Assembly: GCA_000424365.1 (NCBI GenBank)
Contig: AUJT01000004.1
Coordinates: forward strand, 95,372 to 159,371
Length of the DNA stretch: 64,000 nucleotides
Reading direction: 5' to 3'
From: Lachnospiraceae bacterium NK4A144
GTDB taxonomy: Bacteria; Bacillota; Clostridia; Lachnospirales; Lachnospiraceae
The translations under genes and the position numbers were made by a program. Below, piece by piece: positions 1 to 64,000 of this stretch (within the stretch, counting starts at the first letter, position 1; the number at the start of each line of letters is the position of its first letter). The notes beneath the pieces were generated by a model, which saw only the letters and a list, made by a program, of their open reading frames with translations, made no database searches and was not told the origin of the DNA.

Positions 1-1120
1 CTTCTGAAAACTTCTTTGGCTTCTCCTCAAGAAACTCATCGCGGATAAAGTAATAATCAGATCCTTCGTAAACATTTCCGGGACGGTCGGTATGGTTTTC
101 ATACAGAGCATTTATTACTGCATCCGCAAGACGTGCGCCGCTTCCCGTATCTTCAAAATTCACGATCCTGTCAGTGTATTTTCTCTCTAACCGGATAAGA
201 TCTTCTTCCGTATCCAGGATATCATTTATGACGATATCCGGCTTATATGTTGCAAGTACCTGCTCATATTCTATGTTATTTGATATAACCTCAAACGGGA
301 AGAAAGAGCTCTTAAGTCTTTCAATTCCCATTTCACTTTCAGCATCAGTAACAAACAGGAGCTCATGCCCTATAAGCTTATATGCAAGGGAGAGGCATCT
401 GTAGATGTGTCCCATTCCGAGCTTTCTCTTTCCTACCGTTCTGAAAAGGATCTTTTTTCTGCCAAGAATAGCCTCCGCCGTGATCCAATCCTCGTATGTA
501 TCAATATCAACAGCTTCTTCCGGACTAGTCTCAAAAACAGATACATTTTCTCCTATGCGGTTATTCTTTGACACACACTCACGTTTTGTAATGAGAAATC
601 CACCTGTTTCCAGATAGTTTTTAGGCAGAAACTGCGAATTAAGTCTCTTCTCGTAATTCTTTACTATCTGTCCGTCTTTCTCCGTCCATGACAAATGCGG
701 CTTATTAACAACACTTATCACTGTGTCAAAGTTATTTTTTTCGAAATAGTCAATAGCCGCCAAAACGGTCTTTGCCTTAAGGGTCGGAGAAGTTGCCTGC
801 ATAGTGATGACCGTGTCATAATGCACGCCCTTTCTCTCTTCCATCCTGCATACTGCATCATGGATCACGGGATCAAGTGTGACTCCGTCTGTCGCAAGAG
901 AAGGATCTCGCATCACTACATCAACTCCGGTATTTTCCACTATACTGGAAAGTTCCTCGTCGTCTGTCGATACCACTACATCAACTTCATATTTTTCTGT
1001 CAGAGCACAGGCATTTTCCACTGAATAAAGTATCAGCGGTCTGCCGTTCATAAGTCTGACATTTTTACGCGGAATACGCTTTGAACCACCCCTGGCAGGG
1101 ATACACACTAGAATCTTCAT
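1..1120 (-). CDS. CMP-nonulosonate cytidylyltransferase fused to PseG-like domain (partial, C-terminus outside window)
   Basis: About 373 residues are readable and the frame is open to the window edge. Residues 1-220 resemble the NeuA/PseF/LegF family, which activates a sialic-type acid with CTP in the cytoplasm: the CTP loop reads IPARGGSKRIPRKN (7-20), and MQATSPT follows near 106-112. From about residue 222 a second domain starts as KKILFRTVGKRKLGMGHIYRCLSLA in two pieces, of which GMGHIYRCLSLA is the typical glycine-rich start of PseG, the UDP-sugar hydrolase of pseudaminic acid synthesis. The ATG overlaps the stop of the flippase gene by 4 bp (ATGA), so the two are coupled. Fusion of an activating enzyme to a PseG-like domain is an inference from motifs. 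Whether the PseG-like half is catalytic cannot be judged because its end is missing. Confidence 0.85.
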   Translation of the reverse strand, partial: MKILVCIPARGGSKRIPRKNVRLMNGRPLILYSVENACALTEKYEVDVVVSTDDEELSSIVENTGVDVVMRDPSLATDGVTLDPVIHDAVCRMEERKGVHYDTVITMQATSPTLKAKTVLAAIDYFEKNNFDTVISVVNKPHLSWTEKDGQIVKNYEKRLNSQFLPKNYLETGGFLITKRECVSKNNRIGENVSVFETSPEEAVDIDTYEDWITAEAILGRKKILFRTVGKRKLGMGHIYRCLSLAYKLIGHELLFVTDAESEMGIERLKSSFFPFEVISNNIEYEQVLATYKPDIVINDILDTEEDLIRLERKYTDRIVNFEDTGSGARLADAVINALYENHTDRPGNVYEGSDYYFIRDEFLEEKPKKFSE

Positions 1121-2535
1121 GACTTAAAAAATTTCCTCCGGACGAAACAAATCGCCATGATTATATCATTCTTTTTTATAATTGCCAAAATAGCTGCGAC
1201 TACCGCAAGCATCGCATATCTAAGGATCCAGTTCGGATACAGAACCGACAATGCGATTCCTGCTGCGCTCGTAAGGATCACCATCACAAAATAAAGACCG
1301 TCTGCATAAACCTTTTCTCTAAGCATGAATCTCGTGCAGATATAATGCAGTATCATCAGAGCAAAATATCCTGCAAGAGTTGTATATGCAGCTGCTATAT
1401 ATCCGTATCTCGGTATGTAGTATGCATTCAGACCTATATTTATGATCGCAGCGATCACAGAGTTTCCGGCGATCAATGCTGTCTTTTTAGTATAAAGCTC
1501 AAGATTTACATAGTTTGTATAAAAGTACTGACACAGCGTTCCAAGTGCCACCGGCGGAACGACCCACATGGAATCCCAATAATTTCTGTGAAAGAGGATT
1601 TTTACCGCTTCCGGTGCCGCTGCGACAAAGAAAAGTGTCATTACACAGCCGTAAAACATGAGCAATTTATTCTTCTCGCGTATCGCTTCTCTGTTTTCCT
1701 CATACATCTGCTCATTGAACCATGGAAGCCAAGCCTGCGAAACAGCATTAGTTATAAACATCAGCAGTGTTCCTATGGTATAACCCGAGGTATAAAGACC
1801 TGTATCCGAATCACCGCAAATATTCTGTATCATGGTTACATCTATTCGTGATAACAAAATAAGAGCAAGACCATGAGGTATCATCGGAATACCGATCTTA
1901 AGAGCATATATCCAGTACTCTTTTTTATAAAGTGTCTTTCCTCGCCGCAGAAGATTTATATAACACCAAAGCGCTACCGCTGCACTGGGGATAACAGTTC
2001 CGAGGATCTTCATAAATCCCCGGTCTGACGGATTTATGAAAAGAAGCGCCAGTGTAAGTCCTAATGTCGCAACAGTGATTATTATCGATATCGCTATATT
2101 TTCTTTATACTTGTACTCAAAGCGATATCTGTACTGCATATAGTCAATAGACGGATAAACCGCCAGATATGCAAACATTATAAATATCACTATTCTTGGA
2201 AATTTCAGAAATCCTTCTGCCGGACAAAAAAACATGACGAGTATCATGACGATCAGACCAAATCCGCTTGACAGCGTCTGGATAGATGACATGTATTCGT
2301 CAAATTCGTCCTTAAAATCTAATTTTGCCCGACCTACACTGTATATCAGACATAAACACGTGACCACCGTTATAATGGACACATAACTATTAAAGCTATT
2401 GGCATATCCGGTTTCTGCAGGTGTCAGGAGCCGCGTATATATCGGCGCGGTTATGATTCCCACCGCGCGGATAAGCACGTTACTCAGTACATACCAGAAA
2501 CCGGACTTTACAGCCTTGGTACTGTTATTTTCCAT
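1117..2535 (-). CDS. Polysaccharide flippase, Wzx/MATE-like
   Basis: This is a 472-residue protein with about 12-14 hydrophobic segments and almost no soluble domain. The N-terminus reads KAVKSGFWYVLSNVLIRAVG, which is the usual opening of the oligosaccharide flippase (PST/Wzx) family. Such proteins move undecaprenyl-PP-linked repeat units across the membrane. It is the first of two flippases here (the other is at 24326-25792). It lies between neuB and the cytidylyltransferase, so the natural inference is that it exports a unit bearing a nonulosonic acid. The start is preceded by GAAAGATTATTTT, similar to the GAAAGGATTATTT before gmd and glmM. The family call is firm; the substrate is not shown by sequence. 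Confidence 0.85.
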   Translation of the reverse strand: MENNSTKAVKSGFWYVLSNVLIRAVGIITAPIYTRLLTPAETGYANSFNSYVSIITVVTCLCLIYSVGRAKLDFKDEFDEYMSSIQTLSSGFGLIVMILVMFFCPAEGFLKFPRIVIFIMFAYLAVYPSIDYMQYRYRFEYKYKENIAISIIITVATLGLTLALLFINPSDRGFMKILGTVIPSAAVALWCYINLLRRGKTLYKKEYWIYALKIGIPMIPHGLALILLSRIDVTMIQNICGDSDTGLYTSGYTIGTLLMFITNAVSQAWLPWFNEQMYEENREAIREKNKLLMFYGCVMTLFFVAAAPEAVKILFHRNYWDSMWVVPPVALGTLCQYFYTNYVNLELYTKKTALIAGNSVIAAIINIGLNAYYIPRYGYIAAAYTTLAGYFALMILHYICTRFMLREKVYADGLYFVMVILTSAAGIALSVLYPNWILRYAMLAVVAAILAIIKKNDIIMAICFVRRKFFKS

Positions 2536-2551
2536 AAAATAATCTTTCGTA

Positions 2552-2704
2552 AAGTGACGTTGTAAATATTGAACATTCCAACGAGGGACGCTCTCGCTGA
2601 AAGATAAAACGTAACGGTACTAGCACCGCCAAATACGCGATGCAAGAACCGACGTTTTATATTCCTCTCTTTTGAAACTGTTAAATATTTACAACTGTAC
2701 TTCA
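2552..2704. repeat. Inverted-repeat intergenic element (element G)
   Basis: The 186-bp gap between neuB and the flippase is mostly one large imperfect palindrome. The outer arms are 2552-2574 and 2680-2703, containing GTTGTAAATATTGAAC against GTTAAATATTTACAAC (one mismatch in 16). An inner pair is ATAAAACGTAACGGT (2604-2618) against ACCGACGTTTTAT (2648-2660). No reading frame of note lies inside. It begins about 18 nt after the neuB stop. Confidence 0.7.
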
Positions 2705-2721
2705 AATTTATTTTTCACAGA

Positions 2722-3795
2722 TCAACCCAACATATCACCCATAAGGATCGTATCCTCTGCGATATCTGCCGCTGCCTTCCTGCCTACAACCTTATCGATG
2801 TCAGACGGAGAGATACCTGTGCCGGGACGCTTAAATGTAAGCATTTCTTTTGTGATGACTGTACCCGCCTTGATGTCACAGGTTGTTACGATTGATCTTC
2901 TGGCATTTGCTCTTGCAGCACTCTCTGTTTCAAGCGCCTTTATCTCACCATTTCCGCGGATCATATCGAGAAGTGCGATCCCATCAAGGATATCTCTTGC
3001 GTCTTCAGGATCCATCGCATGGTAATGATCATTTCCGACAAGTGTTTTATTCAGCGTAAAATGCTTTTCGATCACTACCGCACCGAGATTATATGCTGTT
3101 TTCAGCACATCAAACCCAGGCTGTGGCTTTGTATGATCGGAGTAACCAATGTAGCAATCCGGAAACTCCTTTTTAAGAGCCTCGATCTTTAAGAGGTTTG
3201 CGTCTTTAAGCGGTGTCGGATACTCAAGAACACAGTGAAGAAGGGTCACTTTTTTGTCATTCACGCTATGGATCAGGTCTACTGCACGATGGATCTCATC
3301 GAGGTTTGATGCACCTACAGACAGAAGGATCGGCTTATTTTTACGTGCCTGATACTCGATGAACGGCAGGTTTGAAAGATCTGATGATGAGATCTTATAT
3401 ACCTCCATCAGCGGATCCAGATAATCTGCAGATTCAAAATCAAAAGCAGTTGATAAAAACTCTATGCCGATCGAGTCTGAATACTCTTTAAGTTCTCTGT
3501 ACTCTTTTTCACCAAAAGAATCGAATTTCCGGAAAAGTTCGTACTGTGAACCTGTCGGCTCCTCTGTTCTGTCCCAATATGCCGGTGAAGCCTTTGCTGC
3601 GAGAGTTCCTGCCTTATAGGTCTGGAATTTTACCGCATGGATTCCTGCTTCGGCAGCTTCTTTTATCATGAGCTTCGCCGCATCCATGTTGGAAATTTCC
3701 TTCTCTGCCGCAATATCGTAATAATTTACTCCAATCTCAGCGATCAGTGTGAATTTTCCTTCTTTCAGACGGTCAACAATGACACTTTTACTCAT
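2722..3795 (-). CDS. neuB: N-acetylneuraminate/nonulosonate synthase family (NeuB/PseI/LegI)
   Basis: It condenses phosphoenolpyruvate with a six-carbon amino sugar to give a nine-carbon nonulosonic acid. The 357-residue protein has the family's two parts: a TIM-barrel (LIAEIGVN near 15; VKFQTYKA; GYSDHT; VIEKHFTLNK) and a C-terminal SAF domain from about residue 290 (ARRSIVTTCDIKAGTVI). The start at 3795 has GGAGGAAGAA just upstream; a longer frame to 3957 lacks support and would overlap the upstream gene widely. It overlaps the upstream gene by 8 bp. Sequence alone does not say whether the product is sialic, legionaminic or pseudaminic acid. The PseG-like domain downstream hints at pseudaminic-type chemistry. 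The earlier dehydratase, aminotransferase and acetyltransferase steps are not in this window, at least not next to it. Confidence 0.9.
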   Translation of the reverse strand: MSKSVIVDRLKEGKFTLIAEIGVNYYDIAAEKEISNMDAAKLMIKEAAEAGIHAVKFQTYKAGTLAAKASPAYWDRTEEPTGSQYELFRKFDSFGEKEYRELKEYSDSIGIEFLSTAFDFESADYLDPLMEVYKISSSDLSNLPFIEYQARKNKPILLSVGASNLDEIHRAVDLIHSVNDKKVTLLHCVLEYPTPLKDANLLKIEALKKEFPDCYIGYSDHTKPQPGFDVLKTAYNLGAVVIEKHFTLNKTLVGNDHYHAMDPEDARDILDGIALLDMIRGNGEIKALETESAARANARRSIVTTCDIKAGTVITKEMLTFKRPGTGISPSDIDKVVGRKAAADIAEDTILMGDMLG

Positions 3796-5506
3796 TTCTT
3801 CCTCCATCCTTCGGCACGTCATCACGGATCTCTCCGTTAAGCCACCTCTGATATCCCTTTTCATAGAAATAAAGGAGTTCCTGAAGCATTTCGTCAAACT
3901 CCGGTGTTTCTTTTGTCTTTCCTGCAAAAATATCTTCTGCGCCATCCATAAGCTCAAAGATCTTTACTTCCGCGCCTGCTTCCTTAACTGCCTCCAAATA
4001 AGCTGCAGCCGAATGGATATTGTCGATCGATCCAAATGAACGGATTGCTTCCGGCAGATCCTCATATGAACGGATCCTTGTAACTCCGTCAATTATAGAA
4101 AACGGAACATCTCCAAATACGATAGATTTCTTTCCGAGAAGTGCTGCCTCATACGCGGCAGTTCCGGTGATAGTCACAACTCCCCTTGCCTTTGCGATCC
4201 AGGGCTTCGGGTCTTTATAATGATTTATCTGAACTACACGGACATTTGCGATTTCTCCGGCTTTTCTGTAAAACTCAGGATCACGCTCACCAAGCATTGC
4301 CTGATGCTCTTTTACGTAAAGCTTCCAGCCAACCGGCAGGGACTTACTTATCTGCTCGATGAGATTCAACTCATCCACATAGTAGGACGCCTTTACAAAA
4401 ACCGATGACTCAGGTATCAGATGAAGCGGCATATATACGTAGTCTTCACCTTCAACCGGAACTTCAAACAGATCATTCGGAACGAGGAACTTTCTCTTTC
4501 TCGTCATGGCATTCCAATAATACTTGAGATACGGCCATGTACGGGCATAAAGCATATTACTCTTTTTCTTTATCGCCCTGTTATTTCCCTTACGGTCCTG
4601 ATCCATAAAGTAATTCCACTTGCCCCTCATCACACGAAGTATCCAGAGCCAGCTGTCTCTCTCGTACTGCGTTGTGACAGAGCCTGCAAACTCCGGATTC
4701 ATAATGTCTGATTTCTCACGGAAATCCTTTATATAATTTATAGACTCAGCCATCTCTTCATCAGAGAGTTTTAGCTTGTCTTCATAAATCTTTCTGAAAT
4801 ATGGGTCTATCCCAAATGAATTCTGGAAACTCGGATACTTCCAATAGCCATATTTTCCGTATTCTATCGTGAGATATGGAATCTTTCTCTTCCATGCAAC
4901 CTCACAGAGAAGAGTTCTCTGAAGTTCGGCATTATCGAGGTCAAGTATCACATCAGGCTGAAAATCATCCAGTACATCAAAGATCTTTTTATAATTAAGC
5001 TCCAGCCAGTACTGATTTTCTTCATCACTGGTAACTGACCAGTACTCTCTCCAGTGATAATGTTTTGTATTTTCCTGCGAGCTCATGAGCTGGAGACCCA
5101 AAGTCTTGAAATGAGTATACTCACGCTCGATCATTTTCAGGAATTCAATATCCGCAGGTCCCTTTGTCTTTGGGTCATCAGGTCTGTCGATAAGAATACG
5201 GCTTCTCTTTCCGTGACCTTTACCGTCAAGTCCGCCCTCTCGCCTGAATTTCTCCATGCCTTCTACGAACTTATCGCAGATATCACTCACATCATAGAGT
5301 TTACATTCAGGAAGATTTTCTCTGAATTCCCAGATCGTATGCTCATTGTAATAACACTTTGCAAATCGGCTCTCACTGGACATTATATAAAATGCACCGA
5401 CTTTATTGTCCTTTGCGAGGTCACGCGCGAGAAACCATAACGGCTTTGAGTAGGTCTCACGACAAATAAATAATATTTTCTTATTATGAAATACTGAACT
5501 TTTCAT
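3788..5506 (-). CDS. Capsule-synthesis-type (KpsC/KpsS-like) putative glycosyltransferase
   Basis: The 572-residue protein has no signal peptide. The C-terminal half carries features seen in the Capsule_synth family of GT-B-like Kdo/sialyl-type transferases: YVYMPLHLIPESSV near 370, LYVKEHQAML near 410, and VTITGTAAYEAALLGKKSIV near 460, where a nucleotide-sugar donor would bind. The N-terminal half begins KKILFICRETYSKPLWFLARDL and is less conserved to my eye. Its place directly upstream of neuB suggests a CMP-nonulosonate as donor, which is inference. The start at 5506 has GGAGAAACAGC before it and overlaps the upstream GT2 by 23 bp. It could also be an uncharacterised transferase with a different donor. 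Confidence 0.6.
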   Translation of the reverse strand: MKSSVFHNKKILFICRETYSKPLWFLARDLAKDNKVGAFYIMSSESRFAKCYYNEHTIWEFRENLPECKLYDVSDICDKFVEGMEKFRREGGLDGKGHGKRSRILIDRPDDPKTKGPADIEFLKMIEREYTHFKTLGLQLMSSQENTKHYHWREYWSVTSDEENQYWLELNYKKIFDVLDDFQPDVILDLDNAELQRTLLCEVAWKRKIPYLTIEYGKYGYWKYPSFQNSFGIDPYFRKIYEDKLKLSDEEMAESINYIKDFREKSDIMNPEFAGSVTTQYERDSWLWILRVMRGKWNYFMDQDRKGNNRAIKKKSNMLYARTWPYLKYYWNAMTRKRKFLVPNDLFEVPVEGEDYVYMPLHLIPESSVFVKASYYVDELNLIEQISKSLPVGWKLYVKEHQAMLGERDPEFYRKAGEIANVRVVQINHYKDPKPWIAKARGVVTITGTAAYEAALLGKKSIVFGDVPFSIIDGVTRIRSYEDLPEAIRSFGSIDNIHSAAAYLEAVKEAGAEVKIFELMDGAEDIFAGKTKETPEFDEMLQELLYFYEKGYQRWLNGEIRDDVPKDGGRNE

Positions 5507-6518
5507 GCTGTTTCTCCGCGCGTTTTTTTCCGCGCATTGTTATATATCGTAATCCCGGTCTGAAATAGACCGCGAGAAATGCCTTTATACGGGTATTTTT
5601 GTTTACATAGCTGTTTTCTTTTGCATTCTTCCTGTGCTCGCGGATGTAGGATAAATGCTCTGCTGCACTTTCCTCTGTAAATGTCCCGTTTACGAGCGCA
5701 TTCTGAATACAAGTTATATGATCGTACAGCAAAAATGCCTCGCACTGCTCTTTTAATGCAGGAAAATGCTTTTCTGTATAATCACAAAACTCTATATCAG
5801 CTTCTGTATTTATCTCTGACATTTTTGTTATGCGTGACAGTGAATCTGAGCGAACTCTGAAATGATACAGCGGTGTCCGGTCAAATACGATCTTATTTGC
5901 CTTTGCAACGATCCCGCCGATTATGTATCTGTCTTCCACATATCTGTCTGTCGGAAATGTCACATCTTTGAACAATTCTGCCTTGAAAAGCTTGTCCCAA
6001 CAGTGGAAAAAGAAGCCTGTTCCCTCAAGGATCATTCTAAATGCTGCCTCGGGATACAGCTCCTGAACAGGCTTATAGGTGTCTTTCACCGAGCCGTCAG
6101 GATACTCGCTCCACTTGCCGCACACGGCGATATCTGCCAGATGCTCACTCATCATCTTCATCTGATGAGTGATAAATGTAGGCTCAACCCAGTCATCACC
6201 GTCCACAAACGCAATATACTGACCTGTAACCGCCTTAAGACCGTGATTTCTCGCATCACCTGCGCCGCTTTTCTTTATGACAACAAGCTTTACGCGCTCG
6301 TCTCCTGCAGTTTTTTCTCTTGCTATCTCATAGCACTCGTCTTCTTCCGGGTGCTTCGGATCCTCAACACCCACTACGAGTATAATCTCCAGATTTTTCC
6401 AGTCCTGACTTAAAAGGCTGTCTATGCACTTTGGCAAAAACGGTGCGACACCTGCTATTATTGAAATGACCGATACTTTCGGTCCGGATTTTGTTTTTTC
6501 TATTTGTTTATTATCCAT
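5484..6518 (-). CDS. Family 2 glycosyltransferase
   Basis: This is a soluble GT-A transferase of about 344 residues. It starts with PKVSVISIIAGVAPFLPKC in place of the usual VSVIIPVYN, then has the SLLSQDWKNLEIILV strand, GAGDARNHGL, and the metal-binding FVDGDDWVEP near 110. These are standard for GT2 enzymes that add one sugar to a lipid-linked chain. I place the start at 6518 (MDNKQIEK) because a good promoter lies immediately upstream (6528-6556) and would exclude the longer frame reaching 6635. There is no clear Shine-Dalgarno sequence before it. It heads the nonulosonate transcription unit running left. Confidence 0.8.
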   Translation of the reverse strand: MDNKQIEKTKSGPKVSVISIIAGVAPFLPKCIDSLLSQDWKNLEIILVVGVEDPKHPEEDECYEIAREKTAGDERVKLVVIKKSGAGDARNHGLKAVTGQYIAFVDGDDWVEPTFITHQMKMMSEHLADIAVCGKWSEYPDGSVKDTYKPVQELYPEAAFRMILEGTGFFFHCWDKLFKAELFKDVTFPTDRYVEDRYIIGGIVAKANKIVFDRTPLYHFRVRSDSLSRITKMSEINTEADIEFCDYTEKHFPALKEQCEAFLLYDHITCIQNALVNGTFTEESAAEHLSYIREHRKNAKENSYVNKNTRIKAFLAVYFRPGLRYITMRGKKRAEKQHEKFSIS

Positions 6519-6527
6519 AATCGTTTT

Positions 6528-6556
6528 ATTGTAGCACGATTGCACTATTTGCTCAA
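6528..6556 (-). promoter_or_regulatory. Promoter for the nonulosonate unit
   Basis: On the minus strand TTGAGC (6551-6556) and TACAAT (6528-6533) are 17 bp apart, a good vegetative-sigma arrangement. The -10 box ends only 9 nt before the ATG at 6518, so the message would have a leader of nearly zero length. Confidence 0.6.
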
Positions 6557-6685
6557 ATAAAAAGACCGGCAGATAATAAAGATTTTTTGCAAGAAGTGAC
6601 GACCGCCCGAAGTGGTACATCATACACGTGAACACATCGCCTCGTCGTCAGCGCTCAACCGCCTATTCTCAAATGCTTCGGCAAC

Positions 6686-6894
6686 TCAGGTTACTGCTCA
6701 CTCGCTTTCAGCTCGCTCACGTAACGGATTTTGTCAATTAAATCGCCTGCGGTAATGGGCAAATTCCAATGGCTACTCAACTTTCTTGGTCGTAAACAGC
6801 TAAAGCATACACTCTCACTAAGCTCACATTCGTTCGCTAAGTGTTCGTAGCATCCGCAGCGTAGTGCTCCGTTTACGTGTGAACTGTTACCTGA
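6686..6894. repeat. Structured intergenic repeat, family A, copy 1
   Basis: A second copy lies at 39310-39511 in the same orientation; a block from 6798 to 6870 is identical in the two. The ends form an imperfect inverted repeat (TCAGGTTACTGCTCAC against GTGAACTGTTACCTGA, 13 of 16). Inside are a hairpin around 6727-6768 and a stem CGTAAAC (6791-6797) with GTTTACG (6871-6877). In copy 2 the same stem reads CGCAACC/GGTTGCG, two compensatory changes. Together with the promoter and the terminator it accounts for much of the 477-bp gap between 6519 and 6995; I see nothing in 6557-6685. Confidence 0.85.
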
Positions 6895-6904
6895 TTTTCT
6901 CTCT

Positions 6905-6952
6905 AAAAAAACTCCTGATTTAAGACATTATTTCATACCTTACACCAGGAGT
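6905..6952 (-). terminator. Probable terminator of the Rpn-like gene
   Basis: On the minus strand ACTCCTG (6946-6952) pairs with CAGGAGT (6911-6917), followed by a run of T (6905-6910). The loop is long (28 nt), which lowers confidence. Confidence 0.5.
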
Positions 6953-6995
6953 TGATCATCCCAAGTTATTCTATTGTCTTTACCGTGCATTCAGC

Positions 6996-7898
6996 TTACA
7001 GATTCTTCTGAAGTTCCATTACAGCCTGGAGAGATAATCCAGTATTTATTGCAACCTCCTCCGGAGCACTTCCGGATTTGAGGAAGTTCCTTGCAATATT
7101 TTCTGATACACTCTTTGTTACTGTTGTAGTAACAGTCTTCGTGGTCTCAGCAACTTTTTCGGCTATTGCATCCAGTTTTTCTTGTTCGATTATCTGCTCT
7201 ACTTGTGTCTTCATAAGCATCCTCCTTATCTTTTCTGCAAAAGGTTTTAAGATCACCTTGTCACAAAAAACAAGTAACCCCTTTAATACAAAAACTCTTT
7301 GACGTTCATCGTCGATATTGTCCAGAAGATTGATTACTCTTTCGATCGCCTTCTGTTTATCCTCTTTCCTCTTGTACGTCAGGGGAACAATTATGAGCTG
7401 CATCAACTCCCGATCATCAAGTTTTCTTTTCTTATCAGACTCTTCGTTCACTCTCTCGAAAATTTCATCTCCATCAACATCTGACAGAAATGCTTCCTCG
7501 AGATGCAACTTAAATGCGCCCATATCAAGATCTGATTTTGTTCGCTCTCTCGTTACATCTGCTGTATAGATGATCAGTACCCTGAGCTTTGGGTAATACT
7601 TGAGCTCATTATATAAAGTCTTTGCAAGCCTTGCAATGTAACCCAAATACTTAATCTTCTTTTCCTCGTCATAGTCACTTTCATAATCGACTATCATATA
7701 ACTGCCATCTTCCAGTAAAAATAATCGATCCATGCGAAGCTCATTTGCCTCTACCGCTGCCATTTCAGTTGGTCTGGAATCCACGATCTTAGGGAGATCC
7801 ACACCATAGACCTCAAACGACTTTCCCTTGAATTCTTCTGCCAGAACCTTGGACATTATGTCCTTATTCTGATAGGCGATTTCCGTTTCTTCTTTCAA
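6996..7898 (-). CDS. Rpn-family/PD-(D/E)XK putative nuclease (transposase-like)
   Basis: The 300-residue protein resembles the Rpn/PDDEXK nuclease family common in Lachnospiraceae. Possible active-site parts are RMDRLFLLEDGSYMIVDYESDYD (in pieces: RMDRLFLL, then MIVDYESDYD near 65-77). An all-helical tail ends SGSAPEEVAINTGLSLQAV, the small helical motif typical of these proteins. Rpn proteins of enteric bacteria promote RecA-independent recombination; this one's role is unknown. The start is TTG with GGAGG seven bases before it. A Thr/Val-rich stretch (AETTKTVTTTVTKSV, about 248-262) is unusual and may be a coiled or tethering segment. Its position inside a glycan locus suggests an inserted cargo gene. 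Confidence 0.65.
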   Translation of the reverse strand: MKEETEIAYQNKDIMSKVLAEEFKGKSFEVYGVDLPKIVDSRPTEMAAVEANELRMDRLFLLEDGSYMIVDYESDYDEEKKIKYLGYIARLAKTLYNELKYYPKLRVLIIYTADVTRERTKSDLDMGAFKLHLEEAFLSDVDGDEIFERVNEESDKKRKLDDRELMQLIIVPLTYKRKEDKQKAIERVINLLDNIDDERQRVFVLKGLLVFCDKVILKPFAEKIRRMLMKTQVEQIIEQEKLDAIAEKVAETTKTVTTTVTKSVSENIARNFLKSGSAPEEVAINTGLSLQAVMELQKNL

Positions 7899-8024
7899 GT
7901 ATCGTCCTCCACATATATATTTTTTACTAACAAGTTACGCCAGGCTCGATAAAACCTCGCCAAGCGAACTTGCATAGCACGCATAAAAAGAACTGGTTCG
8001 TGGATAAAACAATAGAATAAAGAA

Positions 8025-8192
8025 ATGAAATCACCAAAATATAGACATTTTAAGCAAAGCAATATTTATGCCTTCATAGACAATGTTCAATTTCAATCTT
8101 GGGAAATATTGGCTGAAACGCCAGACTCCACTGAAACAGATTCAATTCAGCTTTGTTATGCTATCACGCTTGACTCTTGCTGTAAAGTATGA
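8025..8192 (+). CDS. Possible 55-codon ORF, doubtful
   Basis: An ATG opens a 55-codon frame (MKSPKYRHFKQSNIYAFID at its start) in the otherwise gene-free stretch 7899-8211. There is only a weak AATAAAGAA before it, no promoter I can defend, and no recognisable family. It is listed because the rest of that stretch shows nothing. Confidence 0.15.
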   Translation: MKSPKYRHFKQSNIYAFIDNVQFQSWEILAETPDSTETDSIQLCYAITLDSCCKV

Positions 8193-8211
8193 ATTTTTCA
8201 AAAAATAACCA

Positions 8212-8435
8212 GCCCGCGTGGGGAGGTCACATCATACTAAGCGGACAATTCGAGCCGGAGGCAGAAGCGCGAGCATAGCTCAGGTGCGAGAGGCACTGTC
8301 TGAGGGGATTTTGTTCATCGCGCGGAGCGCATGAGCACAAAATCCCCGAGTTGCCGAAGCACCTGATGATAGGCGGCGCAGCGCTTCAACAGAGGCGACG
8401 TGTCCGCGTGTATGATATGACCTCTCCACGCGGGC
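8212..8435. repeat. 224-bp near-continuous hairpin element (element F)
   Basis: Six nested stems pair in order across the element: 8212-8237 with 8410-8435 (24 of 26), GCGGACA 8241-8247 with 8401-8407, GAAGCGC 8264-8270 with 8381-8387, CAGGTGC 8281-8287 with 8359-8365, GGGGATTTTGT 8304-8314 with 8337-8347, and an apical TCAT-GCGC/GCGCATGA at 8315-8334. The inner five are perfect apart from one bulge. It sits about 100 bp beyond the recQ stop. Reading frames across it (one of 63 codons) are by-products of the palindrome. Confidence 0.85.
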
Positions 8436-8537
8436 GTCACTATCTCTCACAAAATAAAGAAGTTGCAACACCCGCAGATGTGAGAACTACTTTTATACAA
8501 TAAGGTCCGACTTTCTCTCTAAAAAAATCTTTGACAT

Positions 8538-10199
8538 TTACCTAAACGAATTCAACGCATTTAGAAATTCTTCGCCGTATTTTTCGTATTTGTATTCGCC
8601 GACACCGCTGATCTCAAGCATTTCTGCCTTGGTATGCGGCCGGGCTTTACTCATGAGTACCAGTGTTTTATCCGCAAAGATGATATACGGATGCGTATGG
8701 TGCTCTTTTGCGAGTTTTGTACGTACTTCGCGGAGTGCGTCAAATATCTCACGGTCACTTCCGCTCATGCTGTCAAGCATAGACTGCTTGCGCTGTCTAC
8801 GGGACATGCCCACTGATGCCTGAGCACTGTACACCGCTGCCCTTTCTGAATTGTACTCTGCGTCCCCCAGTCCTTCCGGAATATTGAACGTAATATTGCG
8901 CTCCCGTCTGACTCTCTCTTTAGAGGCATATTTCGGAGCCTCACCTGTTCCGCGTCCTAAGCATACTGAGCAGTTATCGCACTTTGCCTTTCCCACTTCC
9001 CCAAAGTACCGCAGGATGTAGTCTCTTAGGCAGGTCTTTGAGAAACAGTAGAAAGTCATCTTTTTCAGACGTTCTCTGTCACGTTCACGGATGACTTCTT
9101 TTTCTTCCTCGGTCATATCTTCATTTTCATTATCAAGATTAATGAAATACTCATTCATCTTGACATCACGACCACTGTAGAAAAGCATACATTCTGCCAT
9201 TTCACCGTCACGTCCTGCTCGTCCGGCTTCCTGATAATAGCTCTCCATATCCTTTGGCATATTGTAATGCACCACAAATCTTACGTCAGGCTTATCAATC
9301 CCCATTCCGAAAGCATTTGTAGCAACCATTATCTGCACTTCACCGTTTATGAATGCTTCCTGATTGCGGCTTCTGTCCTCTTCGCTCATTCCTGCATGAT
9401 ATGCCGCAGCCGAAAAACCGTCCTGTGTAAGTCTCTCCGTCACCATTTCCACGTTTTTCCGTGTTCCACAGTAAACGATCCCTGAAAGCCCCGGCATGGC
9501 ATCTTCTTTTTCACGGATATAGAATCTGAGCGCCGCATATTTATCCTTGGGCTTTTCTACCGCAAAGTACAGATTATCCCGGTCAAAGCCTGTGGTAATG
9601 CACTTTGGATCATCAAGCTCAAGTATCTTCCTGATATCGTCACGGACCTGTCTCGTAGCTGTCGCTGTATACGCGCCGAGAACCGGTCTTTTCGGGAGCT
9701 TCTTCACAAAGTCCATGATCTTTAGATAACTCGGTCTGAAATCCTGTCCCCACTGTGATACGCAGTGCGCTTCATCAACTGCCAGAAATGAGATATTTAC
9801 TCTCGGATCAAGTGCAAAATCAAGAAATCTCGGTGTATCCAGTCTCTCAGGAGCCACATAGATCAGTTTATATCTGCCTGTCTTTGCAATCTCAAGTGCT
9901 TTTTCATACTGTCTTGCCGTGAGCGAGCTATTGAGATACGCTGCATGAACTCCCGCAGCATTAAGCGACGCAACCTGATCCTTCATTAGGGATATGAGAG
10001 GCGATATGACTATGGTTATTCCGTCAGCGAGAAGTGCCGGAATCTGAAAACAAAGGGATTTTCCTGCTCCAGTAGGCATGATTCCGAGCGCGTCCCTGCC
10101 GGAGATCACAGCCTCAATGAGTTCTCCCTGCCCCGGTCTGAACGACTCATAACCGTAGTATTTTTTTAATATATCTTTTGCATCGTTTAATGTTTTCAT
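8538..10199 (-). CDS. recQ: ATP-dependent DNA helicase RecQ
   Basis: RecQ unwinds DNA 3'-5' in recombination and fork repair. The 553-residue protein shows Walker A MPTGAGKS (41-48), the DEAH box AVDEAHCVSQWGQDFRPSY near 140, the helicase C-domain with TNAFGMGIDKPDVRFVVH and QEAGRAGRDG, then zinc-binding cysteines in CLRDYILRYFGE...CDNCSVC near 390-410. A C-terminal HRDC domain (about 475-553) follows. The winged-helix part of the RQC region between zinc and HRDC seems very short or absent, compared with about 600 residues in E. coli RecQ. There is no Shine-Dalgarno sequence before the ATG, only an AT-rich leader. It is unrelated to the glycan genes on either side. Confidence 0.93.
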   Translation of the reverse strand: MKTLNDAKDILKKYYGYESFRPGQGELIEAVISGRDALGIMPTGAGKSLCFQIPALLADGITIVISPLISLMKDQVASLNAAGVHAAYLNSSLTARQYEKALEIAKTGRYKLIYVAPERLDTPRFLDFALDPRVNISFLAVDEAHCVSQWGQDFRPSYLKIMDFVKKLPKRPVLGAYTATATRQVRDDIRKILELDDPKCITTGFDRDNLYFAVEKPKDKYAALRFYIREKEDAMPGLSGIVYCGTRKNVEMVTERLTQDGFSAAAYHAGMSEEDRSRNQEAFINGEVQIMVATNAFGMGIDKPDVRFVVHYNMPKDMESYYQEAGRAGRDGEMAECMLFYSGRDVKMNEYFINLDNENEDMTEEEKEVIRERDRERLKKMTFYCFSKTCLRDYILRYFGEVGKAKCDNCSVCLGRGTGEAPKYASKERVRRERNITFNIPEGLGDAEYNSERAAVYSAQASVGMSRRQRKQSMLDSMSGSDREIFDALREVRTKLAKEHHTHPYIIFADKTLVLMSKARPHTKAEMLEISGVGEYKYEKYGEEFLNALNSFR

Positions 10200-10277
10200 T
10201 TTTTATATATTTATTTGCATTCCCGTACGTTCATCTCGTGTAATTAGTACAAGAAGTGTATTTCGATAACCTTTACC

Positions 10278-10406
10278 GCGTGAAGCTAAGAATAAATACC
10301 TCTTGGAACAATTAGCCGGCAGCACTTAGTGAACACGCTGTCCGAATAGGCAATTCAGGATAACTGTCCGAGCCGTGACAAGAGGTACTTATTCTTAGCT
10401 GAACGC
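10278..10406. repeat. Structured intergenic element C, partial relative of family B
   Basis: Outer arms 10278-10305 and 10379-10406 pair at 25 of 28 positions. Between them 10304-10350 is nearly identical to the left part of the family B elements (core GCACTTAGTGAACACG), and CTGTCCGAGCCGTGACA (10364-10380) matches their right edge. The long central hairpin of family B is missing. The element starts about 10 bp beyond the stop of the WbsX-like gene. Confidence 0.75.
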
Positions 10407-10415
10407 GTTCAATAC

Positions 10416-11513
10416 TTACGATTGAACACGCTTCACAGCCTCCAGCCATGCATAACCGCTATTCTTGGTGGGCTCCAGCATGGCGCCTTCGCCCCATTCA
10501 TTCCAGGCGTTTATAAATACAAAATCCTCGCTTCTGCCAGAAACCTTATCACGAAGAGCACCCAGCATCTTTTCAAAATACTGCGGCTCTGCACCTGTAT
10601 AGATAAGTCCCTTGTAGTCACGTCTCGGAGTATTGTCCCATTCAGCAATGATACCGGGATACTCATTTTCCTCATAAGAACGAGTACCAATATTCTCAAG
10701 GATCCAGTGTATCGGGATGCGTCTCTCGACTATCATACGTCCCTTCCCGCCTGTGAGCTTTGACACAATGACATTCCTAAGGTGTCTCATTCCTGTGCCA
10801 AGGATGTATCTAAATCTCCTAACCCTGCTGAAATGGTGATTCAGCGTATACCCGGGCTCAAAATCATACCAGCCGTCCATGAGATCACGTCTGCTGTCAG
10901 CCGTCTGCGCTGTGTTTCCACCGATCCAGAAAAGGCCGTCAAAGCCGGCCTCACGTGCCCATCTGTCCCAGCACTCCTTCATCTCTGACAGTTTCTCTAT
11001 ATCATGTGTCCTGTATATCTGAAAAACCGGTCTGTTTCCGACCTTTATGTATCTGGGATCTCTAAAAAACTGTAAATTATAATCGAAATGTTTCTTCCAG
11101 TCTGCTTCATCACCGTATTCCTGCGCCATCAGGACATTTTCCTGAAGTCCGTACCAGGTACGTGTCCAGGTCTCATTCGCCCATGTAATGCAATAACGGA
11201 GATTTATATCCGGATTCGCAAGAAGTATTTCCATCGGTTTTTCCATGAGCTGATGCCCCTTAAACCAATACTGGTAAATAGAAAAACCATAGACACCGTA
11301 TTTTGACGCAAGTTCTGCCTGCCTTCTAAAAGTTTCCGGCTGATCGTGAACCAGATCATAATAGCCGTCAAGCGGAACTTTCGGCTGTATATGTCCGTTA
11401 AAAAGCGGCCTTGCACGCTTTACCGCAGTCCACTCCGTATAACCTTTTCCCCACCATTCATCATTCTCAGGGAATGAGTGATACTGCGGGAGATACATTG
11501 CAATGATCTTCAT
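10416..11513 (-). CDS. WbsX-like glycan-processing protein (GH99-like fold)
   Basis: The 365-residue protein is rich in Trp and Tyr and matches the WbsX/'glycosyl hydrolase 99-like' family found in O-antigen and capsule clusters: the start reads MKIIAMYLPQYHSFPENDEWW, then GKGYTEWTAVKRARPLFNGH, YGVYGFSIYQYWF, ITWANETWTRTW, and near the end FINAWNEWGEGAMLEP. These are the family's hallmark blocks. The biochemical role is not settled; a glycosyltransferase or a glycan hydrolase acting on the repeat unit are both possible. It overlaps the upstream Wzy-like gene by ATGA. The stop lies inside a small inverted repeat (GTTCAAT...ATTGAAC). Confidence 0.75.
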   Translation of the reverse strand: MKIIAMYLPQYHSFPENDEWWGKGYTEWTAVKRARPLFNGHIQPKVPLDGYYDLVHDQPETFRRQAELASKYGVYGFSIYQYWFKGHQLMEKPMEILLANPDINLRYCITWANETWTRTWYGLQENVLMAQEYGDEADWKKHFDYNLQFFRDPRYIKVGNRPVFQIYRTHDIEKLSEMKECWDRWAREAGFDGLFWIGGNTAQTADSRRDLMDGWYDFEPGYTLNHHFSRVRRFRYILGTGMRHLRNVIVSKLTGGKGRMIVERRIPIHWILENIGTRSYEENEYPGIIAEWDNTPRRDYKGLIYTGAEPQYFEKMLGALRDKVSGRSEDFVFINAWNEWGEGAMLEPTKNSGYAWLEAVKRVQS

Positions 11514-12739
11514 TCAGCTTTTTCTCCACTCTCTGCTTCATGTGCTATAGCGCCTATCGCATAGTAAAGTACCGGTACTGCCAGTGCGAAGCTCATCATA
11601 TTTGAGCCAATGGATATCAAAAGTGTAACTATGATGATACCTACTTCCGGTGCCGTTTTCTTTAGATTCTTAAAGCCTCTTTTTAATATGAGCAGCATCA
11701 GAAATACAAACAATGATGTACCTATGATGCCCATTTCAACGTAGAGCTTTGCAATACCGCCATCTGCAATGAGATGCTCTGTATATCCGATAGCTCTGTG
11801 ACCGTTTGCACCGAGACCGTTGCCGAGCCACTTATTAAACATGTTATTTGCAGCGCCTACCCACTGATCCGAGCGCTGTCCGATCGCTCCCGGGAGAGAT
11901 ACGAGACGCGCATATACCTTTTCAAATGCTCTGTGAAATACTACGACAAGTCCTATAAATCCCGCTGCTATCACACCACACTCTGCTGCAAAATACTTTT
12001 TCGGAAGCATATGGAATGTAAAGAAAACGAGATAATTCATATAGAGAACTATCACGATCGCTGCTACCATAGCTGCTCTCTGATTGCTGAAAAAAGCAAG
12101 GAATGCGCAGAAGAAAAACATTATCTTGCCCTTTCTGCCCTCAGACGCAATGAAAAAATGCGCTGCTGACAGCATAGCTGCAGATGACAGGTACCCCATA
12201 AGAGTACTTCCGATAACAGAATGCATCCTGACTCTCATAGTCGGTGCATCAGGAAGAGAAATGTACTCCAAACGGAAAAGGTAATTAATATAAACTAAAG
12301 GCGCTGTCACATAAAGAATTATTCCGATCACACCTACCACTGCGACAGATAACAGAAAATTCCTATGAAATGCATCTCTGCTCTCGCTGAAGCGTCCCAT
12401 GAAATAAAATCCCATAGGAAGAGCAGTTGTAAATAGTTCTCCGAGATACACTGATATCGGTATGCCTGAGCCTGCAACAGTCCATACTCCGGACAAAATA
12501 TTGTACAAAAGCCATAGACACATTATGATGTCGACCGCCGGAAGCTTTTTGGACATTACTTTCAGTCTGTCCTTTTTTCCGATCCCCCAGAGCAGCAGTC
12601 CTGCCCAGAATATCAGCATAAACACAGCAGAAAATACTCCCGGATGGATCACATCCAGCGAGATCATACTCAGAACATATACGAGCAGTATTGCAGGATA
12701 ATACCACTCACCTACGATAAACATTGCTTTTTCTTTCAT
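11510..12739 (-). CDS. O-antigen polymerase/ligase-like membrane protein (Wzy candidate 1)
   Basis: The 409-residue protein has about 10-12 membrane segments and a larger outside loop around residues 280-330 (QRSDQWVGAANNMFNKWLGNGLGANGH in two pieces). The 'GNGLGANGH' type motif near the end of that loop is typical of the Wzy_C/O-antigen ligase group, which polymerises or transfers lipid-linked repeat units on the outer face of the membrane. It overlaps the genes on both sides by 4 bp, so it is part of the 10416-13860 coupled set. Which sugar chain it handles cannot be read from sequence. Confidence 0.75.
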   Translation of the reverse strand: MKEKAMFIVGEWYYPAILLVYVLSMISLDVIHPGVFSAVFMLIFWAGLLLWGIGKKDRLKVMSKKLPAVDIIMCLWLLYNILSGVWTVAGSGIPISVYLGELFTTALPMGFYFMGRFSESRDAFHRNFLLSVAVVGVIGIILYVTAPLVYINYLFRLEYISLPDAPTMRVRMHSVIGSTLMGYLSSAAMLSAAHFFIASEGRKGKIMFFFCAFLAFFSNQRAAMVAAIVIVLYMNYLVFFTFHMLPKKYFAAECGVIAAGFIGLVVVFHRAFEKVYARLVSLPGAIGQRSDQWVGAANNMFNKWLGNGLGANGHRAIGYTEHLIADGGIAKLYVEMGIIGTSLFVFLMLLILKRGFKNLKKTAPEVGIIIVTLLISIGSNMMSFALAVPVLYYAIGAIAHEAESGEKAE

Positions 12740-13860
12740 CTTGTTCCCTCTGTTTCTGTGAGGATAGACACAACTTTTCCCCAGGATGACTCCATATCCG
12801 CGGTAAATATCGGTTCTGCCGGGATTATCTCACCAAGGATCACCTTTTTCATGAGATCTGCAAGTTCTTCCGGCTTAAACGGATCAAAGTACCACGCATT
12901 TTCATACCCATGAAGAACCTCTCTTGTAAACGGTGTATCCGCTGCCAAAATCGGCACTCCAAACTGGCGCGCTTCTGCCGGAGGATATCCAAAAGTCTCG
13001 ATATACGACGGAAAGATCAGTGTCGATGTCTGATAACGTCTCATAAGTTCCGCTCTTGGCAGTGAACCGAGCCACTCTATGGCCTGATCATTTTTTTCTG
13101 TTTCATCTATCCATGGAAGGTCAGATGCCTCCAGTGTGAAACCGGTCTTAAAACCTGTCACGCCTTCTTCTCTGAGCATCCGTGAAGCTTTTACGATTGC
13201 CGAGTGATTTTTGTAATATATCGGACCTGCAGGAAAAATGAAATTTCCATTCTTCCATGATAACGACAGATCCCGGAATCCTGACAAGTCATCTATATCC
13301 GGCAGCACCGCAGAAATGCGTTCTTCCGGTATCCTGTCTTTTTCCATGACCGCTTTTTTCATCCAGTCGGTCTGCACTATCACATGATCTGCAGCTTTTA
13401 CTGACTTATCAATATTTGCTGCGATCAGATACTGATACATTGCAAGCTCTCGTTCACCGGACTTTATAAATGAAAATCTCTTCGTATCCTGGAAGCCAAG
13501 CGGCTGATGCACATAGAGCACCGTTCTTACCTTTGTGCCATCTGCTTTTCTGATACGCTCAACTCCCCTTGGGAGAGTATTCTGCATGGATAATATCACA
13601 TCCGGTTCAAGTTTCTCCAAAAATGACGCACCATGAACAGAATCAAATGCCAGACGGTGCATCTTTGACCTTTTTACATCCGAACGCACGATAACATGAA
13701 AATCCGGAGCATCCGGAGACTCCTCAAGGAGTCCCTCAGCCCCGGTCACGAAGAACCATTCATGTTCACTTGCATTTTTTTTAACATATGCCGCAAAATC
13801 CTGAAGCACCGACAGTGCTCCTGTCTTACTCGCAGCTATATCCAGTACTGCAATCCTCAT
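12736..13860 (-). CDS. Family 4 glycosyltransferase
   Basis: This is a 374-residue GT-B enzyme. The start MRIAVLDIAASKTGALSVL is a glycine-poor version of the usual acceptor loop. The C-terminal half has the donor-site pattern FIFPAGPIYYKNH (about 220), LEWLGSLPRAEL-like spacing, and SYIETFGYPPAEARQFGVPI near 300, which contains the E-x7-E pair of GT4 retaining transferases. It should add one sugar to an undecaprenyl-linked chain in the cytoplasm. It sits 20 bp downstream of the UDP-FucNAc module and overlaps wzy by ATGA. Confidence 0.82.
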   Translation of the reverse strand: MRIAVLDIAASKTGALSVLQDFAAYVKKNASEHEWFFVTGAEGLLEESPDAPDFHVIVRSDVKRSKMHRLAFDSVHGASFLEKLEPDVILSMQNTLPRGVERIRKADGTKVRTVLYVHQPLGFQDTKRFSFIKSGERELAMYQYLIAANIDKSVKAADHVIVQTDWMKKAVMEKDRIPEERISAVLPDIDDLSGFRDLSLSWKNGNFIFPAGPIYYKNHSAIVKASRMLREEGVTGFKTGFTLEASDLPWIDETEKNDQAIEWLGSLPRAELMRRYQTSTLIFPSYIETFGYPPAEARQFGVPILAADTPFTREVLHGYENAWYFDPFKPEELADLMKKVILGEIIPAEPIFTADMESSWGKVVSILTETEGTR

Positions 13861-13880
13861 GTCCGGTTCCTCCCAATAAA

Positions 13881-15008
13881 TTAGTGCTTAAGCCAAACGG
13901 TTTCGTTTACGATCTTTGCGTAGCTCTGGATGATCTTTACTACCTTTACGGAAACATTGCTGTCCGCATAATCCTCTGCTTCTACAACAGGTTCTTTATT
14001 TTCAAACATCGATACCGCGAGTTCTACAGCCTGCTCGACATCTTCCTGTTTTATTCCGCCGATCACGATAGTTCCCTTATCAAGTACTTCCGGTCTCTCT
14101 GTAGAAGTACGGATAAGTACTCCGGGGAAATCAAGCATCGCTGACTCTTCGGAAAGCGTTCCGGAATCGGACAATACGCAAAAAGCATTTTTCTGAAGCT
14201 TATTGTAATCCATATATCCGAAGGGCTTCATATTCTGAACAAGAGGATGGAATTTGAAATTCCTCTTCTCGATGAAATGCATGGATCTCGGATGTGTGGA
14301 ATAAATAACCGGCATCTGATACTTCTCAGCTATACCGTTTATGGCATTCATAAGAGACATAAAGTTCTCTTCGAGGTCAATATTCTCCTCACGATGCGCG
14401 CTTACGAGGATATACTTGCCTGCTTCCAGATTAAGACGCTCAAGTACATCTGAAGCCTCGATCTTTTCTTTGTAGGTATTAAATACCTCTTTCATCGGTG
14501 AACCTGTGACAAACATCGTTTTTCCATCGATTCCCTCTGAGAGAAGGTAGCGTCTGGAGTGCTCTGTATAAGGCATATTTATATCAGAGATATGATCTAC
14601 GATCTTTCTGTTGATCATTTCCGATACGTTCCAGTCCCAACAGCGGTTGCCGGCTTCCATGTGGAAGATCGGTATCTTGAGTCTCTTTGCACTTATCGCT
14701 GAAAGCGCTGAGTTTGTGTCTCCGAGGATAAGCAGTGCATCAGGCTTTACTTCCTGCATCAGCGCATATGACTTCGCAATGATATTTCCCATTGTCTCGC
14801 CAAGGTCTTTTCCCACGCTGTCCAGATAATAGTCAGGCTGGCGGAGATCCAGATCCTTAAAAAAGATCTCGTTTAATGTGTAATCATAGTTCTGTCCCGT
14901 ATGAACGAGAACGTGATCAAAATATTTATCTGCACACTTGATAACAGCTGAGAGTCTGATGATCTCCGGGCGTGTACCAAGTATTGTCATTAGTTTCAGT
15001 TTGCTCAT
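13881..15008 (-). CDS. capG: UDP-sugar C2-epimerase, last step of UDP-L-FucNAc synthesis
   Basis: The 375-residue protein belongs to the non-hydrolysing UDP-GlcNAc 2-epimerase family (WecB/CapG/FnlC): MTILGTRPEIIRLSAVI at the start, LILGDTNSALSA near 90, IFHMEAGNRCWD near 110, SAHREENID near 205 and SDSGTLSEESAMLDFPG near 295. Following CapE and CapF, CapG/FnlC would convert the UDP-6-deoxy-talosamine intermediate to UDP-N-acetyl-L-fucosamine. The start at 15008 has AGGAG upstream; a longer frame to 15071 has no such site. Only 13 bp separate it from capF. The assignment to CapG rather than plain WecB rests on the neighbouring CapE and CapF. Confidence 0.88.
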   Translation of the reverse strand: MSKLKLMTILGTRPEIIRLSAVIKCADKYFDHVLVHTGQNYDYTLNEIFFKDLDLRQPDYYLDSVGKDLGETMGNIIAKSYALMQEVKPDALLILGDTNSALSAISAKRLKIPIFHMEAGNRCWDWNVSEMINRKIVDHISDINMPYTEHSRRYLLSEGIDGKTMFVTGSPMKEVFNTYKEKIEASDVLERLNLEAGKYILVSAHREENIDLEENFMSLMNAINGIAEKYQMPVIYSTHPRSMHFIEKRNFKFHPLVQNMKPFGYMDYNKLQKNAFCVLSDSGTLSEESAMLDFPGVLIRTSTERPEVLDKGTIVIGGIKQEDVEQAVELAVSMFENKEPVVEAEDYADSNVSVKVVKIIQSYAKIVNETVWLKH

Positions 15009-15021
15009 TTCGCTGCTCCTA

Positions 15022-16140
15022 TCAAACCGGCTCTGCAAAGGTGTCCGGATGCTCCGGGTCAAATACTTCATTTGCCCACATGATCGTTACCATGTCGTCA
15101 TCGCCTTCATTTATGATGTTATGTGTATATCCGGTCGGGATATCGATAACCTCTAATTTATCTCCGGAAACATGATAATCGATTATTTCATCCGTGCCGA
15201 TCTTTCTGAACTGTATCAGTCCGTGTCCCTTTACTACAAGGAACTTTTCATTCTTTGAGTTATGCCAGTGCTGTCCCTTTGTGATGCCGGGGTGACTGAT
15301 ATTTACGCTCACCTGTCCACGTTCAGGACTCTTTAGAAACTCTGTAAAGGAGCCTCTGTTATCAACATGCATGTTCAACGGATATGAAAATGCGTCCGTC
15401 GGAAGGAAGCTAAGATAAGTGCTGTAAAGCTTCTTTTTGAAAGGATCCTGCATATCAGGTACCTGCAGGTTTTCACGGCTTTCCTTAAATTCACGTATCC
15501 ACTTTGCGATATCACCGAGCTTCACATCATATACGAGACGCGGCGGAAAAGTCACAAATTCTCCTGCCGGAAGCTTTATACCGGTCTTAAGGATACGTAA
15601 AAACTGATCAACCACATCATCAACATATGCCAGATGCAGGATCGTCCCAGGGTCATTTATCTGGATTGGAAGATCTCTTGCGATATTGTGGCAGAAAGTA
15701 GCTACTACCGTATTGTAATTCGGCTTACTCCACTTTCCGAAGAGATTCGGGAATCGATATACGTATACCGGAACGTCATATTCTTTTCCGTATACAAACA
15801 CCTCTTCCTCTGCCGCTCTCTTTGACGCGCCATAATCATTATTAAGTCCTGCCTGTGTCGATGAGGACAAAAGCACCGGCACAAGATTTTCGTGCTTTTC
15901 AAGCAGGTCCAGTATTCTCTTTGTAAGTCCTGCATTACCTGTCATAAACTCTGCAGGATCTTTCGGACGGTTCACACCCGCGAGATGAAAAACAAAATCG
16001 CAATCTGCCGTATATTTATCCAGATCCTCGTCAGATGACTCACGGGTATATTCGTAAATGTCTGTATATCCTGCATTTCTAAGGTTCCATACAAGATTAC
16101 GTCCGAGGAAACCATTGGCTCCTGTAACTAAGATCTTCAT
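15022..16140 (-). CDS. capF: UDP-sugar reductase with cupin domain (CapF/FnlB)
   Basis: The protein has the two-domain CapF layout. Residues 1-240 are a short-chain dehydrogenase (MKILVTGANGFLGRNL; YGASKRAAEEEV with the YxxxK pair near 125). Residues 250-372 are a cupin with the metal-ligand stretch GQHWHNSKNEKFLVVKG near 295. In S. aureus CapF the cupin epimerises C3 and the SDR domain reduces C4, the second step towards UDP-L-FucNAc. The start shares one base with the capE stop (TAATG). The length (372) is close to the S. aureus enzyme. Confidence 0.92.
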   Translation of the reverse strand: MKILVTGANGFLGRNLVWNLRNAGYTDIYEYTRESSDEDLDKYTADCDFVFHLAGVNRPKDPAEFMTGNAGLTKRILDLLEKHENLVPVLLSSSTQAGLNNDYGASKRAAEEEVFVYGKEYDVPVYVYRFPNLFGKWSKPNYNTVVATFCHNIARDLPIQINDPGTILHLAYVDDVVDQFLRILKTGIKLPAGEFVTFPPRLVYDVKLGDIAKWIREFKESRENLQVPDMQDPFKKKLYSTYLSFLPTDAFSYPLNMHVDNRGSFTEFLKSPERGQVSVNISHPGITKGQHWHNSKNEKFLVVKGHGLIQFRKIGTDEIIDYHVSGDKLEVIDIPTGYTHNIINEGDDDMVTIMWANEVFDPEHPDTFAEPV

Positions 16141-17177
16141 TATTCCAAACCAGCCTCTCTGAGTCTCTCATGGATGTACTCAAGTTCCAGAAGCTTTTTC
16201 TTTACGCCTTCTACATCAAGGATCTCTGTGTTATCAGAGTTAAATGTATCAAACTTAGGTCTCTCTGTATTACCCTCAATGAAGTACTTATCGTAGTTCA
16301 GATCTCTGTTGTCGGACGGTACACGATAGAAGTTTCCTTCATCAATAGCTCTTGCACACTCTTCGCTTGTAAGAAGTGTCTCAGCCATCTTTTCACCGTG
16401 ACGTACACCTATCACACGAGTCTCGTGATCCTCTGCATGGAAAAGCTGCTTTACAGCCTCAGCGAGCACCTCTATCGTACATGCCGGAGCCTTCTGCACC
16501 ATGATGTCACCTGTGTGTGCATTTTCAAATGCGTAAATCACAAGTTCAACCGCTTCCTCAAGAGACATGATGAAACGTGTCATCTTTGGCTCGGTAATGG
16601 TGATCGGTCTGCCCTCCATGATCTGATCGATGAAAAGCGGAATAACTGAGCCTCTGGAGCACATAACATTACCGTAACGTGTTCCGCAGATAAGTGTATG
16701 CTCAGGCTCGATGGTACGGCTCTTTGCTACAAATACCTTCTCCATCATGGCTTTACTTGTTCCCATTGCATTGATGGGATATGCTGCCTTATCTGTTGAA
16801 AGGCATACAACCTTTTTTACGCCCTCATGGATCGCTGCTGTAAGCATGTTATCTGTACCGATAACGTTGGTCTTTACTGCTTCTACTGGGAAGAACTCAC
16901 AGCTCGGAACCTGCTTGAGCGCTGCTGCATGAAAGATATAGTCTACGCCGTGCATAGCATCCTCAAGTGACTGCAGAGAACGCACATTTCCGATATAATA
17001 CTTGATCTTCGGATTATTGTAGAGATGGCGCATATCATCCTGCTTCTTCTCATCTCTTGAAAAAATACGGATTTCCTTAATTCCTGTATTGAGAAATCTC
17101 TTGAGTACCGCGTTACCAAAGGAACCGGTACCGCCTGTGATCATCAGTGTCTTTCCATCAAAAATTGATTCGTTCAT
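16140..17177 (-). CDS. capE: UDP-GlcNAc 4,6-dehydratase/5-epimerase (CapE/FnlA)
   Basis: It is the first enzyme of the UDP-L-FucNAc path, removing water from UDP-GlcNAc and inverting C5. The 345-residue protein has MITGGTGSFGNAVL (12-25) for NADP, HAAALKQVP near 85, and STDKAAYPINAMGTSKAM near 125-145. The MGTSK there replaces the usual YxxxK with MxxxK, as known for CapE. TRYGNVMCSRGSVIPLF follows near 165. GGAGGATATT precedes the ATG. It leads the capE-capF-capG set. Confidence 0.93.
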   Translation of the reverse strand: MNESIFDGKTLMITGGTGSFGNAVLKRFLNTGIKEIRIFSRDEKKQDDMRHLYNNPKIKYYIGNVRSLQSLEDAMHGVDYIFHAAALKQVPSCEFFPVEAVKTNVIGTDNMLTAAIHEGVKKVVCLSTDKAAYPINAMGTSKAMMEKVFVAKSRTIEPEHTLICGTRYGNVMCSRGSVIPLFIDQIMEGRPITITEPKMTRFIMSLEEAVELVIYAFENAHTGDIMVQKAPACTIEVLAEAVKQLFHAEDHETRVIGVRHGEKMAETLLTSEECARAIDEGNFYRVPSDNRDLNYDKYFIEGNTERPKFDTFNSDNTEILDVEGVKKKLLELEYIHERLREAGLE

Positions 17178-17222
17178 AATATCCTCCTCTATGAACGCAA
17201 ATTTATATCTAACTAATTATTG

Positions 17223-17414
17223 TGATGTAAGGGTCAAAAGTAAATTTTGCCCCTTACTGATGTCACGGATTGCTTCATTGCTACGCAATTCCCGCAATCC
17301 TAAAACACTCGCATTCCGCGTAATAACGCTACTTGCTCGTGTTTTGCGGGTCCCAAGGTCTCAATCCTCTTTGTGCAAGCACAATCGGATTTTGACCTTT
17401 TGACCCTGACATCA
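17223..17414. repeat. Structured intergenic element D
   Basis: The 267-bp gap upstream of capE is filled by a bounded, multi-hairpin element. Outer arms TGATGTAAGGGTCAAAA (17223-17239) and 17398-17414 pair with one mismatch in 17. Inside are GGTC-AATCC-TTGTGC against GCACAA-GGATT-GACC (17357-17397), AAAACAC with GTGTTTT (17302-17308 and 17339-17345) flanked by CCCGC and GCGGG, and GGATTGC with GCAATCC (17268-17300). No gene-like frame is inside. Confidence 0.8.
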
Positions 17415-17444
17415 TATCGCGCAAAATGAACGCATTCCACGAAA

Positions 17445-18629
17445 TTACATATTAACGGCTTCTTCAAGCATCTTAACGGATTTACAAACATCAAAATGTT
17501 CTACCAGATAATTTCTGCCGTTCATACCAAATTCATTGAACTTTTCCCGTTCCGAAACGATTTTTTTCACTGTGCTGCAAAAGCTCTCCAAGTCGTCAGA
17601 CGCACACCACCAGCCGCATCTGGCTTCATATGTAACTAACGCATGTATGTCCGTAACACGGTCTGTCACAGCAAATACCGGCTTTCCTAACTGCATATAT
17701 GAAAGGATCCTTGATGGATAGTTCGGGATCGTGAAATCAGGACTCAGGGAAACGATGCCGATATCCGCATCGGATAATCTTTTTTCGTATTCATCCCTCG
17801 GAAGCTGCTTTTCGAGGATGAGATTACCCGGCTTTTCTTTATCAATAAATTCCTGTATACGCGGTGCCTCTGTTCCATCACCTATAAACAAAAATCTCGC
17901 ATCCGGAAAATCCTTCAGACTACGAATGCCTTCCAAAAGGAAGTCTACAGCCTGCGGACGACCGAGATTTCCGCCAAACATAAATGTTACCGGTCTGTCC
18001 TTGTCTTTTACGCGTGACTTCTGCTCCGGATCTTCGGGAAGTATTCTCACAGAATTCGGAAAGATCTCCAGCTTTTCTGCAGGTATGTCCGGCTCATTAC
18101 TCCGTATATACTTGAGATTTCCCTCTGACATACAGCCAATCCTGTCAGAGTCTCTATAGAGTTTTTTCTCCATCCAACGGAAATACCGGTGCAGCAGACC
18201 GCCCTCTCTCATCATCTGGAGATCCACCGCATTCTGCGGAAAAATATCCTTAAGCATGAGGTAATTCACAGCCCCGAAATGCTTTTTTAGAGGCTTTAGT
18301 ATGCCTGCGAGCGTGATCGGAGGTGTGGGATAGATTATCAGATCTATCTTTTCCTGCCAAAAGAACTTTTTTACAGTTCCAAGTATCTTTCTGCCGATCA
18401 TGAGCTGGATCAGTCCCTTTCTGATCTTGTCAGTATGAAACTGATCCGGAAGCGTCACATACGCTGTACGGATATTTCCGCGGATATCGAGTTTGCTGTC
18501 ATCCTGTCCCTCTGATGTACCGGCAGCTATCAGCACCTCATGTCCCTTATCTGCCAGCGCATTCACGAGATCCAGATAGATCGTTGATGATGAAAAGCTG
18601 AACTTTTGAAATAAGCACAATACTTTCAT
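17445..18629 (-). CDS. Family 4 glycosyltransferase, WbuB-like (candidate FucNAc transferase)
   Basis: The 394-residue GT-B protein has an N-terminus typical of the WbuB branch: VLCLFQKFSFSSSTIYLDL, IIYPTPPITLAGIL near 95, and MLKDIFPQNAVDLQMM near 125. The donor site FMFGGNLGRPQAVDFLL lies near 220 and SRILSYMQLGKPVFAV near 310. WbuB enzymes in other clusters are linked with fnlABC and transfer L-FucNAc. The capEFG module directly downstream makes this the natural donor here, which is inference. GGGAGAGAAAAAATT precedes the start. It seems a little diverged around the E-x7-E region, where SRILSYMQ replaces the usual SKLYEYLA. Confidence 0.8.
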   Translation of the reverse strand: MKVLCLFQKFSFSSSTIYLDLVNALADKGHEVLIAAGTSEGQDDSKLDIRGNIRTAYVTLPDQFHTDKIRKGLIQLMIGRKILGTVKKFFWQEKIDLIIYPTPPITLAGILKPLKKHFGAVNYLMLKDIFPQNAVDLQMMREGGLLHRYFRWMEKKLYRDSDRIGCMSEGNLKYIRSNEPDIPAEKLEIFPNSVRILPEDPEQKSRVKDKDRPVTFMFGGNLGRPQAVDFLLEGIRSLKDFPDARFLFIGDGTEAPRIQEFIDKEKPGNLILEKQLPRDEYEKRLSDADIGIVSLSPDFTIPNYPSRILSYMQLGKPVFAVTDRVTDIHALVTYEARCGWWCASDDLESFCSTVKKIVSEREKFNEFGMNGRNYLVEHFDVCKSVKMLEEAVNM

Positions 18630-18662
18630 AATTTTTTCTCTCCCTGCTTTTATTTCCGGGAT

Positions 18663-18742
18663 TTAAATGTTCAGCCCCCTTGGATTCTGAACATTTAAGG
18701 TAACCCGCAATTAAAGATTTGCTCCGCAAATAGCGAGTTACC
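18663..18742. repeat. Pair of adjacent hairpins (element E)
   Basis: TTAAATGTTCAG (18663-18674) pairs perfectly with CTGAACATTTAA (18687-18698). Directly after it GGTAACCCGC (18699-18708) pairs with 18733-18742, with an inner ATTTGC/GCAAAT. No T run follows on either side, so neither looks like a classic terminator. They fill much of the gap before the WbuB-like gene. Confidence 0.6.
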
Positions 18743-18805
18743 ATCGAATTATTTACACTTTCATACGCCCTCAGCAGCAAGTGCTTCGGGCTGTTATAAA
18801 TACCT

Positions 18806-19510
18806 TCACAAAATCTTCAATATATCCGTAAGAGATGAAAGTGTGTAATCCTCGCGGATTCCCTCACGATAATCCCTGTTACGGTATACACCGTCACTTC
18901 GTGTTATGCGCGCAGTACGTATATCACTTGTATGAGAAATATAAAAATCCTTTTCAGGATTATCTCCCACATACAGCATTTCACTAAGAACTACGCCGAG
19001 TTTTTCTGAAATCTTATTAAACCCGGTTAGAGACGGCTTCCACGCATCTCTCCCGATCTCGTCAGTAAGGATTATCACGTCAAAATCCTTTTCTGCGTGA
19101 AGCGCTTCTACCTTTCGTCTCTGTGTTACGGCATAACCGTCTGAAAGGATTCCTGTTCGGAATCCTTTCTCTTTTAAGCCCCTAAGTGTGGCCTCTACAT
19201 CCTTATGGTAAGTGATCTCCGGCTTATGCTCGCGGTAGACTTTAACAAGTGCCATAACATTTTCTCTGCTGTCTTCTGTACCAACCGAACACAGAAAACG
19301 ATTGAACACTTCCCGAGAGCTTTCCTCTGCCAGACTTAGAAAACGCTCTTTAATCTCAGAAGCAGTGAGTTTTTTACCATTAAGCAATCCTGCAAGAGTC
19401 ATATCTTCTCCGGCAAGTGCCCTTGCTACAGCAGTATATCCGCTTCTCGCGTATTCCATCTCAGAGATCAGTGTATCATCAAGATCAAAAATAACTGCCT
19501 TCGTACTCAT
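18806..19510 (-). CDS. HAD-superfamily hydrolase
   Basis: The 234-residue protein has HAD motif I as VIFDLDDTLISE (near 6-17, nucleophile and acid Asp both present), motif II around TGILSDG near 140, and motif III/IV as WKPSLTGF and YVGDNPEKDFY near 175-195. A C1-type helical cap lies between. These enzymes usually remove phosphate from small molecules. The start at 19510 has GGGAG just before it and lies inside the end of the ATP-grasp gene (26-bp overlap), so the two are translationally coupled and probably act on the same intermediate. The substrate is not evident. Confidence 0.82.
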   Translation of the reverse strand: MSTKAVIFDLDDTLISEMEYARSGYTAVARALAGEDMTLAGLLNGKKLTASEIKERFLSLAEESSREVFNRFLCSVGTEDSRENVMALVKVYREHKPEITYHKDVEATLRGLKEKGFRTGILSDGYAVTQRRKVEALHAEKDFDVIILTDEIGRDAWKPSLTGFNKISEKLGVVLSEMLYVGDNPEKDFYISHTSDIRTARITRSDGVYRNRDYREGIREDYTLSSLTDILKIL

Positions 19511-20486
19511 ACTCCCGCTCCATTTTTTCATTAAGCATGATACTCTGATCAAATCGGAGGAATGTCAGATTATCTCTGAAATTCTCATTGTATGTAAGCT
19601 GTTCTCCTGAGAGAAGTCTGTAAAGATTCTCGCAGGAATCTGCACCTGCCATTATGGACATCGGCGCTCCTCCGCCAAATCGAGGATTGATCTCTATATA
19701 TTCAATGCCTCTTTTTGTCTTCATACACTGAACTGTAATATGTCCGATCGGCTTTAATTCCTGCATGAGACGTGTGACATCTTTCATGATTTCCTGATCA
19801 CGTGTGATAACTCCCTTTGCGATCTCTCCGCTTCTGGTAGCTATACGTATCCTCGGCACCAGTGTTATAAGTTTTCCATCAAAATCAAGGAAAGCATCTA
19901 TCGTGTACTCCGTGCCTTCCATAAACTCCTGCACGATCGGCTTATCAATAAGTTTACGATATGTTGCCAGTTCTTCCTGATCATTTACCTTAAATGCATT
20001 TATGGATGAACTACCGTCAAGAGGTTTGATAAAGAGCGGGAATTTCAGGTTTTCACTGTCATCAAGTTCTTCGTCCGTAAGCATATGCGGAACCTTGAAA
20101 CCATGCTCCTCGAGAAATTTCTGGGTATTTTTCTTATCACGGCAGATGTTTATGACACTTTCATCAGAAACCAGTACTTTTGCATTAGTCTCTTTTTCGA
20201 TCCTACCCTTGTTTTCGGATAAAAGTCTTAACTCGGTGTCGATGGTCGGAACGATGAGCGATATATCCGCACGCTTGCATATATCAATAATGGAATCTAT
20301 ATACTTTACACCTTCTGAAATTCTCGGAACGATCTCCTTAATATCCGCAAAGTAAAGCGCCGGAGCCAGTTCTGAGCAATCTGCAGCGACTATATTTCCT
20401 TTAATCCCAAGACGGTCTCTTGCATTCTTAAAGCAATTTATCAGTTCCACCCTACGTCCGGCAGACAGAATCAAAACGTTGATCAT
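19485..20486 (-). CDS. ATP-grasp ligase (carbamoyl-phosphate-synthase-like)
   Basis: The 333-residue protein begins with a Rossmann-like NVLILSAGRRVELINCFKNA. It continues with the ATP-grasp core: FPLFIKPLDGSSSINAFKV near 150-168, VQEFMEGTEYTIDAFLD near 190, and the metal-binding IEYIEINPRFGGGAPMS near 265. Such enzymes join a carboxylate to an amine or thiol through an acyl phosphate. Here it sits between a phosphoglycosyl transferase and the HAD gene, so ligation of an amino or hydroxy acid to an amino sugar is a reasonable guess. GAGGAG precedes the ATG. No known named enzyme is recognised. Confidence 0.82.
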   Translation of the reverse strand: MINVLILSAGRRVELINCFKNARDRLGIKGNIVAADCSELAPALYFADIKEIVPRISEGVKYIDSIIDICKRADISLIVPTIDTELRLLSENKGRIEKETNAKVLVSDESVINICRDKKNTQKFLEEHGFKVPHMLTDEELDDSENLKFPLFIKPLDGSSSINAFKVNDQEELATYRKLIDKPIVQEFMEGTEYTIDAFLDFDGKLITLVPRIRIATRSGEIAKGVITRDQEIMKDVTRLMQELKPIGHITVQCMKTKRGIEYIEINPRFGGGAPMSIMAGADSCENLYRLLSGEQLTYNENFRDNLTFLRFDQSIMLNEKMEREYEYEGSYF

Positions 20487-20492
20487 TTTACT

Positions 20493-21119
20493 TTATTCTC
20501 CTCTATGCTCCTCAGGCGTACCTGTGAAAAATTCCATGGTCGCTGATGTTTCGGAGTTTATTCCTTCTCTGTGAAAAACCTTCCCAACTGTCATGAGTAT
20601 TATCTTTACATCCAGAAGAAATGACAGATTTCTCACATATTCTACATCATATTCAAATTTCTTTTCCCAGGTTATCGCATTTCGTCCGTTTACCTGAGCG
20701 AGTCCTGTAAGTCCCGGCAATACATCATGACGATGCTTTTGTTTCTCGTTATAAAGGGGAAGATACTGTACGAGAAGCGGTCTGGGACCTACGACAGACA
20801 TTTCACCCTTTAAGATATTGAATAATTCCGGGAGCTCATCAAGGGATGTAGCCCTGAGTTTTTTTCCGAAAGACGTGAGTCTGACTTCATCCGGCAGCAA
20901 ATTTCCCTCCGCATCTCTTTCGTCAGTCATACTTCGAAATTTGCAAAGTCCGAATATCTTTCCGTTTAGTCCTGGACGCTGCTGCCTGAATATCACAGGA
21001 CTTCCGAGCTTTACTCTGACTAGAAGAGCCGTGATAAGCAATACCGGAGACAGACATATTATCGCCGTAAGCGACAATATGATGTCCAGAAGTCTTTTTA
21101 TATATTTTCTATATAACAT
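20493..21119 (-). CDS. Small phosphoglycosyl transferase (PglC-type initiating enzyme)
   Basis: It should move a sugar-1-phosphate from a UDP-sugar to undecaprenyl phosphate at the inner face of the membrane, starting a repeat unit. The 208-residue size fits the minimal PglC form. It has one re-entrant N-terminal helix ([20 protein letters not shown]), then KFRSM near 70, and the catalytic Asp-Glu pair in [16 protein letters not shown] near 95, followed by VVGPRPL. PglC enzymes often use UDP-diNAcBac, and the adjacent PglF/CapD-like dehydratase fits that. However, no aminotransferase or acetyltransferase partner is seen here. It lies 40 bp from that dehydratase. Confidence 0.9.
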
Positions 21120-21158
21120 TCCTTTTCACCTTTCGGAAACGCATCGCAAGTGAATTTC

Positions 21159-23150
21159 TTAATCGTCCGAGTCAACCGGCTTATGATAATCCTTAAAATT
21201 ATATGTCCGAAGCTTTTCGTCTTCTTCCACTGCCTCTGCCGCATCCTTAAAATCTGTATGAGTCTCACCGGGTATATATACTCCCGGAGTGTACTTATAC
21301 GTAGGCACGAGTTCTCCGATCCACTTATGAACATCGAGTCTCTCGGAACGTGATGCGTTATCAAGGGCATGGAGCTTTTTATAGAAGCTCTCCTCATCAA
21401 ATTCAATAGGTTTTCCGATATGGATGAGCTTATTCGGAGTATCCTGCATGCCTTCTTCTTTCATGAGCATCTCTTCGTAAAGCTTTTCTCCCGGACGTAA
21501 TCCTGTGAACTTGATCTCAATATCTTCACCCGGTACATATCCTGATAAACGGATAAGGTTACGGGCGAGATCAAGGATCTTTACCGGTTCTCCCATATCG
21601 AGGATAAAGATCTCTCCGCCCTTCGCATATGCGCCAGCCTGAAGTACCAGCGAAACCGCCTCAGGTATCGTCATGAAGTAACGGATGATCCTCGGATCTG
21701 TAACTGTTACCGGACCGCCCTCAGCTATCTGCTTTTTGAAAAGCGGTATTACCGAACCGTTTGATCCTAGGACATTTCCGAAACGTACTGCAACAAACTC
21801 GGTCTTTCCTCTGTGGTTATAGGACTGCACGATCATCTCACAGATCCTCTTTGTGGCACCCATTACATTTGTGGGATTTACAGCCTTATCCGTGGAGATC
21901 ATTACAAATTTATCTACATCATTATCTACCGCAGCCTGTGCCACTTTCCAGGTTCCCATGACGTTATTTTTGATAGCCTCGTTGGGGCTCACTTCCATGA
22001 GCGGAACATGCTTGTGCGCTGCCGCATGATATACGATATTCGGACGATAGGTCTTAAAGATATCATTTACACGCTTGGTATTACGTACAGAACCGATAAG
22101 CACCTTGAGATTAAGCTCAGGGAACTTTTCCGCAAGTTCCTGCTGAATGTCATACGCACTATTCTCATAGATATCAAGTATGATCAGCTGTTTCGGGTGG
22201 TGTGTCGCGATCTGTCTGCAAAGCTCAGAACCGATAGAACCGCCTCCACCCGTAACGAGTACGACCTTTCCCGTAACATAAGCCATGATGGAATTAAGAT
22301 CTACCTGAATAGGCTCGCGCCCAAGGAGATCCACTACATCTACTTTCTTAAGCTGACTTACGCTTACTTCACCGTTAACCAGCTGATATATTCCCGGAAG
22401 TGTTTTCAGTTCACACTTTGTTTCCTTACATACGTCAAGGATCTCTTTCATCTGCTGTCTCGCTGCACTCGGTATGGCAACGATGATCTCATCGATATCA
22501 TACTGTGCCGCAGCCTCCAGAATATCCTCACGTCCGCCGACAACCTTTACTCCATGGATATAATTTCCAATCTTCCCACGGTCATCATCTATAACACACA
22601 TGACGCTCTTCTGGATATACTTGCTGGTATTCATCTCACGGATAAGCGAATTACCTGCTTCTCCCGCTCCGATCACCATTACGTTCTTATTTCGTGCACT
22701 TTCTGTCCGCTTCTGCACAAAAGTTCTGAAAAGACGGTACGCAAAACGCGATACAAGCACCAGCGCAGTTAACACGGAAGCATACTGAAAATAATAACTT
22801 CTCGGCATCGTGAAATGAAGGAAGATCATTCCCGCAGCCTGAAGCATGCTGGTAACGAGGCATGCCGATACGGCAGATGTCATCTCCGGTATGCCGGCAT
22901 ATGTCCATAAACTGGAATAAAGATGAAAAATATTAAATATAAAGATAGTCAATATGATGTTTATCGGAAGGAAGCGCCATATGTTTTCCTGCCACATATA
23001 ACCGCCTGCCGTAGACATCATTTTGGCATATGAAAGATCGAATCTAAGTAAAATTCCAAGGGCACACGAAGCCATGACCGCAAGAACATCATAAGTGATA
23101 AGTCCCATGCGGCGGATCAGTAATTGTTTATTTTCAATAAGTTTTTTCAT
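21159..23150 (-). CDS. Membrane UDP-HexNAc 4,6-dehydratase (PglF/CapD-like)
   Basis: The 663-residue protein has four membrane helices in the first ~130 residues. A Rossmann/CoA-binding-like domain follows (MVIGAGEAGNSLIREM near 152). The dehydratase SDR domain then has VLVTGGGGSIGSELCRQI near 293, HAAAHKHVPLME near 375, STDKAVNPTNVMGATKR near 415 with MxxxK in place of YxxxK, and FGNVLGSNGSVIPLFKKQI near 450. It makes the 4-keto-6-deoxy precursor of bacillosamine-type sugars from UDP-GlcNAc. A good promoter (23212-23240) lies upstream, so it starts its own transcript with the PGT, ATP-grasp and HAD genes. No strong Shine-Dalgarno sequence is visible. Confidence 0.9.
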   Translation of the reverse strand: MKKLIENKQLLIRRMGLITYDVLAVMASCALGILLRFDLSYAKMMSTAGGYMWQENIWRFLPINIILTIFIFNIFHLYSSLWTYAGIPEMTSAVSACLVTSMLQAAGMIFLHFTMPRSYYFQYASVLTALVLVSRFAYRLFRTFVQKRTESARNKNVMVIGAGEAGNSLIREMNTSKYIQKSVMCVIDDDRGKIGNYIHGVKVVGGREDILEAAAQYDIDEIIVAIPSAARQQMKEILDVCKETKCELKTLPGIYQLVNGEVSVSQLKKVDVVDLLGREPIQVDLNSIMAYVTGKVVLVTGGGGSIGSELCRQIATHHPKQLIILDIYENSAYDIQQELAEKFPELNLKVLIGSVRNTKRVNDIFKTYRPNIVYHAAAHKHVPLMEVSPNEAIKNNVMGTWKVAQAAVDNDVDKFVMISTDKAVNPTNVMGATKRICEMIVQSYNHRGKTEFVAVRFGNVLGSNGSVIPLFKKQIAEGGPVTVTDPRIIRYFMTIPEAVSLVLQAGAYAKGGEIFILDMGEPVKILDLARNLIRLSGYVPGEDIEIKFTGLRPGEKLYEEMLMKEEGMQDTPNKLIHIGKPIEFDEESFYKKLHALDNASRSERLDVHKWIGELVPTYKYTPGVYIPGETHTDFKDAAEAVEEDEKLRTYNFKDYHKPVDSDD

Positions 23151-23211
23151 GATTTATCTATCGTTTCCGGCTGTACCGAAGAGTTAATCTATTAATCCCA
23201 TAATCCGAGTT

Positions 23212-23240
23212 ATTATAGCAAATCCGTATATATCAGTCAA
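23212..23240 (-). promoter_or_regulatory. Promoter of the PglF-PglC-ATP-grasp-HAD unit
   Basis: TTGACT (23235-23240) and TATAAT (23212-23217) on the minus strand are exactly 17 bp apart. The -35 box overlaps the stop codon of the gene upstream. The implied leader is about 55 nt. Confidence 0.75.
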
Positions 23241-24336
23241 AATCGCTATCCGCAATCAAAAGCAATGAGAAAAACACCACGCTGTAAGGCGGTACTATAA
23301 AGCAGTTCTCAAAAAATGATGCCATAAGAAGCGCAAAAACTCCCGAAAGAGCCAGTCTCCTGTCCGGATACCATGAGTAATTCTGTGTCTCATAATGAAA
23401 CAACGCTCTGTACAAAAGCCATAAGAACAGCAGAAATACTATTATTCCATGAACCGTCAATATATCAAAGAGTCCATTATGAACTTCAAATATAAAGAAA
23501 CTTTTTAATTCATAAGACGATCCTACGCCTGTAAGAGGACGATGTATAAAAGCTTCCCACAGTTCTGACCAGATAGCTTCACGACCACTCAGCACGTCTT
23601 TATATAATATCTTTAACTGGAATCCCGTCCTTCCGATAGCTGCGTACAACCCTGTAAACGCGATACTTCCGAGTGTGAACAACATTACTATCAGACGAAA
23701 AACATTTCTTTTTCCGGAAACTAACGGCAGCAGCAGCCAGACACCGCCGAATACAAGGAGGGACACTATCATGGATCGCGCATGATAACAGATAAGCAGT
23801 AAACATGTAGCAGCAAAAAAGACTATCTGTACCCACTTAATGTAATCAAACATAAAGTCATTTTTAATATATTCCAGAAAGACCACTCCCATTATGAAGA
23901 AAACGAGAAATGCCAGTCCAGCCATATTAAAGCCATAATCCCAACGTACGATCGCATACCATGGGATCACCAGTAAAAACGCGCATCCGGAAATGATCCT
24001 CTTTGTTTTTTCAGAAATCTTCATCCACCCTGTAAGAAACAGTAAAAGCGTCATGCTCCATACGACCAGGACTGCTCCCTTATTTGAATGAAGTATGAAA
24101 AGATTTATAGCAGCTGCCACATCTGCCGCTATCATCACACAAAGATCTGTGAGACTGTCCTTTATATTTAAGTTCAGTAAAAATAATAATCCAAGTCCTG
24201 CGCACAGGATCAGCGTTCCATATGGTGAAACAGCCGCATAAAACGGCTGCCACAAAAATGATGATATATAAAACCACAGAAACAGCAACACAACCAGTAT
24301 GTCCGTGGCTTTCTGCTTTTTTTCTTTAGTCAGCAT
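23233..24336 (-). CDS. O-antigen polymerase/ligase-like membrane protein (Wzy candidate 2)
   Basis: The 367-residue protein has about 10 hydrophobic segments and a loop with SGREAIWSELWEAFIHRPLTG and GVGSSYELKSFFIFEVHNG near 255-290. That loop closely resembles the one in the protein at 25789-26988 (SGREQIWYEVWEI...GIGSGRKLRSFFEYNIHN), so the two are paralogues in one cluster. The Wzy_C-type loop supports a role in joining repeat units outside the membrane. It overlaps the flippase gene by 11 bp. Two alike polymerases side by side is odd; one may be a ligase to the cell wall. Confidence 0.7.
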   Translation of the reverse strand: MLTKEKKQKATDILVVLLFLWFYISSFLWQPFYAAVSPYGTLILCAGLGLLFLLNLNIKDSLTDLCVMIAADVAAAINLFILHSNKGAVLVVWSMTLLLFLTGWMKISEKTKRIISGCAFLLVIPWYAIVRWDYGFNMAGLAFLVFFIMGVVFLEYIKNDFMFDYIKWVQIVFFAATCLLLICYHARSMIVSLLVFGGVWLLLPLVSGKRNVFRLIVMLFTLGSIAFTGLYAAIGRTGFQLKILYKDVLSGREAIWSELWEAFIHRPLTGVGSSYELKSFFIFEVHNGLFDILTVHGIIVFLLFLWLLYRALFHYETQNYSWYPDRRLALSGVFALLMASFFENCFIVPPYSVVFFSLLLIADSDFD

Positions 24337-25792
24337 TTTTCCTCTGCATCAGCTTTCTCAAGACAAGCATCGCCTCTCCCCTGAAAAGAAAGAGAAGCAA
24401 CAACACTATTCCTGCATTCCACCAAAAATAGTTTTTCATATTAAAGATCACGAGAAGCGATTCGATCATAAGCAGCATTATCGCCCATATATCACGTAAG
24501 ATCTTTACTTCCAGCTTCACGTGCTTTCGCACAAACACAAAAGCAAGTGCGAACATCACAAAATAAGAGCAAAGAGTGGCAAGTGCGGCACCAAAAGTAT
24601 TGAATCTCATAATACCGAAATAATTAAGGATTATATTTACGAGCGCGCCAACACCTGTTGCACGCCCCATACTCTTTCCGTCACGAAATGCAAGTGCGAT
24701 GGATCCGAGAAATCCCTCAAGGGCACCAAAGATCACGGAAACAAGAAGCGGCGGAACCAGTATCCAGGCCTCGTAAAAACCCTTCCTAAAGAGAAGCGCG
24801 GCAATTATCCTTAAAAGCCAGATTATCCCTGCGCATCCCATAAAGAGAACTGCTTCATATGTACGGTACATTTCGGAGAAAAACTTTTCTCTGTCCGCAC
24901 CCTTATACTCCTTAACAGCCGACATCTGCCACGCCTGAGCAAATATCCTCTGAACAGTCTGCAGTATCGCGGGTATCTTGTACGCAGCGCCATAAAGACC
25001 GTTCTGCGATGCTCCGAGCATCAAAATTATGTAATAACGGTCAATAGCATTATTTACCCAGCTGGCAGTTGAGTAAAGAAGCATTGATGAACCGTAAGTC
25101 GTGACCTCATTTTCAAGACAGTCCGCACCTGCTCCGGCTTTTTCTCTTTGGATCGCCTGCTTTATACCGGACTTTCCATCAATTAAGAGAAACATTATCA
25201 GGAAAGACCCCAAAAATGCTATCATCTGCGCCAACAGATATCCGAGAAGCCCCATCGAAATCACAAGCAGGAAGAACAGATTTGACATTATAACAAGCAG
25301 CGTACATGATACGCTTCCTGTGATCATTATCTGAACCTGCTCTGTCCCCTGACAATAGAGAAGCATAAACTCATAGAAACTGTCACAAATATACAGCACA
25401 GCAAAAAGAATGAGTAATAGCGGCATGTTTCTGCCTGCCATAAATCCCGGTCTCGGCAGTCCTGTATAGAGATATGCCGCCAGCAGCAATGATATTCCGG
25501 CTGTTATAAGGACCGAGCGAATTACCTTTTTTAATCCATAAAGAAGTATCCTGTCCCGATCCTTCACATGGTCAAGACCGAATCTAAGGGCTGCCTCTCC
25601 CGCATTTACTGATAAAAGCGGCACCAACAGCAGCAGCGTCGTCTGCATGACATCCGCCACACCGTATTCTGCTTCCGTAAGAACTGATGTGTAAAAAGGA
25701 ACCAGACAGAATACCAGAACCTTAGATACAAAGGAACTCACCGTAAATAGTGCCATATTATGAAAAAGATACCGGTATTTTCCCTCTTTCAT
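24326..25792 (-). CDS. Polysaccharide flippase, Wzx-like (second)
   Basis: The 488-residue protein has about 12-14 membrane helices. The N-terminal YRYLFHNMALFTVSSFVSKVL and VPFYTSVLTEAEYGVADV are standard for the polysaccharide transport (PST) family, which exports lipid-linked repeat units. It is clearly different in sequence from the flippase at 1117-2535. Its neighbours on both sides are Wzy-like proteins, with 11-bp and 4-bp overlaps, giving a compact export-and-polymerise module. The substrate is unknown. Confidence 0.85.
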   Translation of the reverse strand: MKEGKYRYLFHNMALFTVSSFVSKVLVFCLVPFYTSVLTEAEYGVADVMQTTLLLLVPLLSVNAGEAALRFGLDHVKDRDRILLYGLKKVIRSVLITAGISLLLAAYLYTGLPRPGFMAGRNMPLLLILFAVLYICDSFYEFMLLYCQGTEQVQIMITGSVSCTLLVIMSNLFFLLVISMGLLGYLLAQMIAFLGSFLIMFLLIDGKSGIKQAIQREKAGAGADCLENEVTTYGSSMLLYSTASWVNNAIDRYYIILMLGASQNGLYGAAYKIPAILQTVQRIFAQAWQMSAVKEYKGADREKFFSEMYRTYEAVLFMGCAGIIWLLRIIAALLFRKGFYEAWILVPPLLVSVIFGALEGFLGSIALAFRDGKSMGRATGVGALVNIILNYFGIMRFNTFGAALATLCSYFVMFALAFVFVRKHVKLEVKILRDIWAIMLLMIESLLVIFNMKNYFWWNAGIVLLLLFLFRGEAMLVLRKLMQRKNAD

Positions 25793-26988
25793 CTCATCTT
25801 CTCCGGTAATTTATTCTTTACTCCGTTTCCTGCGATCATTTCTCCGTTAAAGATCACGCACAGAAGAAACAGCAGTAACGGTGCATAATCCGCCCACATG
25901 AGATCCATATCGATAAAAGACTCGATAAAGATCGCAAATAAAGCCGAGGCTGCACAGATCTTTTCATTGGCACCTTTTTGCAGAACAGACCTCATATCCT
26001 TTAATCTGCTCCATATGAGAATCATTGAACCCACAAATACCGTCAGCCCGTAAACTGCCAATATGTCATACATGGCATTATGGATATTATACTCAAAGAA
26101 ACTCCTGAGCTTTCTTCCCGAACCTATTCCAAAAAAGATCTGTGTACGAAGGATCTCCCATACCTCATACCATATCTGTTCGCGTCCCGAAAAGATATTT
26201 TTGTAGAAGAAAGGAAGTTTCATATTGAATCCGGTTCCACCAAGGACCACATATACTGCTACAAAAAGGAGTGATCCAAGTGTAGAAAACAGTACCAGTG
26301 ATGTATATGCCCACTTTCTCTTAGCTATAAATCTCATACCCACATAGAAGAAAAAGAGAAACAGGAAAAGTGCGAGAAATGCCCCTCTCGCAAGATGCCA
26401 GAGGACCAGAGTCACTACACGGATAACGGAGATAACGATAAAAAATCCGTATATTTCTTTCCTTGATGTAAGAAACGTAAGCAATATCATTGCCCCGAAA
26501 AATGTAAATACCGTAACCGTGGCACCTGTATTTGAATTATACGAAAATGCCCTGTCGTACAGAAACCATGATATAAACATCACGAGAAAGAAAACTCCCG
26601 AGACCTTTTTCTGGAGTTCCGTGAACTTTATATGAGGCGCAAGATACCAGATCAGTAAAAAGTCCGCTATTATCAGGAAACATCCCTTATTTGAACCTAT
26701 TATAAAAAGATTCAAAAGCGCTATCACGAGTGTCGCCCCCATAACCCACAGCATCCTGTCACCTGTTTTGAGCGCCTTTATCAGATTTACGTTATTAAAG
26801 AAAAGCAGCGCTAATGCCGCAAATACTATGCTCGTATTATATATTTCCGTTACATGATAAAAACCTGGAAATGTCCAGGTTCCGGCATAAAAAACCATTA
26901 GGATAACAAGTGCCGCCCAGTTCAGGATCGTCTGCCTGAGCGAAGGCGCAAAACGATTCTCTGAAGCTCCTGTGCTCTGCTGTTCCAT
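25789..26988 (-). CDS. O-antigen polymerase/ligase-like membrane protein (Wzy candidate 3)
   Basis: The 399-residue protein has about 11 membrane segments and the same loop pattern as the protein at 23233-24336 (SGREQIWYEVWEILRTQIF, then GIGSGRKLRSFFEYNIHNAM). The start at 26988 has GGAGT eight bases upstream and lies 67 bp inside the end of the preceding transferase gene, an unusually long overlap that the ribosome site supports. The N-terminal ~20 residues are soluble. It is probably a polymerase or ligase for the chain exported by the adjacent flippase. Confidence 0.7.
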   Translation of the reverse strand: MEQQSTGASENRFAPSLRQTILNWAALVILMVFYAGTWTFPGFYHVTEIYNTSIVFAALALLFFNNVNLIKALKTGDRMLWVMGATLVIALLNLFIIGSNKGCFLIIADFLLIWYLAPHIKFTELQKKVSGVFFLVMFISWFLYDRAFSYNSNTGATVTVFTFFGAMILLTFLTSRKEIYGFFIVISVIRVVTLVLWHLARGAFLALFLFLFFFYVGMRFIAKRKWAYTSLVLFSTLGSLLFVAVYVVLGGTGFNMKLPFFYKNIFSGREQIWYEVWEILRTQIFFGIGSGRKLRSFFEYNIHNAMYDILAVYGLTVFVGSMILIWSRLKDMRSVLQKGANEKICAASALFAIFIESFIDMDLMWADYAPLLLFLLCVIFNGEMIAGNGVKNKLPEKMR

Positions 26989-27941
26989 GAAGTTGACTCC
27001 TTATCTATTGCATTGATCAGGCGATCATGATTACCGTCTGTCAGAAGTTCTCGTATTTTCTCCGCGATTTCCATAGGATCATCGGGATCATGAATCAAAT
27101 CTTTCTCCTCTATACCTGCCAGAACGGATAAAACTCCGCATCTGTCCGACAGAAGAAGATCTTCTCCGGACAACAGCGCTTCGAGGGGCGCCAGTCCAAA
27201 GGTCTCAAAAATACTGTTTTGTATATAAATCGAATGTTTTCGGTATTCTGACTGCATTTCTGCAGCTGTCAATCGTCCCAGATCATTTACAAAAGAAAAA
27301 CGCCGGATTTCCGAAGAATCTGCGCCTTCTGCTCCTGCAACGGTCAATGACATCTCCGGAAAACCGTTTTCCCGTAAATACGCTATTGCCTGCGCAATAC
27401 GGACAATACGCTTCCTCGGCATTCCTCCGCCGACAGAAAGCACGGAAAACTGTTTCCGTTCCTCGTCATTTTCTGACTTATCTGTACCAAACTGTTCCCA
27501 GCTTACTCCATTTGTAAGAAATGCTATTTTCCTGCGTTCCTCGGGATAATACTCTTTCAGCCAGTCTGCAAACTGCTCCGAAACCCCCAGTATCAGGTCT
27601 GCCATATCAAGCATCTTTCGCTCATCACGAGCCATCGCTTCATCCGGCACTCTGTTTATCCTGTCTTCATATTCCACACATCCATGCATGAGATAAATAC
27701 TTGGTATCTGAAATATTTTTGCGATCTTCATTCCAAGGAGATTTTGCCTTGAATATCCCGAAAATACCGCAGCATCTGCATCCGGCATCTTTCTCAGGAT
27801 CTCAAGAGCGCGTTTCACCTTACCACGAGACGCAAGTGTCAATGTACCTGCCGGAAGTGCATTTTTAAGCGCTAGTGTGGCATTCGCAGGTCCAGTCCCG
27901 GAATAGTCATCGCCTATTAGAAATATTCTGTTCCTCTGCAT
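26922..27941 (-). CDS. Family 4 glycosyltransferase
   Basis: The 339-residue GT-B protein begins NRIFLIGDDYSGTGPANATL. It has LMHGCVEYEDRINR near 85, the donor-side strand FSVLSVGGGMPRKR near 165, and SIFETFGLAPLEALLSGEDLL near 250 with the E-x7-E pair of retaining GT4 enzymes. It should add one sugar inside the cell to a lipid-linked chain. The stop lies 67 bp into the next gene and the start lies 35 bp inside the upstream one, so it is locked in a coupled series. Confidence 0.8.
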   Translation of the reverse strand: MQRNRIFLIGDDYSGTGPANATLALKNALPAGTLTLASRGKVKRALEILRKMPDADAAVFSGYSRQNLLGMKIAKIFQIPSIYLMHGCVEYEDRINRVPDEAMARDERKMLDMADLILGVSEQFADWLKEYYPEERRKIAFLTNGVSWEQFGTDKSENDEERKQFSVLSVGGGMPRKRIVRIAQAIAYLRENGFPEMSLTVAGAEGADSSEIRRFSFVNDLGRLTAAEMQSEYRKHSIYIQNSIFETFGLAPLEALLSGEDLLLSDRCGVLSVLAGIEEKDLIHDPDDPMEIAEKIRELLTDGNHDRLINAIDKESTSWNSRAQELQRIVLRLRSGRRS

Positions 27942-28737
27942 ATTCCTTTTTACCTCTGAACATCCATCTGACCGCCTGCATCACAGAAACCTGCCCGCCA
28001 AACAACGCTTTTTTTCTCACTGCAAACTGGATACATAAAAGCGGCCAGAGTACTCTGCTCATTCTGTAATATCCCGCGCCGCGGTTTCTGAAAAAGATCC
28101 TGTCATAACCCTTAAACCATGTAGATTCATTAGGTATGAGTCCCGCTATCCTTTCCGGAATATAGGTGATCTTTAATCCATTCTTCAGGCAATCCCATAA
28201 AAAGATATTTTCCTCACCCATGGCATACTTCGCTCCGGCACCAAAGGCTTCATCAAGAACGATGTTTTTTTCTCTAAGTGATGATAAACGAAATGCTACC
28301 TCCGGAGAAAAGATCTTCATTGTTGACAGCCTGCCCATCTGTCTCTCCCTGTCAAATATCGGAGAATGACGCTCCGGTCTCTCTATAAAGAAAACCAGCA
28401 GGTCTGATTCAGGATGTCTCTTAAAGGCATCAAGTATCTTTTTCTGGTAATCCTGAACATACTGTACATCATTATCACAGAAAATGCAGATTTCAGCGCC
28501 TTCTTCCTTAGCCACCCTAAGAGCTCTGTTCCTGCTCTTGCTAAGCCCTCTTTCAGGTACGGTTATCATCCTGATCTTCTGCATATCTGACTCTGTCATA
28601 TTGTCGTCAGCATGATCACTCTGATTAATAATGACCACATCTCCGCTGATATTTAATTCACGAACGATACTGTCATCCTCAAGATTCATCGCAGAAAGCA
28701 ATACCGTTAACTTGTTTTCAGTATTATTCGGGATCAT
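27907..28737 (-). CDS. GT-A (family 2-like) glycosyltransferase
   Basis: The ~276-residue protein has a diverged family 2 core: NKLTVLLSAMN at the start, VIINQSDHADDN in the place of the usual VDDGS, ERGLSKSRNRALR near 70, and the metal site CIFCDNDVQYV near 100. A basic region follows toward the C-terminus. I set the start at 28737 because it makes the usual ATGA overlap with the gene upstream; a longer frame to 28782 would overlap more. Acceptor and donor are unknown. Confidence 0.72.
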   Translation of the reverse strand: MIPNNTENKLTVLLSAMNLEDDSIVRELNISGDVVIINQSDHADDNMTESDMQKIRMITVPERGLSKSRNRALRVAKEEGAEICIFCDNDVQYVQDYQKKILDAFKRHPESDLLVFFIERPERHSPIFDRERQMGRLSTMKIFSPEVAFRLSSLREKNIVLDEAFGAGAKYAMGEENIFLWDCLKNGLKITYIPERIAGLIPNESTWFKGYDRIFFRNRGAGYYRMSRVLWPLLCIQFAVRKKALFGGQVSVMQAVRWMFRGKKEYAEEQNISNRR

Positions 28738-29495
28738 ATTCTTCTTCCCACAGCATGAAGCGCATAAAAAGCGAAGCACCACATGCTCTTTATAAGACTC
28801 AGACCCTCTACTTTTCTGTAGAGATTCCAGATTCTCTGTATTGCAACCTTCTTATTTGCAGATAATGTGCCGCCGCTTCTGCGATAGAGTGTGAGCGGCT
28901 GATCAAGCCCCCACGCTTCATAACCGTGTCTCAATACTTTCCACCAGGTTGCCGTATCCTCACTCGGAACCTCCGGCATATGGATCAGTTCTTTTGATAT
29001 AAGCTCCGTGTCAAATATCACAGTACTTGTAAAAATAGTCGTATTCTTTAATGCCTGTCCGTAATTCATGTGAAGAGGCACTCTGACTATCTTGTCAACT
29101 CCGACGCCGTCTTCGTCCGCAAACTCATACCCTGTAAAAGTGAAAGCCTTGTTTATCTTTGACTGAAAAGCAAGCTGTCTCTCCAGTTTCTCCGGCTCCC
29201 ATATGTCATCTGCATCCAAAAAGGCTATATACCGTCCTCTTGCAGCATCTATCCCGACATTTCTGGCACTTGCCGCACCTCGCCTTTCGCCTGCATCAAC
29301 GAAACGAATGCGATCAGGCTCTCCCTTTTCAGCATACTCATCAATAAAAAATCTGATCTTTTCAACACTGTCATCCTCAGAATGGTCATTCACAAGGATC
29401 AGTTCCCAGTCCTTATAATCCTGAGCGATAACGGAACGGATCGTATCGCAGATAAAGCGTCCGGCATTATGAACCGGTATCACAACCGAGATCAT
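28734..29495 (-). CDS. Family 2 glycosyltransferase
   Basis: The 253-residue protein is a compact GT-A enzyme: ISVVIPVHNAGRFICDTIRS at the start, ILVNDHSEDDS near 35, GAASARNVGIDAARG near 74, and the metal-binding FLDADDIWEPEKL near 93. It has only a short hydrophobic tail. It is linked by 4-bp overlaps to the genes on both sides and would extend the chain begun by the large phosphoglycosyl transferase immediately upstream. Confidence 0.85.
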   Translation of the reverse strand: MISVVIPVHNAGRFICDTIRSVIAQDYKDWELILVNDHSEDDSVEKIRFFIDEYAEKGEPDRIRFVDAGERRGAASARNVGIDAARGRYIAFLDADDIWEPEKLERQLAFQSKINKAFTFTGYEFADEDGVGVDKIVRVPLHMNYGQALKNTTIFTSTVIFDTELISKELIHMPEVPSEDTATWWKVLRHGYEAWGLDQPLTLYRRSGGTLSANKKVAIQRIWNLYRKVEGLSLIKSMWCFAFYALHAVGRRI

Positions 29496-30892
29496 GGATT
29501 CCTTTTCTCCCCTTTTTGCATCTGACTTCCATCAGAACCTGCTGTTACGGTTTCACTCGTTCCCTCTGTGCTCTCTTTAGTAAATAAGATCTTGCACGTA
29601 AGGATCATGAGCTTGATATCAAGCCATATAGAATACTGTTCTATATAATAAAGATCAAATTTCAGCTTATCATACGGAAGAGTATTGTACTTACCGTAAA
29701 GCTGCGCATATCCCGTGATACCTGCCCGTACCTTCATCCGATAAGCAAATTCCGGCATAGATTTCTTGTATTTCTCGATAAAAGCAGGTCTCTCAGGCCT
29801 CGGTCCTACAAAGGACATATCACCCTTTAGAACATTGAAGAGCTGTGGAAGCTCATCGATCCTGCACTTACGGATAAATGCACCGACAGGCGTTATCCGC
29901 GGATCTTTTTCCATAGCAAGCACAGCCACTCCTGCACTTTCCGCATTTACGATCATGCTCCGGAACTTGTAAATCTCAAATTCTCTGGCATTTTTTGTAC
30001 ATCTAACCTGCTTATAAAGCACCGGGCCGCCATCAGAAAAGTGTATTACAAGCGCCGTAATGATCATTATGGGCGATGTCAGAATGATAAGGATCAGTGA
30101 AAGAACAACATCCATGATCCTCTTTATGATCCGTTCCTCATATTCCAAAGGATTACCTTCCGTAAGCAATAGCGGTGTATCAAATAAATGCACCGGTGTG
30201 GAACCATTCAGAATGATATCCGAGATCTTCGGCATTACGTATATTCTTTTGGAATTTTCATAGCAATACTTGAATACATTATTACGTGTTTCTGCAGGGA
30301 TATCCCAAAGCATTACCGTGTTATATTTTGATATAACCGTAGTGACCTTATCCCATCCCTCGTCCGTGCTTATAGACTCGGCAATATGAAACTGATCTCT
30401 TCTCGTTGCGAGCTTATCCTTAAATTTTCTAATGGACTTTCCTCTATATACGAGTAGAACGTCATACGGTCTGAACATCCTCTGATAGATCCTGCCCATA
30501 ACCGAGATCCACATCCCCGAAAAAACTGTCTGGAGTACCAATACTATAAGTAACGGAACCGGATTCGGAAACTTATAAGACAAAAGCATTACAACAAAGT
30601 AAAAAAACGTACCGGTAAACGATGCCGTAAAGACAAAGGAAAACATCACTTCCCCGATCTTTCTGACACCTACCAGTAATCCTCCGAATACTCTTCCAAG
30701 GAAAATAAATACTCCGATATAAAGAGCCATTACAAACAAATGACCCCTGAAATACAGCTGTGTCCTGAATTCGAGATTATATATCCTGTTAAGAATGTAC
30801 AGGATCGCTCCCGAGTCAACCGCTATCATGACTGCACACACAGCCAGCATATAAAGGCGCCGCAGCGCATCTGTCGATTTAATTGCTTTCAT
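29492..30892 (-). CDS. Undecaprenyl-phosphate sugar phosphotransferase, large WbaP/WcaJ type
   Basis: This is a second initiating enzyme. The 466-residue protein has four to five membrane helices in the first ~125 residues and a nucleotide-binding-like middle. The catalytic C-terminal domain has RIMDVVLSLILIILTSPIMI near 268, KFRSM near 315, the Asp-Glu pair in CRIDELPQLFNVLKGD near 355, and FVGPRPERP. Such enzymes transfer hexose-1-phosphate (often glucose or galactose) to undecaprenyl phosphate. Together with the PglC-type protein at 20493, it shows that two distinct lipid-linked chains are begun in this locus. It overlaps the next gene by ATGA. Confidence 0.9.
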   Translation of the reverse strand: MKAIKSTDALRRLYMLAVCAVMIAVDSGAILYILNRIYNLEFRTQLYFRGHLFVMALYIGVFIFLGRVFGGLLVGVRKIGEVMFSFVFTASFTGTFFYFVVMLLSYKFPNPVPLLIVLVLQTVFSGMWISVMGRIYQRMFRPYDVLLVYRGKSIRKFKDKLATRRDQFHIAESISTDEGWDKVTTVISKYNTVMLWDIPAETRNNVFKYCYENSKRIYVMPKISDIILNGSTPVHLFDTPLLLTEGNPLEYEERIIKRIMDVVLSLILIILTSPIMIITALVIHFSDGGPVLYKQVRCTKNAREFEIYKFRSMIVNAESAGVAVLAMEKDPRITPVGAFIRKCRIDELPQLFNVLKGDMSFVGPRPERPAFIEKYKKSMPEFAYRMKVRAGITGYAQLYGKYNTLPYDKLKFDLYYIEQYSIWLDIKLMILTCKILFTKESTEGTSETVTAGSDGSQMQKGEKRNP

Positions 30893-30898
30893 CTCACA

Positions 30899-31762
30899 CT
30901 ATCGCTTTCCGGCAAAAATAAGCGCCAGTGCTCCCGGCACCCCTAATAATGCCAGTCCAGCCGGCAAAAATTCTCTATCTCTTACTTCTCTATTTGCCAC
31001 TCCTCTGAATCTGAGGTAGTGACTGATGTATTTAACTTTCAATGGCGACCAGGGTGTATTTTTTGATCGATTAACATAATAGAGATACCACCCTGTGGGG
31101 TTCTCTTCTCTAAGTGCCGCCACCCTGTCTGTAAGTCCGGATTCTACGAGTTCACAGACTGTCAGTATCTTTGGCAGTACCGCCAAAACACATTCTCTGT
31201 CTATCTCATCATACACTACATCTTCCGGAACATACTTTTCTCCTGGGATCTCAGGGAACAAATGCCTTTTCAAAAGCTCCGTCTTAAAAACAAGAGTTGT
31301 CTCTCCCTTAAATCCCTGCCTGTACAGGCCCTGAAGCGTACTGAAAGAAATATCCGGCATCACAGCATCGTAAAGAGTATGCTCTTCATCTGCTCCCTTA
31401 TGAGCGACAATACCGCCGCAATCCCGTTTATCAGCCACTTCTGACCACTTCATCAATATATCAGAAACCGCAGTTGATGTAAAACTGTCATCCGAATCAA
31501 GGCATACAAAAAGCTCTGTTTCCGTAAGCCTTACTCCGGTATTATGAGCCCGCATCTTTCCGCCATTCTTCTGTTTATAATAGCGGATAGAAAGCAGACC
31601 ATCATTTATCCATCTGTTTACAAGCTTCTCTGTCCCATCCGTCGAACCATCATCAACGATAAGCCACTGAAAGTCTCTGTCTGTCTGAGCACAGAGACTT
31701 TCGTAAACTCTTGGAAGAAGCTTTTCCCGATTATAAGTTGGTGTAAAAACAGTCAGTTTCAA
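30899..31762 (-). CDS. Family 2 glycosyltransferase
   Basis: The ~287-residue protein shows KLTVFTPTYNREKLLPRVYE, WLIVDDGSTDGTEKLV near 35, KMRAHNTGV and the metal site FVCLDSDDSFTS near 85. I prefer a TTG start at 31762, because GGAG sits six bases before it; another TTG at 31786 is possible and would overlap the upstream gene by 10 bp. The C-terminus ends in a hydrophobic stretch (LALLGVPGALALIFAG), so it is probably membrane-associated. Confidence 0.8.
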   Translation of the reverse strand: MKLTVFTPTYNREKLLPRVYESLCAQTDRDFQWLIVDDGSTDGTEKLVNRWINDGLLSIRYYKQKNGGKMRAHNTGVRLTETELFVCLDSDDSFTSTAVSDILMKWSEVADKRDCGGIVAHKGADEEHTLYDAVMPDISFSTLQGLYRQGFKGETTLVFKTELLKRHLFPEIPGEKYVPEDVVYDEIDRECVLAVLPKILTVCELVESGLTDRVAALREENPTGWYLYYVNRSKNTPWSPLKVKYISHYLRFRGVANREVRDREFLPAGLALLGVPGALALIFAGKR

Positions 31763-31776
31763 TCTTTTCTCCAGCT

Positions 31777-32643
31777 TTAGTTCCAAAATGCCTTGTAATC
31801 CGCAAGTTCCATTTTCTGTCTTTCCGGAAGATCGTAATGAAGAACGGTTCTGACCCCTGTACTTCCGACTTCTTTGAGCCCTGTATCCTTTAGGTAGTCG
31901 ATTATAGGACTCTCCTTTGACAAAACGATAAATTCCGTGTTTGTTTTCTGCATTGCTTCCAGGAAGTTATCTTCAGGGATCGCCACATTTTTTGTGATCA
32001 CATTAAGCAGCCTGTTTACGTATATATTCTGCTCTTTAACCTGATCATCCTGCTCTTCTCCGTTGATTATCGCGAGATACTGTGTCCTGTCCGCAGCAAG
32101 CAGTATCGATGCATCGTACTGCCGGAGTTCCATCTGCATATTAAAGTCACAAAGAGCTACCGGATATTCCACCTCTGAATTGTCGCGGATCACCTGACTT
32201 ACGGCAATGACCTCGTTTGGTATCTTGTAATAGTTCTCCGCCGGTATGTAACCGTCTGCATATACATATGTCCCTGCCCCTATAAATATCAGCGTAATAC
32301 CTATAAAGACCGGTATACGTGCCGCAGAATTTTTCTTATACAGAAATTCGACAGCCAGGTAAGCCACAGTCACTATGACAGGCGCGATCCAGAAAAACCT
32401 GTAATATTCTTTATTAATATCAAATATATGATTAACTACTACCGGAACCACCGGATTAAATATCGTTATAAGAAGCATAAGTGCCGGAAACGCAAAGATC
32501 CTACGTTCCCTGTCTTTTCCCTTTACAAGGAAAAAGATCGCTGCTGCTGCCCACAAAGCTAAATATAATCCGCTTCCGCAGTAATACTGTATGCACTTCA
32601 GTACATAAAGAAAACCTTCACTCTGAACCGTAAGTGTCTGCAA
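31777..32643 (-). CDS. Membrane protein, apparent C-terminal half of a split GT-C-like protein
   Basis: The 288-residue protein has about four membrane helices in the first 140 residues (YLALWAAAAIFFLV; FAFPALMLLITIF; WIAPVIVTVAYLAVEFL; IPVFIGITLIFIGAG), then a soluble outside domain. It is in the same frame as the upstream ORF and is separated from it only by TGA TGA GGT GAT ACC. The start used here is TTG with GAGGTG five bases before it, so separate translation is possible. Alternatively the two pieces are one gene broken by stop codons. I do not recognise the family firmly; topology and context suggest an envelope glycosyltransferase. Confidence 0.55.
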   Translation of the reverse strand: MQTLTVQSEGFLYVLKCIQYYCGSGLYLALWAAAAIFFLVKGKDRERRIFAFPALMLLITIFNPVVPVVVNHIFDINKEYYRFFWIAPVIVTVAYLAVEFLYKKNSAARIPVFIGITLIFIGAGTYVYADGYIPAENYYKIPNEVIAVSQVIRDNSEVEYPVALCDFNMQMELRQYDASILLAADRTQYLAIINGEEQDDQVKEQNIYVNRLLNVITKNVAIPEDNFLEAMQKTNTEFIVLSKESPIIDYLKDTGLKEVGSTGVRTVLHYDLPERQKMELADYKAFWN

Positions 32644-32655
32644 GGTATCACCTCA

Positions 32656-33726
32656 TCATCTTGGATATGTATAAATAACAAACATTCCCCGCACGTATGC
32701 GATATAAAGAAGGATCAATATAAGGCATGGTAATACGCATAAAAATGCCTTTATAAGTACTGAAAATCTGCGTTTGATCACAGCTAACGGCAAAGTAAAC
32801 ACAGCTACAGCCGTTGGAACGAGCATATTCGCCGAATTCGACAATACTGCCGATCCTGTCGCCACAGCAAACAACATAAGCCAGATTTTCTTATCCCTGT
32901 CATCTTCCAAAAGCTTCATGTACAGCAGGAAAACAAGGGGCATAACTACGTTTCCGAGTATTGCCTTTCCTTCATATGTTCTGGTCGTCAAAAAAGCTGA
33001 TGCCGTATAGATCGTCGTAAAAAAGAAATTCATAATGCCGCAGAAAAACAGGAAAACTGCTGTTTTTCCATAATTATCCTTAAATAACTTCTTTCCTATC
33101 CTGTAGTAGATGAGATTCGACATTATGATCGTCACAGCTTCCATTACAGTTTTCGTCCACAAAAGAGGATGAACGCCTGTAAGCTTGCACATTACTGCGT
33201 CATTTAAGGGATATGTCGCAAAAAAGTATCGCATCTCAAAGTGATCCTGCCACATTCCTGTATAAGGATCATAGATATTCAGCATATCCGTCTGAAGCGA
33301 GGTTGTTGCAGTTGCCACGTAAAATGCCGCATCAAGCGTAAACTGATACGCATGAATGATCACAATAAGTTCTGCCATCATCAAAGCGGCTGCTACACAC
33401 GCAAATCCCCAGTGTTCTGTCAGAAATCGTCCTATTTCTCTTAACTTAGGCACAAAGAGTCTGCGATTCAAAAAGGCCGCAGCAATGATCACCACTGCCA
33501 GGATCACCGCCCATATTTCAGACAGAAGCGACAGCGGTCGCCATTTTAGCATGATCGGGACACATACCAGTTCAAAAGTCAGATAGTAAATAAAAAAACC
33601 CGTTATAACAGAAACGGTCGCTGAAAACGGACGGTCTTTCAACCGTCCGGTCACCAGCGAGCCGAATGCTGCATAAAGTATAAAATTCAAAATTATCAGG
33701 GCTGTCAGTATCAGAAGCTGTATCAT
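32656..33726 (-). CDS. Multi-pass membrane protein (DUF6077-like), apparent N-terminal half of a split protein
   Basis: The 356-residue protein has about nine or ten membrane helices. A conserved-looking outside loop reads FTLDAAFYVATATTSLQTDML and IYDPYTGMWQDHFEMRYFFA near 130-170. The acidic residues after the third or fourth helix recall GT-C transferases that use polyprenyl-phosphate sugars, but no catalytic motif can be named with certainty. It ends with two TGA codons in a row, followed in the same frame by the next ORF. Genes on both sides make and use sugars for a surface glycan. Confidence 0.55.
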   Translation of the reverse strand: MIQLLILTALIILNFILYAAFGSLVTGRLKDRPFSATVSVITGFFIYYLTFELVCVPIMLKWRPLSLLSEIWAVILAVVIIAAAFLNRRLFVPKLREIGRFLTEHWGFACVAAALMMAELIVIIHAYQFTLDAAFYVATATTSLQTDMLNIYDPYTGMWQDHFEMRYFFATYPLNDAVMCKLTGVHPLLWTKTVMEAVTIIMSNLIYYRIGKKLFKDNYGKTAVFLFFCGIMNFFFTTIYTASAFLTTRTYEGKAILGNVVMPLVFLLYMKLLEDDRDKKIWLMLFAVATGSAVLSNSANMLVPTAVAVFTLPLAVIKRRFSVLIKAFLCVLPCLILILLYIAYVRGMFVIYTYPR

Positions 33727-33738
33727 GAATCCGTCCTG

Positions 33739-34101
33739 TCAATTTCCATTATCCGAAACCGTTGATCCTGCATTATCCTGCATCTCCTGCATGGATTTCT
33801 CCATGGATGTGATACTGCCATAAAGAGTATTGATCTTACGGTTCAGCGTAAATATAGCCCCGATGGATACCACTGCATATATCGCAAAAATGATATATCC
33901 TGTGATCAGAATCTTCCATTTTTTCCGATTATCCAACAGGTCCTCCTCTGTTCCGGCCGCTCCACCTGCGTGAATCTCATCATTTCCACCGGAAAATCCT
34001 CTGCGCATCATATCGAGCAGAGTATTTAACGGTCTTTCCGTCAATCCCGATGTCAATATCAGAAGCGTACCAAGCACAACCAGAACAATTCTCACGATCA
34101 T
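33739..34101 (-). CDS. Small two-helix membrane protein, unknown
   Basis: The 120-residue protein has a membrane helix at the N-terminus (IVRIVLVVLGTLLILTSGL) and a second near 73-95 (ILITGYIIFAIYAVVSIGAIF). Between them is an acidic, glycine-rich linker. The outer tail (RKINTLYGSITSMEKSMQEM) looks helical and may form a short coiled coil. It overlaps fcl by ATGA and lies 12 bp before the next gene. No family is recognised; a scaffolding or chain-length role is only a guess. Confidence 0.6.
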   Translation of the reverse strand: MIVRIVLVVLGTLLILTSGLTERPLNTLLDMMRRGFSGGNDEIHAGGAAGTEEDLLDNRKKWKILITGYIIFAIYAVVSIGAIFTLNRKINTLYGSITSMEKSMQEMQDNAGSTVSDNGN

Positions 34102-35045
34102 TTTTTCAGATCCTTTTCATCCTGTGAAAGGTACCACTCGTACTCTCTGCGGATACCTTCTTCAAGGTCAACCTTTTCTTTCCATCCGATAGAATGAAGC
34201 TTTGAAACATCACAAAGCTTTCTGGGTGTTCCGTCCGGCATGTCGGAATTCCATCTGATCTCACCTTCAAAGCCTACGACCTTCTTTACAAGCTCTGCCA
34301 GACCCTTGATAGTGATCTCTTTGCCTGTTCCTATATTAACATGCTGCTCACCGCTGTAGTTCTCTAAGAGATAAACGCAGGCATCAGCCATATCATCCAC
34401 ATACAGGAACTCACGAAGCGGAGAACCTGTTCCCCAAAGCTCTACATATTCAGCATTTGCTTTCTTTGCATCATCAAACTTACGGATCATAGCAGGCATT
34501 ACATGGCTTGTTTCAAGATTGAAATTATCATTCGGTCCGTAAAGATTTGTCGGCATGCAGCTGATAAAATCATCGCCGTACTGTCTCTTAAAGAACTTGC
34601 ACATTTCCATTCCGGAAATCTTTGCAATAGCATATGCCTCATTTGTAGTTTCAAGAGGGCCTGTCAGAAGCGCATCCTCCGGAATAGGCTGAGGAGCCAT
34701 CTTCGGATAAATACAGGAGCTTCCAAGAAACAGAAGCTTCTTTACATGATGATCATGCGCAGCTTTTATAACATTACACTGAATAATGGAATTGATGTAA
34801 ATGAAATCAGCAGGATATGTCTGATTTGCGTTTATACCACCAACATGAGCTGCTGCGAGAACAACATACTCCGGCTTCTCTTCTTCAAAAAAGCGAAATA
34901 CATCTGCCTGGTTCGTAAGATCCAGTTCATGATGTGTACGACCAATAACGTTTGTATAGCCTTTTTCCTCAAGGCTTCTGACAATGGCAGATCCTACAAG
35001 TCCGCGGTGGCCTGCCACATAAATCTTTGCACTCTTTTCAATCAT
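34098..35045 (-). CDS. fcl: GDP-L-fucose synthase
   Basis: It carries out the epimerase-reductase step that turns GDP-4-keto-6-deoxy-mannose into GDP-L-fucose using NADPH. The 315-residue SDR protein has IYVAGHRGLVGSAIVRSL near 8-25, GSSCIYPKMAPQPIPEDA near 107 with catalytic Ser, and EAYAIAKISGMEMCKFF near 135 containing YxxxK. NLYGPNDNFNLETSHVMPAM near 165 and PDGTPRKLCDVSKL near 275 are typical of Fcl. It follows gmd with only two bases between, so the two steps are coupled. Confidence 0.95.
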   Translation of the reverse strand: MIEKSAKIYVAGHRGLVGSAIVRSLEEKGYTNVIGRTHHELDLTNQADVFRFFEEEKPEYVVLAAAHVGGINANQTYPADFIYINSIIQCNVIKAAHDHHVKKLLFLGSSCIYPKMAPQPIPEDALLTGPLETTNEAYAIAKISGMEMCKFFKRQYGDDFISCMPTNLYGPNDNFNLETSHVMPAMIRKFDDAKKANAEYVELWGTGSPLREFLYVDDMADACVYLLENYSGEQHVNIGTGKEITIKGLAELVKKVVGFEGEIRWNSDMPDGTPRKLCDVSKLHSIGWKEKVDLEEGIRREYEWYLSQDEKDLKK

Positions 35046-35047
35046 TT

Positions 35048-36127
35048 TTATTTTGCCTTCTTCTGTGATGCGAGATACTCTTCCGGTGTCTGACCTGTGA
35101 TCTCCTTCATATCTGCATCCATCATCATCTTAACGAGACCCTTGAAATCTGTCTTTCTCTTCCAGCCAAGTTCCTTCTCTGCACGGCTTGAATCACCCCA
35201 AAGGAGCTCAACCTCTGCCGGACGGAAGTACTTCGGATTAACCTCTACGTAAACCTTTCCTGTTACCTTGTCGTAACCCTTTTCGTTTACGCCGGTGCCT
35301 CTCCATGCAAGCTCGATTCCAACAGCCTTAAATGCCTCTTCAACAAACTCACGAACAGCATGTGTCTCGTTAGATGCAAGAACATAGTCGCCCGGCTTTT
35401 CCTGCTGAAGGATTCTCCACATACCTTCTACATAGTCTCCTGCGAAACCCCAGTCACGCTTTGCGTTGAGGTTTCCGAGCTGAAGAACATCCTGATCTCC
35501 CTTTACGATATGTGAAACAGCCTGTGTGATCTTTCTTGTAACAAATGTCTCACCACGACGAGGTGACTCATGGTTAAAGAGGATACCATTGCAAGCGTAG
35601 AGACCATATGCCTCACGATAGTTTACTGTGATCCAGTATGAGTAGAGCTTTGCTGCTCCGTACGGGCTCTTAGGATAGAACGGAGTCTTTTCTGACTGCG
35701 GAGCTGTATCCGGGATACCTCCGAAAAGCTCAGATGTAGATGCCTGATAAAATCTGCACTTGATACCATTCTTTTTGATAGCGTCAAGGATACGAAGTGT
35801 ACCGATACCTGTTGTCTCAGCAGTGTACTCAGGAACCTCAAATGATACACCTACGTGTGACTGAGCTGCGAGGTTGTAGATCTCTGTAGGCTGGATCTGC
35901 TCGATCAGTCTGTTAAGGTTACTGGAGTCAGTCATATCTCCATAGTGAAGGAAAAATGTCTTATCCTTAAGTTCCTTATTGTAGTAGAGATGGTCAATTC
36001 TCTTTGTATTGATGCTGGACTGTCTTCTGATGATACCGTGTACCTCATAGCCCTTTTCCAGAAGCAGGTCTGCAAGGTAGGAACCGTCCTGTCCTGTGAT
36101 ACCTGTAATAAGTGCAACGTTTCTCAT
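35048..36127 (-). CDS. gmd: GDP-mannose 4,6-dehydratase
   Basis: It catalyses the first committed step to GDP-L-fucose. The ~359-residue protein has [19 protein letters not shown] (5-23), [38 protein letters not shown] near 107, and [18 protein letters not shown] near 150 with YxxxK, followed by [17 protein letters not shown] start it at 36127 (MRNVALITG) since GAAAGGATTATTT lies directly upstream; the longer frame to 36169 would place that site inside the protein. GDP-mannose must come from genes outside this window. Confidence 0.95.
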
Positions 36128-36146
36128 AAATAATCCTTTCATAACC

Positions 36147-36167
36147 GAAGCCTTTTTAAACGGCTTC
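36147..36167 (-). other. Short intergenic hairpin between rmlD and gmd
   Basis: GAAGCC (36147-36152) pairs with GGCTTC (36162-36167) with a 9-base loop. No T run follows, so it is more likely an mRNA processing or stability hairpin than a terminator. Confidence 0.35.
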
Positions 36168-36197
36168 AAACACCTCAGAACAGCTGCTGCCGTTCAA

Positions 36198-37070
36198 TTA
36201 CATTTCGTCAATATATTCTCTGATGGCATCCTTCCAGTCAGCAAAACGGAAATCACCGGTAAGACGCAGCATATAATTATCCAGAATAGAATATGCCGGT
36301 CTGTCAGTGCTCTGGGGATTCATCTTTTTATACTCTTCTGTTGTAACGTGATTTACCTTTGTATTCTTGCCTGCAAGTCTGAAGATCTCTTCTGTGAAAT
36401 CAGCCCAGTTTGTATCTCCTTCACAGGTTCCGTGGAACAGACCATAGTTATCTGTCGGTAGAAGATAGTGGATTGCCTTTGCAAGCTCCTTTGTGCTGGT
36501 AGGTGTTCCGAGCTGATCCTTTACAACGCTTACTTCATCGTGATTTTCACTGAGTCTCAGCATTGTTTTTACAAAGTTCTTTCCGTCTCCATAGAGCCAT
36601 GCTGTACGGATAGTAAAATATCTCTTTGCAAAATCACGCACAAAATTCTCACCTGCAAGCTTTGTCCTTCCATACATACTTACAGGTCCTGTTGTATCAA
36701 ACTCTGTATACGGGCGATCTCCATCACCGCGGAATACATAATCTGTAGAGATATGCACCAGTTTTGAATCTGCTTCCGTAGCTGCGATAGCCAGATTCCT
36801 GGGGCCGAGTGCATTGATCTTATATGCAAGATCCCCTTTTGTTTCCTGTTCATCAACCGCTGTGTAGGCAGCGCAATTTATGATTGCGTAGGGTTTCAGC
36901 TCTTTTGCAAGAGAAATTACCTGATCCACGTTTGTGATATCAAGTGCGTGGATGCCTTCACCCTCAGCTACATCAGTATTATAGATCTCATACTCAGTAC
37001 TTCCGGCAAATTCACGGTTTACTGCTCTTCCAAGCTGACCGTTGCTTCCTGTAACCAGCAGTGTTTTCAT
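36198..37070 (-). CDS. rmlD: dTDP-4-dehydrorhamnose reductase
   Basis: It reduces dTDP-4-keto-L-rhamnose to dTDP-L-rhamnose. The 290-residue SDR protein shows TLLVTGSNGQLGRAVNREF (3-21), INCAAYTAVDEQETKGD near 64-80, ISTDYVFRGDGDRPYTEFD near 105 and VSMYGRTKLAGENFV near 127 with YxxxK, all standard for RmlD. RmlA, RmlB and RmlC are not in this window, so they are presumably elsewhere. A promoter-like site lies 70 bp upstream (37140-37168), which makes this the first gene of the leftward run through gmd-fcl and the transferases. Confidence 0.92.
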   Translation of the reverse strand: MKTLLVTGSNGQLGRAVNREFAGSTEYEIYNTDVAEGEGIHALDITNVDQVISLAKELKPYAIINCAAYTAVDEQETKGDLAYKINALGPRNLAIAATEADSKLVHISTDYVFRGDGDRPYTEFDTTGPVSMYGRTKLAGENFVRDFAKRYFTIRTAWLYGDGKNFVKTMLRLSENHDEVSVVKDQLGTPTSTKELAKAIHYLLPTDNYGLFHGTCEGDTNWADFTEEIFRLAGKNTKVNHVTTEEYKKMNPQSTDRPAYSILDNYMLRLTGDFRFADWKDAIREYIDEM

Positions 37071-37139
37071 GATAGCTTTATCCTCCGCTCTATTATAACA
37101 GGATGCACTCTCGCCTCCTGTCCCATGATTAACTAAGGT

Positions 37140-37168
37140 ATTGTACCATCTTTTGTCAAGCTTGTCAC
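37140..37168 (-). promoter_or_regulatory. Probable promoter of the rmlD-gmd-fcl unit
   Basis: On the minus strand GTGACA (37163-37168) and TACAAT (37140-37145) are 17 bp apart, leaving a leader of about 65 nt before rmlD. A nearer TTGACA at 37150-37160 has wrong spacing. Confidence 0.5.
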
Positions 37169-37259
37169 TGTTTGTTAAAAACTAGAAATAAAGACAAATA
37201 AAGTGTATCCTATTTATCAGAAAAAACAGGTTCTGCCTGAAAGATCAAAGGAGAGCTTT

Positions 37260-38792
37260 ATGTCCCGTAGTAATGCTAAAAATCCGTTTTTTGAGTTTTT
37301 GGATAAAAACCGCATATCTCTGATAATCGCGCTGATACACTGGATCATCACTTTTTTTACGGATAAATTTATTTTCACAGTTTCACCCATAGCTGAGCCA
37401 CTGAATTATTATCCGTGTAAGATCCTGCTTTTTATCCTGCTCTTCGTGATCTGGAGAGCCGTTATCAGACACACGCCTGAAACTATGAGCATCCTTAAGT
37501 ATGCTGCTATCTACTTTGTTCCAATAATTGCCGTGCTTATTTTTAAGCTTCCAGAGGGATTTCTTTCAAACGACGAAACACTCATATTCCAGGAAGCCTC
37601 AAACCTTGCGAGCTACACCTGGTTTTATTACATAACCACATGGTACTACATTATTTCAATGATGCTTATACCTGCATGGTTCGGACCGATTCTCGTCAAA
37701 GTAGCTATACAGCTTCTTGTATGCGGATACGTAGTGCACAGGCTTTCAAAGTATCTTTCTGCCAAATACGGTATGATCCAGTATCTGGCATTTATGATCC
37801 CGCCTGTGCTCGCTTATACTACATCGGCACATCGTATCCCGGTTTACTTTTTGCTATATCTGTTCCTACTGTTCACACTGCTGATGGACAAACTCGAAGA
37901 AAAATCCATCACACGCGCAAAGCTTCTTTGGATCTTATTTCTCGGCGCTGTCCTTACCCAGTGGAGAACCGAAGGAATATACTTTGCGGTCATACTTCCG
38001 ATACTTTTATTCCTGACATATCCCGAACTCAGAAATAAAAGAAAAGCTATTACACTCATAGTTTCTGCGCTTATCATCCAGTATATCGTAGCCATACCAC
38101 AAAACGGTATCCTGCCAAACCGCATGGATGACAAAGCCAACAACCGAATGGGACCTTTTTATGCCTACACCATCACAAATATGATGCGAAACGGGCTTGA
38201 CCGCGAAAAAAATAAAGACGACCTCGAAAAAGTCGCCCATTACCTTAATCTCGATACTATAGATGCCATCAATAATGACCTTGGAAACATAAATTATGAA
38301 GATGTTCTCATCCTCTATTATCCAGGTTACACAGGAAAGATAGAGACTGCCACAACGGAAGATTACGAATTATACACCGAAGGGTGCAGAAACATATTTA
38401 TAAACAACCCTGATGTCCTCCTAAGAACAAGGATCGGCGCTTTTGATTACGCCGCTACACCTTATGACATCAAATGGGAGCAGGGCGGTATTAAGGGATT
38501 TGCATTGTTTATTGTAAGTATCGTCAAAACCATTGCCTATAATCTGTATATCCCGCATATTATACTGGCTCTGCTGTGCCTTTACAGTCTGATACGGAGA
38601 CGGTGGTTTACTTTCTTCATGACAGGCGGGCTTATCGGTCACTTTATAATCGTATTTATTCTTGCACCGGCATCATACTTTAAGTACTATTTTCCAATAT
38701 ACTTCACAATGTACTTTTGGTTAATACTTATCTTCATAAGCCTTTTATGGAACCGTTTCAATCCTGACAAAAAGTTTTCATTTATCCAGTGA
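37260..38792 (+). CDS. Multi-pass membrane protein, GT-C-like, unknown
   Basis: This is the only convincing plus-strand gene. The 510-residue protein has about ten to twelve membrane helices. The first large outside loop contains PEGFLSNDETLIFQEASNLA near 90-110, with the acidic pair that GT-C transferases often place there, and a later soluble loop has NRMGPFYAYTITNMM and DYAATPYDIKWEQGG. No named family is certain; a polyprenyl-phosphate-sugar-using transferase is a reasonable guess. The ATG has AAAGGAG seven bases before it; a longer frame from 37203 has no such site. It diverges from rmlD and ends at a terminator shared with the HPr gene. Confidence 0.75.
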   Translation: MSRSNAKNPFFEFLDKNRISLIIALIHWIITFFTDKFIFTVSPIAEPLNYYPCKILLFILLFVIWRAVIRHTPETMSILKYAAIYFVPIIAVLIFKLPEGFLSNDETLIFQEASNLASYTWFYYITTWYYIISMMLIPAWFGPILVKVAIQLLVCGYVVHRLSKYLSAKYGMIQYLAFMIPPVLAYTTSAHRIPVYFLLYLFLLFTLLMDKLEEKSITRAKLLWILFLGAVLTQWRTEGIYFAVILPILLFLTYPELRNKRKAITLIVSALIIQYIVAIPQNGILPNRMDDKANNRMGPFYAYTITNMMRNGLDREKNKDDLEKVAHYLNLDTIDAINNDLGNINYEDVLILYYPGYTGKIETATTEDYELYTEGCRNIFINNPDVLLRTRIGAFDYAATPYDIKWEQGGIKGFALFIVSIVKTIAYNLYIPHIILALLCLYSLIRRRWFTFFMTGGLIGHFIIVFILAPASYFKYYFPIYFTMYFWLILIFISLLWNRFNPDKKFSFIQ

Positions 38793-38812
38793 CAAAATTA
38801 GCAAAAAAATTA

Positions 38813-38845
38813 AGCGGAGCTGTGAATCTTCATCACAGCTCCGCT
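38813..38845. terminator. Bidirectional terminator between the membrane protein and HPr genes
   Basis: AGCGGAGCTGTGA (38813-38825) pairs perfectly with TCACAGCTCCGCT (38833-38845), loop of 7. A T-rich tract follows on the plus strand (38846-38859) and seven consecutive T follow on the minus strand, so it can end both converging transcripts. Confidence 0.9.
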
Positions 38846-38856
38846 TTCCTTTTGTT

Positions 38857-39120
38857 TTATTCGCCGAGTCCGCTCTCGATCGCACTAACCAATCTTTTCA
38901 GAGCCTCACCCTCATCTTCGCCTTCACAGACCAGTTCGATTTCATCGCCACATTTCACACATGCTCCAAGAACGCTCAAAACACTCTTTGCGTTTGCTGT
39001 GTTCTCACGAAACCTGAATGTGATCAATGACTTGAACTCCATGGCTTCCTTACAGAGTATTCCTGCAGGGCGAAGGTGAAGTCCGGTCGGATTCTTTATA
39101 ACGACCTTCTGACTGACCAT
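38857..39120 (-). CDS. ptsH: HPr phosphocarrier protein
   Basis: HPr passes phosphate from enzyme I to sugar-specific PTS permeases. The 87-residue protein has the active His at position 15 in NPTGLHLRPAG and the regulatory Ser at position 46 in NAKSVLSVLG, the site of HPr kinase in Firmicutes. So it can also act with CcpA in catabolite control. The start has GGAGGG seven bases upstream. The gene stands alone with its own promoter (39234-39262) and an ~110-nt leader; enzyme I is not adjacent. The Cys-rich stretch GACVKCGDEIELVCEG is slightly unusual for HPr. Confidence 0.93.
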   Translation of the reverse strand: MVSQKVVIKNPTGLHLRPAGILCKEAMEFKSLITFRFRENTANAKSVLSVLGACVKCGDEIELVCEGEDEGEALKRLVSAIESGLGE

Positions 39121-39233
39121 ATCGCATTTCCCTCCAGTCGATTAATATCATAGGCAAGCTTTTGTCCGATTGTTTGCGATAGTTTTTTCACTCACCTATT
39201 GTTGCCGAAAGTTTCAACATTTTTTATAAACAA

Positions 39234-39262
39234 ATTATATCATCTCCCGGCAATTTATGCAA
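39234..39262 (-). promoter_or_regulatory. Promoter of ptsH
   Basis: TTGCAT (39257-39262) and TATAAT (39234-39239) on the minus strand are 17 bp apart. The leader of about 110 nt includes a small inverted repeat (GTTG...CAAC near 39200). Confidence 0.65.
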
Positions 39263-39309
39263 TTTAAACATAGTATACTGTATGCAGTATCCACAATTTA
39301 AAATTAGAT

Positions 39310-39511
39310 GTTACTGTTCACTCGCTATCAGCTCGTTCCAGTAACTGATTTTGCCAATTAAATCGCCTACGGCGATGGGCAAAATCATGATGGCTCGCCT
39401 TATTCTATGGTCGCAACCAGCTAAAGCATACACTCTCACTAAGCTCACATTCGTTCGCTAAGTGTTCGTAGCATCCGCAGCGTAGTGCTCCGGTTGCGTC
39501 TGAACAATAAC
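39310..39511. repeat. Structured intergenic repeat, family A, copy 2, with flanking 8-bp direct repeat
   Basis: Ends GTTACTGTTCACTCGC and (reverse complement of the right end) GTTATTGTTCAGACGC match at 13 of 16. AATTAGAT stands on both sides (39302-39309 and 39512-39519), like a target duplication; the right copy contains part of the glmM stop codon. Internal hairpins include GTTACTG/CAGTAAC (39310-39347) and GATTTTGCC...GGCAAAATC with inner ATCGCC/GGCGAT (39347-39386). Stem CGCAACC (39412-39418) pairs with GGTTGCG (39492-39498). Confidence 0.88.
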
Positions 39512-39513
39512 AA

Positions 39514-40863
39514 TTAGATGACTGTTTTCTCAATCAGCATAGCCAGCTTCTGTGCATCTGCGTCAATAACCTTCTGATCCTTACCCTCGATCATTACACG
39601 AACAAGCGGCTCTGTACCTGAAGGACGAATGAGAATTCTTCCCTCTCCGGCATACTTCTTTTCAAGCGCCTGGATCGCATCTTTGATCTCAGAATACTCC
39701 AGATACTTATCTTTTTTGTGTGTAGGTACCTTTGCATTACAAAGAGCCTGCGGCAGTACTTCCATGACTTTTGCAAGTTCAGATAGCTTCTTTCCGCTGA
39801 GTTTTATCACCTCCAGTAGATGCAATGCTGAGAGAAGACCGTCTCCGGTAGTATTTTCATTCAGGAAAATAATATGACCTGACTGCTCTCCACCAAGAGA
39901 TGCACCGATTTCTCTCATATGCTCAAGCACATAACGATCTCCCACCTTAGTCTGATCAACGCGGATTCCCTTCTCTTTACCCATGAGAAGGAAGCCAAGA
40001 TTTGTCATTACAGTAACAACGATCGTGTCTCCGCTAAGAGTTCCCTGCTCTTTCATGTGATTTCCGATGATCGCCATTATCTCATCACCGTTTACAACAT
40101 GTCCGTTTTCATCTACAGCAAGGAGACGATCTGCATCACCATCAAATGCAAGTCCGACATCCGCTTTTTCCATTACAACTCTTGCACACAATTCTTCCAT
40201 GTGTGTGGATCCGCAGTTACTATTGATATTTGTACCATCCGGCTGATTGTGGATTGGTATAACCGTAGCTCCAAGTTCCTGAAGTGTTTCGATCGAAGTG
40301 ATATAGGATGCGCCTTCTGCACAGTCGGCAACGATCTTAAGACCTGTAAGATCTGTGCTGATCTGACTCATGGAATGATTGATATATTCCTCTCTGGCAT
40401 CTCTTCTGTACTTGATCTTACCAACACCTGAACCTGTAGGCTTAGGAAGGTCCTTATTTCCGTTACGGATATACTCTTCTATGCGATCTTCCATCTCATC
40501 CGAAAGCTTATATCCATCACCGTTGAAAAACTTGATTCCATTAAATTCAACAGGATTATGTGATGCTGAAATAACAACACCTGCATCAACCTTATATTTT
40601 CTGGTAAGATATGCGATCGCCGGTGTAGGCATTACACCTACATAGACTGCATTTGCTCCAACAGAACAAATACCTGCCATAAGCGCATTTGCAAGCATAT
40701 CTCCTGATATACGAGTATCACATCCAACCATAATAGTAGGACGATATGAATGTTCCTCAGTAAGAACGTAGGCACCTGCCGCACCAAGCTGCATCGCAAG
40801 AAGAGGTGTCAGCTCTGTATTGGCAATTCCTCTTACACCGTCTGTTCCAAACAATCTAGCCAT
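39514..40863 (-). CDS. glmM: Phosphoglucosamine mutase
   Basis: It converts glucosamine-6-phosphate to glucosamine-1-phosphate for peptidoglycan and UDP-GlcNAc supply. The ~449-residue protein has [12 protein letters not shown] at the start, the phosphoserine loop [19 protein letters not shown] near 95, the metal site [11 protein letters not shown] near 238, GEQSGHIIF near 320 and the phosphate-binding [12 protein letters not shown] near 420. The start at 40863 is chosen because GAAAGGATTATTT precedes it. The position after cdaA-cdaR is the classic Firmicute order; GlmM can bind and inhibit CdaA there. The stop codon overlaps the direct repeat at the edge of the family A element. Confidence 0.96.
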
Positions 40864-40913
40864 AAATAATCCTTTCAATCCTTCTGCCGTTCTATCCGAC
40901 TATTTTTCAAATA

Positions 40914-42293
40914 TTAGTCACGGTCCACAGTCTGGCTGTCATCAGTCTTTTCTGTTTCACCGTGCTGATCAGAATTTGATTCATCCGAATCACCATTATC
41001 GGATGTATCGCCATCGCCTTTCTGCAGCAGTACCTTAACTGTTGCATTTCCCTGAGTCACTCCACCTGGGAGACTCAGAACCACGTTGGCATCATACAAC
41101 TCAGGAGTAACATTTCCCTCAGAATCCGTTGATACACCGGAAAGATCTGCCGTTCCCGTAATACTGGACGGCACAAGTGTATTCAGAACGGATGAAAGTC
41201 CCTGAACATCTACTGTAAACACTCCTGTTGCATTTTGGAGTGAAGCAGTCATTCCCTCCGGAACATTTTCTAAAGTCAGATTTGAGATCGGTACAGTAAG
41301 TGTCTTATTCTGTGCTGCTTCCAGCCTTACCGTTACAGCCACTTCCGACTTTGACGAATCAACGAGATATATTCCACTCGGCAGATATCTGCTTATATCT
41401 ACAGTAACTGTAACATCACCTGTCGCGCCCGTAATATCTACTGCGCTTTCCGGTATTGAAACCGACTGAACAGATGAAAGAGTTTTTGAATCTCCTGTAA
41501 TATCTATAGTTTTAACAGATGTCTCTACATTTCCTGTAGCAGAATATCCCGTTGAAGGCGTACCTGTATATGCCGCGGTGAGAGAAACCGTCTTAACCTC
41601 CCAAATATCGACCGTTGCACTTGATTCCTTAACCGACATGGTAAGTGCAGATGTATCAACGGGTTCACCATTTTCATTTAGAAGAACAACCGGTTCGGTT
41701 GTGTGAATCTCGCTTGTCATTCCGGAAACATTGACTCTCACAACAGCCTTTGCGATTTCCGAAACAACTGACTCCGGTCCCGATACCCTAACAACATTTG
41801 TCGTCAGCGATTTACTTCCCACGGTATATCCATCCGCCACGTCTCCTGTTGTCTCTACCTGGATCTTGTACTGGGATTCTTTCAGATTCTCTATCATCAC
41901 AGTGGCATATTCCTGTCTGGGAGTAATGGACTGTATCCTGTCCGCGTACCTCGTTGCCTTGACTTCGATAGGCACACGATTCCCCTCCAATTCGGTCATA
42001 TCTATTGTGGCTTTGAAATTATCCCTTGATAACTCCGAGAGGACTGACCTTTCCGCACGAACACTTATAGATATCATACGGCTTGAATCCGATAGCTCAA
42101 ACGCTTTTCCGTTTTCTTCCATCACATCTGCATTTTCGATAGTCACAGGAATTGATGTAAACGGAAGTGTCATCACGGGATTATCGATACTCACTACCAC
42201 AAGCCACAGCAAAAAGGCAAAGATAAGCGAAAGCAGCTTTATTCCAGGATTGGACGCAAGCTTTTTTCCAAACTCCTTCATCGTCTGAATCAT
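40914..42293 (-). CDS. cdaR: YbbR-domain protein CdaR, regulator of CdaA
   Basis: CdaR is a membrane-anchored protein with outside YbbR domains that modulates the c-di-AMP cyclase. The 459-residue protein has one N-terminal helix (KLLSLIFAFLLWLVVVSID, near 19-37), then three to four YbbR-like repeats with TLPFTSIPVTIENAD, SQYKIQVETTGDVADGY and KTVSLTAAYTGTPSTGYS marking repeat starts. The C-terminal ~40 residues are acidic and low-complexity (GDGDTSDNGDSDESNSDQH). The start overlaps the cdaA stop by ATGA. Confidence 0.9.
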   Translation of the reverse strand: MIQTMKEFGKKLASNPGIKLLSLIFAFLLWLVVVSIDNPVMTLPFTSIPVTIENADVMEENGKAFELSDSSRMISISVRAERSVLSELSRDNFKATIDMTELEGNRVPIEVKATRYADRIQSITPRQEYATVMIENLKESQYKIQVETTGDVADGYTVGSKSLTTNVVRVSGPESVVSEIAKAVVRVNVSGMTSEIHTTEPVVLLNENGEPVDTSALTMSVKESSATVDIWEVKTVSLTAAYTGTPSTGYSATGNVETSVKTIDITGDSKTLSSVQSVSIPESAVDITGATGDVTVTVDISRYLPSGIYLVDSSKSEVAVTVRLEAAQNKTLTVPISNLTLENVPEGMTASLQNATGVFTVDVQGLSSVLNTLVPSSITGTADLSGVSTDSEGNVTPELYDANVVLSLPGGVTQGNATVKVLLQKGDGDTSDNGDSDESNSDQHGETEKTDDSQTVDRD

Positions 42294-43177
42294 GAACGGT
42301 CACCGCCCTTCCCTTTCCAGAAAAAGAGGCGACGCTCTTCCGGAGTCTTTCGAACTTTATTCTGAAGTTTTGTCATGCGGGTGCGGACAAACTCTGCATC
42401 AACCGCCCTAAAAAGCTCACCCTCGTATGCTATTGATACCCGTCCTGTCTCTTCGGATACGATAAGTGTCAATGAATCCGTTACCTCAGATATACCGACG
42501 CCTGCACGATGACGCGTACCAAGTTCCTTTGAAAGCTCCATATTATCAGATAACGGCAGATAACACGTAGCCGATACGATCCTGTCTCCACGGATGATCA
42601 CAGCTCCGTCATGAAGCGGTGTATTATGCTCAAAAATATTAATGAGCAGCTGACTCGTAACGATAGAGTCAAGTTCTATTCCGGTCCTTTCGTACTCATC
42701 AAGGGCATCATTCTGCGCCAGAACTATCAATGCCCCGGTTCTGGCTCTTCCCATCTCATAGCATGCCTTGATGATCTCATTAACTGTCTTGTCCGAAAAA
42801 CGTTCACCGGAATTCGGTGTCACATTAAAAGAAATGAAGGACCGAAAGATATTCTTTCTTCCAAGTATGTCCAATGCCTTTCTGAGCTCCGGCTGAAAAA
42901 TAACAACAACCGCCATAATGGCTACATTCAGTGCATTACGCACGAGCCATATGATCGTATTCATCTGAAATACGTAAGCTACCAGAATAAAAAGAACGAT
43001 CACAACTATTCCGCGGAGCAACGACCATGCCTTTGTATTCTTTATCCAGACAAGTACTTCATAGATAAGAAATGCAATAATCAGGATTTCCACATAATCC
43101 GTTGTGACCATTCTCGGTATGGAATCAAACGATATGAACTTTTCGAGATAACCAACAAAATTAGCGATTCCAGTCAT
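42290..43177 (-). CDS. cdaA: Diadenylate cyclase
   Basis: It makes c-di-AMP from two ATP molecules, controlling potassium, turgor and cell-wall balance. The 295-residue protein has three N-terminal membrane helices and the DAC domain with NTPLHDGAVIIRGDRI near 185-200 (DGA motif) and LGTRHRAGVGISE near 222 (RHR motif), both complete. The gene overlaps those on both sides by ATGA. A C-terminal basic tail (VRKTPEERRLFFWKGKGG) extends it slightly past the usual ~275. Confidence 0.95.
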   Translation of the reverse strand: MTGIANFVGYLEKFISFDSIPRMVTTDYVEILIIAFLIYEVLVWIKNTKAWSLLRGIVVIVLFILVAYVFQMNTIIWLVRNALNVAIMAVVVIFQPELRKALDILGRKNIFRSFISFNVTPNSGERFSDKTVNEIIKACYEMGRARTGALIVLAQNDALDEYERTGIELDSIVTSQLLINIFEHNTPLHDGAVIIRGDRIVSATCYLPLSDNMELSKELGTRHRAGVGISEVTDSLTLIVSEETGRVSIAYEGELFRAVDAEFVRTRMTKLQNKVRKTPEERRLFFWKGKGGDRS

Positions 43178-44166
43178 GAATCCGTCCGTCTGCGTTCTGT
43201 ACGTTCAAAAGAGCGTACCCTGCTATCTACTGTGCCGCGTCCTGCAGAACTTATCTTCTTTACCGTTTTTTCCGGTGCAGAAACAGAAAGCTTTGGCACA
43301 GCTTTTACATAATAGTAATATTCATCATCTTCGAACTGCAGATATTCCGTTCTGGTATAGTCAACTGCAAGGAAGAAAAATTCGATAGCATACGCAATAG
43401 CAAAAGAGACTATCGCGCCAAGCAGCAGGAATATCAGATTCATCTGCAGATCATATATGAAGTCACCGGCAAGGAAAATTATCACATTTACTATGGATCC
43501 TGTCGCAAGAGCAATGATCCTGCTGTAATTTATCGACAATCGTCTGATCAGATATACCACTATTACAGTGACCATAAAAGCTGCCACAGTAACCCTCATT
43601 GACCGGTTTCCTATAATCCCATTCACAAGAACTCTCACCTGATTCACAGCCGACTCTATATCAGCTCCCGCAAGCGAAGCATTATTATCTTTTACATAAC
43701 CTATGGTATAGTAAACGATCGCGCCGCACGCTACTGACACAGACGACAGTATATTGCCTCTGAGTCCCGATACAAGAGGCACCGTCGCAGGAATATTCAA
43801 TGCACAGGCAAGAGGTGTCAGAAGCACACCAAGACCATCCTTTGGCGAAAATCTGAAGTACAGCAAAAAAAGCAGTACAAACATCATTAATACAACACCT
43901 GCGCAAACAAGCGAAAGTTTATAAAGGTGAAGCACGGTAAGGCCCGCTGCAAAGACCATTATCGCATTTACCGGCAATATAGAATTGACCAGCGCAACAG
44001 CAATGACCGGCACCGGGCTGTCCAGTGCTTCCATATATCCTATGTTTTTATTGATAATAGTGTAGGTGATCAGCGCCAACAGGAATCTCAGCGCAGGTGT
44101 TATAAACACCTCATACTTTGCATAGAACTCCTTAAGCTGGTTTCTGACCAAAAGTAAATTTGCCAT
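43174..44166 (-). CDS. Conserved-looking multi-pass membrane protein upstream of cdaA, unknown
   Basis: The 330-residue protein has about eight to nine membrane helices and a soluble C-terminal tail of ~55 residues rich in Tyr, Glu and Arg (EYLQFEDDEYYYYVKAVPKL, then a basic end RSFERTERRRTDS). No family is recognised. The 4-bp overlap with cdaA and the position at the head of the c-di-AMP genes suggest that it is membrane-linked to, or coexpressed with, the cyclase. An acidic Tyr cluster just after the last helix is unusual and may be an interaction segment. Confidence 0.7.
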   Translation of the reverse strand: MANLLLVRNQLKEFYAKYEVFITPALRFLLALITYTIINKNIGYMEALDSPVPVIAVALVNSILPVNAIMVFAAGLTVLHLYKLSLVCAGVVLMMFVLLFLLYFRFSPKDGLGVLLTPLACALNIPATVPLVSGLRGNILSSVSVACGAIVYYTIGYVKDNNASLAGADIESAVNQVRVLVNGIIGNRSMRVTVAAFMVTVIVVYLIRRLSINYSRIIALATGSIVNVIIFLAGDFIYDLQMNLIFLLLGAIVSFAIAYAIEFFFLAVDYTRTEYLQFEDDEYYYYVKAVPKLSVSAPEKTVKKISSAGRGTVDSRVRSFERTERRRTDS

Positions 44167-44168
44167 AA

Positions 44169-44558
44169 TTATTGTCTTTCATATAGTGATCTAAGCTTTT
44201 TCAGTGCCTTCTGATAGATTTTGACATCCCTGTGTGCCTGTGTATATCTGTACGAATACAAAATATACGCAAACAGCAGGTAGATCAGAAGAACTACCAG
44301 GTATTCCCTGAGATATCCTTCCGCCAGACCAACAAAATCTGTCTCATAAAACTCGGAAATAAACTCATCAAGACGGCAGAACAGGCGGATCCCGACGATC
44401 AGCACAAATGCCAGCGTAACCGACACCGCAGTCTTCAGCATATGAAAGCCAACGTAATCGCTACGGAAATACTCTGTGATTGAAATGGACTTCTTTCCCT
44501 CGTTTTCCTCAAAAGAAGCCATTCTGGTCATTAGTTTTATTCTTTCTTCATTCAGCAT
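44169..44558 (-). CDS. Small two-helix membrane protein, unknown
   Basis: The 129-residue protein has helices near 40-60 (MLKTAVSVTLAFVLIVGIRLF) and 88-108 (YLVVLLIYLLFAYILYSY), with a soluble N-terminus and a basic C-terminal helix (QAHRDVKIYQKALKKLRSLYE) that may be coiled coil. It lies two bases before the next gene and nine after the YvyF-like gene, so it belongs to the same transcript. I recognise no family. Confidence 0.65.
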   Translation of the reverse strand: MLNEERIKLMTRMASFEENEGKKSISITEYFRSDYVGFHMLKTAVSVTLAFVLIVGIRLFCRLDEFISEFYETDFVGLAEGYLREYLVVLLIYLLFAYILYSYRYTQAHRDVKIYQKALKKLRSLYERQ

Positions 44559-44567
44559 AAGCTGTCA

Positions 44568-44978
44568 TTACCGGTTTCTCAGGAACCTCATCTTTGATCC
44601 GCTGTCAGCCTTCTTAACAGGCGCAGCCGGAGCCTCAGGTCCCTTTATGGAATCAGCAAAGCCATTTGCAACTTCCTTCTTACATTCATCACAAAAACGT
44701 CCGGAAAGAATGGGCTTACCACAGTTCTCACAAGCGAGTTCAGATCCTTCAAGAGATTCAAATGTAAGACGCTCCTCTCGAAGCCACTGTTTGATCTGAG
44801 CAACCTCAACCTCGCATGCTTCTGCTGTAGATGCGATAGATGTTCCCGGATTTTCCGAAATGTATGCCTTAACCCTCTGGAAAGTCTCCTCTGCTTTCTC
44901 CTGACACTGCTGACAGATCACCGGTCCTCCTATGTAATTAAAAATTCTGCCGCATTTCCTACAGTTCTTTACATTCAT
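44568..44978 (-). CDS. YvyF-like flagellar operon protein with zinc-finger ends
   Basis: The 136-residue protein has a zinc-ribbon-like start (NCRKCGRIFNYIGGPVICQQC) and a winged-helix-like middle (TAEACEVEVAQIKQWLREERL near 48-70). A second Cys set follows (CENCGKPILSGRFCDEC near 82-98). That arrangement resembles the YvyF/TIGR03826 proteins found beside comF and flagellar genes in Firmicutes. B. subtilis YvyF is linked with flagellar regulation. comF lies 101 bp upstream, matching that synteny. GAGAGGG precedes the start. The exact role is unknown. Confidence 0.72.
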   Translation of the reverse strand: MNVKNCRKCGRIFNYIGGPVICQQCQEKAEETFQRVKAYISENPGTSIASTAEACEVEVAQIKQWLREERLTFESLEGSELACENCGKPILSGRFCDECKKEVANGFADSIKGPEAPAAPVKKADSGSKMRFLRNR

Positions 44979-45079
44979 ATTTTCCCTCTCACTTTCCAGA
45001 AGCAGATCTTCCCAAAACCTGCCTCACCTTCAGACACCGTACCTGATAATACCCTTATACAGATACCTGACCACAACTG

Positions 45080-45841
45080 TCACAACGATATCCCGGAGCA
45101 TAATGTAAAACCATAGACTTCCTGCACTCCTGCCCCTTTTAACAGAAATGCTATCTCATCTAAAGTACTCCCTGTAGTATATATATCGTCAATGACAATC
45201 ACTCGCTTTAATTTTACATCACAAGAACTTAACTGAAAAGCCTTTTTCAAATTTTTGCGCCGCGCCTCACGGCTCAGCATTTTCTGAGGAGCCGTGTTCT
45301 TTCTGCGCTCCAGAAGCCCCGTTATCACAGGTATTCCCAGTTCCTTTGACAGCCCCGAAGCCAGCAGCTCCGCCTGGTTGAAACCACGTACGGAAAGTCT
45401 CTTTTTATGTAACGGAACAGGTATCAACGCCTCAGGATGCAGCGCTTTTATCTCACGCCATCCGATCCGCGCCATGGATTGTACAAAAAAATGTGCATAT
45501 TCTTTTCTGTTCCCATACTTAAATCTAAAAATCGATCTCTGCATGGCGTCATTGTAGATAAATGCAGAAATGCACCTGTCAAATGTATGCGATACCGAAA
45601 GGCAGTCCCTGCAATACTCTGCTGTTTCCGAAAAAAGCTTTCTCCCACATTTCCTGCATGACGGTTCCCTGACAGTCTCCAGCTCATTTGCACAGGACGT
45701 ACATATAAGCCCTCCTCTGAAAGGAAGAACCCTGTCACAGACCGGACATCGTCTGGGATAGATCAGGTCCAGCAGCACTTCGCGGATCCAGATAAGTTTC
45801 TCTGCGATATTTCTGCCACTGTTTTTTCCGTTCTTACTCAT
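45080..45841 (-). CDS. comF: ComF-family phosphoribosyltransferase-like protein
   Basis: The 253-residue protein has an N-terminal zinc-finger region (CPVCDRVLPFRGGLICTSC, CRKCGRKLF, CRDC) and a phosphoribosyltransferase domain with LIPVPLHKKRLSVRGFNQAE near 120 and the PRPP loop VIVIDDIYTTGSTLDE near 215. In B. subtilis ComFC helps bring transforming DNA into the cell. Here there is no other competence gene adjacent, though recD2 precedes it. The start at 45841 has GGAGAGGGGG upstream and overlaps recD2 by 8 bp. Confidence 0.9.
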   Translation of the reverse strand: MSKNGKNSGRNIAEKLIWIREVLLDLIYPRRCPVCDRVLPFRGGLICTSCANELETVREPSCRKCGRKLFSETAEYCRDCLSVSHTFDRCISAFIYNDAMQRSIFRFKYGNRKEYAHFFVQSMARIGWREIKALHPEALIPVPLHKKRLSVRGFNQAELLASGLSKELGIPVITGLLERRKNTAPQKMLSREARRKNLKKAFQLSSCDVKLKRVIVIDDIYTTGSTLDEIAFLLKGAGVQEVYGFTLCSGISL

Positions 45842-48116
45842 CAGCCCCCTCTCCTGCCATATCACCACACGATTCTTTGATCCTGTCCGTGAGGCTCGTA
45901 TATCTGACCTGTTCATGTGTATTGCCTATCATCTGCTCTATGGTAGCTCTTTTTCCGATAAGCATTACACACTTCTTCGCTCTGGTTATCCCTGTATAAA
46001 AAAGATTGCGGTTCATAAGCATTTCCGGACCGCTGAGAAGCGGCATGACTATAGCCGGATATTCACTTCCCTGAGATTTATGGATAGTTATCGCATACGC
46101 GAGATCCAGTTCCGACCTGTTTCCCGGCTGATATACTGCAGTTCTGCCATCTTCAAATCTGACCGTAACAGTTCCCATTTCACGGCTTATCTCGATAACT
46201 GTACCCATGTCACCGTTAAATATGCCGGTTCCTGTTCTTTTTAGAGTCTTCCCCTCAATTTCCTGACTCCATTCCTGCTGATAGTTATTCTTTGTCTGCA
46301 TGACCTTGTCTCCGAGACGCAGCAGTCCGTCTCCGGCATCTATTTCTTCCTTTTCGGGTGACGGCGGATTAAGTGCCCCCTGCAGGGACCTGTTAAGATT
46401 CTCAACCCCGAGTACACCCTTTCTCATAGGAGTCAGAACCTGTATTTCAGACGGGTCCGCTTTTACATACGGCGGAAGTTTTTTTGAAACAAGATATATG
46501 ATACCCTCGATTATCTTCTCTGATTCATTACGATCAAGGAAAAAGAAATCCTTGCTCTTATTATCCATAACCGGTACTTTTCCCGAAAGCACAGCATGCG
46601 CATTCATAACAATATCGCTCTGCTCTGCCTGACGGAACACGCGGTTCAGTGATATTGCGTGAAATCTTCCGGATGCGATGATATCCTTAAGCACTGCCCC
46701 GGGGCCCACACTTGGCAGCTGATGTTCATCACCTACCATAATGAGTTTAGTTCCAACGGATATGGCCGACAAAAGCGCATGAAACAGCCATATATCTACC
46801 ATGGACATCTCGTCAACTATCACAACATCCGTTTCAAGCGGATTTTCTTCATTTCTTGCAAAGGATCTCAGCGATGTCTGCTGATCCGTTTCCTGAGGTC
46901 CTCCCGAAACTTCCAGCATACGATGGATAGTCCTCGCTTCCATCCCGGCCGCTTCCGTGAGACGCTTTGCCGCACGCCCCGTGGGTGCTGCCAGCATCAC
47001 ATCCATTCCTTTTGATAAAAAATATCTCAAAAGAACTCTTATCGTCGTAGTCTTACCGGTTCCGGGTCCTCCCGTCATTATAAAAATGCCGTTCTGAACC
47101 GCTTCTTCTACCGCATGTCTCTGTTCATCCGCAAGCGTAATATCATTTTTTGCTTCTATAGTCTGTATATCTCTTTCAATTTCTTTCTCCGGAAGGTCTT
47201 CACGCAAGTCAAGTTCGATCAATTTCTTTGCGCTTTCTGCTTCCACCTGATAAAGAGATTTCCTGTAAATCCTGCTTTCTTCACCCTTTTTCTTGACTAC
47301 GATCCTTCTGTTCATCATGAGATCGGAAAGCTGTTCTTCTACCGCTTCCTGCTCTACCGCAAGTAATGACGCAGCCTCCGGAAGAAGCTTTTCTTTCGGA
47401 AGATAAATATTGCCTTCTCCCTCTGCAAGAGTCAGTGCATACAAAATCCCCGAACGTATCCTGAAATCAGAGTGTCTGTCTATTCCTGCCCTCTGAGCAA
47501 TCTCATCGGCAGTCTTAAATCCCACGCCTTCCACTTCCTCAGTCATCTGATAAGGATTCTGAGCGATCACGGTATACAGACGCTCATGATATTTTCCATA
47601 TATCTTCTGAGAAAGCCGATTGGAGATGCCGTATTGCTGAAGAAACATCATAGCTCTGCGGATACCGTTTTTTTCGGCAAAGGATTCAGCGATATCCTGC
47701 GCTTTATTCATGCTGATGCCCTTAATTTCCGATAACCGTTCCGGTTCTTCCTCCATTATCCGAAATGTTTCTTCTCCAAATTTTTTTACTATTCGTTTCG
47801 CAAGCGCAGGTCCTATCCCTCGAATGCTCCCAGCTGCCAGATAACGAAGGATCGACTCCGCATCTGTCGGTTCATGGATAGTGCATTTTTCAGCCTTAAA
47901 CTGCTCTCCGTATCGGGCATGATAAATAAAGTCACCCTCAGCATCAAGCTCGATACCTTCCTCAACAGCCTGTATCATGCCAACCAGGATAACTTCTCCG
48001 TCCTCTGTCTCTAAATTTAAAACCGTATAACCATTATCGGGATTTCTGTAAATGATATGCTCTACCGAGCCCTGTATTGATTCCAAAATATATTCACTCG
48101 TAAAAATGGCGGCCAT
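45834..48116 (-). CDS. recD2: RecD2-family ATP-dependent DNA helicase
   Basis: This is a 5'-3' superfamily 1 helicase of the RecBC-independent RecD2 group, for mismatch and replication-stress repair. The ~760-residue protein has an N-terminal OB-like segment (VEHIIYRNPDNGYTVLNLE), a helix-hairpin-helix pair around AAGSIRGIGPALAKRIVKKF, and motif I FIMTGGPGTGKTTTIRVLL near 350. VVIVDEMSMVDIWL lies near 430, GDEHQLPSVGPGAVL near 460 and YAITIHKSQGSEYPAIVMP near 680. I prefer the ATG at 48116 with GGCGG upstream; a GTG at 48131 is equally possible. It follows the FlgJ-like gene closely and overlaps comF by 8 bp. Confidence 0.9.
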   Translation of the reverse strand: MAAIFTSEYILESIQGSVEHIIYRNPDNGYTVLNLETEDGEVILVGMIQAVEEGIELDAEGDFIYHARYGEQFKAEKCTIHEPTDAESILRYLAAGSIRGIGPALAKRIVKKFGEETFRIMEEEPERLSEIKGISMNKAQDIAESFAEKNGIRRAMMFLQQYGISNRLSQKIYGKYHERLYTVIAQNPYQMTEEVEGVGFKTADEIAQRAGIDRHSDFRIRSGILYALTLAEGEGNIYLPKEKLLPEAASLLAVEQEAVEEQLSDLMMNRRIVVKKKGEESRIYRKSLYQVEAESAKKLIELDLREDLPEKEIERDIQTIEAKNDITLADEQRHAVEEAVQNGIFIMTGGPGTGKTTTIRVLLRYFLSKGMDVMLAAPTGRAAKRLTEAAGMEARTIHRMLEVSGGPQETDQQTSLRSFARNEENPLETDVVIVDEMSMVDIWLFHALLSAISVGTKLIMVGDEHQLPSVGPGAVLKDIIASGRFHAISLNRVFRQAEQSDIVMNAHAVLSGKVPVMDNKSKDFFFLDRNESEKIIEGIIYLVSKKLPPYVKADPSEIQVLTPMRKGVLGVENLNRSLQGALNPPSPEKEEIDAGDGLLRLGDKVMQTKNNYQQEWSQEIEGKTLKRTGTGIFNGDMGTVIEISREMGTVTVRFEDGRTAVYQPGNRSELDLAYAITIHKSQGSEYPAIVMPLLSGPEMLMNRNLFYTGITRAKKCVMLIGKRATIEQMIGNTHEQVRYTSLTDRIKESCGDMAGEGADE

Positions 48117-48140
48117 ATAATGGACCGCCACTTCTTTCTG

Positions 48141-48569
48141 TTAAACTTCTGCTGCTTTTTCCGTCGATCCTTCGTCAGCTGCTTTTTTATCAGCCGCCCG
48201 CTTTGCATCAACTTCTTCGATAGTCATACCCTGATTGCGCTTCATCTGTTCAAACATCTGCTGTGCAAGACCTATACTCTGTGTCGCCGTTGCCTGCGAA
48301 GCTATCTCCTGAGCAAGATTATCCTCCCAATAGCTCCTGAGAGTAGAAGAAGAACCCGACTCCTCCGATTCATCCCTCATGATAGTCTTTTGCGCACCCT
48401 TGAATATCTGCTCGATAAAGTATTCCTCAAATCTCTTGCAGGCTTCCAGTAATTCCGTATCAGAAGAATTTTTATAATCCGTCCTGAGTCCGGATGTAGC
48501 CGATGTATCAAGCGCGTTACGCGCAATCTGTGAAGCATAGCTTGTTCCGATTTCACTTAGGGAAGACAT
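48141..48569 (-). CDS. FlgJ-like rod-binding protein without hydrolase domain
   Basis: The 142-residue protein contains the rod-binding domain: ELLEACKRFEEYFIEQIF near 40-57, then ATQSIGLAQQMFEQMKRNQG near 95-114. In proteobacteria FlgJ couples this to a C-terminal glucosaminidase; here only the rod part is present, as common in Firmicutes. It would help the rod assemble through the cell wall. It sits directly after flgG with 22 bp between. Confidence 0.85.
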   Translation of the reverse strand: MSSLSEIGTSYASQIARNALDTSATSGLRTDYKNSSDTELLEACKRFEEYFIEQIFKGAQKTIMRDESEESGSSSTLRSYWEDNLAQEIASQATATQSIGLAQQMFEQMKRNQGMTIEEVDAKRAADKKAADEGSTEKAAEV

Positions 48570-48591
48570 ATATCGTCACCTCCAGTCAACA

Positions 48592-49410
48592 TCAGCTCTT
48601 AAGCTGATTTGCAAGCTGCATCATTTCATCAGAAGTTGTTATAGCCTTTGAATTTGACTCATACGCTCTCTGTGCGATGATGAGGTTTACCATCTCATTT
48701 GCGATCTGAACATTGGACGCCTCCAGATAACCCGCACGTATCTCGGATTTTGTCAGATTGTTATTGGTATTCTCATTTAATGCTGCTCCTGAAGATCCTG
48801 TAACTGCATATAAGCTGCTGCCGATCTTATCAAGTCCTTTTGCATTCTGGAACTGCCACAGACCTATCGTTATGTTCATGGGCCGAAGTACACCTTCATC
48901 ATCCGGATACATAAGTACGCCATCGTCTCCGATCGCCACCTTGTCTGCTATATAATTGGCACCTATCGTGATAGGATTACCTGCTGTATTAAGGACACGA
49001 AGTCCGTCTGATGTCGTAAGGGAAAGTGTTCCGGCTGTATTAAGAGCCCACACAAAATTACCGTTTCTTGTATAGTATGTGGTTCCGTCTTCGCCCTGAA
49101 TTCCAAAGAAGCCCTTGCCGTTAATGGCCAGTGCTGTATTACTATCTGATGCAGTGAACGCACCCTGTGTAAACTGCGATGTGATCGACGAGTTTCTGAC
49201 ACCCAGACCGATCTGAGAACCGATAGGCTTATTTACCCCGTTTGCGGTTGTTGTCCTGGTCTGAATCGTCTGATAAAGAAGTGATTTAAACTCATTAGTC
49301 TCGGTTTTGTAACCGGTCGTATTTACATTAGCCAGATTGTTTGCGATCGTATCAACATTATTCTGCTGTGCGATCATACCACTTGCTGCTGACCATAAAG
49401 AACGTACCAT
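48592..49410 (-). CDS. flgG: Flagellar distal rod protein FlgG
   Basis: It forms the distal part of the flagellar rod. The 272-residue protein has the N-terminal VRSLWSAASGMIAQQNNVD and NLANVNTTGYKTETNEFK near 30-47 (the D0 helix with the NLAN motif), a middle YTRNGNFVWALNTAGTLSL, and the C-terminal D0 helix ASNVQIANEMVNLIIAQRAYE near 235-255. It corresponds to FlhP in B. subtilis, where mbl-flhO-flhP is the gene order. The start at 49410 has GGAGGATTAGTT before it; the longer frame to 49428 includes that site. Confidence 0.92.
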   Translation of the reverse strand: MVRSLWSAASGMIAQQNNVDTIANNLANVNTTGYKTETNEFKSLLYQTIQTRTTTANGVNKPIGSQIGLGVRNSSITSQFTQGAFTASDSNTALAINGKGFFGIQGEDGTTYYTRNGNFVWALNTAGTLSLTTSDGLRVLNTAGNPITIGANYIADKVAIGDDGVLMYPDDEGVLRPMNITIGLWQFQNAKGLDKIGSSLYAVTGSSGAALNENTNNNLTKSEIRAGYLEASNVQIANEMVNLIIAQRAYESNSKAITTSDEMMQLANQLKS

Positions 49411-49468
49411 AACTAATCCTCCTACCAATGTCCAACTCTAAAGCAGGTTCTCCGGGCAAAGCAGCCTA

Positions 49469-50245
49469 TCAGCTGATTCTGCCAAGATCATTAGCTGCAA
49501 TCTGAAGTGTACCGTCAACAGTCTTGATCATATGCTGATTCGCCTCATACTGACGCTGAATAGCGATCATATTGACCATTTCCTCCACCACATTTACATT
49601 TGACTGTTCCAGATAACCGGAAAGTACCTGTGTATTTGCAGCTGTTTCTGTTGCACCATCTACTGTCTGAAGGAGATTCTCTCCATACTTCTCAAGGTAA
49701 TCATAGTTCTCAAAATCAATCACACCGACCGTTGCCTGCTGGGCGTTGTTTTGGAAGATCTGTCCAAAACGATTTATATATACTTCCTGTGTTGGATCGA
49801 GCGTAATGTGATTACCGTTGGAATCGAGAACAAAATCTCCGTCTTTTGTAACCAGATTTCCCTGTGCGTTGAGAGTGAACGAACCATCCCGTGTGTATTT
49901 TACGGATGTGTTTCCCGCTTTGTCTGTAAACTCTATCTCGAAGAAACCTTTATCCGAAAGTGCCAGATCAAATGTATTGTCTGTTTCATGAAGTGCACCT
50001 ATAGAATAATCGGTATAATTCTCTCCAATCTTTACACCGGGATTGGAAACTCCCATTCTTTTTGGAAGATTGTATTCGGATTTGTCCTTTATATCGTATG
50101 CAAGTATATCGCTAAAGGATTGGGACGTAGTACCTTCTTTCTTAAAACCCGTAGTATTCACATTCGCAAGATTATTCGTCAGCGTATCCATCCGGTGCTG
50201 CTCATTGATCATGCCTGTGTATGCGGTGTATAAGCCTTTTACCAT
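49469..50245 (-). CDS. flgF: Flagellar proximal rod protein FlgF/FlhO
   Basis: It forms part of the rod that passes through the cell wall. The 258-residue protein has VKGLYTAYTGMINEQHRMD, NLANVNTTGFKKEGTTSQSF near 26-45, a middle VKYTRDGSFTLNAQGNLVT and the C-terminal VNVVEEMVNMIAIQRQYEAN near 220-240. It is a FlgG paralogue and its place between mbl/mreB and flgG matches FlhO in B. subtilis. GGGGGATTGG precedes the ATG. Confidence 0.9.
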   Translation of the reverse strand: MVKGLYTAYTGMINEQHRMDTLTNNLANVNTTGFKKEGTTSQSFSDILAYDIKDKSEYNLPKRMGVSNPGVKIGENYTDYSIGALHETDNTFDLALSDKGFFEIEFTDKAGNTSVKYTRDGSFTLNAQGNLVTKDGDFVLDSNGNHITLDPTQEVYINRFGQIFQNNAQQATVGVIDFENYDYLEKYGENLLQTVDGATETAANTQVLSGYLEQSNVNVVEEMVNMIAIQRQYEANQHMIKTVDGTLQIAANDLGRIS

Positions 50246-50271
50246 ATCCCAATCCCCCTATATTCATATCA

Positions 50272-51273
50272 TTATGATGAGAGATCGTCTCTATATCCGG
50301 CAAGGAACTCAACGTAACGTCCGGTTCCGATAGCAACTGCTGTCATCGGATCCTCTGCAGTCATCGTATTGATGCCTGTACGGTCAGCTATGAGTTCTTC
50401 AAGACCTCTTAAGAGGCTTCCGCCTCCTGTAAGTACGATTCCACGGTCTGCGATATCCGCTGCCAGTTCCGGCGGTGTCTTCTCCAATACACCATGGATT
50501 GCTTCAACTATCTGGGAAGTAGTCTCACGAAGAGCTTCCTCCGTCTCTTCGCTGGAAACCTTTATAGTCTTAGGAAGACCTGTTACAAGGTCACGTCCGC
50601 GGACATCCATGTAATCCACTTCCGGCATCTTGAAGCATGTACCGATCTTGATCTTTAAGTCCTCAGCTGTTCTCTCACCGATAAGAAGCTTATGCTTCTT
50701 TCTCATATAACGAACGATAGCCTCATCAAAATCATCTCCGGCGATCTTGATGGATGTAGAAACTACAGTGCCTCCAAGAGAAATAACCGCGATATCGGAT
50801 GTTCCACCACCTATATCAACGATCATGTTTCCGCAAGGTTTGCTTATATCGATTCCGGCGCCGATAGCTGCTGCGATAGGCTCTTCGATGATCGCTACAT
50901 CTCTGGCACCTGCCTGATATGCAGCATCCTCAACTGCCTTCTGCTCAACTTCCGTAACACCGCTCGGTACGCAGACACTGATCCTCGGCTTACGCCAGAT
51001 CTTCTTTCCGACAGCCTTTTCAATGAAGTGCTTCAGCATCTTTTCCGTAACGGTATAGTCTGAAATAACGCCCTGACGAAGCGGACGGACAGCAACGATG
51101 TTACCCGGTGTACGTCCAAGCATAAGTCTTGCATCCTCGCCGATTGCTCTTATTTTATTAGAGTCACGATCAAAAGCGACAACAGAGGGTTCTTTCAGGA
51201 CAACGCCCTTACCCCGAATGTAAACAAGGATACTTGCAGTGCCCAGGTCAATTCCAATATCAGTAGCGACCAT
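50272..51273 (-). CDS. mbl: Actin-like cell-shape protein MreB/Mbl
   Basis: It polymerises under the membrane and guides cell-wall synthesis. The 333-residue protein has the phosphate 1 loop GIDLGTASILVYIRGKGVV near 7-25, the nucleotide motif MIVDIGGGTSDIAVISLGG near 160, and GIVLTGGGSLLRGLEELI near 283. The gene order with flgF-flgG identifies it as the Mbl-type copy. AAAGGGG lies upstream of the ATG. The promoter is at 51373-51400. Confidence 0.93.
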   Translation of the reverse strand: MVATDIGIDLGTASILVYIRGKGVVLKEPSVVAFDRDSNKIRAIGEDARLMLGRTPGNIVAVRPLRQGVISDYTVTEKMLKHFIEKAVGKKIWRKPRISVCVPSGVTEVEQKAVEDAAYQAGARDVAIIEEPIAAAIGAGIDISKPCGNMIVDIGGGTSDIAVISLGGTVVSTSIKIAGDDFDEAIVRYMRKKHKLLIGERTAEDLKIKIGTCFKMPEVDYMDVRGRDLVTGLPKTIKVSSEETEEALRETTSQIVEAIHGVLEKTPPELAADIADRGIVLTGGGSLLRGLEELIADRTGINTMTAEDPMTAVAIGTGRYVEFLAGYRDDLSS

Positions 51274-51372
51274 TTTCGTTTTCCCCTTTCAGTGAATAAC
51301 AATGATAAAGCGGAGCAAATTCCGCATTGAAAGCATAGTAAACTAAGCGTATAAAGCTACGCATACATTGTT

Positions 51373-51400
51373 ATTATACCCAAAAACGTCGCTTTGACAA
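51373..51400 (-). promoter_or_regulatory. Promoter of mbl/mreB
   Basis: TTGTCA (51395-51400) and TATAAT (51373-51378) on the minus strand are 16 bp apart. The leader is about 95 nt. AT-rich repeats stand just upstream of the -35. Confidence 0.7.
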
Positions 51401-51450
51401 TAAAATTTTATTAATTCATAAATTCTTTGTAATTAGTAAAATTTTATTAA
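51401..51450. repeat. Two 14-bp direct repeats upstream of the mbl promoter
   Basis: TAAAATTTTATTAA occurs at 51401-51414 and again, identical, at 51437-51450. Each has the palindromic core TAAAATTTTA. The first abuts the -35 box of mbl, so it could be an UP element or a protein-binding site. Confidence 0.55.
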
Positions 51451-51495
51451 CAATTTTCCTTTGTCCGCGCTCTTAATCATGTTTTTACATTATGT

Positions 51496-54447
51496 TTATC
51501 GACCGGATCTGCGAAAGCCTTTAGCTTTAGACTTCTTTTTTTCTTCGTCCTCAGGAATGATATGTTCTGTTTTTTCAGGCTGCGACGCTCTTCCGTCCCG
51601 ATCAAGCATCTTCTTTATATATGCCCCTGTGTATGAAGCTTTTATCTTTGCCACATCTTCCGGAGTTCCTTCCGCAACGACGGTTCCGCCGCCGTCACCG
51701 CCTTCCGGTCCCATATCTACGATATAATCGCCGCACTTTATGACATCGAGATTATGCTCAATGACAATGACCGTATTTCCGCTTTCCGACAAGCGCCTGA
51801 GTATCGTTACCAGTTTCCGGACATCTTCAAAGTGAAGACCCGTTGTCGGCTCATCAAGGATATATATGGTTTTTCCCGTGCCACGACGGCTAAGCTCCGT
51901 CGCAAGCTTTATTCTCTGTGCCTCGCCTCCGGATAGTTCTGTACTCGGCTGACCGAGCTTCACATATCCTAGTCCGACATCATACAGAGTCTGTATCTTT
52001 CTACGGATTGACTCGACATTTTCAAAGAACTTAAGCGCTTCCTCCACCGTCATGTCAAGAACTTCAAATATTGTCTTTCCTTTGTAATGTACTTCCAGAG
52101 TCTCCCTGTTATACCTCTGGCCATGACAGACTTCACACGGCACATATACATCCGGCAGGAAGTGCATCTCTATCTTCACTATGCCGTCACCTGCGCATGC
52201 TTCGCATCGTCCGCCCTTTACATTAAAGGAAAAGCGCCCCTTGGCATACCCTCTTTCTTTTGCCTCCACTGTTGCTGCAAAGAGATCACGTATCTGATCG
52301 AATACACCTGTGTAAGTTGCAGGATTTGATCGAGGTGTTCTTCCGATTGGTGACTGATCAATAGCAATAACTTTATCCAGCTGTGAAACACCTTCTATCC
52401 TGTCATGATCTCCGGGCACAGTTAATGCCCGATTTAGCTTATGCGCCAGGCTTTTATAAAGGATTTCATTTATAAGTGATGACTTTCCGGAGCCCGAAAC
52501 ACCGGTCACTACTGTCATTATCCCCAGCGGAAGGTCGACATTTACATTTTTAAGATTATGCTCTCTTGCGCCGCATATCCTGATCCAGCCCGTCGGAGTC
52601 CTGCGTTCTGAAGGGACAGGTATCGTAAGCTCACCGGACAGATACTTTCCGGTAATAGACTCAGGCACCTTCATGATTTCCTCCGCAGTACCCTGAGCCA
52701 CAACTTCACCACCGTGCATTCCCGCGCCCGGACCGATATCCACTACCTGATCTGCCTGCCGCATCGTATCCTCATCATGCTCAACGACGATCAGTGTATT
52801 TCCAAGGTCTCTCAGCTTTTTTAGCGAATTAAGAAGCTTATCATTATCTCTCTGATGCAGACCTATACTGGGCTCATCAAGTATATAAGCGACGCCCACC
52901 AGTCCGGAACCGATCTGTGTCGCAAGCCTTATACGCTGCGCTTCACCTCCGGACAAAGAAGCCGTAGCGCGTGAAAGCGTCAGATAATCAAGTCCGACTT
53001 CTACCAGAAACTCTACTCTTGAATGGATTTCTTTTATAACGCGTTTTCCTATTATCTGCCGATGCTCATCCAGCTCCAGTCCATCCATAAACTCAAGAAG
53101 TCTGCGTATCGGCAGACTTGTCACTTCATATATGTTTTTGTCTCCGACCGTAACTGCCAGAGATGTTTTCTTAAGCCTCTGGCCTCCGCAGGACTGACAC
53201 GGTGTGACACACATAAATTTTTCATACTCTGCCTTAGCAGAGTCTGAACCTGTTTCACGATAACGCTGCTCTACATTCTTTATAAGTCCCTCAAACGGCA
53301 CATCATATACACCTTCTGACCTCTGACCTTTATAATGTACTTTCATCACAGCGCCATCCGTGCCATAAATAAATGCCTTCCTCACTTTCTCAGGAAGATC
53401 TTCATACGGAGTATCGAGTGAAAATTTATAGTACTCCGCCATCGCTTCCAAAAGCGCATGAGTAAAACTTCCTGCATCCTTTGATGAAGCCCACCCCTGA
53501 ACCTGCACGCATCCTTCATTAAAGGAGAGAGACCTGTCAGGAATCATGAGACTTTCATCAAATTCCATATGATAACCAAGCCCCATACAGTCCGGACAAT
53601 AACCGAAAGGATTATTGAAAGAGAAACTGCGAGGTTCTATTTCATCTATGCTGACTCCACAGTCCGGACATGAAAAACTCTCGGAGAAGTTCAGCGTTTC
53701 TCCGTCGATCACATCCACCATCATCAGTCCATCCGCAAGTGACAGCACATTTTCGATAGAATCTGTGAGACGGCGTTCTATACCGGGTTTTACCACCAAA
53801 CGGTCTACTACGATCTCGATGTTATGCTTGATATTTTTATCGAGCGCTATTTCTTCCGTGAGTTCGTACATATTTCCGTCTATACGTACACGGACATATC
53901 CGCTTTTCTTTGCTCTGTCGAGGACTTTTTCATGGCGTCCTTTTCTTCCGCGTACTACCGGCGCAAGCAGCTGGATCTTTGTTCTCTCCGGCAGCTGCAT
54001 GATCTGATCTGCCATCTGATCTACAGTCTGTCTCTCGATCACCCTGCCGCATTCCGGACAATGCGGGATACCCACTCTCGCATACAGCAGTCTGAAGTAA
54101 TCATATATTTCCGTTACTGTTCCTACTGTTGAACGAGGGTTTCTGTTTGTTGATTTCTGGTCGATGGAAATTGCCGGCGGAAGTCCGCTTATAGACTCTA
54201 CTTCCGGCTTTTCCATCTGCCCGAGGAACTGTCTCGCATAGGACGAGAGTGATTCCATATATCTTCGCTGCCCTTCGGCATAGATCGTATCAAATGCTAG
54301 GGAGGACTTTCCCGAACCGGACAGTCCTGTCAGGACTACCATTTCGTTTCGCGGAATGTCGATGTTGATCTCTTTTAGATTATGTGCCTTTGCACCACGT
54401 ATTTTTATAAATTGGCTGTAGTTTTTTGTAGCTTCTTTTTTTTCCAT
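51496..54447 (-). CDS. uvrA: UvrABC excision nuclease subunit A
   Basis: UvrA finds DNA damage with UvrB. The ~983-residue protein has two ABC ATPase halves: Walker [17 protein letters not shown] near 32 and [16 protein letters not shown] near 640, signature [12 protein letters not shown] and [12 protein letters not shown], and the zinc fingers C-x2-C (CPDCG...CPDCMG near 250-290; CEACAGDG...CEVCHG near 735-765). The start at 54447 (MEKKEATKN) has GGAGACAAAAC upstream. A lysine-rich C-terminal extension of ~35 residues ([15 protein letters not shown]) follows the usual end. It is probably SOS-controlled (box at 54684-54697). Confidence 0.96.
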
Positions 54448-54485
54448 GTTTTGTCTCCAAGTCACGTGCCGATTGTATATGTTTT

Positions 54486-54640
54486 CTTGTCACGGCTCGG
54501 ACAGACACTAAGCTCACGCACTGTCCTCATGAACACGGAATTTTCCGCAAAACTCGCCGCTAATGCGGCTCAAACAGTTTGCGGAAAATTCCTATTCGGA
54601 CAGCACGTTCACTAAGTGCTGCCGGCTGATTGTTCCAATA
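54486..54640. repeat. Structured intergenic element, family B, copy 2
   Basis: In the minus (uvrA-sense) orientation it aligns with 54866-55005 over ~140 bp. The central stem GGAATTTTCCGCAAA (54537-54551) pairs perfectly with 54578-54592 and holds an apical GCCGC/GCGGC stem with loop TAAT. CTGTCC/GGACAG and CACTTAGTGAAC...GTGAGCTTAGTG lie outside it. It would be inside the uvrA mRNA leader if transcription starts near the LexA box. Confidence 0.85.
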
Positions 54641-54672
54641 AAACATATACAACCTGCACTCACGCTTACACA

Positions 54673-54701
54673 AATAAACATTCGGAACAGACGTTTGTAA
54701 A
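54673..54701 (-). promoter_or_regulatory. Candidate uvrA promoter overlapping a LexA (SOS) box
   Basis: GGAACAGACGTTTG (54684-54697) matches 12 of 14 positions of the Firmicute SOS box CGAACRNRYGTTYC, on either strand. TTTACA (54696-54701) and TTTATT (54673-54678) on the minus strand are 17 bp apart, so the box would cover the promoter. uvrA belongs to the LexA regulon in B. subtilis. The start is ~230 bp from the gene, which is long. Confidence 0.5.
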
Positions 54702-54832
54702 TGATATTATCACAGCTCCTACCCACAATCAAGTTCATAAAAGTATTCATTTCAATTATCGAACTTATGCACGCACCTGCTGTTATCCTTCGATACCTTT
54801 CATCATCCACCCCTACGAGCTGCCACAGCCGT

Positions 54833-55040
54833 CCACGGCGAGGGCAGCTTGTATAGTTATTTCTTGTAGCAATTAGCCGTATGCACTTAGTGAACACGAT
54901 GTCCGAATAGGAAATTTTCGCAAGCTGTTTGAGATGCGAAGCATCGAGTTTTGCGAAAATTTCCGCTCTTATGAGGACACCGCGTGAGCTTAGTGCACTA
55001 CGAGCGCGGAAAGAAATCACTATACAAGTTGTACTCGCCT
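54833..55040. repeat. Structured intergenic element, family B, copy 1
   Basis: The conserved part (about 54870-55005) has GGAAATTTTCGCAA (54910-54923) pairing perfectly with 54951-54964. An apical GATGC/GCATC stem closes a GCGAAGC mini-hairpin, and TGTCC/GGACA plus the CACTTAGTGAAC...GTGAGCTTAGTG loop lie outside it. Outer arms around 54833-54863 and 55011-55040 (AAGAAATNACTATACAAG core) are also inverted. Four stem pairs differ from copy 2 in a compensating way. It lies beyond the terminator of the DPM-like gene. I see nothing in 54702-54832. Confidence 0.85.
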
Positions 55041-55098
55041 GCCACTGTCTGTCCGAGCGCGAAGAAAAATCACTATACAAACTGCCCTCGCCTGCCAC
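55001..55098. repeat. Two-unit direct repeat at the edge of the family B element
   Basis: A unit starting CGAGCGCG and holding AATCACTATACAA and CTCGCCTGCCAC occurs at 55001-55046 and again at 55054-55098, a spacing of 53 bp with roughly 80 percent identity. An inverted relative of it forms the left arm at 54833-54867. Confidence 0.6.
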
Positions 55099-55103
55099 AA
55101 CTT

Positions 55104-55147
55104 ACAGCAAAAACAAAATAACCCCGACGCTTATAAAAACGTCAGGG
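55104..55147 (-). terminator. Terminator of the DPM-like transferase gene
   Basis: On the minus strand CCCTGACG (55140-55147) pairs with CGTCGGGG (55122-55129), one G-T, followed by a T-rich tract. It begins 8 bp after the stop codon. Confidence 0.75.
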
Positions 55148-55154
55148 CTATAAA

Positions 55155-55919
55155 TTAACCTATGAACTTTTTAACCATGTTTTCCGTATAGGAATTTGTC
55201 CAGCGTGTTACTGTGATGCCGCCTCGCTTGCTTGCACGGAAGATCAGTGCCAGTACCTGCTGGAGATACTGCATAGTAACCTTTGAACTGAGCTTTGACT
55301 CACCGCTGGTACGATTCTGGAAAGCATACGGGATCTCGATGATGGAGCTGTATTCACTCATTGCCAGAACTTCGATCATGATCTTCCAGCCAACCGGTCT
55401 GAGATCTGCATTAGCGATACATCCCTTGCGGAACATGAAAAGACCGGAAGTCGGATCACTTACTTTTCTGAGGCACGGAAGAGCGATCTTTCCGATCCAG
55501 CGTGCTGTGCCGGATACAAACTTTCTGTACCAGTTAAGACCGCCGTCATCCCCACCGGGTATCAGTCTGCTGGGGATACAGAAATCTGCGCCTGAACGAA
55601 GTGCTGCATACATAGGGCGAAGGATTGCAGGTGGATGCTGCAGATCCGCGTCCATACATGCAAGAAAATCTCCCTTTGCTATACGGAAGCCTCTGATAAC
55701 TGCCGTAGCCAGACCACTCTCATTAACTCTGTGCTCATAGCGAACACGGTCATTTTCTTCCGAAATCTTCTGAAGAACCTCCGGTGTCTCATCTGTGCTA
55801 TCATCAATAAAAACTATTTCGTATTCAATTCCCTTAAGGGCATCACCGATCTGCTTAACCAGATTCTCTACGTTGCCCTTTTCATTAAAGGTCGGAACGA
55901 CCACTGAAAGCATTTCCAT
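55155..55919 (-). CDS. Dolichol-phosphate-mannose-synthase-like family 2 glycosyltransferase
   Basis: The ~254-residue protein has MLSVVVPTFNEKGNVENLV at the start, VFIDDSTDETPEVLQKI near 36, and the metal site CMDADLQHPPAIL near 86. DPTSGLFMFRKG near 138 and NRTSGESKLSSKVTMQYL near 195 are the DPM1/polyprenyl-phosphate sugar synthase pattern. It lacks the C-terminal membrane helices of GtrB-type proteins. It could make a polyprenyl-phosphate sugar for GT-C enzymes such as those at 31777-33726 and 37260, which is inference. The start at 55919 has AAAGGGAAACAAA before it; a longer frame to 55988 includes the promoter. It is a single-gene unit. Confidence 0.82.
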   Translation of the reverse strand: MEMLSVVVPTFNEKGNVENLVKQIGDALKGIEYEIVFIDDSTDETPEVLQKISEENDRVRYEHRVNESGLATAVIRGFRIAKGDFLACMDADLQHPPAILRPMYAALRSGADFCIPSRLIPGGDDGGLNWYRKFVSGTARWIGKIALPCLRKVSDPTSGLFMFRKGCIANADLRPVGWKIMIEVLAMSEYSSIIEIPYAFQNRTSGESKLSSKVTMQYLQQVLALIFRASKRGGITVTRWTNSYTENMVKKFIG

Positions 55920-55974
55920 TTTGTTTCCCTTTCGGTTGTTTTTTTGTATTTCCCCACTTTGCACAACCTTTTTT

Positions 55975-56002
55975 ATTATAAAGGTCACAAAATATACGTC
56001 AA
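55975..56002 (-). promoter_or_regulatory. Promoter of the DPM-like transferase gene
   Basis: TTGACG (55997-56002) and TATAAT (55975-55980) on the minus strand are 16 bp apart, with a leader of about 50 nt. It excludes the longer reading frame to 55988. Confidence 0.7.
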
Positions 56003-56105
56003 GGATATTATTTCATAAACAGAACACACAAAATCTAGTCAATGTGACTTCGAATCATTATATGATGACACGAATTGCTCCGCTGCTGATCCAGTTCACG
56101 CAATT

Positions 56106-58103
56106 CTACGTAAACGAATTCAGATTTTCCCTGAGTTCCATCATCTTATCTCTGAGTTCCGCTGCCGTTTCAAAATCCAACTCTGCTGCAGCAGCTTTCA
56201 TCTTCTTTTCAACCTTCTTTATGAGTTCCTCAAGTTCCTTCTTATCCATGGATTCAGGATCTTTCTTAAACTCATATTCGCTCTTTGCTACAGACTTTGT
56301 AAGCGAAATAAGATCGCGAACTGCTTTCTTAATGGTCTGCGGCGTGATTCCATGGTCTTCATTGTACTTCTGCTGTATCTCGCGTCTCCTGGCAGTCTCG
56401 TCAAGACATATCCTCATGGAATCCGTCACGGAATCCGCGTACATGATAACATGCCCCTCGGCGTTTCTCGCAGCACGTCCTACAGTCTGGATAAGCGATG
56501 TCGCAGATCTCAAAAATCCCTCTTTATCCGCGTCAAGTATCGCAACCAGCGAAATCTCCGGTATATCCAGACCTTCACGGAGAAGGTTGATACCGACCAA
56601 CACATCAAAAACATCCAGACGCATATCGCGGATTATCTCAGCTCTTTCCAACGTATCAATATCAGAATGAAGGTAACGCACACGTATACCGATCTCTCTT
56701 AAATAGTCCGTAAGCTGTTCAGCCATTTTTTTCGTAAGCGTCGTGACCAGTATCTTATTTTTCTTCTCTATCTCAGTATTTATCTCCTGCACCAGATCAT
56801 CGATCTGACCTGCGGTCGGTCGGACGTCGATCAACGGATCCAGAAGACCCGTCGGTCTTATCAGCTGCTCTGCCCGCAGCAGCTCATGCTCTTTTTCATA
56901 ATCAGCAGGTGTCGCAGAAACAAATAATATCTGATTTATGTGCTGTTCAAATTCATCAAAAGAAAGCGGTCTGTTATCTTTTGCGCTCGGTAAGCGGAAG
57001 CCATATTCCACAAGCGTATTTTTTCTGGAGAGGTTTCCGTTAAACATACCTCCGATCTGCGGGATAGAGATATGGGACTCATCAACAATTATCAGAAAAT
57101 CATCCGGGAAGAAATCCATAAGGGTCGTCGGTGGAGTCCCCGCCGGCATACCGGACATAGGTCCCGTGTAATTTTCGATACCGCTGCAGAAACCTGTCTC
57201 ACGAAGCATCTCCATATCAAAACGGGTTCTCTCGGAAATCCTCTGGGCTTCTATGAGCTTATCCTCCGACCGGAAAAACTTAACTCTTTCTTCCAGCTCT
57301 TTTTCGATGCGTGCGATACCGGCTTCCATCTTTTCCTTGGGCATTACGTAGTGAGAAGCAGGGAAGATAGAAACCTGTCGAAGTTCTTCCTTCGGTTCTC
57401 CGGTAAGGACATCGATCGTTACTATCCTGTCTATCTCATCACCAAAAAACTCTACGCGGATAGCAGTTTCATCTTCTTCCGCTGGGAAGATCTCCAATAC
57501 ATCTCCATGCACACGAAAAGTTCCACGGTGAAAATCCAGATCATTTCTCGTGTACTGTATCCCTATAAGTTCATGAATAACTTCATCCCTGTCCTTCTCC
57601 TGTCCCGGACGCAGAGACACGATCATTGCGAGATAATCATCCGGTGATCCCAGTCCATATATACACGAAACAGAGGCCACGACTATAACATCCCTTCTTT
57701 CGGAAAGCGCGGCTGTAGCCGCAAGTCTTAGCTTATCAATGTTGTCATTTATGGATGAATCCTTTTCTATATACGTATCCGTTGACGGCACATACGCCTC
57801 CGGCTGGTAATAGTCGTAGTAGGACACAAAATACTCTACAGCATTCTCAGGAAAAAACTCTTTAAACTCGCTATAAAGCTGACCTGCCAGAGTTTTATTA
57901 TGTGATATGACAAGCGTTGGTTTATTTAACGCCGCTATGACGTTTGCCATTGTAAAAGTCTTTCCGGAACCGGTAACACCAACCAACGTCTCACACTGGT
58001 TTCCATCCTGAAATCCTTTTACGAGTTTCTCTATAGCCTGGGGCTGATCGCCGGTGGGTTTATATTCGCTGTGCAATTTAAATACGTTATTCTCTTTTCC
58101 CAT
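56106..58103 (-). CDS. uvrB: UvrABC excision nuclease subunit B
   Basis: UvrB verifies damage handed over by UvrA and loads UvrC. The 665-residue protein has [20 protein letters not shown] near 12, Walker [19 protein letters not shown] near 38, the beta-hairpin [21 protein letters not shown] in two parts near 91-111, [15 protein letters not shown] near 340, and the C-terminal UVR motif [17 protein letters not shown] near 640. The separation from uvrA by a transferase gene is unlike the uvrBA operon of B. subtilis. A 7-bp inverted repeat (56072-56106) at the stop has no T run. No SOS box is obvious before it. Confidence 0.96.
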
Positions 58104-58155
58104 TCGAGCCTCTTCTCAAAAGAAATGAAGTTTTAACAAAATTTCCCGCGATATG

Positions 58156-58194
58156 AAAAAGGACGGGTCAGTATTAATCATACCAAACCCGTCC
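58156..58194 (-). terminator. Terminator of the flavoprotein reductase gene
   Basis: On the minus strand GGACGGGT (58187-58194) pairs with ACCCGTCC (58161-58168), followed by five T (58156-58160). It lies 23 bp after the stop. Confidence 0.85.
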
Positions 58195-58216
58195 CTATAT
58201 GAACATGGTGTTTCTA

Positions 58217-60325
58217 TTACTTATCGCAATACTCTACTGCACTGTCACTTGCTATGCCGCCGAATATAACGATATCAGCTACAGCATTTCCTCCAAGACG
58301 GTTTCCGCCGTGAACTCCACCTGTAACCTCACCTGCTGCGAAGAGACCCGGAATAGGATTTCCGCTCTTATCAATTACCTCAGCCTTGGTGTCGATCTTT
58401 ACACCACCCATGGTATGGTGGATACCGGGTGCGATCTTTATTGCATAGTAAGGAGCTACACTCAGGTCATTATCCATTCCTGTGTCACGCTCAAACTCTG
58501 CATCCTTCTTAGCAGCTACTGCCTTATTCCAGGTATCAAGCGTCTCTGCCAGAGTTGCAGGATCCACATCGATCTGACCTGCAAGATCCTCGATCGTATC
58601 ACCCTGAACTGTGATACCTGTAGATACATACTTTTCAATAGCCTTAAGACCGTCTCTCAGTCTCTGGTCAAAGATGATATACGCATATCCGCCGGTCTGC
58701 TCAAGCTCTGCTGCAGATACCTTATCACGTGTGAGAAGCTCATTTGTAAATCTCTTACCTTCCTGATTTACAAGGATTGCACCGTCGCCTCGAACGCTCT
58801 CTGTGATAAGCATTGAAGTTCCCTGCTCAACTGTCGGATGAAGCTGGATCTGATCAATGTCAACGAGATCAGCGCCTACTTTTTCAGCCATTACAATACC
58901 GTCTCCCATAGCACCCGGAGCACTGGTAGAAACCGTACCCTTAAGGTCAGGACGATACTTAACGATCATATCCTGATTATTACCGAATCCGCCTGTTGCA
59001 AGGATCACAGCTTTTGCATTGATAGTATAGTTAGCTGTCTTTCCTTCAGCCTTTACACCAACAACGGCGCCGTCTTCAAATATAAGATCTGTTGCCTTGG
59101 TCTCATACATAACGTTGATACCAAGCTCATCCATCTTATTCAAAAATCTTGTTACAAGGAAAGCTCCGACACCGGAACCATCCTCCGGAGCATGAATACG
59201 CTGATTTGTAGCACCACCGGAGAAGCTTACCTTCGGAAGAGGTGCTCCGATGGAGTCAAGCCAGTCAATAGCTGCTGCGGACTTCTCAGCCATAATGGTA
59301 ACCAGATCACGGTTGTTGATCTGATGTCCGCCTTCCATTGTATCCTCAATGAAAGTTTCAACAGAATCTTCTATTCCCTGTTCTTTCTGATAATGTGTTT
59401 CTGCTGCATTCATGCCGCCTGTAGCCTTTGTTGTATTACCTCCGGCATAGGGCATCATTTCAAGAACAACTACTTTCTTTCCATTTTCAGTTGCCTTGAT
59501 CGCTGCAGTCATACCTGCGCCGCCGGCACCGACGATACAGATATCAGCATCAACTGTTTCCTCGCTCTTAGGAGCGTTTGCATCCACTGCTTCAGCCTCA
59601 GGAAGCTTGCTGATATCGCAGCCAGCCTGCTTCAGAGCATCCTGTAATGCACGTAAGATTGCCTTACTTGTAACTGTTGCACCAGAAATAGCATCTACAT
59701 TTACAGACTGTGCTGCCAGGATCTTATCCGGAAGCATTGATACTGCAAATGTACCGATATTTTCAGTCTCATGGTCTCCAGTCACATTTAAAGACTCAAT
59801 ATTGTTCTCTGTAACTTCGACCTCAACCTCAACATCGCCGCCGAAACCTTTTGCTGTTCCCTTATAAGTACCCGGGATAAACAGATTTCCGTCAGCAGCC
59901 TTCGGTCCTGATGCCACTTCCTGTCCACCTGCCTCGGCAATAGCCGCTGCCAGTGCCTCTTTTACTGCACCACTTGTAACAGTCGCGCCGGAAACACCAT
60001 CGATCTCCGCACTCTGTGCTGCAAGAATCTGATTTGCAAGCTCCGGGATCGCAGCTCCACCTACATCCGGAGTCTCACCGTCTCCTGTGATAACAGCATT
60101 TGTGATACCACCATTGTCACCAACAGTAAGCTCTAGTGCTACCTTACCGCCAAAACCATCAGCTTCGGCAGTATAAGTTCCCGGTGTATATGCCCCTTCC
60201 GCATTCGCAAACTGCTCTGCCTGCTTATTTGGGTTATACATTGGCTTAATAAATGCCACGGCCAGTAATACGATCACAAATGCCACAACTGCTATTGCAT
60301 CGTAAATCCTTCTTGATTTCTCCAC
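58217..60325 (-). CDS. Fumarate-reductase-like flavoprotein with two FMN-binding domains
   Basis: The 702-residue protein is anchored by one N-terminal helix (IAVVAFVIVLLAVAF, about 10-24) and faces outside. Two FMN-binding domains follow, each ending in the covalent-flavinylation motif: DGVSGATVTSGAV near 115 and DAISGATVTSKAI near 218. The FAD domain starts ADICIVGAGGAGMTAAI near 260. GKRFTNELLTRDKVS, IHHTMGGVKID and HGGNRLGGNAVADIVIFG keep the Arg and His residues that bind C4-dicarboxylates in Fcc3-type fumarate reductases. No haem motif is present, so FMN probably passes electrons. It needs an ApbE transferase, not seen here. The start is GTG with GGAGGATAAGAA upstream. Urocanate or another enoate may be the true substrate. 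Confidence 0.88.
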   Translation of the reverse strand: MEKSRRIYDAIAVVAFVIVLLAVAFIKPMYNPNKQAEQFANAEGAYTPGTYTAEADGFGGKVALELTVGDNGGITNAVITGDGETPDVGGAAIPELANQILAAQSAEIDGVSGATVTSGAVKEALAAAIAEAGGQEVASGPKAADGNLFIPGTYKGTAKGFGGDVEVEVEVTENNIESLNVTGDHETENIGTFAVSMLPDKILAAQSVNVDAISGATVTSKAILRALQDALKQAGCDISKLPEAEAVDANAPKSEETVDADICIVGAGGAGMTAAIKATENGKKVVVLEMMPYAGGNTTKATGGMNAAETHYQKEQGIEDSVETFIEDTMEGGHQINNRDLVTIMAEKSAAAIDWLDSIGAPLPKVSFSGGATNQRIHAPEDGSGVGAFLVTRFLNKMDELGINVMYETKATDLIFEDGAVVGVKAEGKTANYTINAKAVILATGGFGNNQDMIVKYRPDLKGTVSTSAPGAMGDGIVMAEKVGADLVDIDQIQLHPTVEQGTSMLITESVRGDGAILVNQEGKRFTNELLTRDKVSAAELEQTGGYAYIIFDQRLRDGLKAIEKYVSTGITVQGDTIEDLAGQIDVDPATLAETLDTWNKAVAAKKDAEFERDTGMDNDLSVAPYYAIKIAPGIHHTMGGVKIDTKAEVIDKSGNPIPGLFAAGEVTGGVHGGNRLGGNAVADIVIFGGIASDSAVEYCDK

Positions 60326-60366
60326 TTCTTATCCTCCTTTTCCTTTTTATACCCATTAAGCAACAG

Positions 60367-60666
60367 TTAAAGCGGCTTAAATTCATACTTTGAATCAACT
60401 TTTTCAAGGAACATGGCATTCTTACGAAGACGATACACCGAACCACCCACAAGCTCGATAACTTTCGCGCCCTCTTTTGCACATTCGATATACGTTTTAC
60501 AAAGTACGTTAAAAGCATCTTCTTTCATAGGAACCAGGTAATCATGCTTTTCGTGTTCTGTTGAGAGAACCGCAAAGCCCTGTTTATTAAACCTGATGCC
60601 ATAAAGCGTGCAAATCTCGATACCGTTTGTTCCGTCCTCTGAAATACATGTAACCTTAAGTAGCAT
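60367..60666 (-). CDS. Small conserved-looking protein, unknown
   Basis: The 99-residue protein (MLLKVTCISEDGTNGIEIC start) is a soluble alpha/beta protein with no signal or membrane segment. KVIELVGGSVYRLRKNAMF near 70-88 is the only marked block. It overlaps the diguanylate cyclase by 11 bp and lies 41 bp before the flavoprotein, so all three may be one transcript. GGAGGAAGAGAAA precedes the ATG. I recognise no family. Confidence 0.65.
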   Translation of the reverse strand: MLLKVTCISEDGTNGIEICTLYGIRFNKQGFAVLSTEHEKHDYLVPMKEDAFNVLCKTYIECAKEGAKVIELVGGSVYRLRKNAMFLEKVDSKYEFKPL

Positions 60667-62263
60667 TTTCTCTTCCTCCTCTTTCCTGACCTTCGGTTTC
60701 TTTATGATGCTCCTGTTTTATCGAGTACATTTTTGCATCGCCCTCATGTATCAGACTGTCTATGTCCATATCTTTGCCGTTCGACGAAACCTTTCCAATG
60801 CTTACGGATATCCGGCTGTCAGTCTCCCGGAACATATCCTTTACGGAATAGACCATTTTATCGCACTGAGCCTGCAACTCCTCTTCATCGGGAATTCCGT
60901 CGATTATCAGTGCAAATTCATCCCCTCCAAGCCTAAATGCCGTTCCCTGAGGGAATATCTCACACATTGCCTTAGCTGTCCGGCGTAAAACATCATCTCC
61001 TCTATTATGGCCAAAACTGTCATTTATCTCCTTAAAGTGATCGAGATCCATATACAGGAGTGTCAGTGCCCTGCCTTGAAGTTCCTGCACGTAATTATAA
61101 AAGAATCTCCTGTTATAAAGCCCCGTCAGCGGATCAGTGTTCGCAGCCTGCAGTATCTTCTTTTCATAATTACGCTCCATTGTCACATCATGGAGCAGAA
61201 CAAAATAACCTGCGCTGTTAAAGAAATAATCTCTGATCTCCTGCTCGATCACCACATAAATACGTTCTTTTCCGTCAACAACAGTAGTAAATTCCTGACT
61301 TACCGAATGCTTCTTTTCATTAGTTTTTGGTTCTGAAACCGCTGTGAGTTTTTCAGATTTCCATTTCCTGTAATCAAACAGAGCCAGATCCACACCGTCC
61401 ATATGAAAAGCCGCCTGAAAATATGAATTTACCTGCATGGTTTCCCAGTCATTGGTGCATATAAGAAGCGGAAACGGGATGTTTGCAATAAGAAGCGACA
61501 GCTGGATACCAAGATTACTGAAATCCGTAACATTATGCGCCACTCCAACAGTTCCGATCACATCATTATGCTTATCGAATATCGGCGACTTGTAAGTGAT
61601 GAAATGCATCATTCCATCCTTAGTCTTAACCGGTTCCTCAAACACCAATGTCTTTTTTGCCGTCATGACCTCATCTTCGGATTCAAGACACACAAACTCA
61701 CCGGACTCATATTCTTCCGGTGAAATATCCCATATATAGTAATGTCCCCTGCCCTCTATGTCTTCACGTTCCTTATGGACTGTCCGGGCAAAAGTCTTAT
61801 TTACAAGTATATGCGCTCCCTTTTTATCTTTTACCCATACCAGCTCCGGTATGTTGTCTATCGTAGTATATAAATAGGTGTTATAAACCCACTCATAAAC
61901 CTCTGTTTTTATAAGCTTGATAAGCTTTTTAATTCTAAAATTTCTAGCCTCTCGGCTTTCTTCTTTCGGCCACAGCGCTGCGATAAAATCAGGAATCTCA
62001 CGTTCTTCCGTTATATTTTCTATATATACCGGATAGTATCTATAGCACTTGTCCTCAATTTCCCGACACCTTTCAATATCCTCTAAAGATGTCGATATCA
62101 AAATGACAATACTTTCCTTTTCATACTGTATATCATCGCATGAACTCACCGTCCGAATCCGGAATTCTGTGCCTTCGATCCGCGGCACGGAGTTCAGACT
62201 TTCCTCAAGTTCCATGGAATCAGATAGGATATATATAGTTATATCAATATTACCCAGTTTCAT
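60656..62263 (-). CDS. PAS-GGDEF diguanylate cyclase
   Basis: It makes c-di-GMP. The ~535-residue protein has a divergent receiver-like N-terminus (NIDITIYILSDSMELEES) and a PAS domain near 140-260 (WVKDKKGAHILVNKTFA; FITYKSPIFDKHNDVIGTVG). A second PAS-like segment and a C-terminal GGDEF domain follow, with DPLTGLYNRRFF near 375 and an intact RLGGDEFALI near 455. The inhibitory RxxD site five residues before GGDEF is absent (PQGTAF instead). There are no membrane helices. The start at 62263 has GGGGAG upstream; a longer frame to 62329 lacks support. An adjacent motility locus makes regulation of swimming plausible. Confidence 0.88.
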   Translation of the reverse strand: MKLGNIDITIYILSDSMELEESLNSVPRIEGTEFRIRTVSSCDDIQYEKESIVILISTSLEDIERCREIEDKCYRYYPVYIENITEEREIPDFIAALWPKEESREARNFRIKKLIKLIKTEVYEWVYNTYLYTTIDNIPELVWVKDKKGAHILVNKTFARTVHKEREDIEGRGHYYIWDISPEEYESGEFVCLESEDEVMTAKKTLVFEEPVKTKDGMMHFITYKSPIFDKHNDVIGTVGVAHNVTDFSNLGIQLSLLIANIPFPLLICTNDWETMQVNSYFQAAFHMDGVDLALFDYRKWKSEKLTAVSEPKTNEKKHSVSQEFTTVVDGKERIYVVIEQEIRDYFFNSAGYFVLLHDVTMERNYEKKILQAANTDPLTGLYNRRFFYNYVQELQGRALTLLYMDLDHFKEINDSFGHNRGDDVLRRTAKAMCEIFPQGTAFRLGGDEFALIIDGIPDEEELQAQCDKMVYSVKDMFRETDSRISVSIGKVSSNGKDMDIDSLIHEGDAKMYSIKQEHHKETEGQERGGRENAT

Positions 62264-62374
62264 TCTAAAGCTCCCCTGCTGCGATCTGATACAAACTGCC
62301 CATGCCACTATATGTGTTTGTATCGGCATATTTATGTCGGAATAACATATATTTTTTTGTATTTTTTACGCATC

Positions 62375-62411
62375 AAAAAGGGCTGCACTCTCTGTTACGA
62401 AAGTGCAGCCC
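62375..62411 (-). terminator. Terminator of the large secreted protein gene
   Basis: AGTGCAGCCC (62402-62411) pairs with GGGCTGCACT (62380-62389), followed on the minus strand by five T (62375-62379). It starts about 40 bp after the stop. Confidence 0.85.
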
Positions 62412-62449
62412 CCGGCTTATTCACATGATCTACTTTTTACACAAAATCT

Positions 62450-64000
62450 TTACTTTACAGTTACTTTGCAGCTTCCGATCTTTGCTCCGTCAACATATGC
62501 TGTGATCTCTACTTTTCCTGCAGAAACTCCAAATACATTTCCGTCAGCATCAACTGTTGCCACACTTGTGTCGCTGCTGCTCCACTTTACATCACTCTTT
62601 GCATTCTTGACTTTAAGCTGAGTAACTGCGCCCTTCTTAATAGTCTTTTTTGATGCACTAAGTGACGGAAGCTTTACTTTGAGCGTTGTATGTACAACTG
62701 TATCACCAAACTTAACGGTGATCTTTGTGGATCCGCTCTTCTTAACTGTGATAACACCGCTTTCACTTATCTCTGCTACATCCTTCTTTGATGATGCGAA
62801 TGATGTCGGTACTGCATATGTAGTACCTGTCAGCAGTTCTGATACGTTAAATGACTTTGTGCTTGTCACTGTTGTCTTCTTAAGTGCAGGGCACTCAACA
62901 TAAATCGTTAATTCTTTATTTTCACCATTCTTTCCGATGATCTCGAGTGTAACTGTACCGGTCTTCTTGATAGTGATCTTACCGGACTTGGAAACCTTCA
63001 TGATCTTCTTTTCAGCCTTATCAAGTACATATTTCTTTACCTTGAAGGAAGGCTGGATCTTGTAACCCTTACTCTTTACAAGGACTACGTTATCAGAATT
63101 TTCATCAAGAACCTTTCCTGTAAGTACCTTAGGTGCCTTGTTCTGTGACTCGGAACCGTTCGGATTCTCAGGTGTAGGATTCTCAGGTGTCGGGTTGTCC
63201 GGTGTCGGAGTCGGGTCATCCGGTGTTGTATCGGTAAACTCAACTTCACCGTTATAGAGCTGTGCAATCTCCTTTGTATTCAGTGTTCTGTTGAAGATAG
63301 TAAATTCATCCAGAGAACCTGTGAAGTACTCGCCGCTTCCCCAGTTTGCCTTACCTATCTGTACGATACCGTTGTCACCAAAGATATCCTTCAGATCATA
63401 GATACTTCCAACACTTGAAACCTGCTTGCCGTTGATATAGAGCTTAGAAGTATGGTTGGACTCTACTACAGTAACCATCTTCCACTCATCGTTCTTCTGG
63501 CTCGCTGTCTGAGCATTGCTCGGTCTGCCGCCGTTATTGTTGTATCTCTCTACTACCAGATAATTGGTTCTGAGAGGATCGATCACACCCAGGTATTTCT
63601 CCTGATTGGAGTTCTGTGCCTTTGTGTCAGGTGCAGCATAGAAGCTCCACTTTGTTGTTCCGTCCTTCTTTGTCTTACTCCAGTAGTTGATAGTGATCTC
63701 TTCCTCACCTGTGAGAAGTGATGAGCCATCCTTCTTTGTGAGGTTGAGCCACTGCTCCTTACCGCTATTAAGTGTCAGAGCCTTTCCGTCATGACCCTCT
63801 GTAAGCTCATAGCCGTTATTGGACTCTGCGACTGCACCCTTTCCGGCAAAGCCGTTCTCATCATCATCAAATGAGAAGTGTGCTATAGCTGCCTCGTTAA
63901 GAGTTGTATCAGGATTTTCATTTTCCTTTTCAGCAGGCCACTTCTTTTCGATGGCTGCATATTCCTCTGCTGTGATCGGCATTGCAGTACCGTGTCTCAT
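62450..64000 (-). CDS. Large secreted protein with LamG-like and Ig-like domains (partial, N-terminus outside window)
   Basis: The frame is open at 64000, so this is the C-terminal 516 residues. A concanavalin-like LamG domain spans about 35-250 (AIAHFSFDDDENGFAG; EITINYWSKTKKDGT; KLYINGKQV; TGSLDEFTIFNRTL). A Pro/Thr linker follows (TPTPDNPTPENPTPENP near 260). Two to three bacterial Ig-like domains follow, the last with TVDADGNVFGVSAGKVEITA. It ends at CKVTVK without LPXTG, SLH or other anchor. The first residues (GTAMPITAEEYAAIEKKW) resemble the end of a GH43-type hydrolase catalytic domain, so a carbohydrate-active enzyme is possible. This is a guess. Confidence 0.75.
   Translation of the reverse strand: MRHGTAMPITAEEYAAIEKKWPAEKENENPDTTLNEAAIAHFSFDDDENGFAGKGAVAESNNGYELTEGHDGKALTLNSGKEQWLNLTKKDGSSLLTGEEEITINYWSKTKKDGTTKWSFYAAPDTKAQNSNQEKYLGVIDPLRTNYLVVERYNNNGGRPSNAQTASQKNDEWKMVTVVESNHTSKLYINGKQVSSVGSIYDLKDIFGDNGIVQIGKANWGSGEYFTGSLDEFTIFNRTLNTKEIAQLYNGEVEFTDTTPDDPTPTPDNPTPENPTPENPNGSESQNKAPKVLTGKVLDENSDNVVLVKSKGYKIQPSFKVKKYVLDKAEKKIMKVSKSGKITIKKTGTVTLEIIGKNGENKELTIYVECPALKKTTVTSTKSFNVSELLTGTTYAVPTSFASSKKDVAEISESGVITVKKSGSTKITVKFGDTVVHTTLKVKLPSLSASKKTIKKGAVTQLKVKNAKSDVKWSSSDTSVATVDADGNVFGVSAGKVEITAYVDGAKIGSCKVTVK

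What the first reader, a model, noticed from the sequence alone, without database searches (positions are those of the whole stretch)
54486..55040. Two inverted copies of a second structured element with four compensated base pairs
The copies at 54486-54640 and 54833-55040 lie in opposite orientation ~200 bp apart. The central stem (14-15 perfect pairs) differs at two positions and the apical stem (GATGC/GCATC against GCCGC/GCGGC) at two more, always with both sides changed. One apical loop is GCGAAGC, known as an exceptionally stable DNA mini-hairpin.
Basis: partly seen in the sequence, partly recalled or inferred. Interest (0 to 1): 0.75.

Follow-up and report, generated by a model that had tools for sequence, protein, structure and literature searches.

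The report
Dispersed rod-shaped hairpin repeat family
The two mirror-image structures are members of a family of about 200-letter folded repeats scattered between genes in one genus of gut bacteria; copies keep the same hairpin although their letters differ, so something probably recognises the folded shape, but what it does is not yet known.

Summary
Both copies exist, with the four compensated pairs described and one further, uncompensated difference. Each is a complete ~200-bp imperfect palindrome folding into a rod (shuffle z -9.6 and -9.9). They belong to a dispersed family: 27 matches in this 4.09-Mb genome, 21 full length; matches in 19 of 61 genomes searched, all in one Lachnospiraceae genus. 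No Rfam family reaches its threshold. Across 21 own copies 35 of 53 pairs change on both sides (0 of 500 shuffles). Stems vary while loop sequences are nearly fixed. The reverse strand folds better as RNA in 60 of 66 close copies and 32 of 44 from other genomes, but its G-U excess holds only in the close copies, so single-strand function is likely, not proven. Full-length copies within a genome are at most 85% identical: no recent multiplication. Copies decay by hairpin deletions; at uvrA several relatives lack the element. Best reading: an old interspersed hairpin repeat recognised by shape, like BOX, ERIC or REPIN elements. Mobilising enzyme, transcription and function are unknown; host-functional RNA and template-switch maintenance remain rivals.

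The parts
54464..54664 (+). copy a, complete element (ACGTGC ... GCACTCACG)
   Evidence: (R1 175.6 bits)
54840..55039 (-). copy b, complete element, outer ends diverged
   Evidence: (R1 172.6 bits)
54537..54592 (+). central stem of copy a (15 perfect pairs, arms 54537-54551 and 54578-54592) with its apex
54910..54964 (-). central stem of copy b (14 perfect pairs, arms 54910-54923 and 54951-54964) with its apex
54936..54942 (+). GCGAAGC apex of copy b, on the strand that folds better as RNA in most close copies
55046..55093 (-). 5' stub of a further, mostly deleted copy
   Evidence: family D1, pairs I3 and I6; boundaries read by eye
10295..10388 (-). truncated copy elsewhere in the window
   Evidence: 49.6 bits, E 1.4e-9
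51496..54465 (-). uvrA-like gene whose start lies next to copy a (probable ATG near 54447-54449)
   Evidence: ORF; gene name recalled, not searched
55155..55988 (-). glycosyltransferase-like gene on the other side
   Evidence: ORF; gene name recalled, not searched

Best explanation
A family of small interspersed repeats (about 200 bp) that spread between genes in an ancestor of a cluster of Lachnospiraceae species because a trans-acting factor recognised the folded single strand: a rod of variable helices separated by nearly fixed internal loops. What the factor reads is the loops and the rod, not the helix sequence, so helices can drift as long as they pair. Shown: dispersal, common fold, covariation, an RNA-energy preference for one strand, element-free relatives at uvrA, decay by hairpin deletion. 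Inferred: that spread was by movement of a folded strand (RNA or ssDNA), that a protein or enzyme recognises it, and that it is no longer active in the three genomes compared.
For: 27 matches in the own genome; 19 of 61 genomes, all same genus, 0 of 24 outside it, with strict filters; 18 of 48 genus genomes by pattern, 0 control matches. None of the 27 own copies overlaps a predicted gene by more than 40 bp, and they lie next to both starts and stops (crude gene calls); 18 of 20 neighbouring genes scanned had Pfam matches, of unrelated functions. Covariation: 35 of 53 pairs, 146 cells changed on both sides against 36.8 in shuffles. Conserved ends ACGTGC ... GCACTTACGTTnTGGC over 66 copies. The reverse strand has lower RNA folding energy in 60 of 66 close copies and 32 of 44 from other genomes; in the close copies G-U to A-C is 149 to 39 on that strand against 108 to 70 on the other, the Rfam-curated control being 29 to 6. 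Full-length paralogues average 72% identity, maximum 85%, while presumed same-locus copies are mostly 93-100%: old dispersal. In G006 and G027 only 7 unaligned bases separate the uvrA and glycosyltransferase alignments, against about 725 here. Losses are hairpin deletions leaving end pieces.
Against: No target-site duplication or clean recent insertion was found; apparent empty sites at cobT/cobB in G009 and at L010a in G030 keep end pieces, so they look like losses. No enzyme is linked: Y1 transposases are in 24 of 48 genomes but not in G009 (28 model matches, genome 75% complete) or G031 (14), and are abundant (17) in G032, which has no element match. In 10 of 15 orthologous comparisons the element is more conserved than both flanks, which fits a function at the locus. 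The G-U excess depends on the structure chosen in each orientation, and it is absent in other genomes: 30 G-U to 30 A-C over the 23 pairs of a poor mixed alignment, and 2.3 G-U pairs per fold on the reverse strand against 3.0 on the forward. With DNA parameters the energy preference is 50 of 66 close copies and 22 of 44 others. Of the three tandem G.A loops only one recurs in more than half of the elements from other genomes (25 of 44; the other two 0 and 13 of 44).
Confidence: 0.5

Rival explanations
1. Each copy is a host-functional structured RNA (untranslated-region or small RNA) kept by selection at its own locus, the family being a multi-copy ncRNA class like Clostridiales-1 RNA.
For: Elements exceed both flanks in identity in 10 of 15 orthologous comparisons, with sharp borders at L017, L016 and L019; one strand folds better as RNA; the same genomes carry another multi-copy structured family, Clostridiales-1.
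Against: No constant orientation or position relative to genes and no shared function among 20 neighbours scanned; six partial copies in one genome; among 14 close orthologous rows 52 single against 2 double stem changes with no G-U preference (on the forward strand 14 to G.T, 18 to A.C, 18 to other, 2 others).
Confidence: 0.25
2. The compensated changes are made by DNA template switching between palindrome arms (quasipalindrome correction), not by selection on structure.
For: A described mechanism that can create and maintain hairpins (PMC8794818, abstract and start of introduction seen); many both-side changes with few one-sided standard pairs; no G-U excess in other genomes.
Against: It should also tend to erase the unpaired internal loops, which are among the most conserved parts; close orthologues show singles, not doubles.
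Confidence: 0.15
3. It is a REPIN or REP-type element moved by a RAYT (REP-associated tyrosine transposase).
For: Interspersed, palindromic, compensated stems, inverted arrangement, as described for REPINs (PMC3116915 passages); long Y1 proteins of about RAYT size (size recalled) occur in the genus.
Against: Rod of about 200 nt, not two short REPs; G030 has no Y1 match in an open frame above 199 aa and G009 (75% complete) none at all; the own genome's 270-aa one lies on contig C15, which has no copy.
Confidence: 0.05

Closest known systems
BOX and RUP repeats of pneumococcus
   Same: Small interspersed repeats, tightly folded, spread in the past with slow current insertion, can be co-transcribed (PMC3049150, passages seen)
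   Different: BOX is modular; BOX and RUP have terminal inverted repeats and target duplications (same passages); here no target duplication was found and helices vary widely
REPIN / REP with RAYT
   Same: Palindromic, extragenic, compensated stems, inverted arrangement (PMC3116915, passages seen)
   Different: Longer rod with several internal loops, no linked RAYT found
ERIC elements
   Same: Intergenic imperfect palindromes of roughly similar size (recalled)
   Different: Recalled as enterobacterial with another sequence; not compared by sequence here
Clostridiales-1 RNA (RF01699)
   Same: Multi-copy covarying structured element in the same genomes; 46 matches in G000 among 46 scored candidates
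   Different: Different sequence and fold; many copies with the same score; the present family has no Rfam match

Membership tests
Small interspersed palindromic repeat (general kind) | many dispersed, non-coding, intergenic copies | tested here: met
Small interspersed palindromic repeat (general kind) | extensive self-pairing common to copies | tested here: met
MITE | terminal inverted repeats | tested here: met
   ends pair, ACGTGC with GCACTTACGT, though outer arms differ between copies
MITE | target-site duplication on insertion | tested here: inconclusive
   no clean recent insertion; apparent empty sites keep end pieces
MITE | ends shared with an autonomous element | not tested
   only 20 neighbouring genes and the Y1 family were examined
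REPIN/REP | linked RAYT | tested here: not met
   no visible relation of copy number to Y1 matches; the RAYT-length match in G000 is on C15, which has no copy
Rfam RNA family | match above gathering score | tested here: not met
   (best sub-threshold E 0.15)
Structured RNA | G-U tolerated more than A-C on one strand | tested here: inconclusive
   close copies 149:39 on the reverse strand, 108:70 on the forward; control 29:6; other genomes 30:30
Structured RNA | transcription | not testable with these tools
   no expression data

The most novel reading that the evidence does not exclude
A genus-specific class of mobile or multi-copy folded single strands, built as a rod of interchangeable helices around fixed internal loops (at least one of them a tandem G.A loop shared between species), recognised in folded form by a dedicated unknown protein and moved or used as RNA or single-stranded DNA.
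Probability: 0.2. Interest if true: 0.7.

Novelty: new member of a known kind. Interest (0 to 1): 0.42.

Why it matters
Helices vary widely while loops are nearly fixed, over dozens of paralogues in each of several genomes, which gives a natural data set on shape recognition. It also warns that covariation in repeats is not by itself proof of a functional RNA at each locus, since close orthologues show mainly uncompensated change.

Tried and rejected
RAYT/Y1 link: no visible relation to copy number. Phage, plasmid or viral origin: no match by blastn in phages and plasmids or by an exact two-part pattern in viral contigs. Known RNA: none. Association with particular genes (20 neighbours): unrelated functions. 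My first reading, that pairing acts only at the double-stranded DNA level, came from the forward-strand counts G-U 108 to A-C 70; it was weakened when the reverse strand of the close copies gave 149 to 39 and lower energies, but the elements of other genomes do not show the G-U excess, so the point stays open. Literature: the listings (no paper found) showed no description of this family; most subscription papers are not held.

Data limits: three element pairings scored too low and were dropped, and several of the 22 rows counted pair non-orthologous members, so I quote only the 14 rows with at least 92.9% identity. In one search I quote 15 of 27 rows: element aligned over at least 190 columns and both flanks over at least 60; one of the 15 (L013/L068) has poorly aligned flanks. 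Loop II could not be read in 11 of 66 copies. The 55 and 48 'cross' elements still held some from G030 and G009; one search repeats energies and loops on 44 elements from other genomes (47 of 70 kept, 3 duplicates dropped). The Clostridiales-1 control used 21 sequences: the window copy and 20 of 28 loci given to the search. In one search the alignment failed for several genomes, so I use only G006 and G027 from it, and for the rest. Identity of G030 with MC2017 and of G009 with CAMVTN01 rests on equal contig lengths. No species tree was made. One search stopped on an error after its first counts and was replaced by later scripts.

Full report
Observation. The window holds two imperfect palindromes of about 200 bp in opposite orientation, copy a at 54464-54664 (+) and copy b at 54840-55039 (-), between a glycosyltransferase-like gene and a uvrA-like gene, both on the minus strand (gene names recalled). 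A fifth difference is not compensated: the last central pair is A-T in a and A.C in b. Each copy folds far better than dinucleotide shuffles, z -9.62 and -9.92, 0 of 200 shuffles as good.

Family. A search of the window's own genome finds 27 matches, 21 of them full length and 6 partial. All 21 full-length copies were folded: nearly all give the same rod, the clear exception being the C3:6740-6905 copy, whose two halves no longer match. A covariance model from the 21 finds matches in 19 of 61 genomes: 19 of 37 in the same genus, 0 of 24 in other genera, with filters that lose weak matches. A short pattern for the 3' part finds 18 of 48 genus genomes, with no match of the control pattern. A two-part pattern over the named genome collection gives 65 stretches, all labelled Lachnospiraceae or Acetatifactor; 22 of the 65 titles name a rumen source, and they include the isolate Lachnospiraceae bacterium MC2017. 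No Rfam family reaches its gathering score here, the best sub-threshold match having E 0.15. Viral contigs (exact pattern), phages and plasmids (blastn) gave no match.

Covariation. On the 21 own copies 35 of 53 pairs have a change on both sides against 16.6 in shuffles, and 146 cells against 36.8 (0 of 500 shuffles reach either); sliding the partners by 1-3 columns drops pairing from 95.6% to 31-45%. With 66 full-length copies of G000 (21), G030 (25) and G009 (20) the boundaries are clear: ACGTGC at the 5' end, GCACTTACGTTnTGGC at the 3' end, no conservation upstream. Helices vary; blocks such as CTAAG on both sides, GGCT(A/G)ATTG and CTCAAACAG are nearly fixed.

Which strand. In the orientation used above the consensus of the 66 has 3659 Watson-Crick, 108 G-U, 70 A-C and 105 other cells (60 pairs). 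In the reverse orientation it has 3838, 149, 39 and 112 (63 pairs); each structure was chosen by the program in its own orientation, which favours G-U there. The curated Clostridiales-1 RNA from the same genus, 21 sequences, gives 801, 29, 6 and 46 on its Rfam strand. The reverse strand has the lower RNA folding energy in 60 of 66 close copies and in 32 of 44 from other genomes; Clostridiales-1 has it on its Rfam strand in 21 of 21. Against this, elements of other genomes show no G-U excess: 30 to 30 in a poor mixed alignment with 23 pairs, and 2.3 G-U pairs per fold on the reverse strand against 3.0 on the forward. With DNA parameters the preference is 50 of 66 close copies and 22 of 44 others. 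On the reverse strand three internal loops of the own copies can form tandem G.A pairs (my reading). In the one next to CTTAG both sides read pyrimidine-G-A-purine in 36 of 66 close copies, 11 of the 66 being unreadable, and in 25 of 44 from other genomes; the commonest exception has CAAA on one side. The sequences of the other two recur in 40 and 55 of 66 close copies but in 0 and 13 of 44 others. I conclude that a folded single strand, probably this one, is what is recognised, but the case is moderate and RNA against ssDNA is open.

History. Among the 66 copies no two in one genome exceed 85% identity (mean 72%), while the closest copy at the presumed same locus in another of the three genomes is usually 93-100% identical. 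The copies therefore seem to have spread before these species split. In 10 of 15 orthologous comparisons the element is more conserved than both flanking 100-base stretches, in 3 between and in 2 below both. The two below are striking: at L020 against L071 the element is 68% identical beside flanks of 97% and 76%, and at L018 against L058 76% beside 92% and 84%; in both, stems differ on both sides while loops are largely kept. I have no proven cause; import by recombination from another lineage or renewed insertion at the same place are possible. Among 14 close orthologous rows there are 52 single and only 2 double stem changes, without preference for G-U: at this time scale copies change singly rather than compensate.

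Gain and loss. In G006 and G027 only 7 unaligned bases separate the uvrA and glycosyltransferase alignments, and about 40 in G032, against about 725 here. The simplest reading, without a tree, is gain in an ancestor of G000, G030 and G009, which share copy a. Copy b is absent from G030. Losses are visible as deletions inside the hairpin: copy a in G009, L011 in G009, and apparently L024 in G009 and L010a in G030, which keep only short end pieces. G030 at L024 has no trace, which may be the original empty site or a full deletion.

Surroundings. Neighbours scanned (20 proteins, many truncated) include arginyl-tRNA synthetase, YgbB, glycosidase, amidase, racemase, sugar kinase, phosphorylase and cobalamin-type domains; 18 of 20 had a Pfam match. 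Copies occur beside both starts and stops. By crude gene calls the 5' end lies nearer a gene (median 43 bp, 25 values) than the 3' end (about 150 bp, 24 values), partly because of the pairs (my medians). Among the matches listed for the three genomes, eight apparently independent loci have two copies within 600 bp, always + then -; other genomes also show same-direction neighbours (G027 and G006, L195).

Mechanism. The best-supported account is an old family of small interspersed hairpin repeats that multiplied because some factor recognised the folded strand by its loops. The mobilising enzyme is unknown; Y1 transposases, the obvious candidates, do not follow copy number. The strongest rival is a host-functional RNA at each locus, favoured by the loci more conserved than their flanks and by the presence of another multi-copy structured family; against it stand the lack of a common position relative to genes and the uncompensated changes. 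Template switching (PMC8794818, abstract seen) may contribute double changes but does not explain why the loops persist unpaired.

Known relatives in kind are BOX/RUP (PMC3049150, passages), REPINs (PMC3116915, passages) and ERIC (recalled). I rate it a new member of a known kind, with an unusual freedom of helix sequence.

Noticed in passing
window 17258-17414 (-): Clostridiales-1 RNA (RF01699, 128.7 bits). The family is multi-copy: 46 matches in this genome (only 46 of 136 candidates were scored), many with the same score, and matches in 43 of 48 genus genomes. It is closed by an inverted repeat TGATGTCA/TGACATCA and looks like an amplified interspersed element.
   Followed up: partly
window about 56059-56108: A roughly 45-bp piece that matches many places in G009 and G030, at least two of them coinciding with Clostridiales-1 hits (G009:C8, G030:C12): probably a fragment of that element between the glycosyltransferase-like gene and a uvrB-like gene.
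   Followed up: no
L020:1495-1688 against L071 and L051: Same locus, left flank 97% identical to G009, but each of three species carries a differently rewritten element.
   Followed up: partly
L010:1028-1220 (-): A copy in which 5' and 3' halves no longer match; the 3' half is nearly that of G030's copy and the 5' half differs: looks like a hybrid of two copies.
   Followed up: no
L012, L067, L049, L083: Flanks on the right of L012 also match flanks of these other copies, suggesting a larger repeated unit.
   Followed up: no
G006: All 11 pattern matches lie on the + strand of their contigs, unlike G027, which has matches on both strands; contig orientation is arbitrary, so it may be chance.
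   Followed up: no
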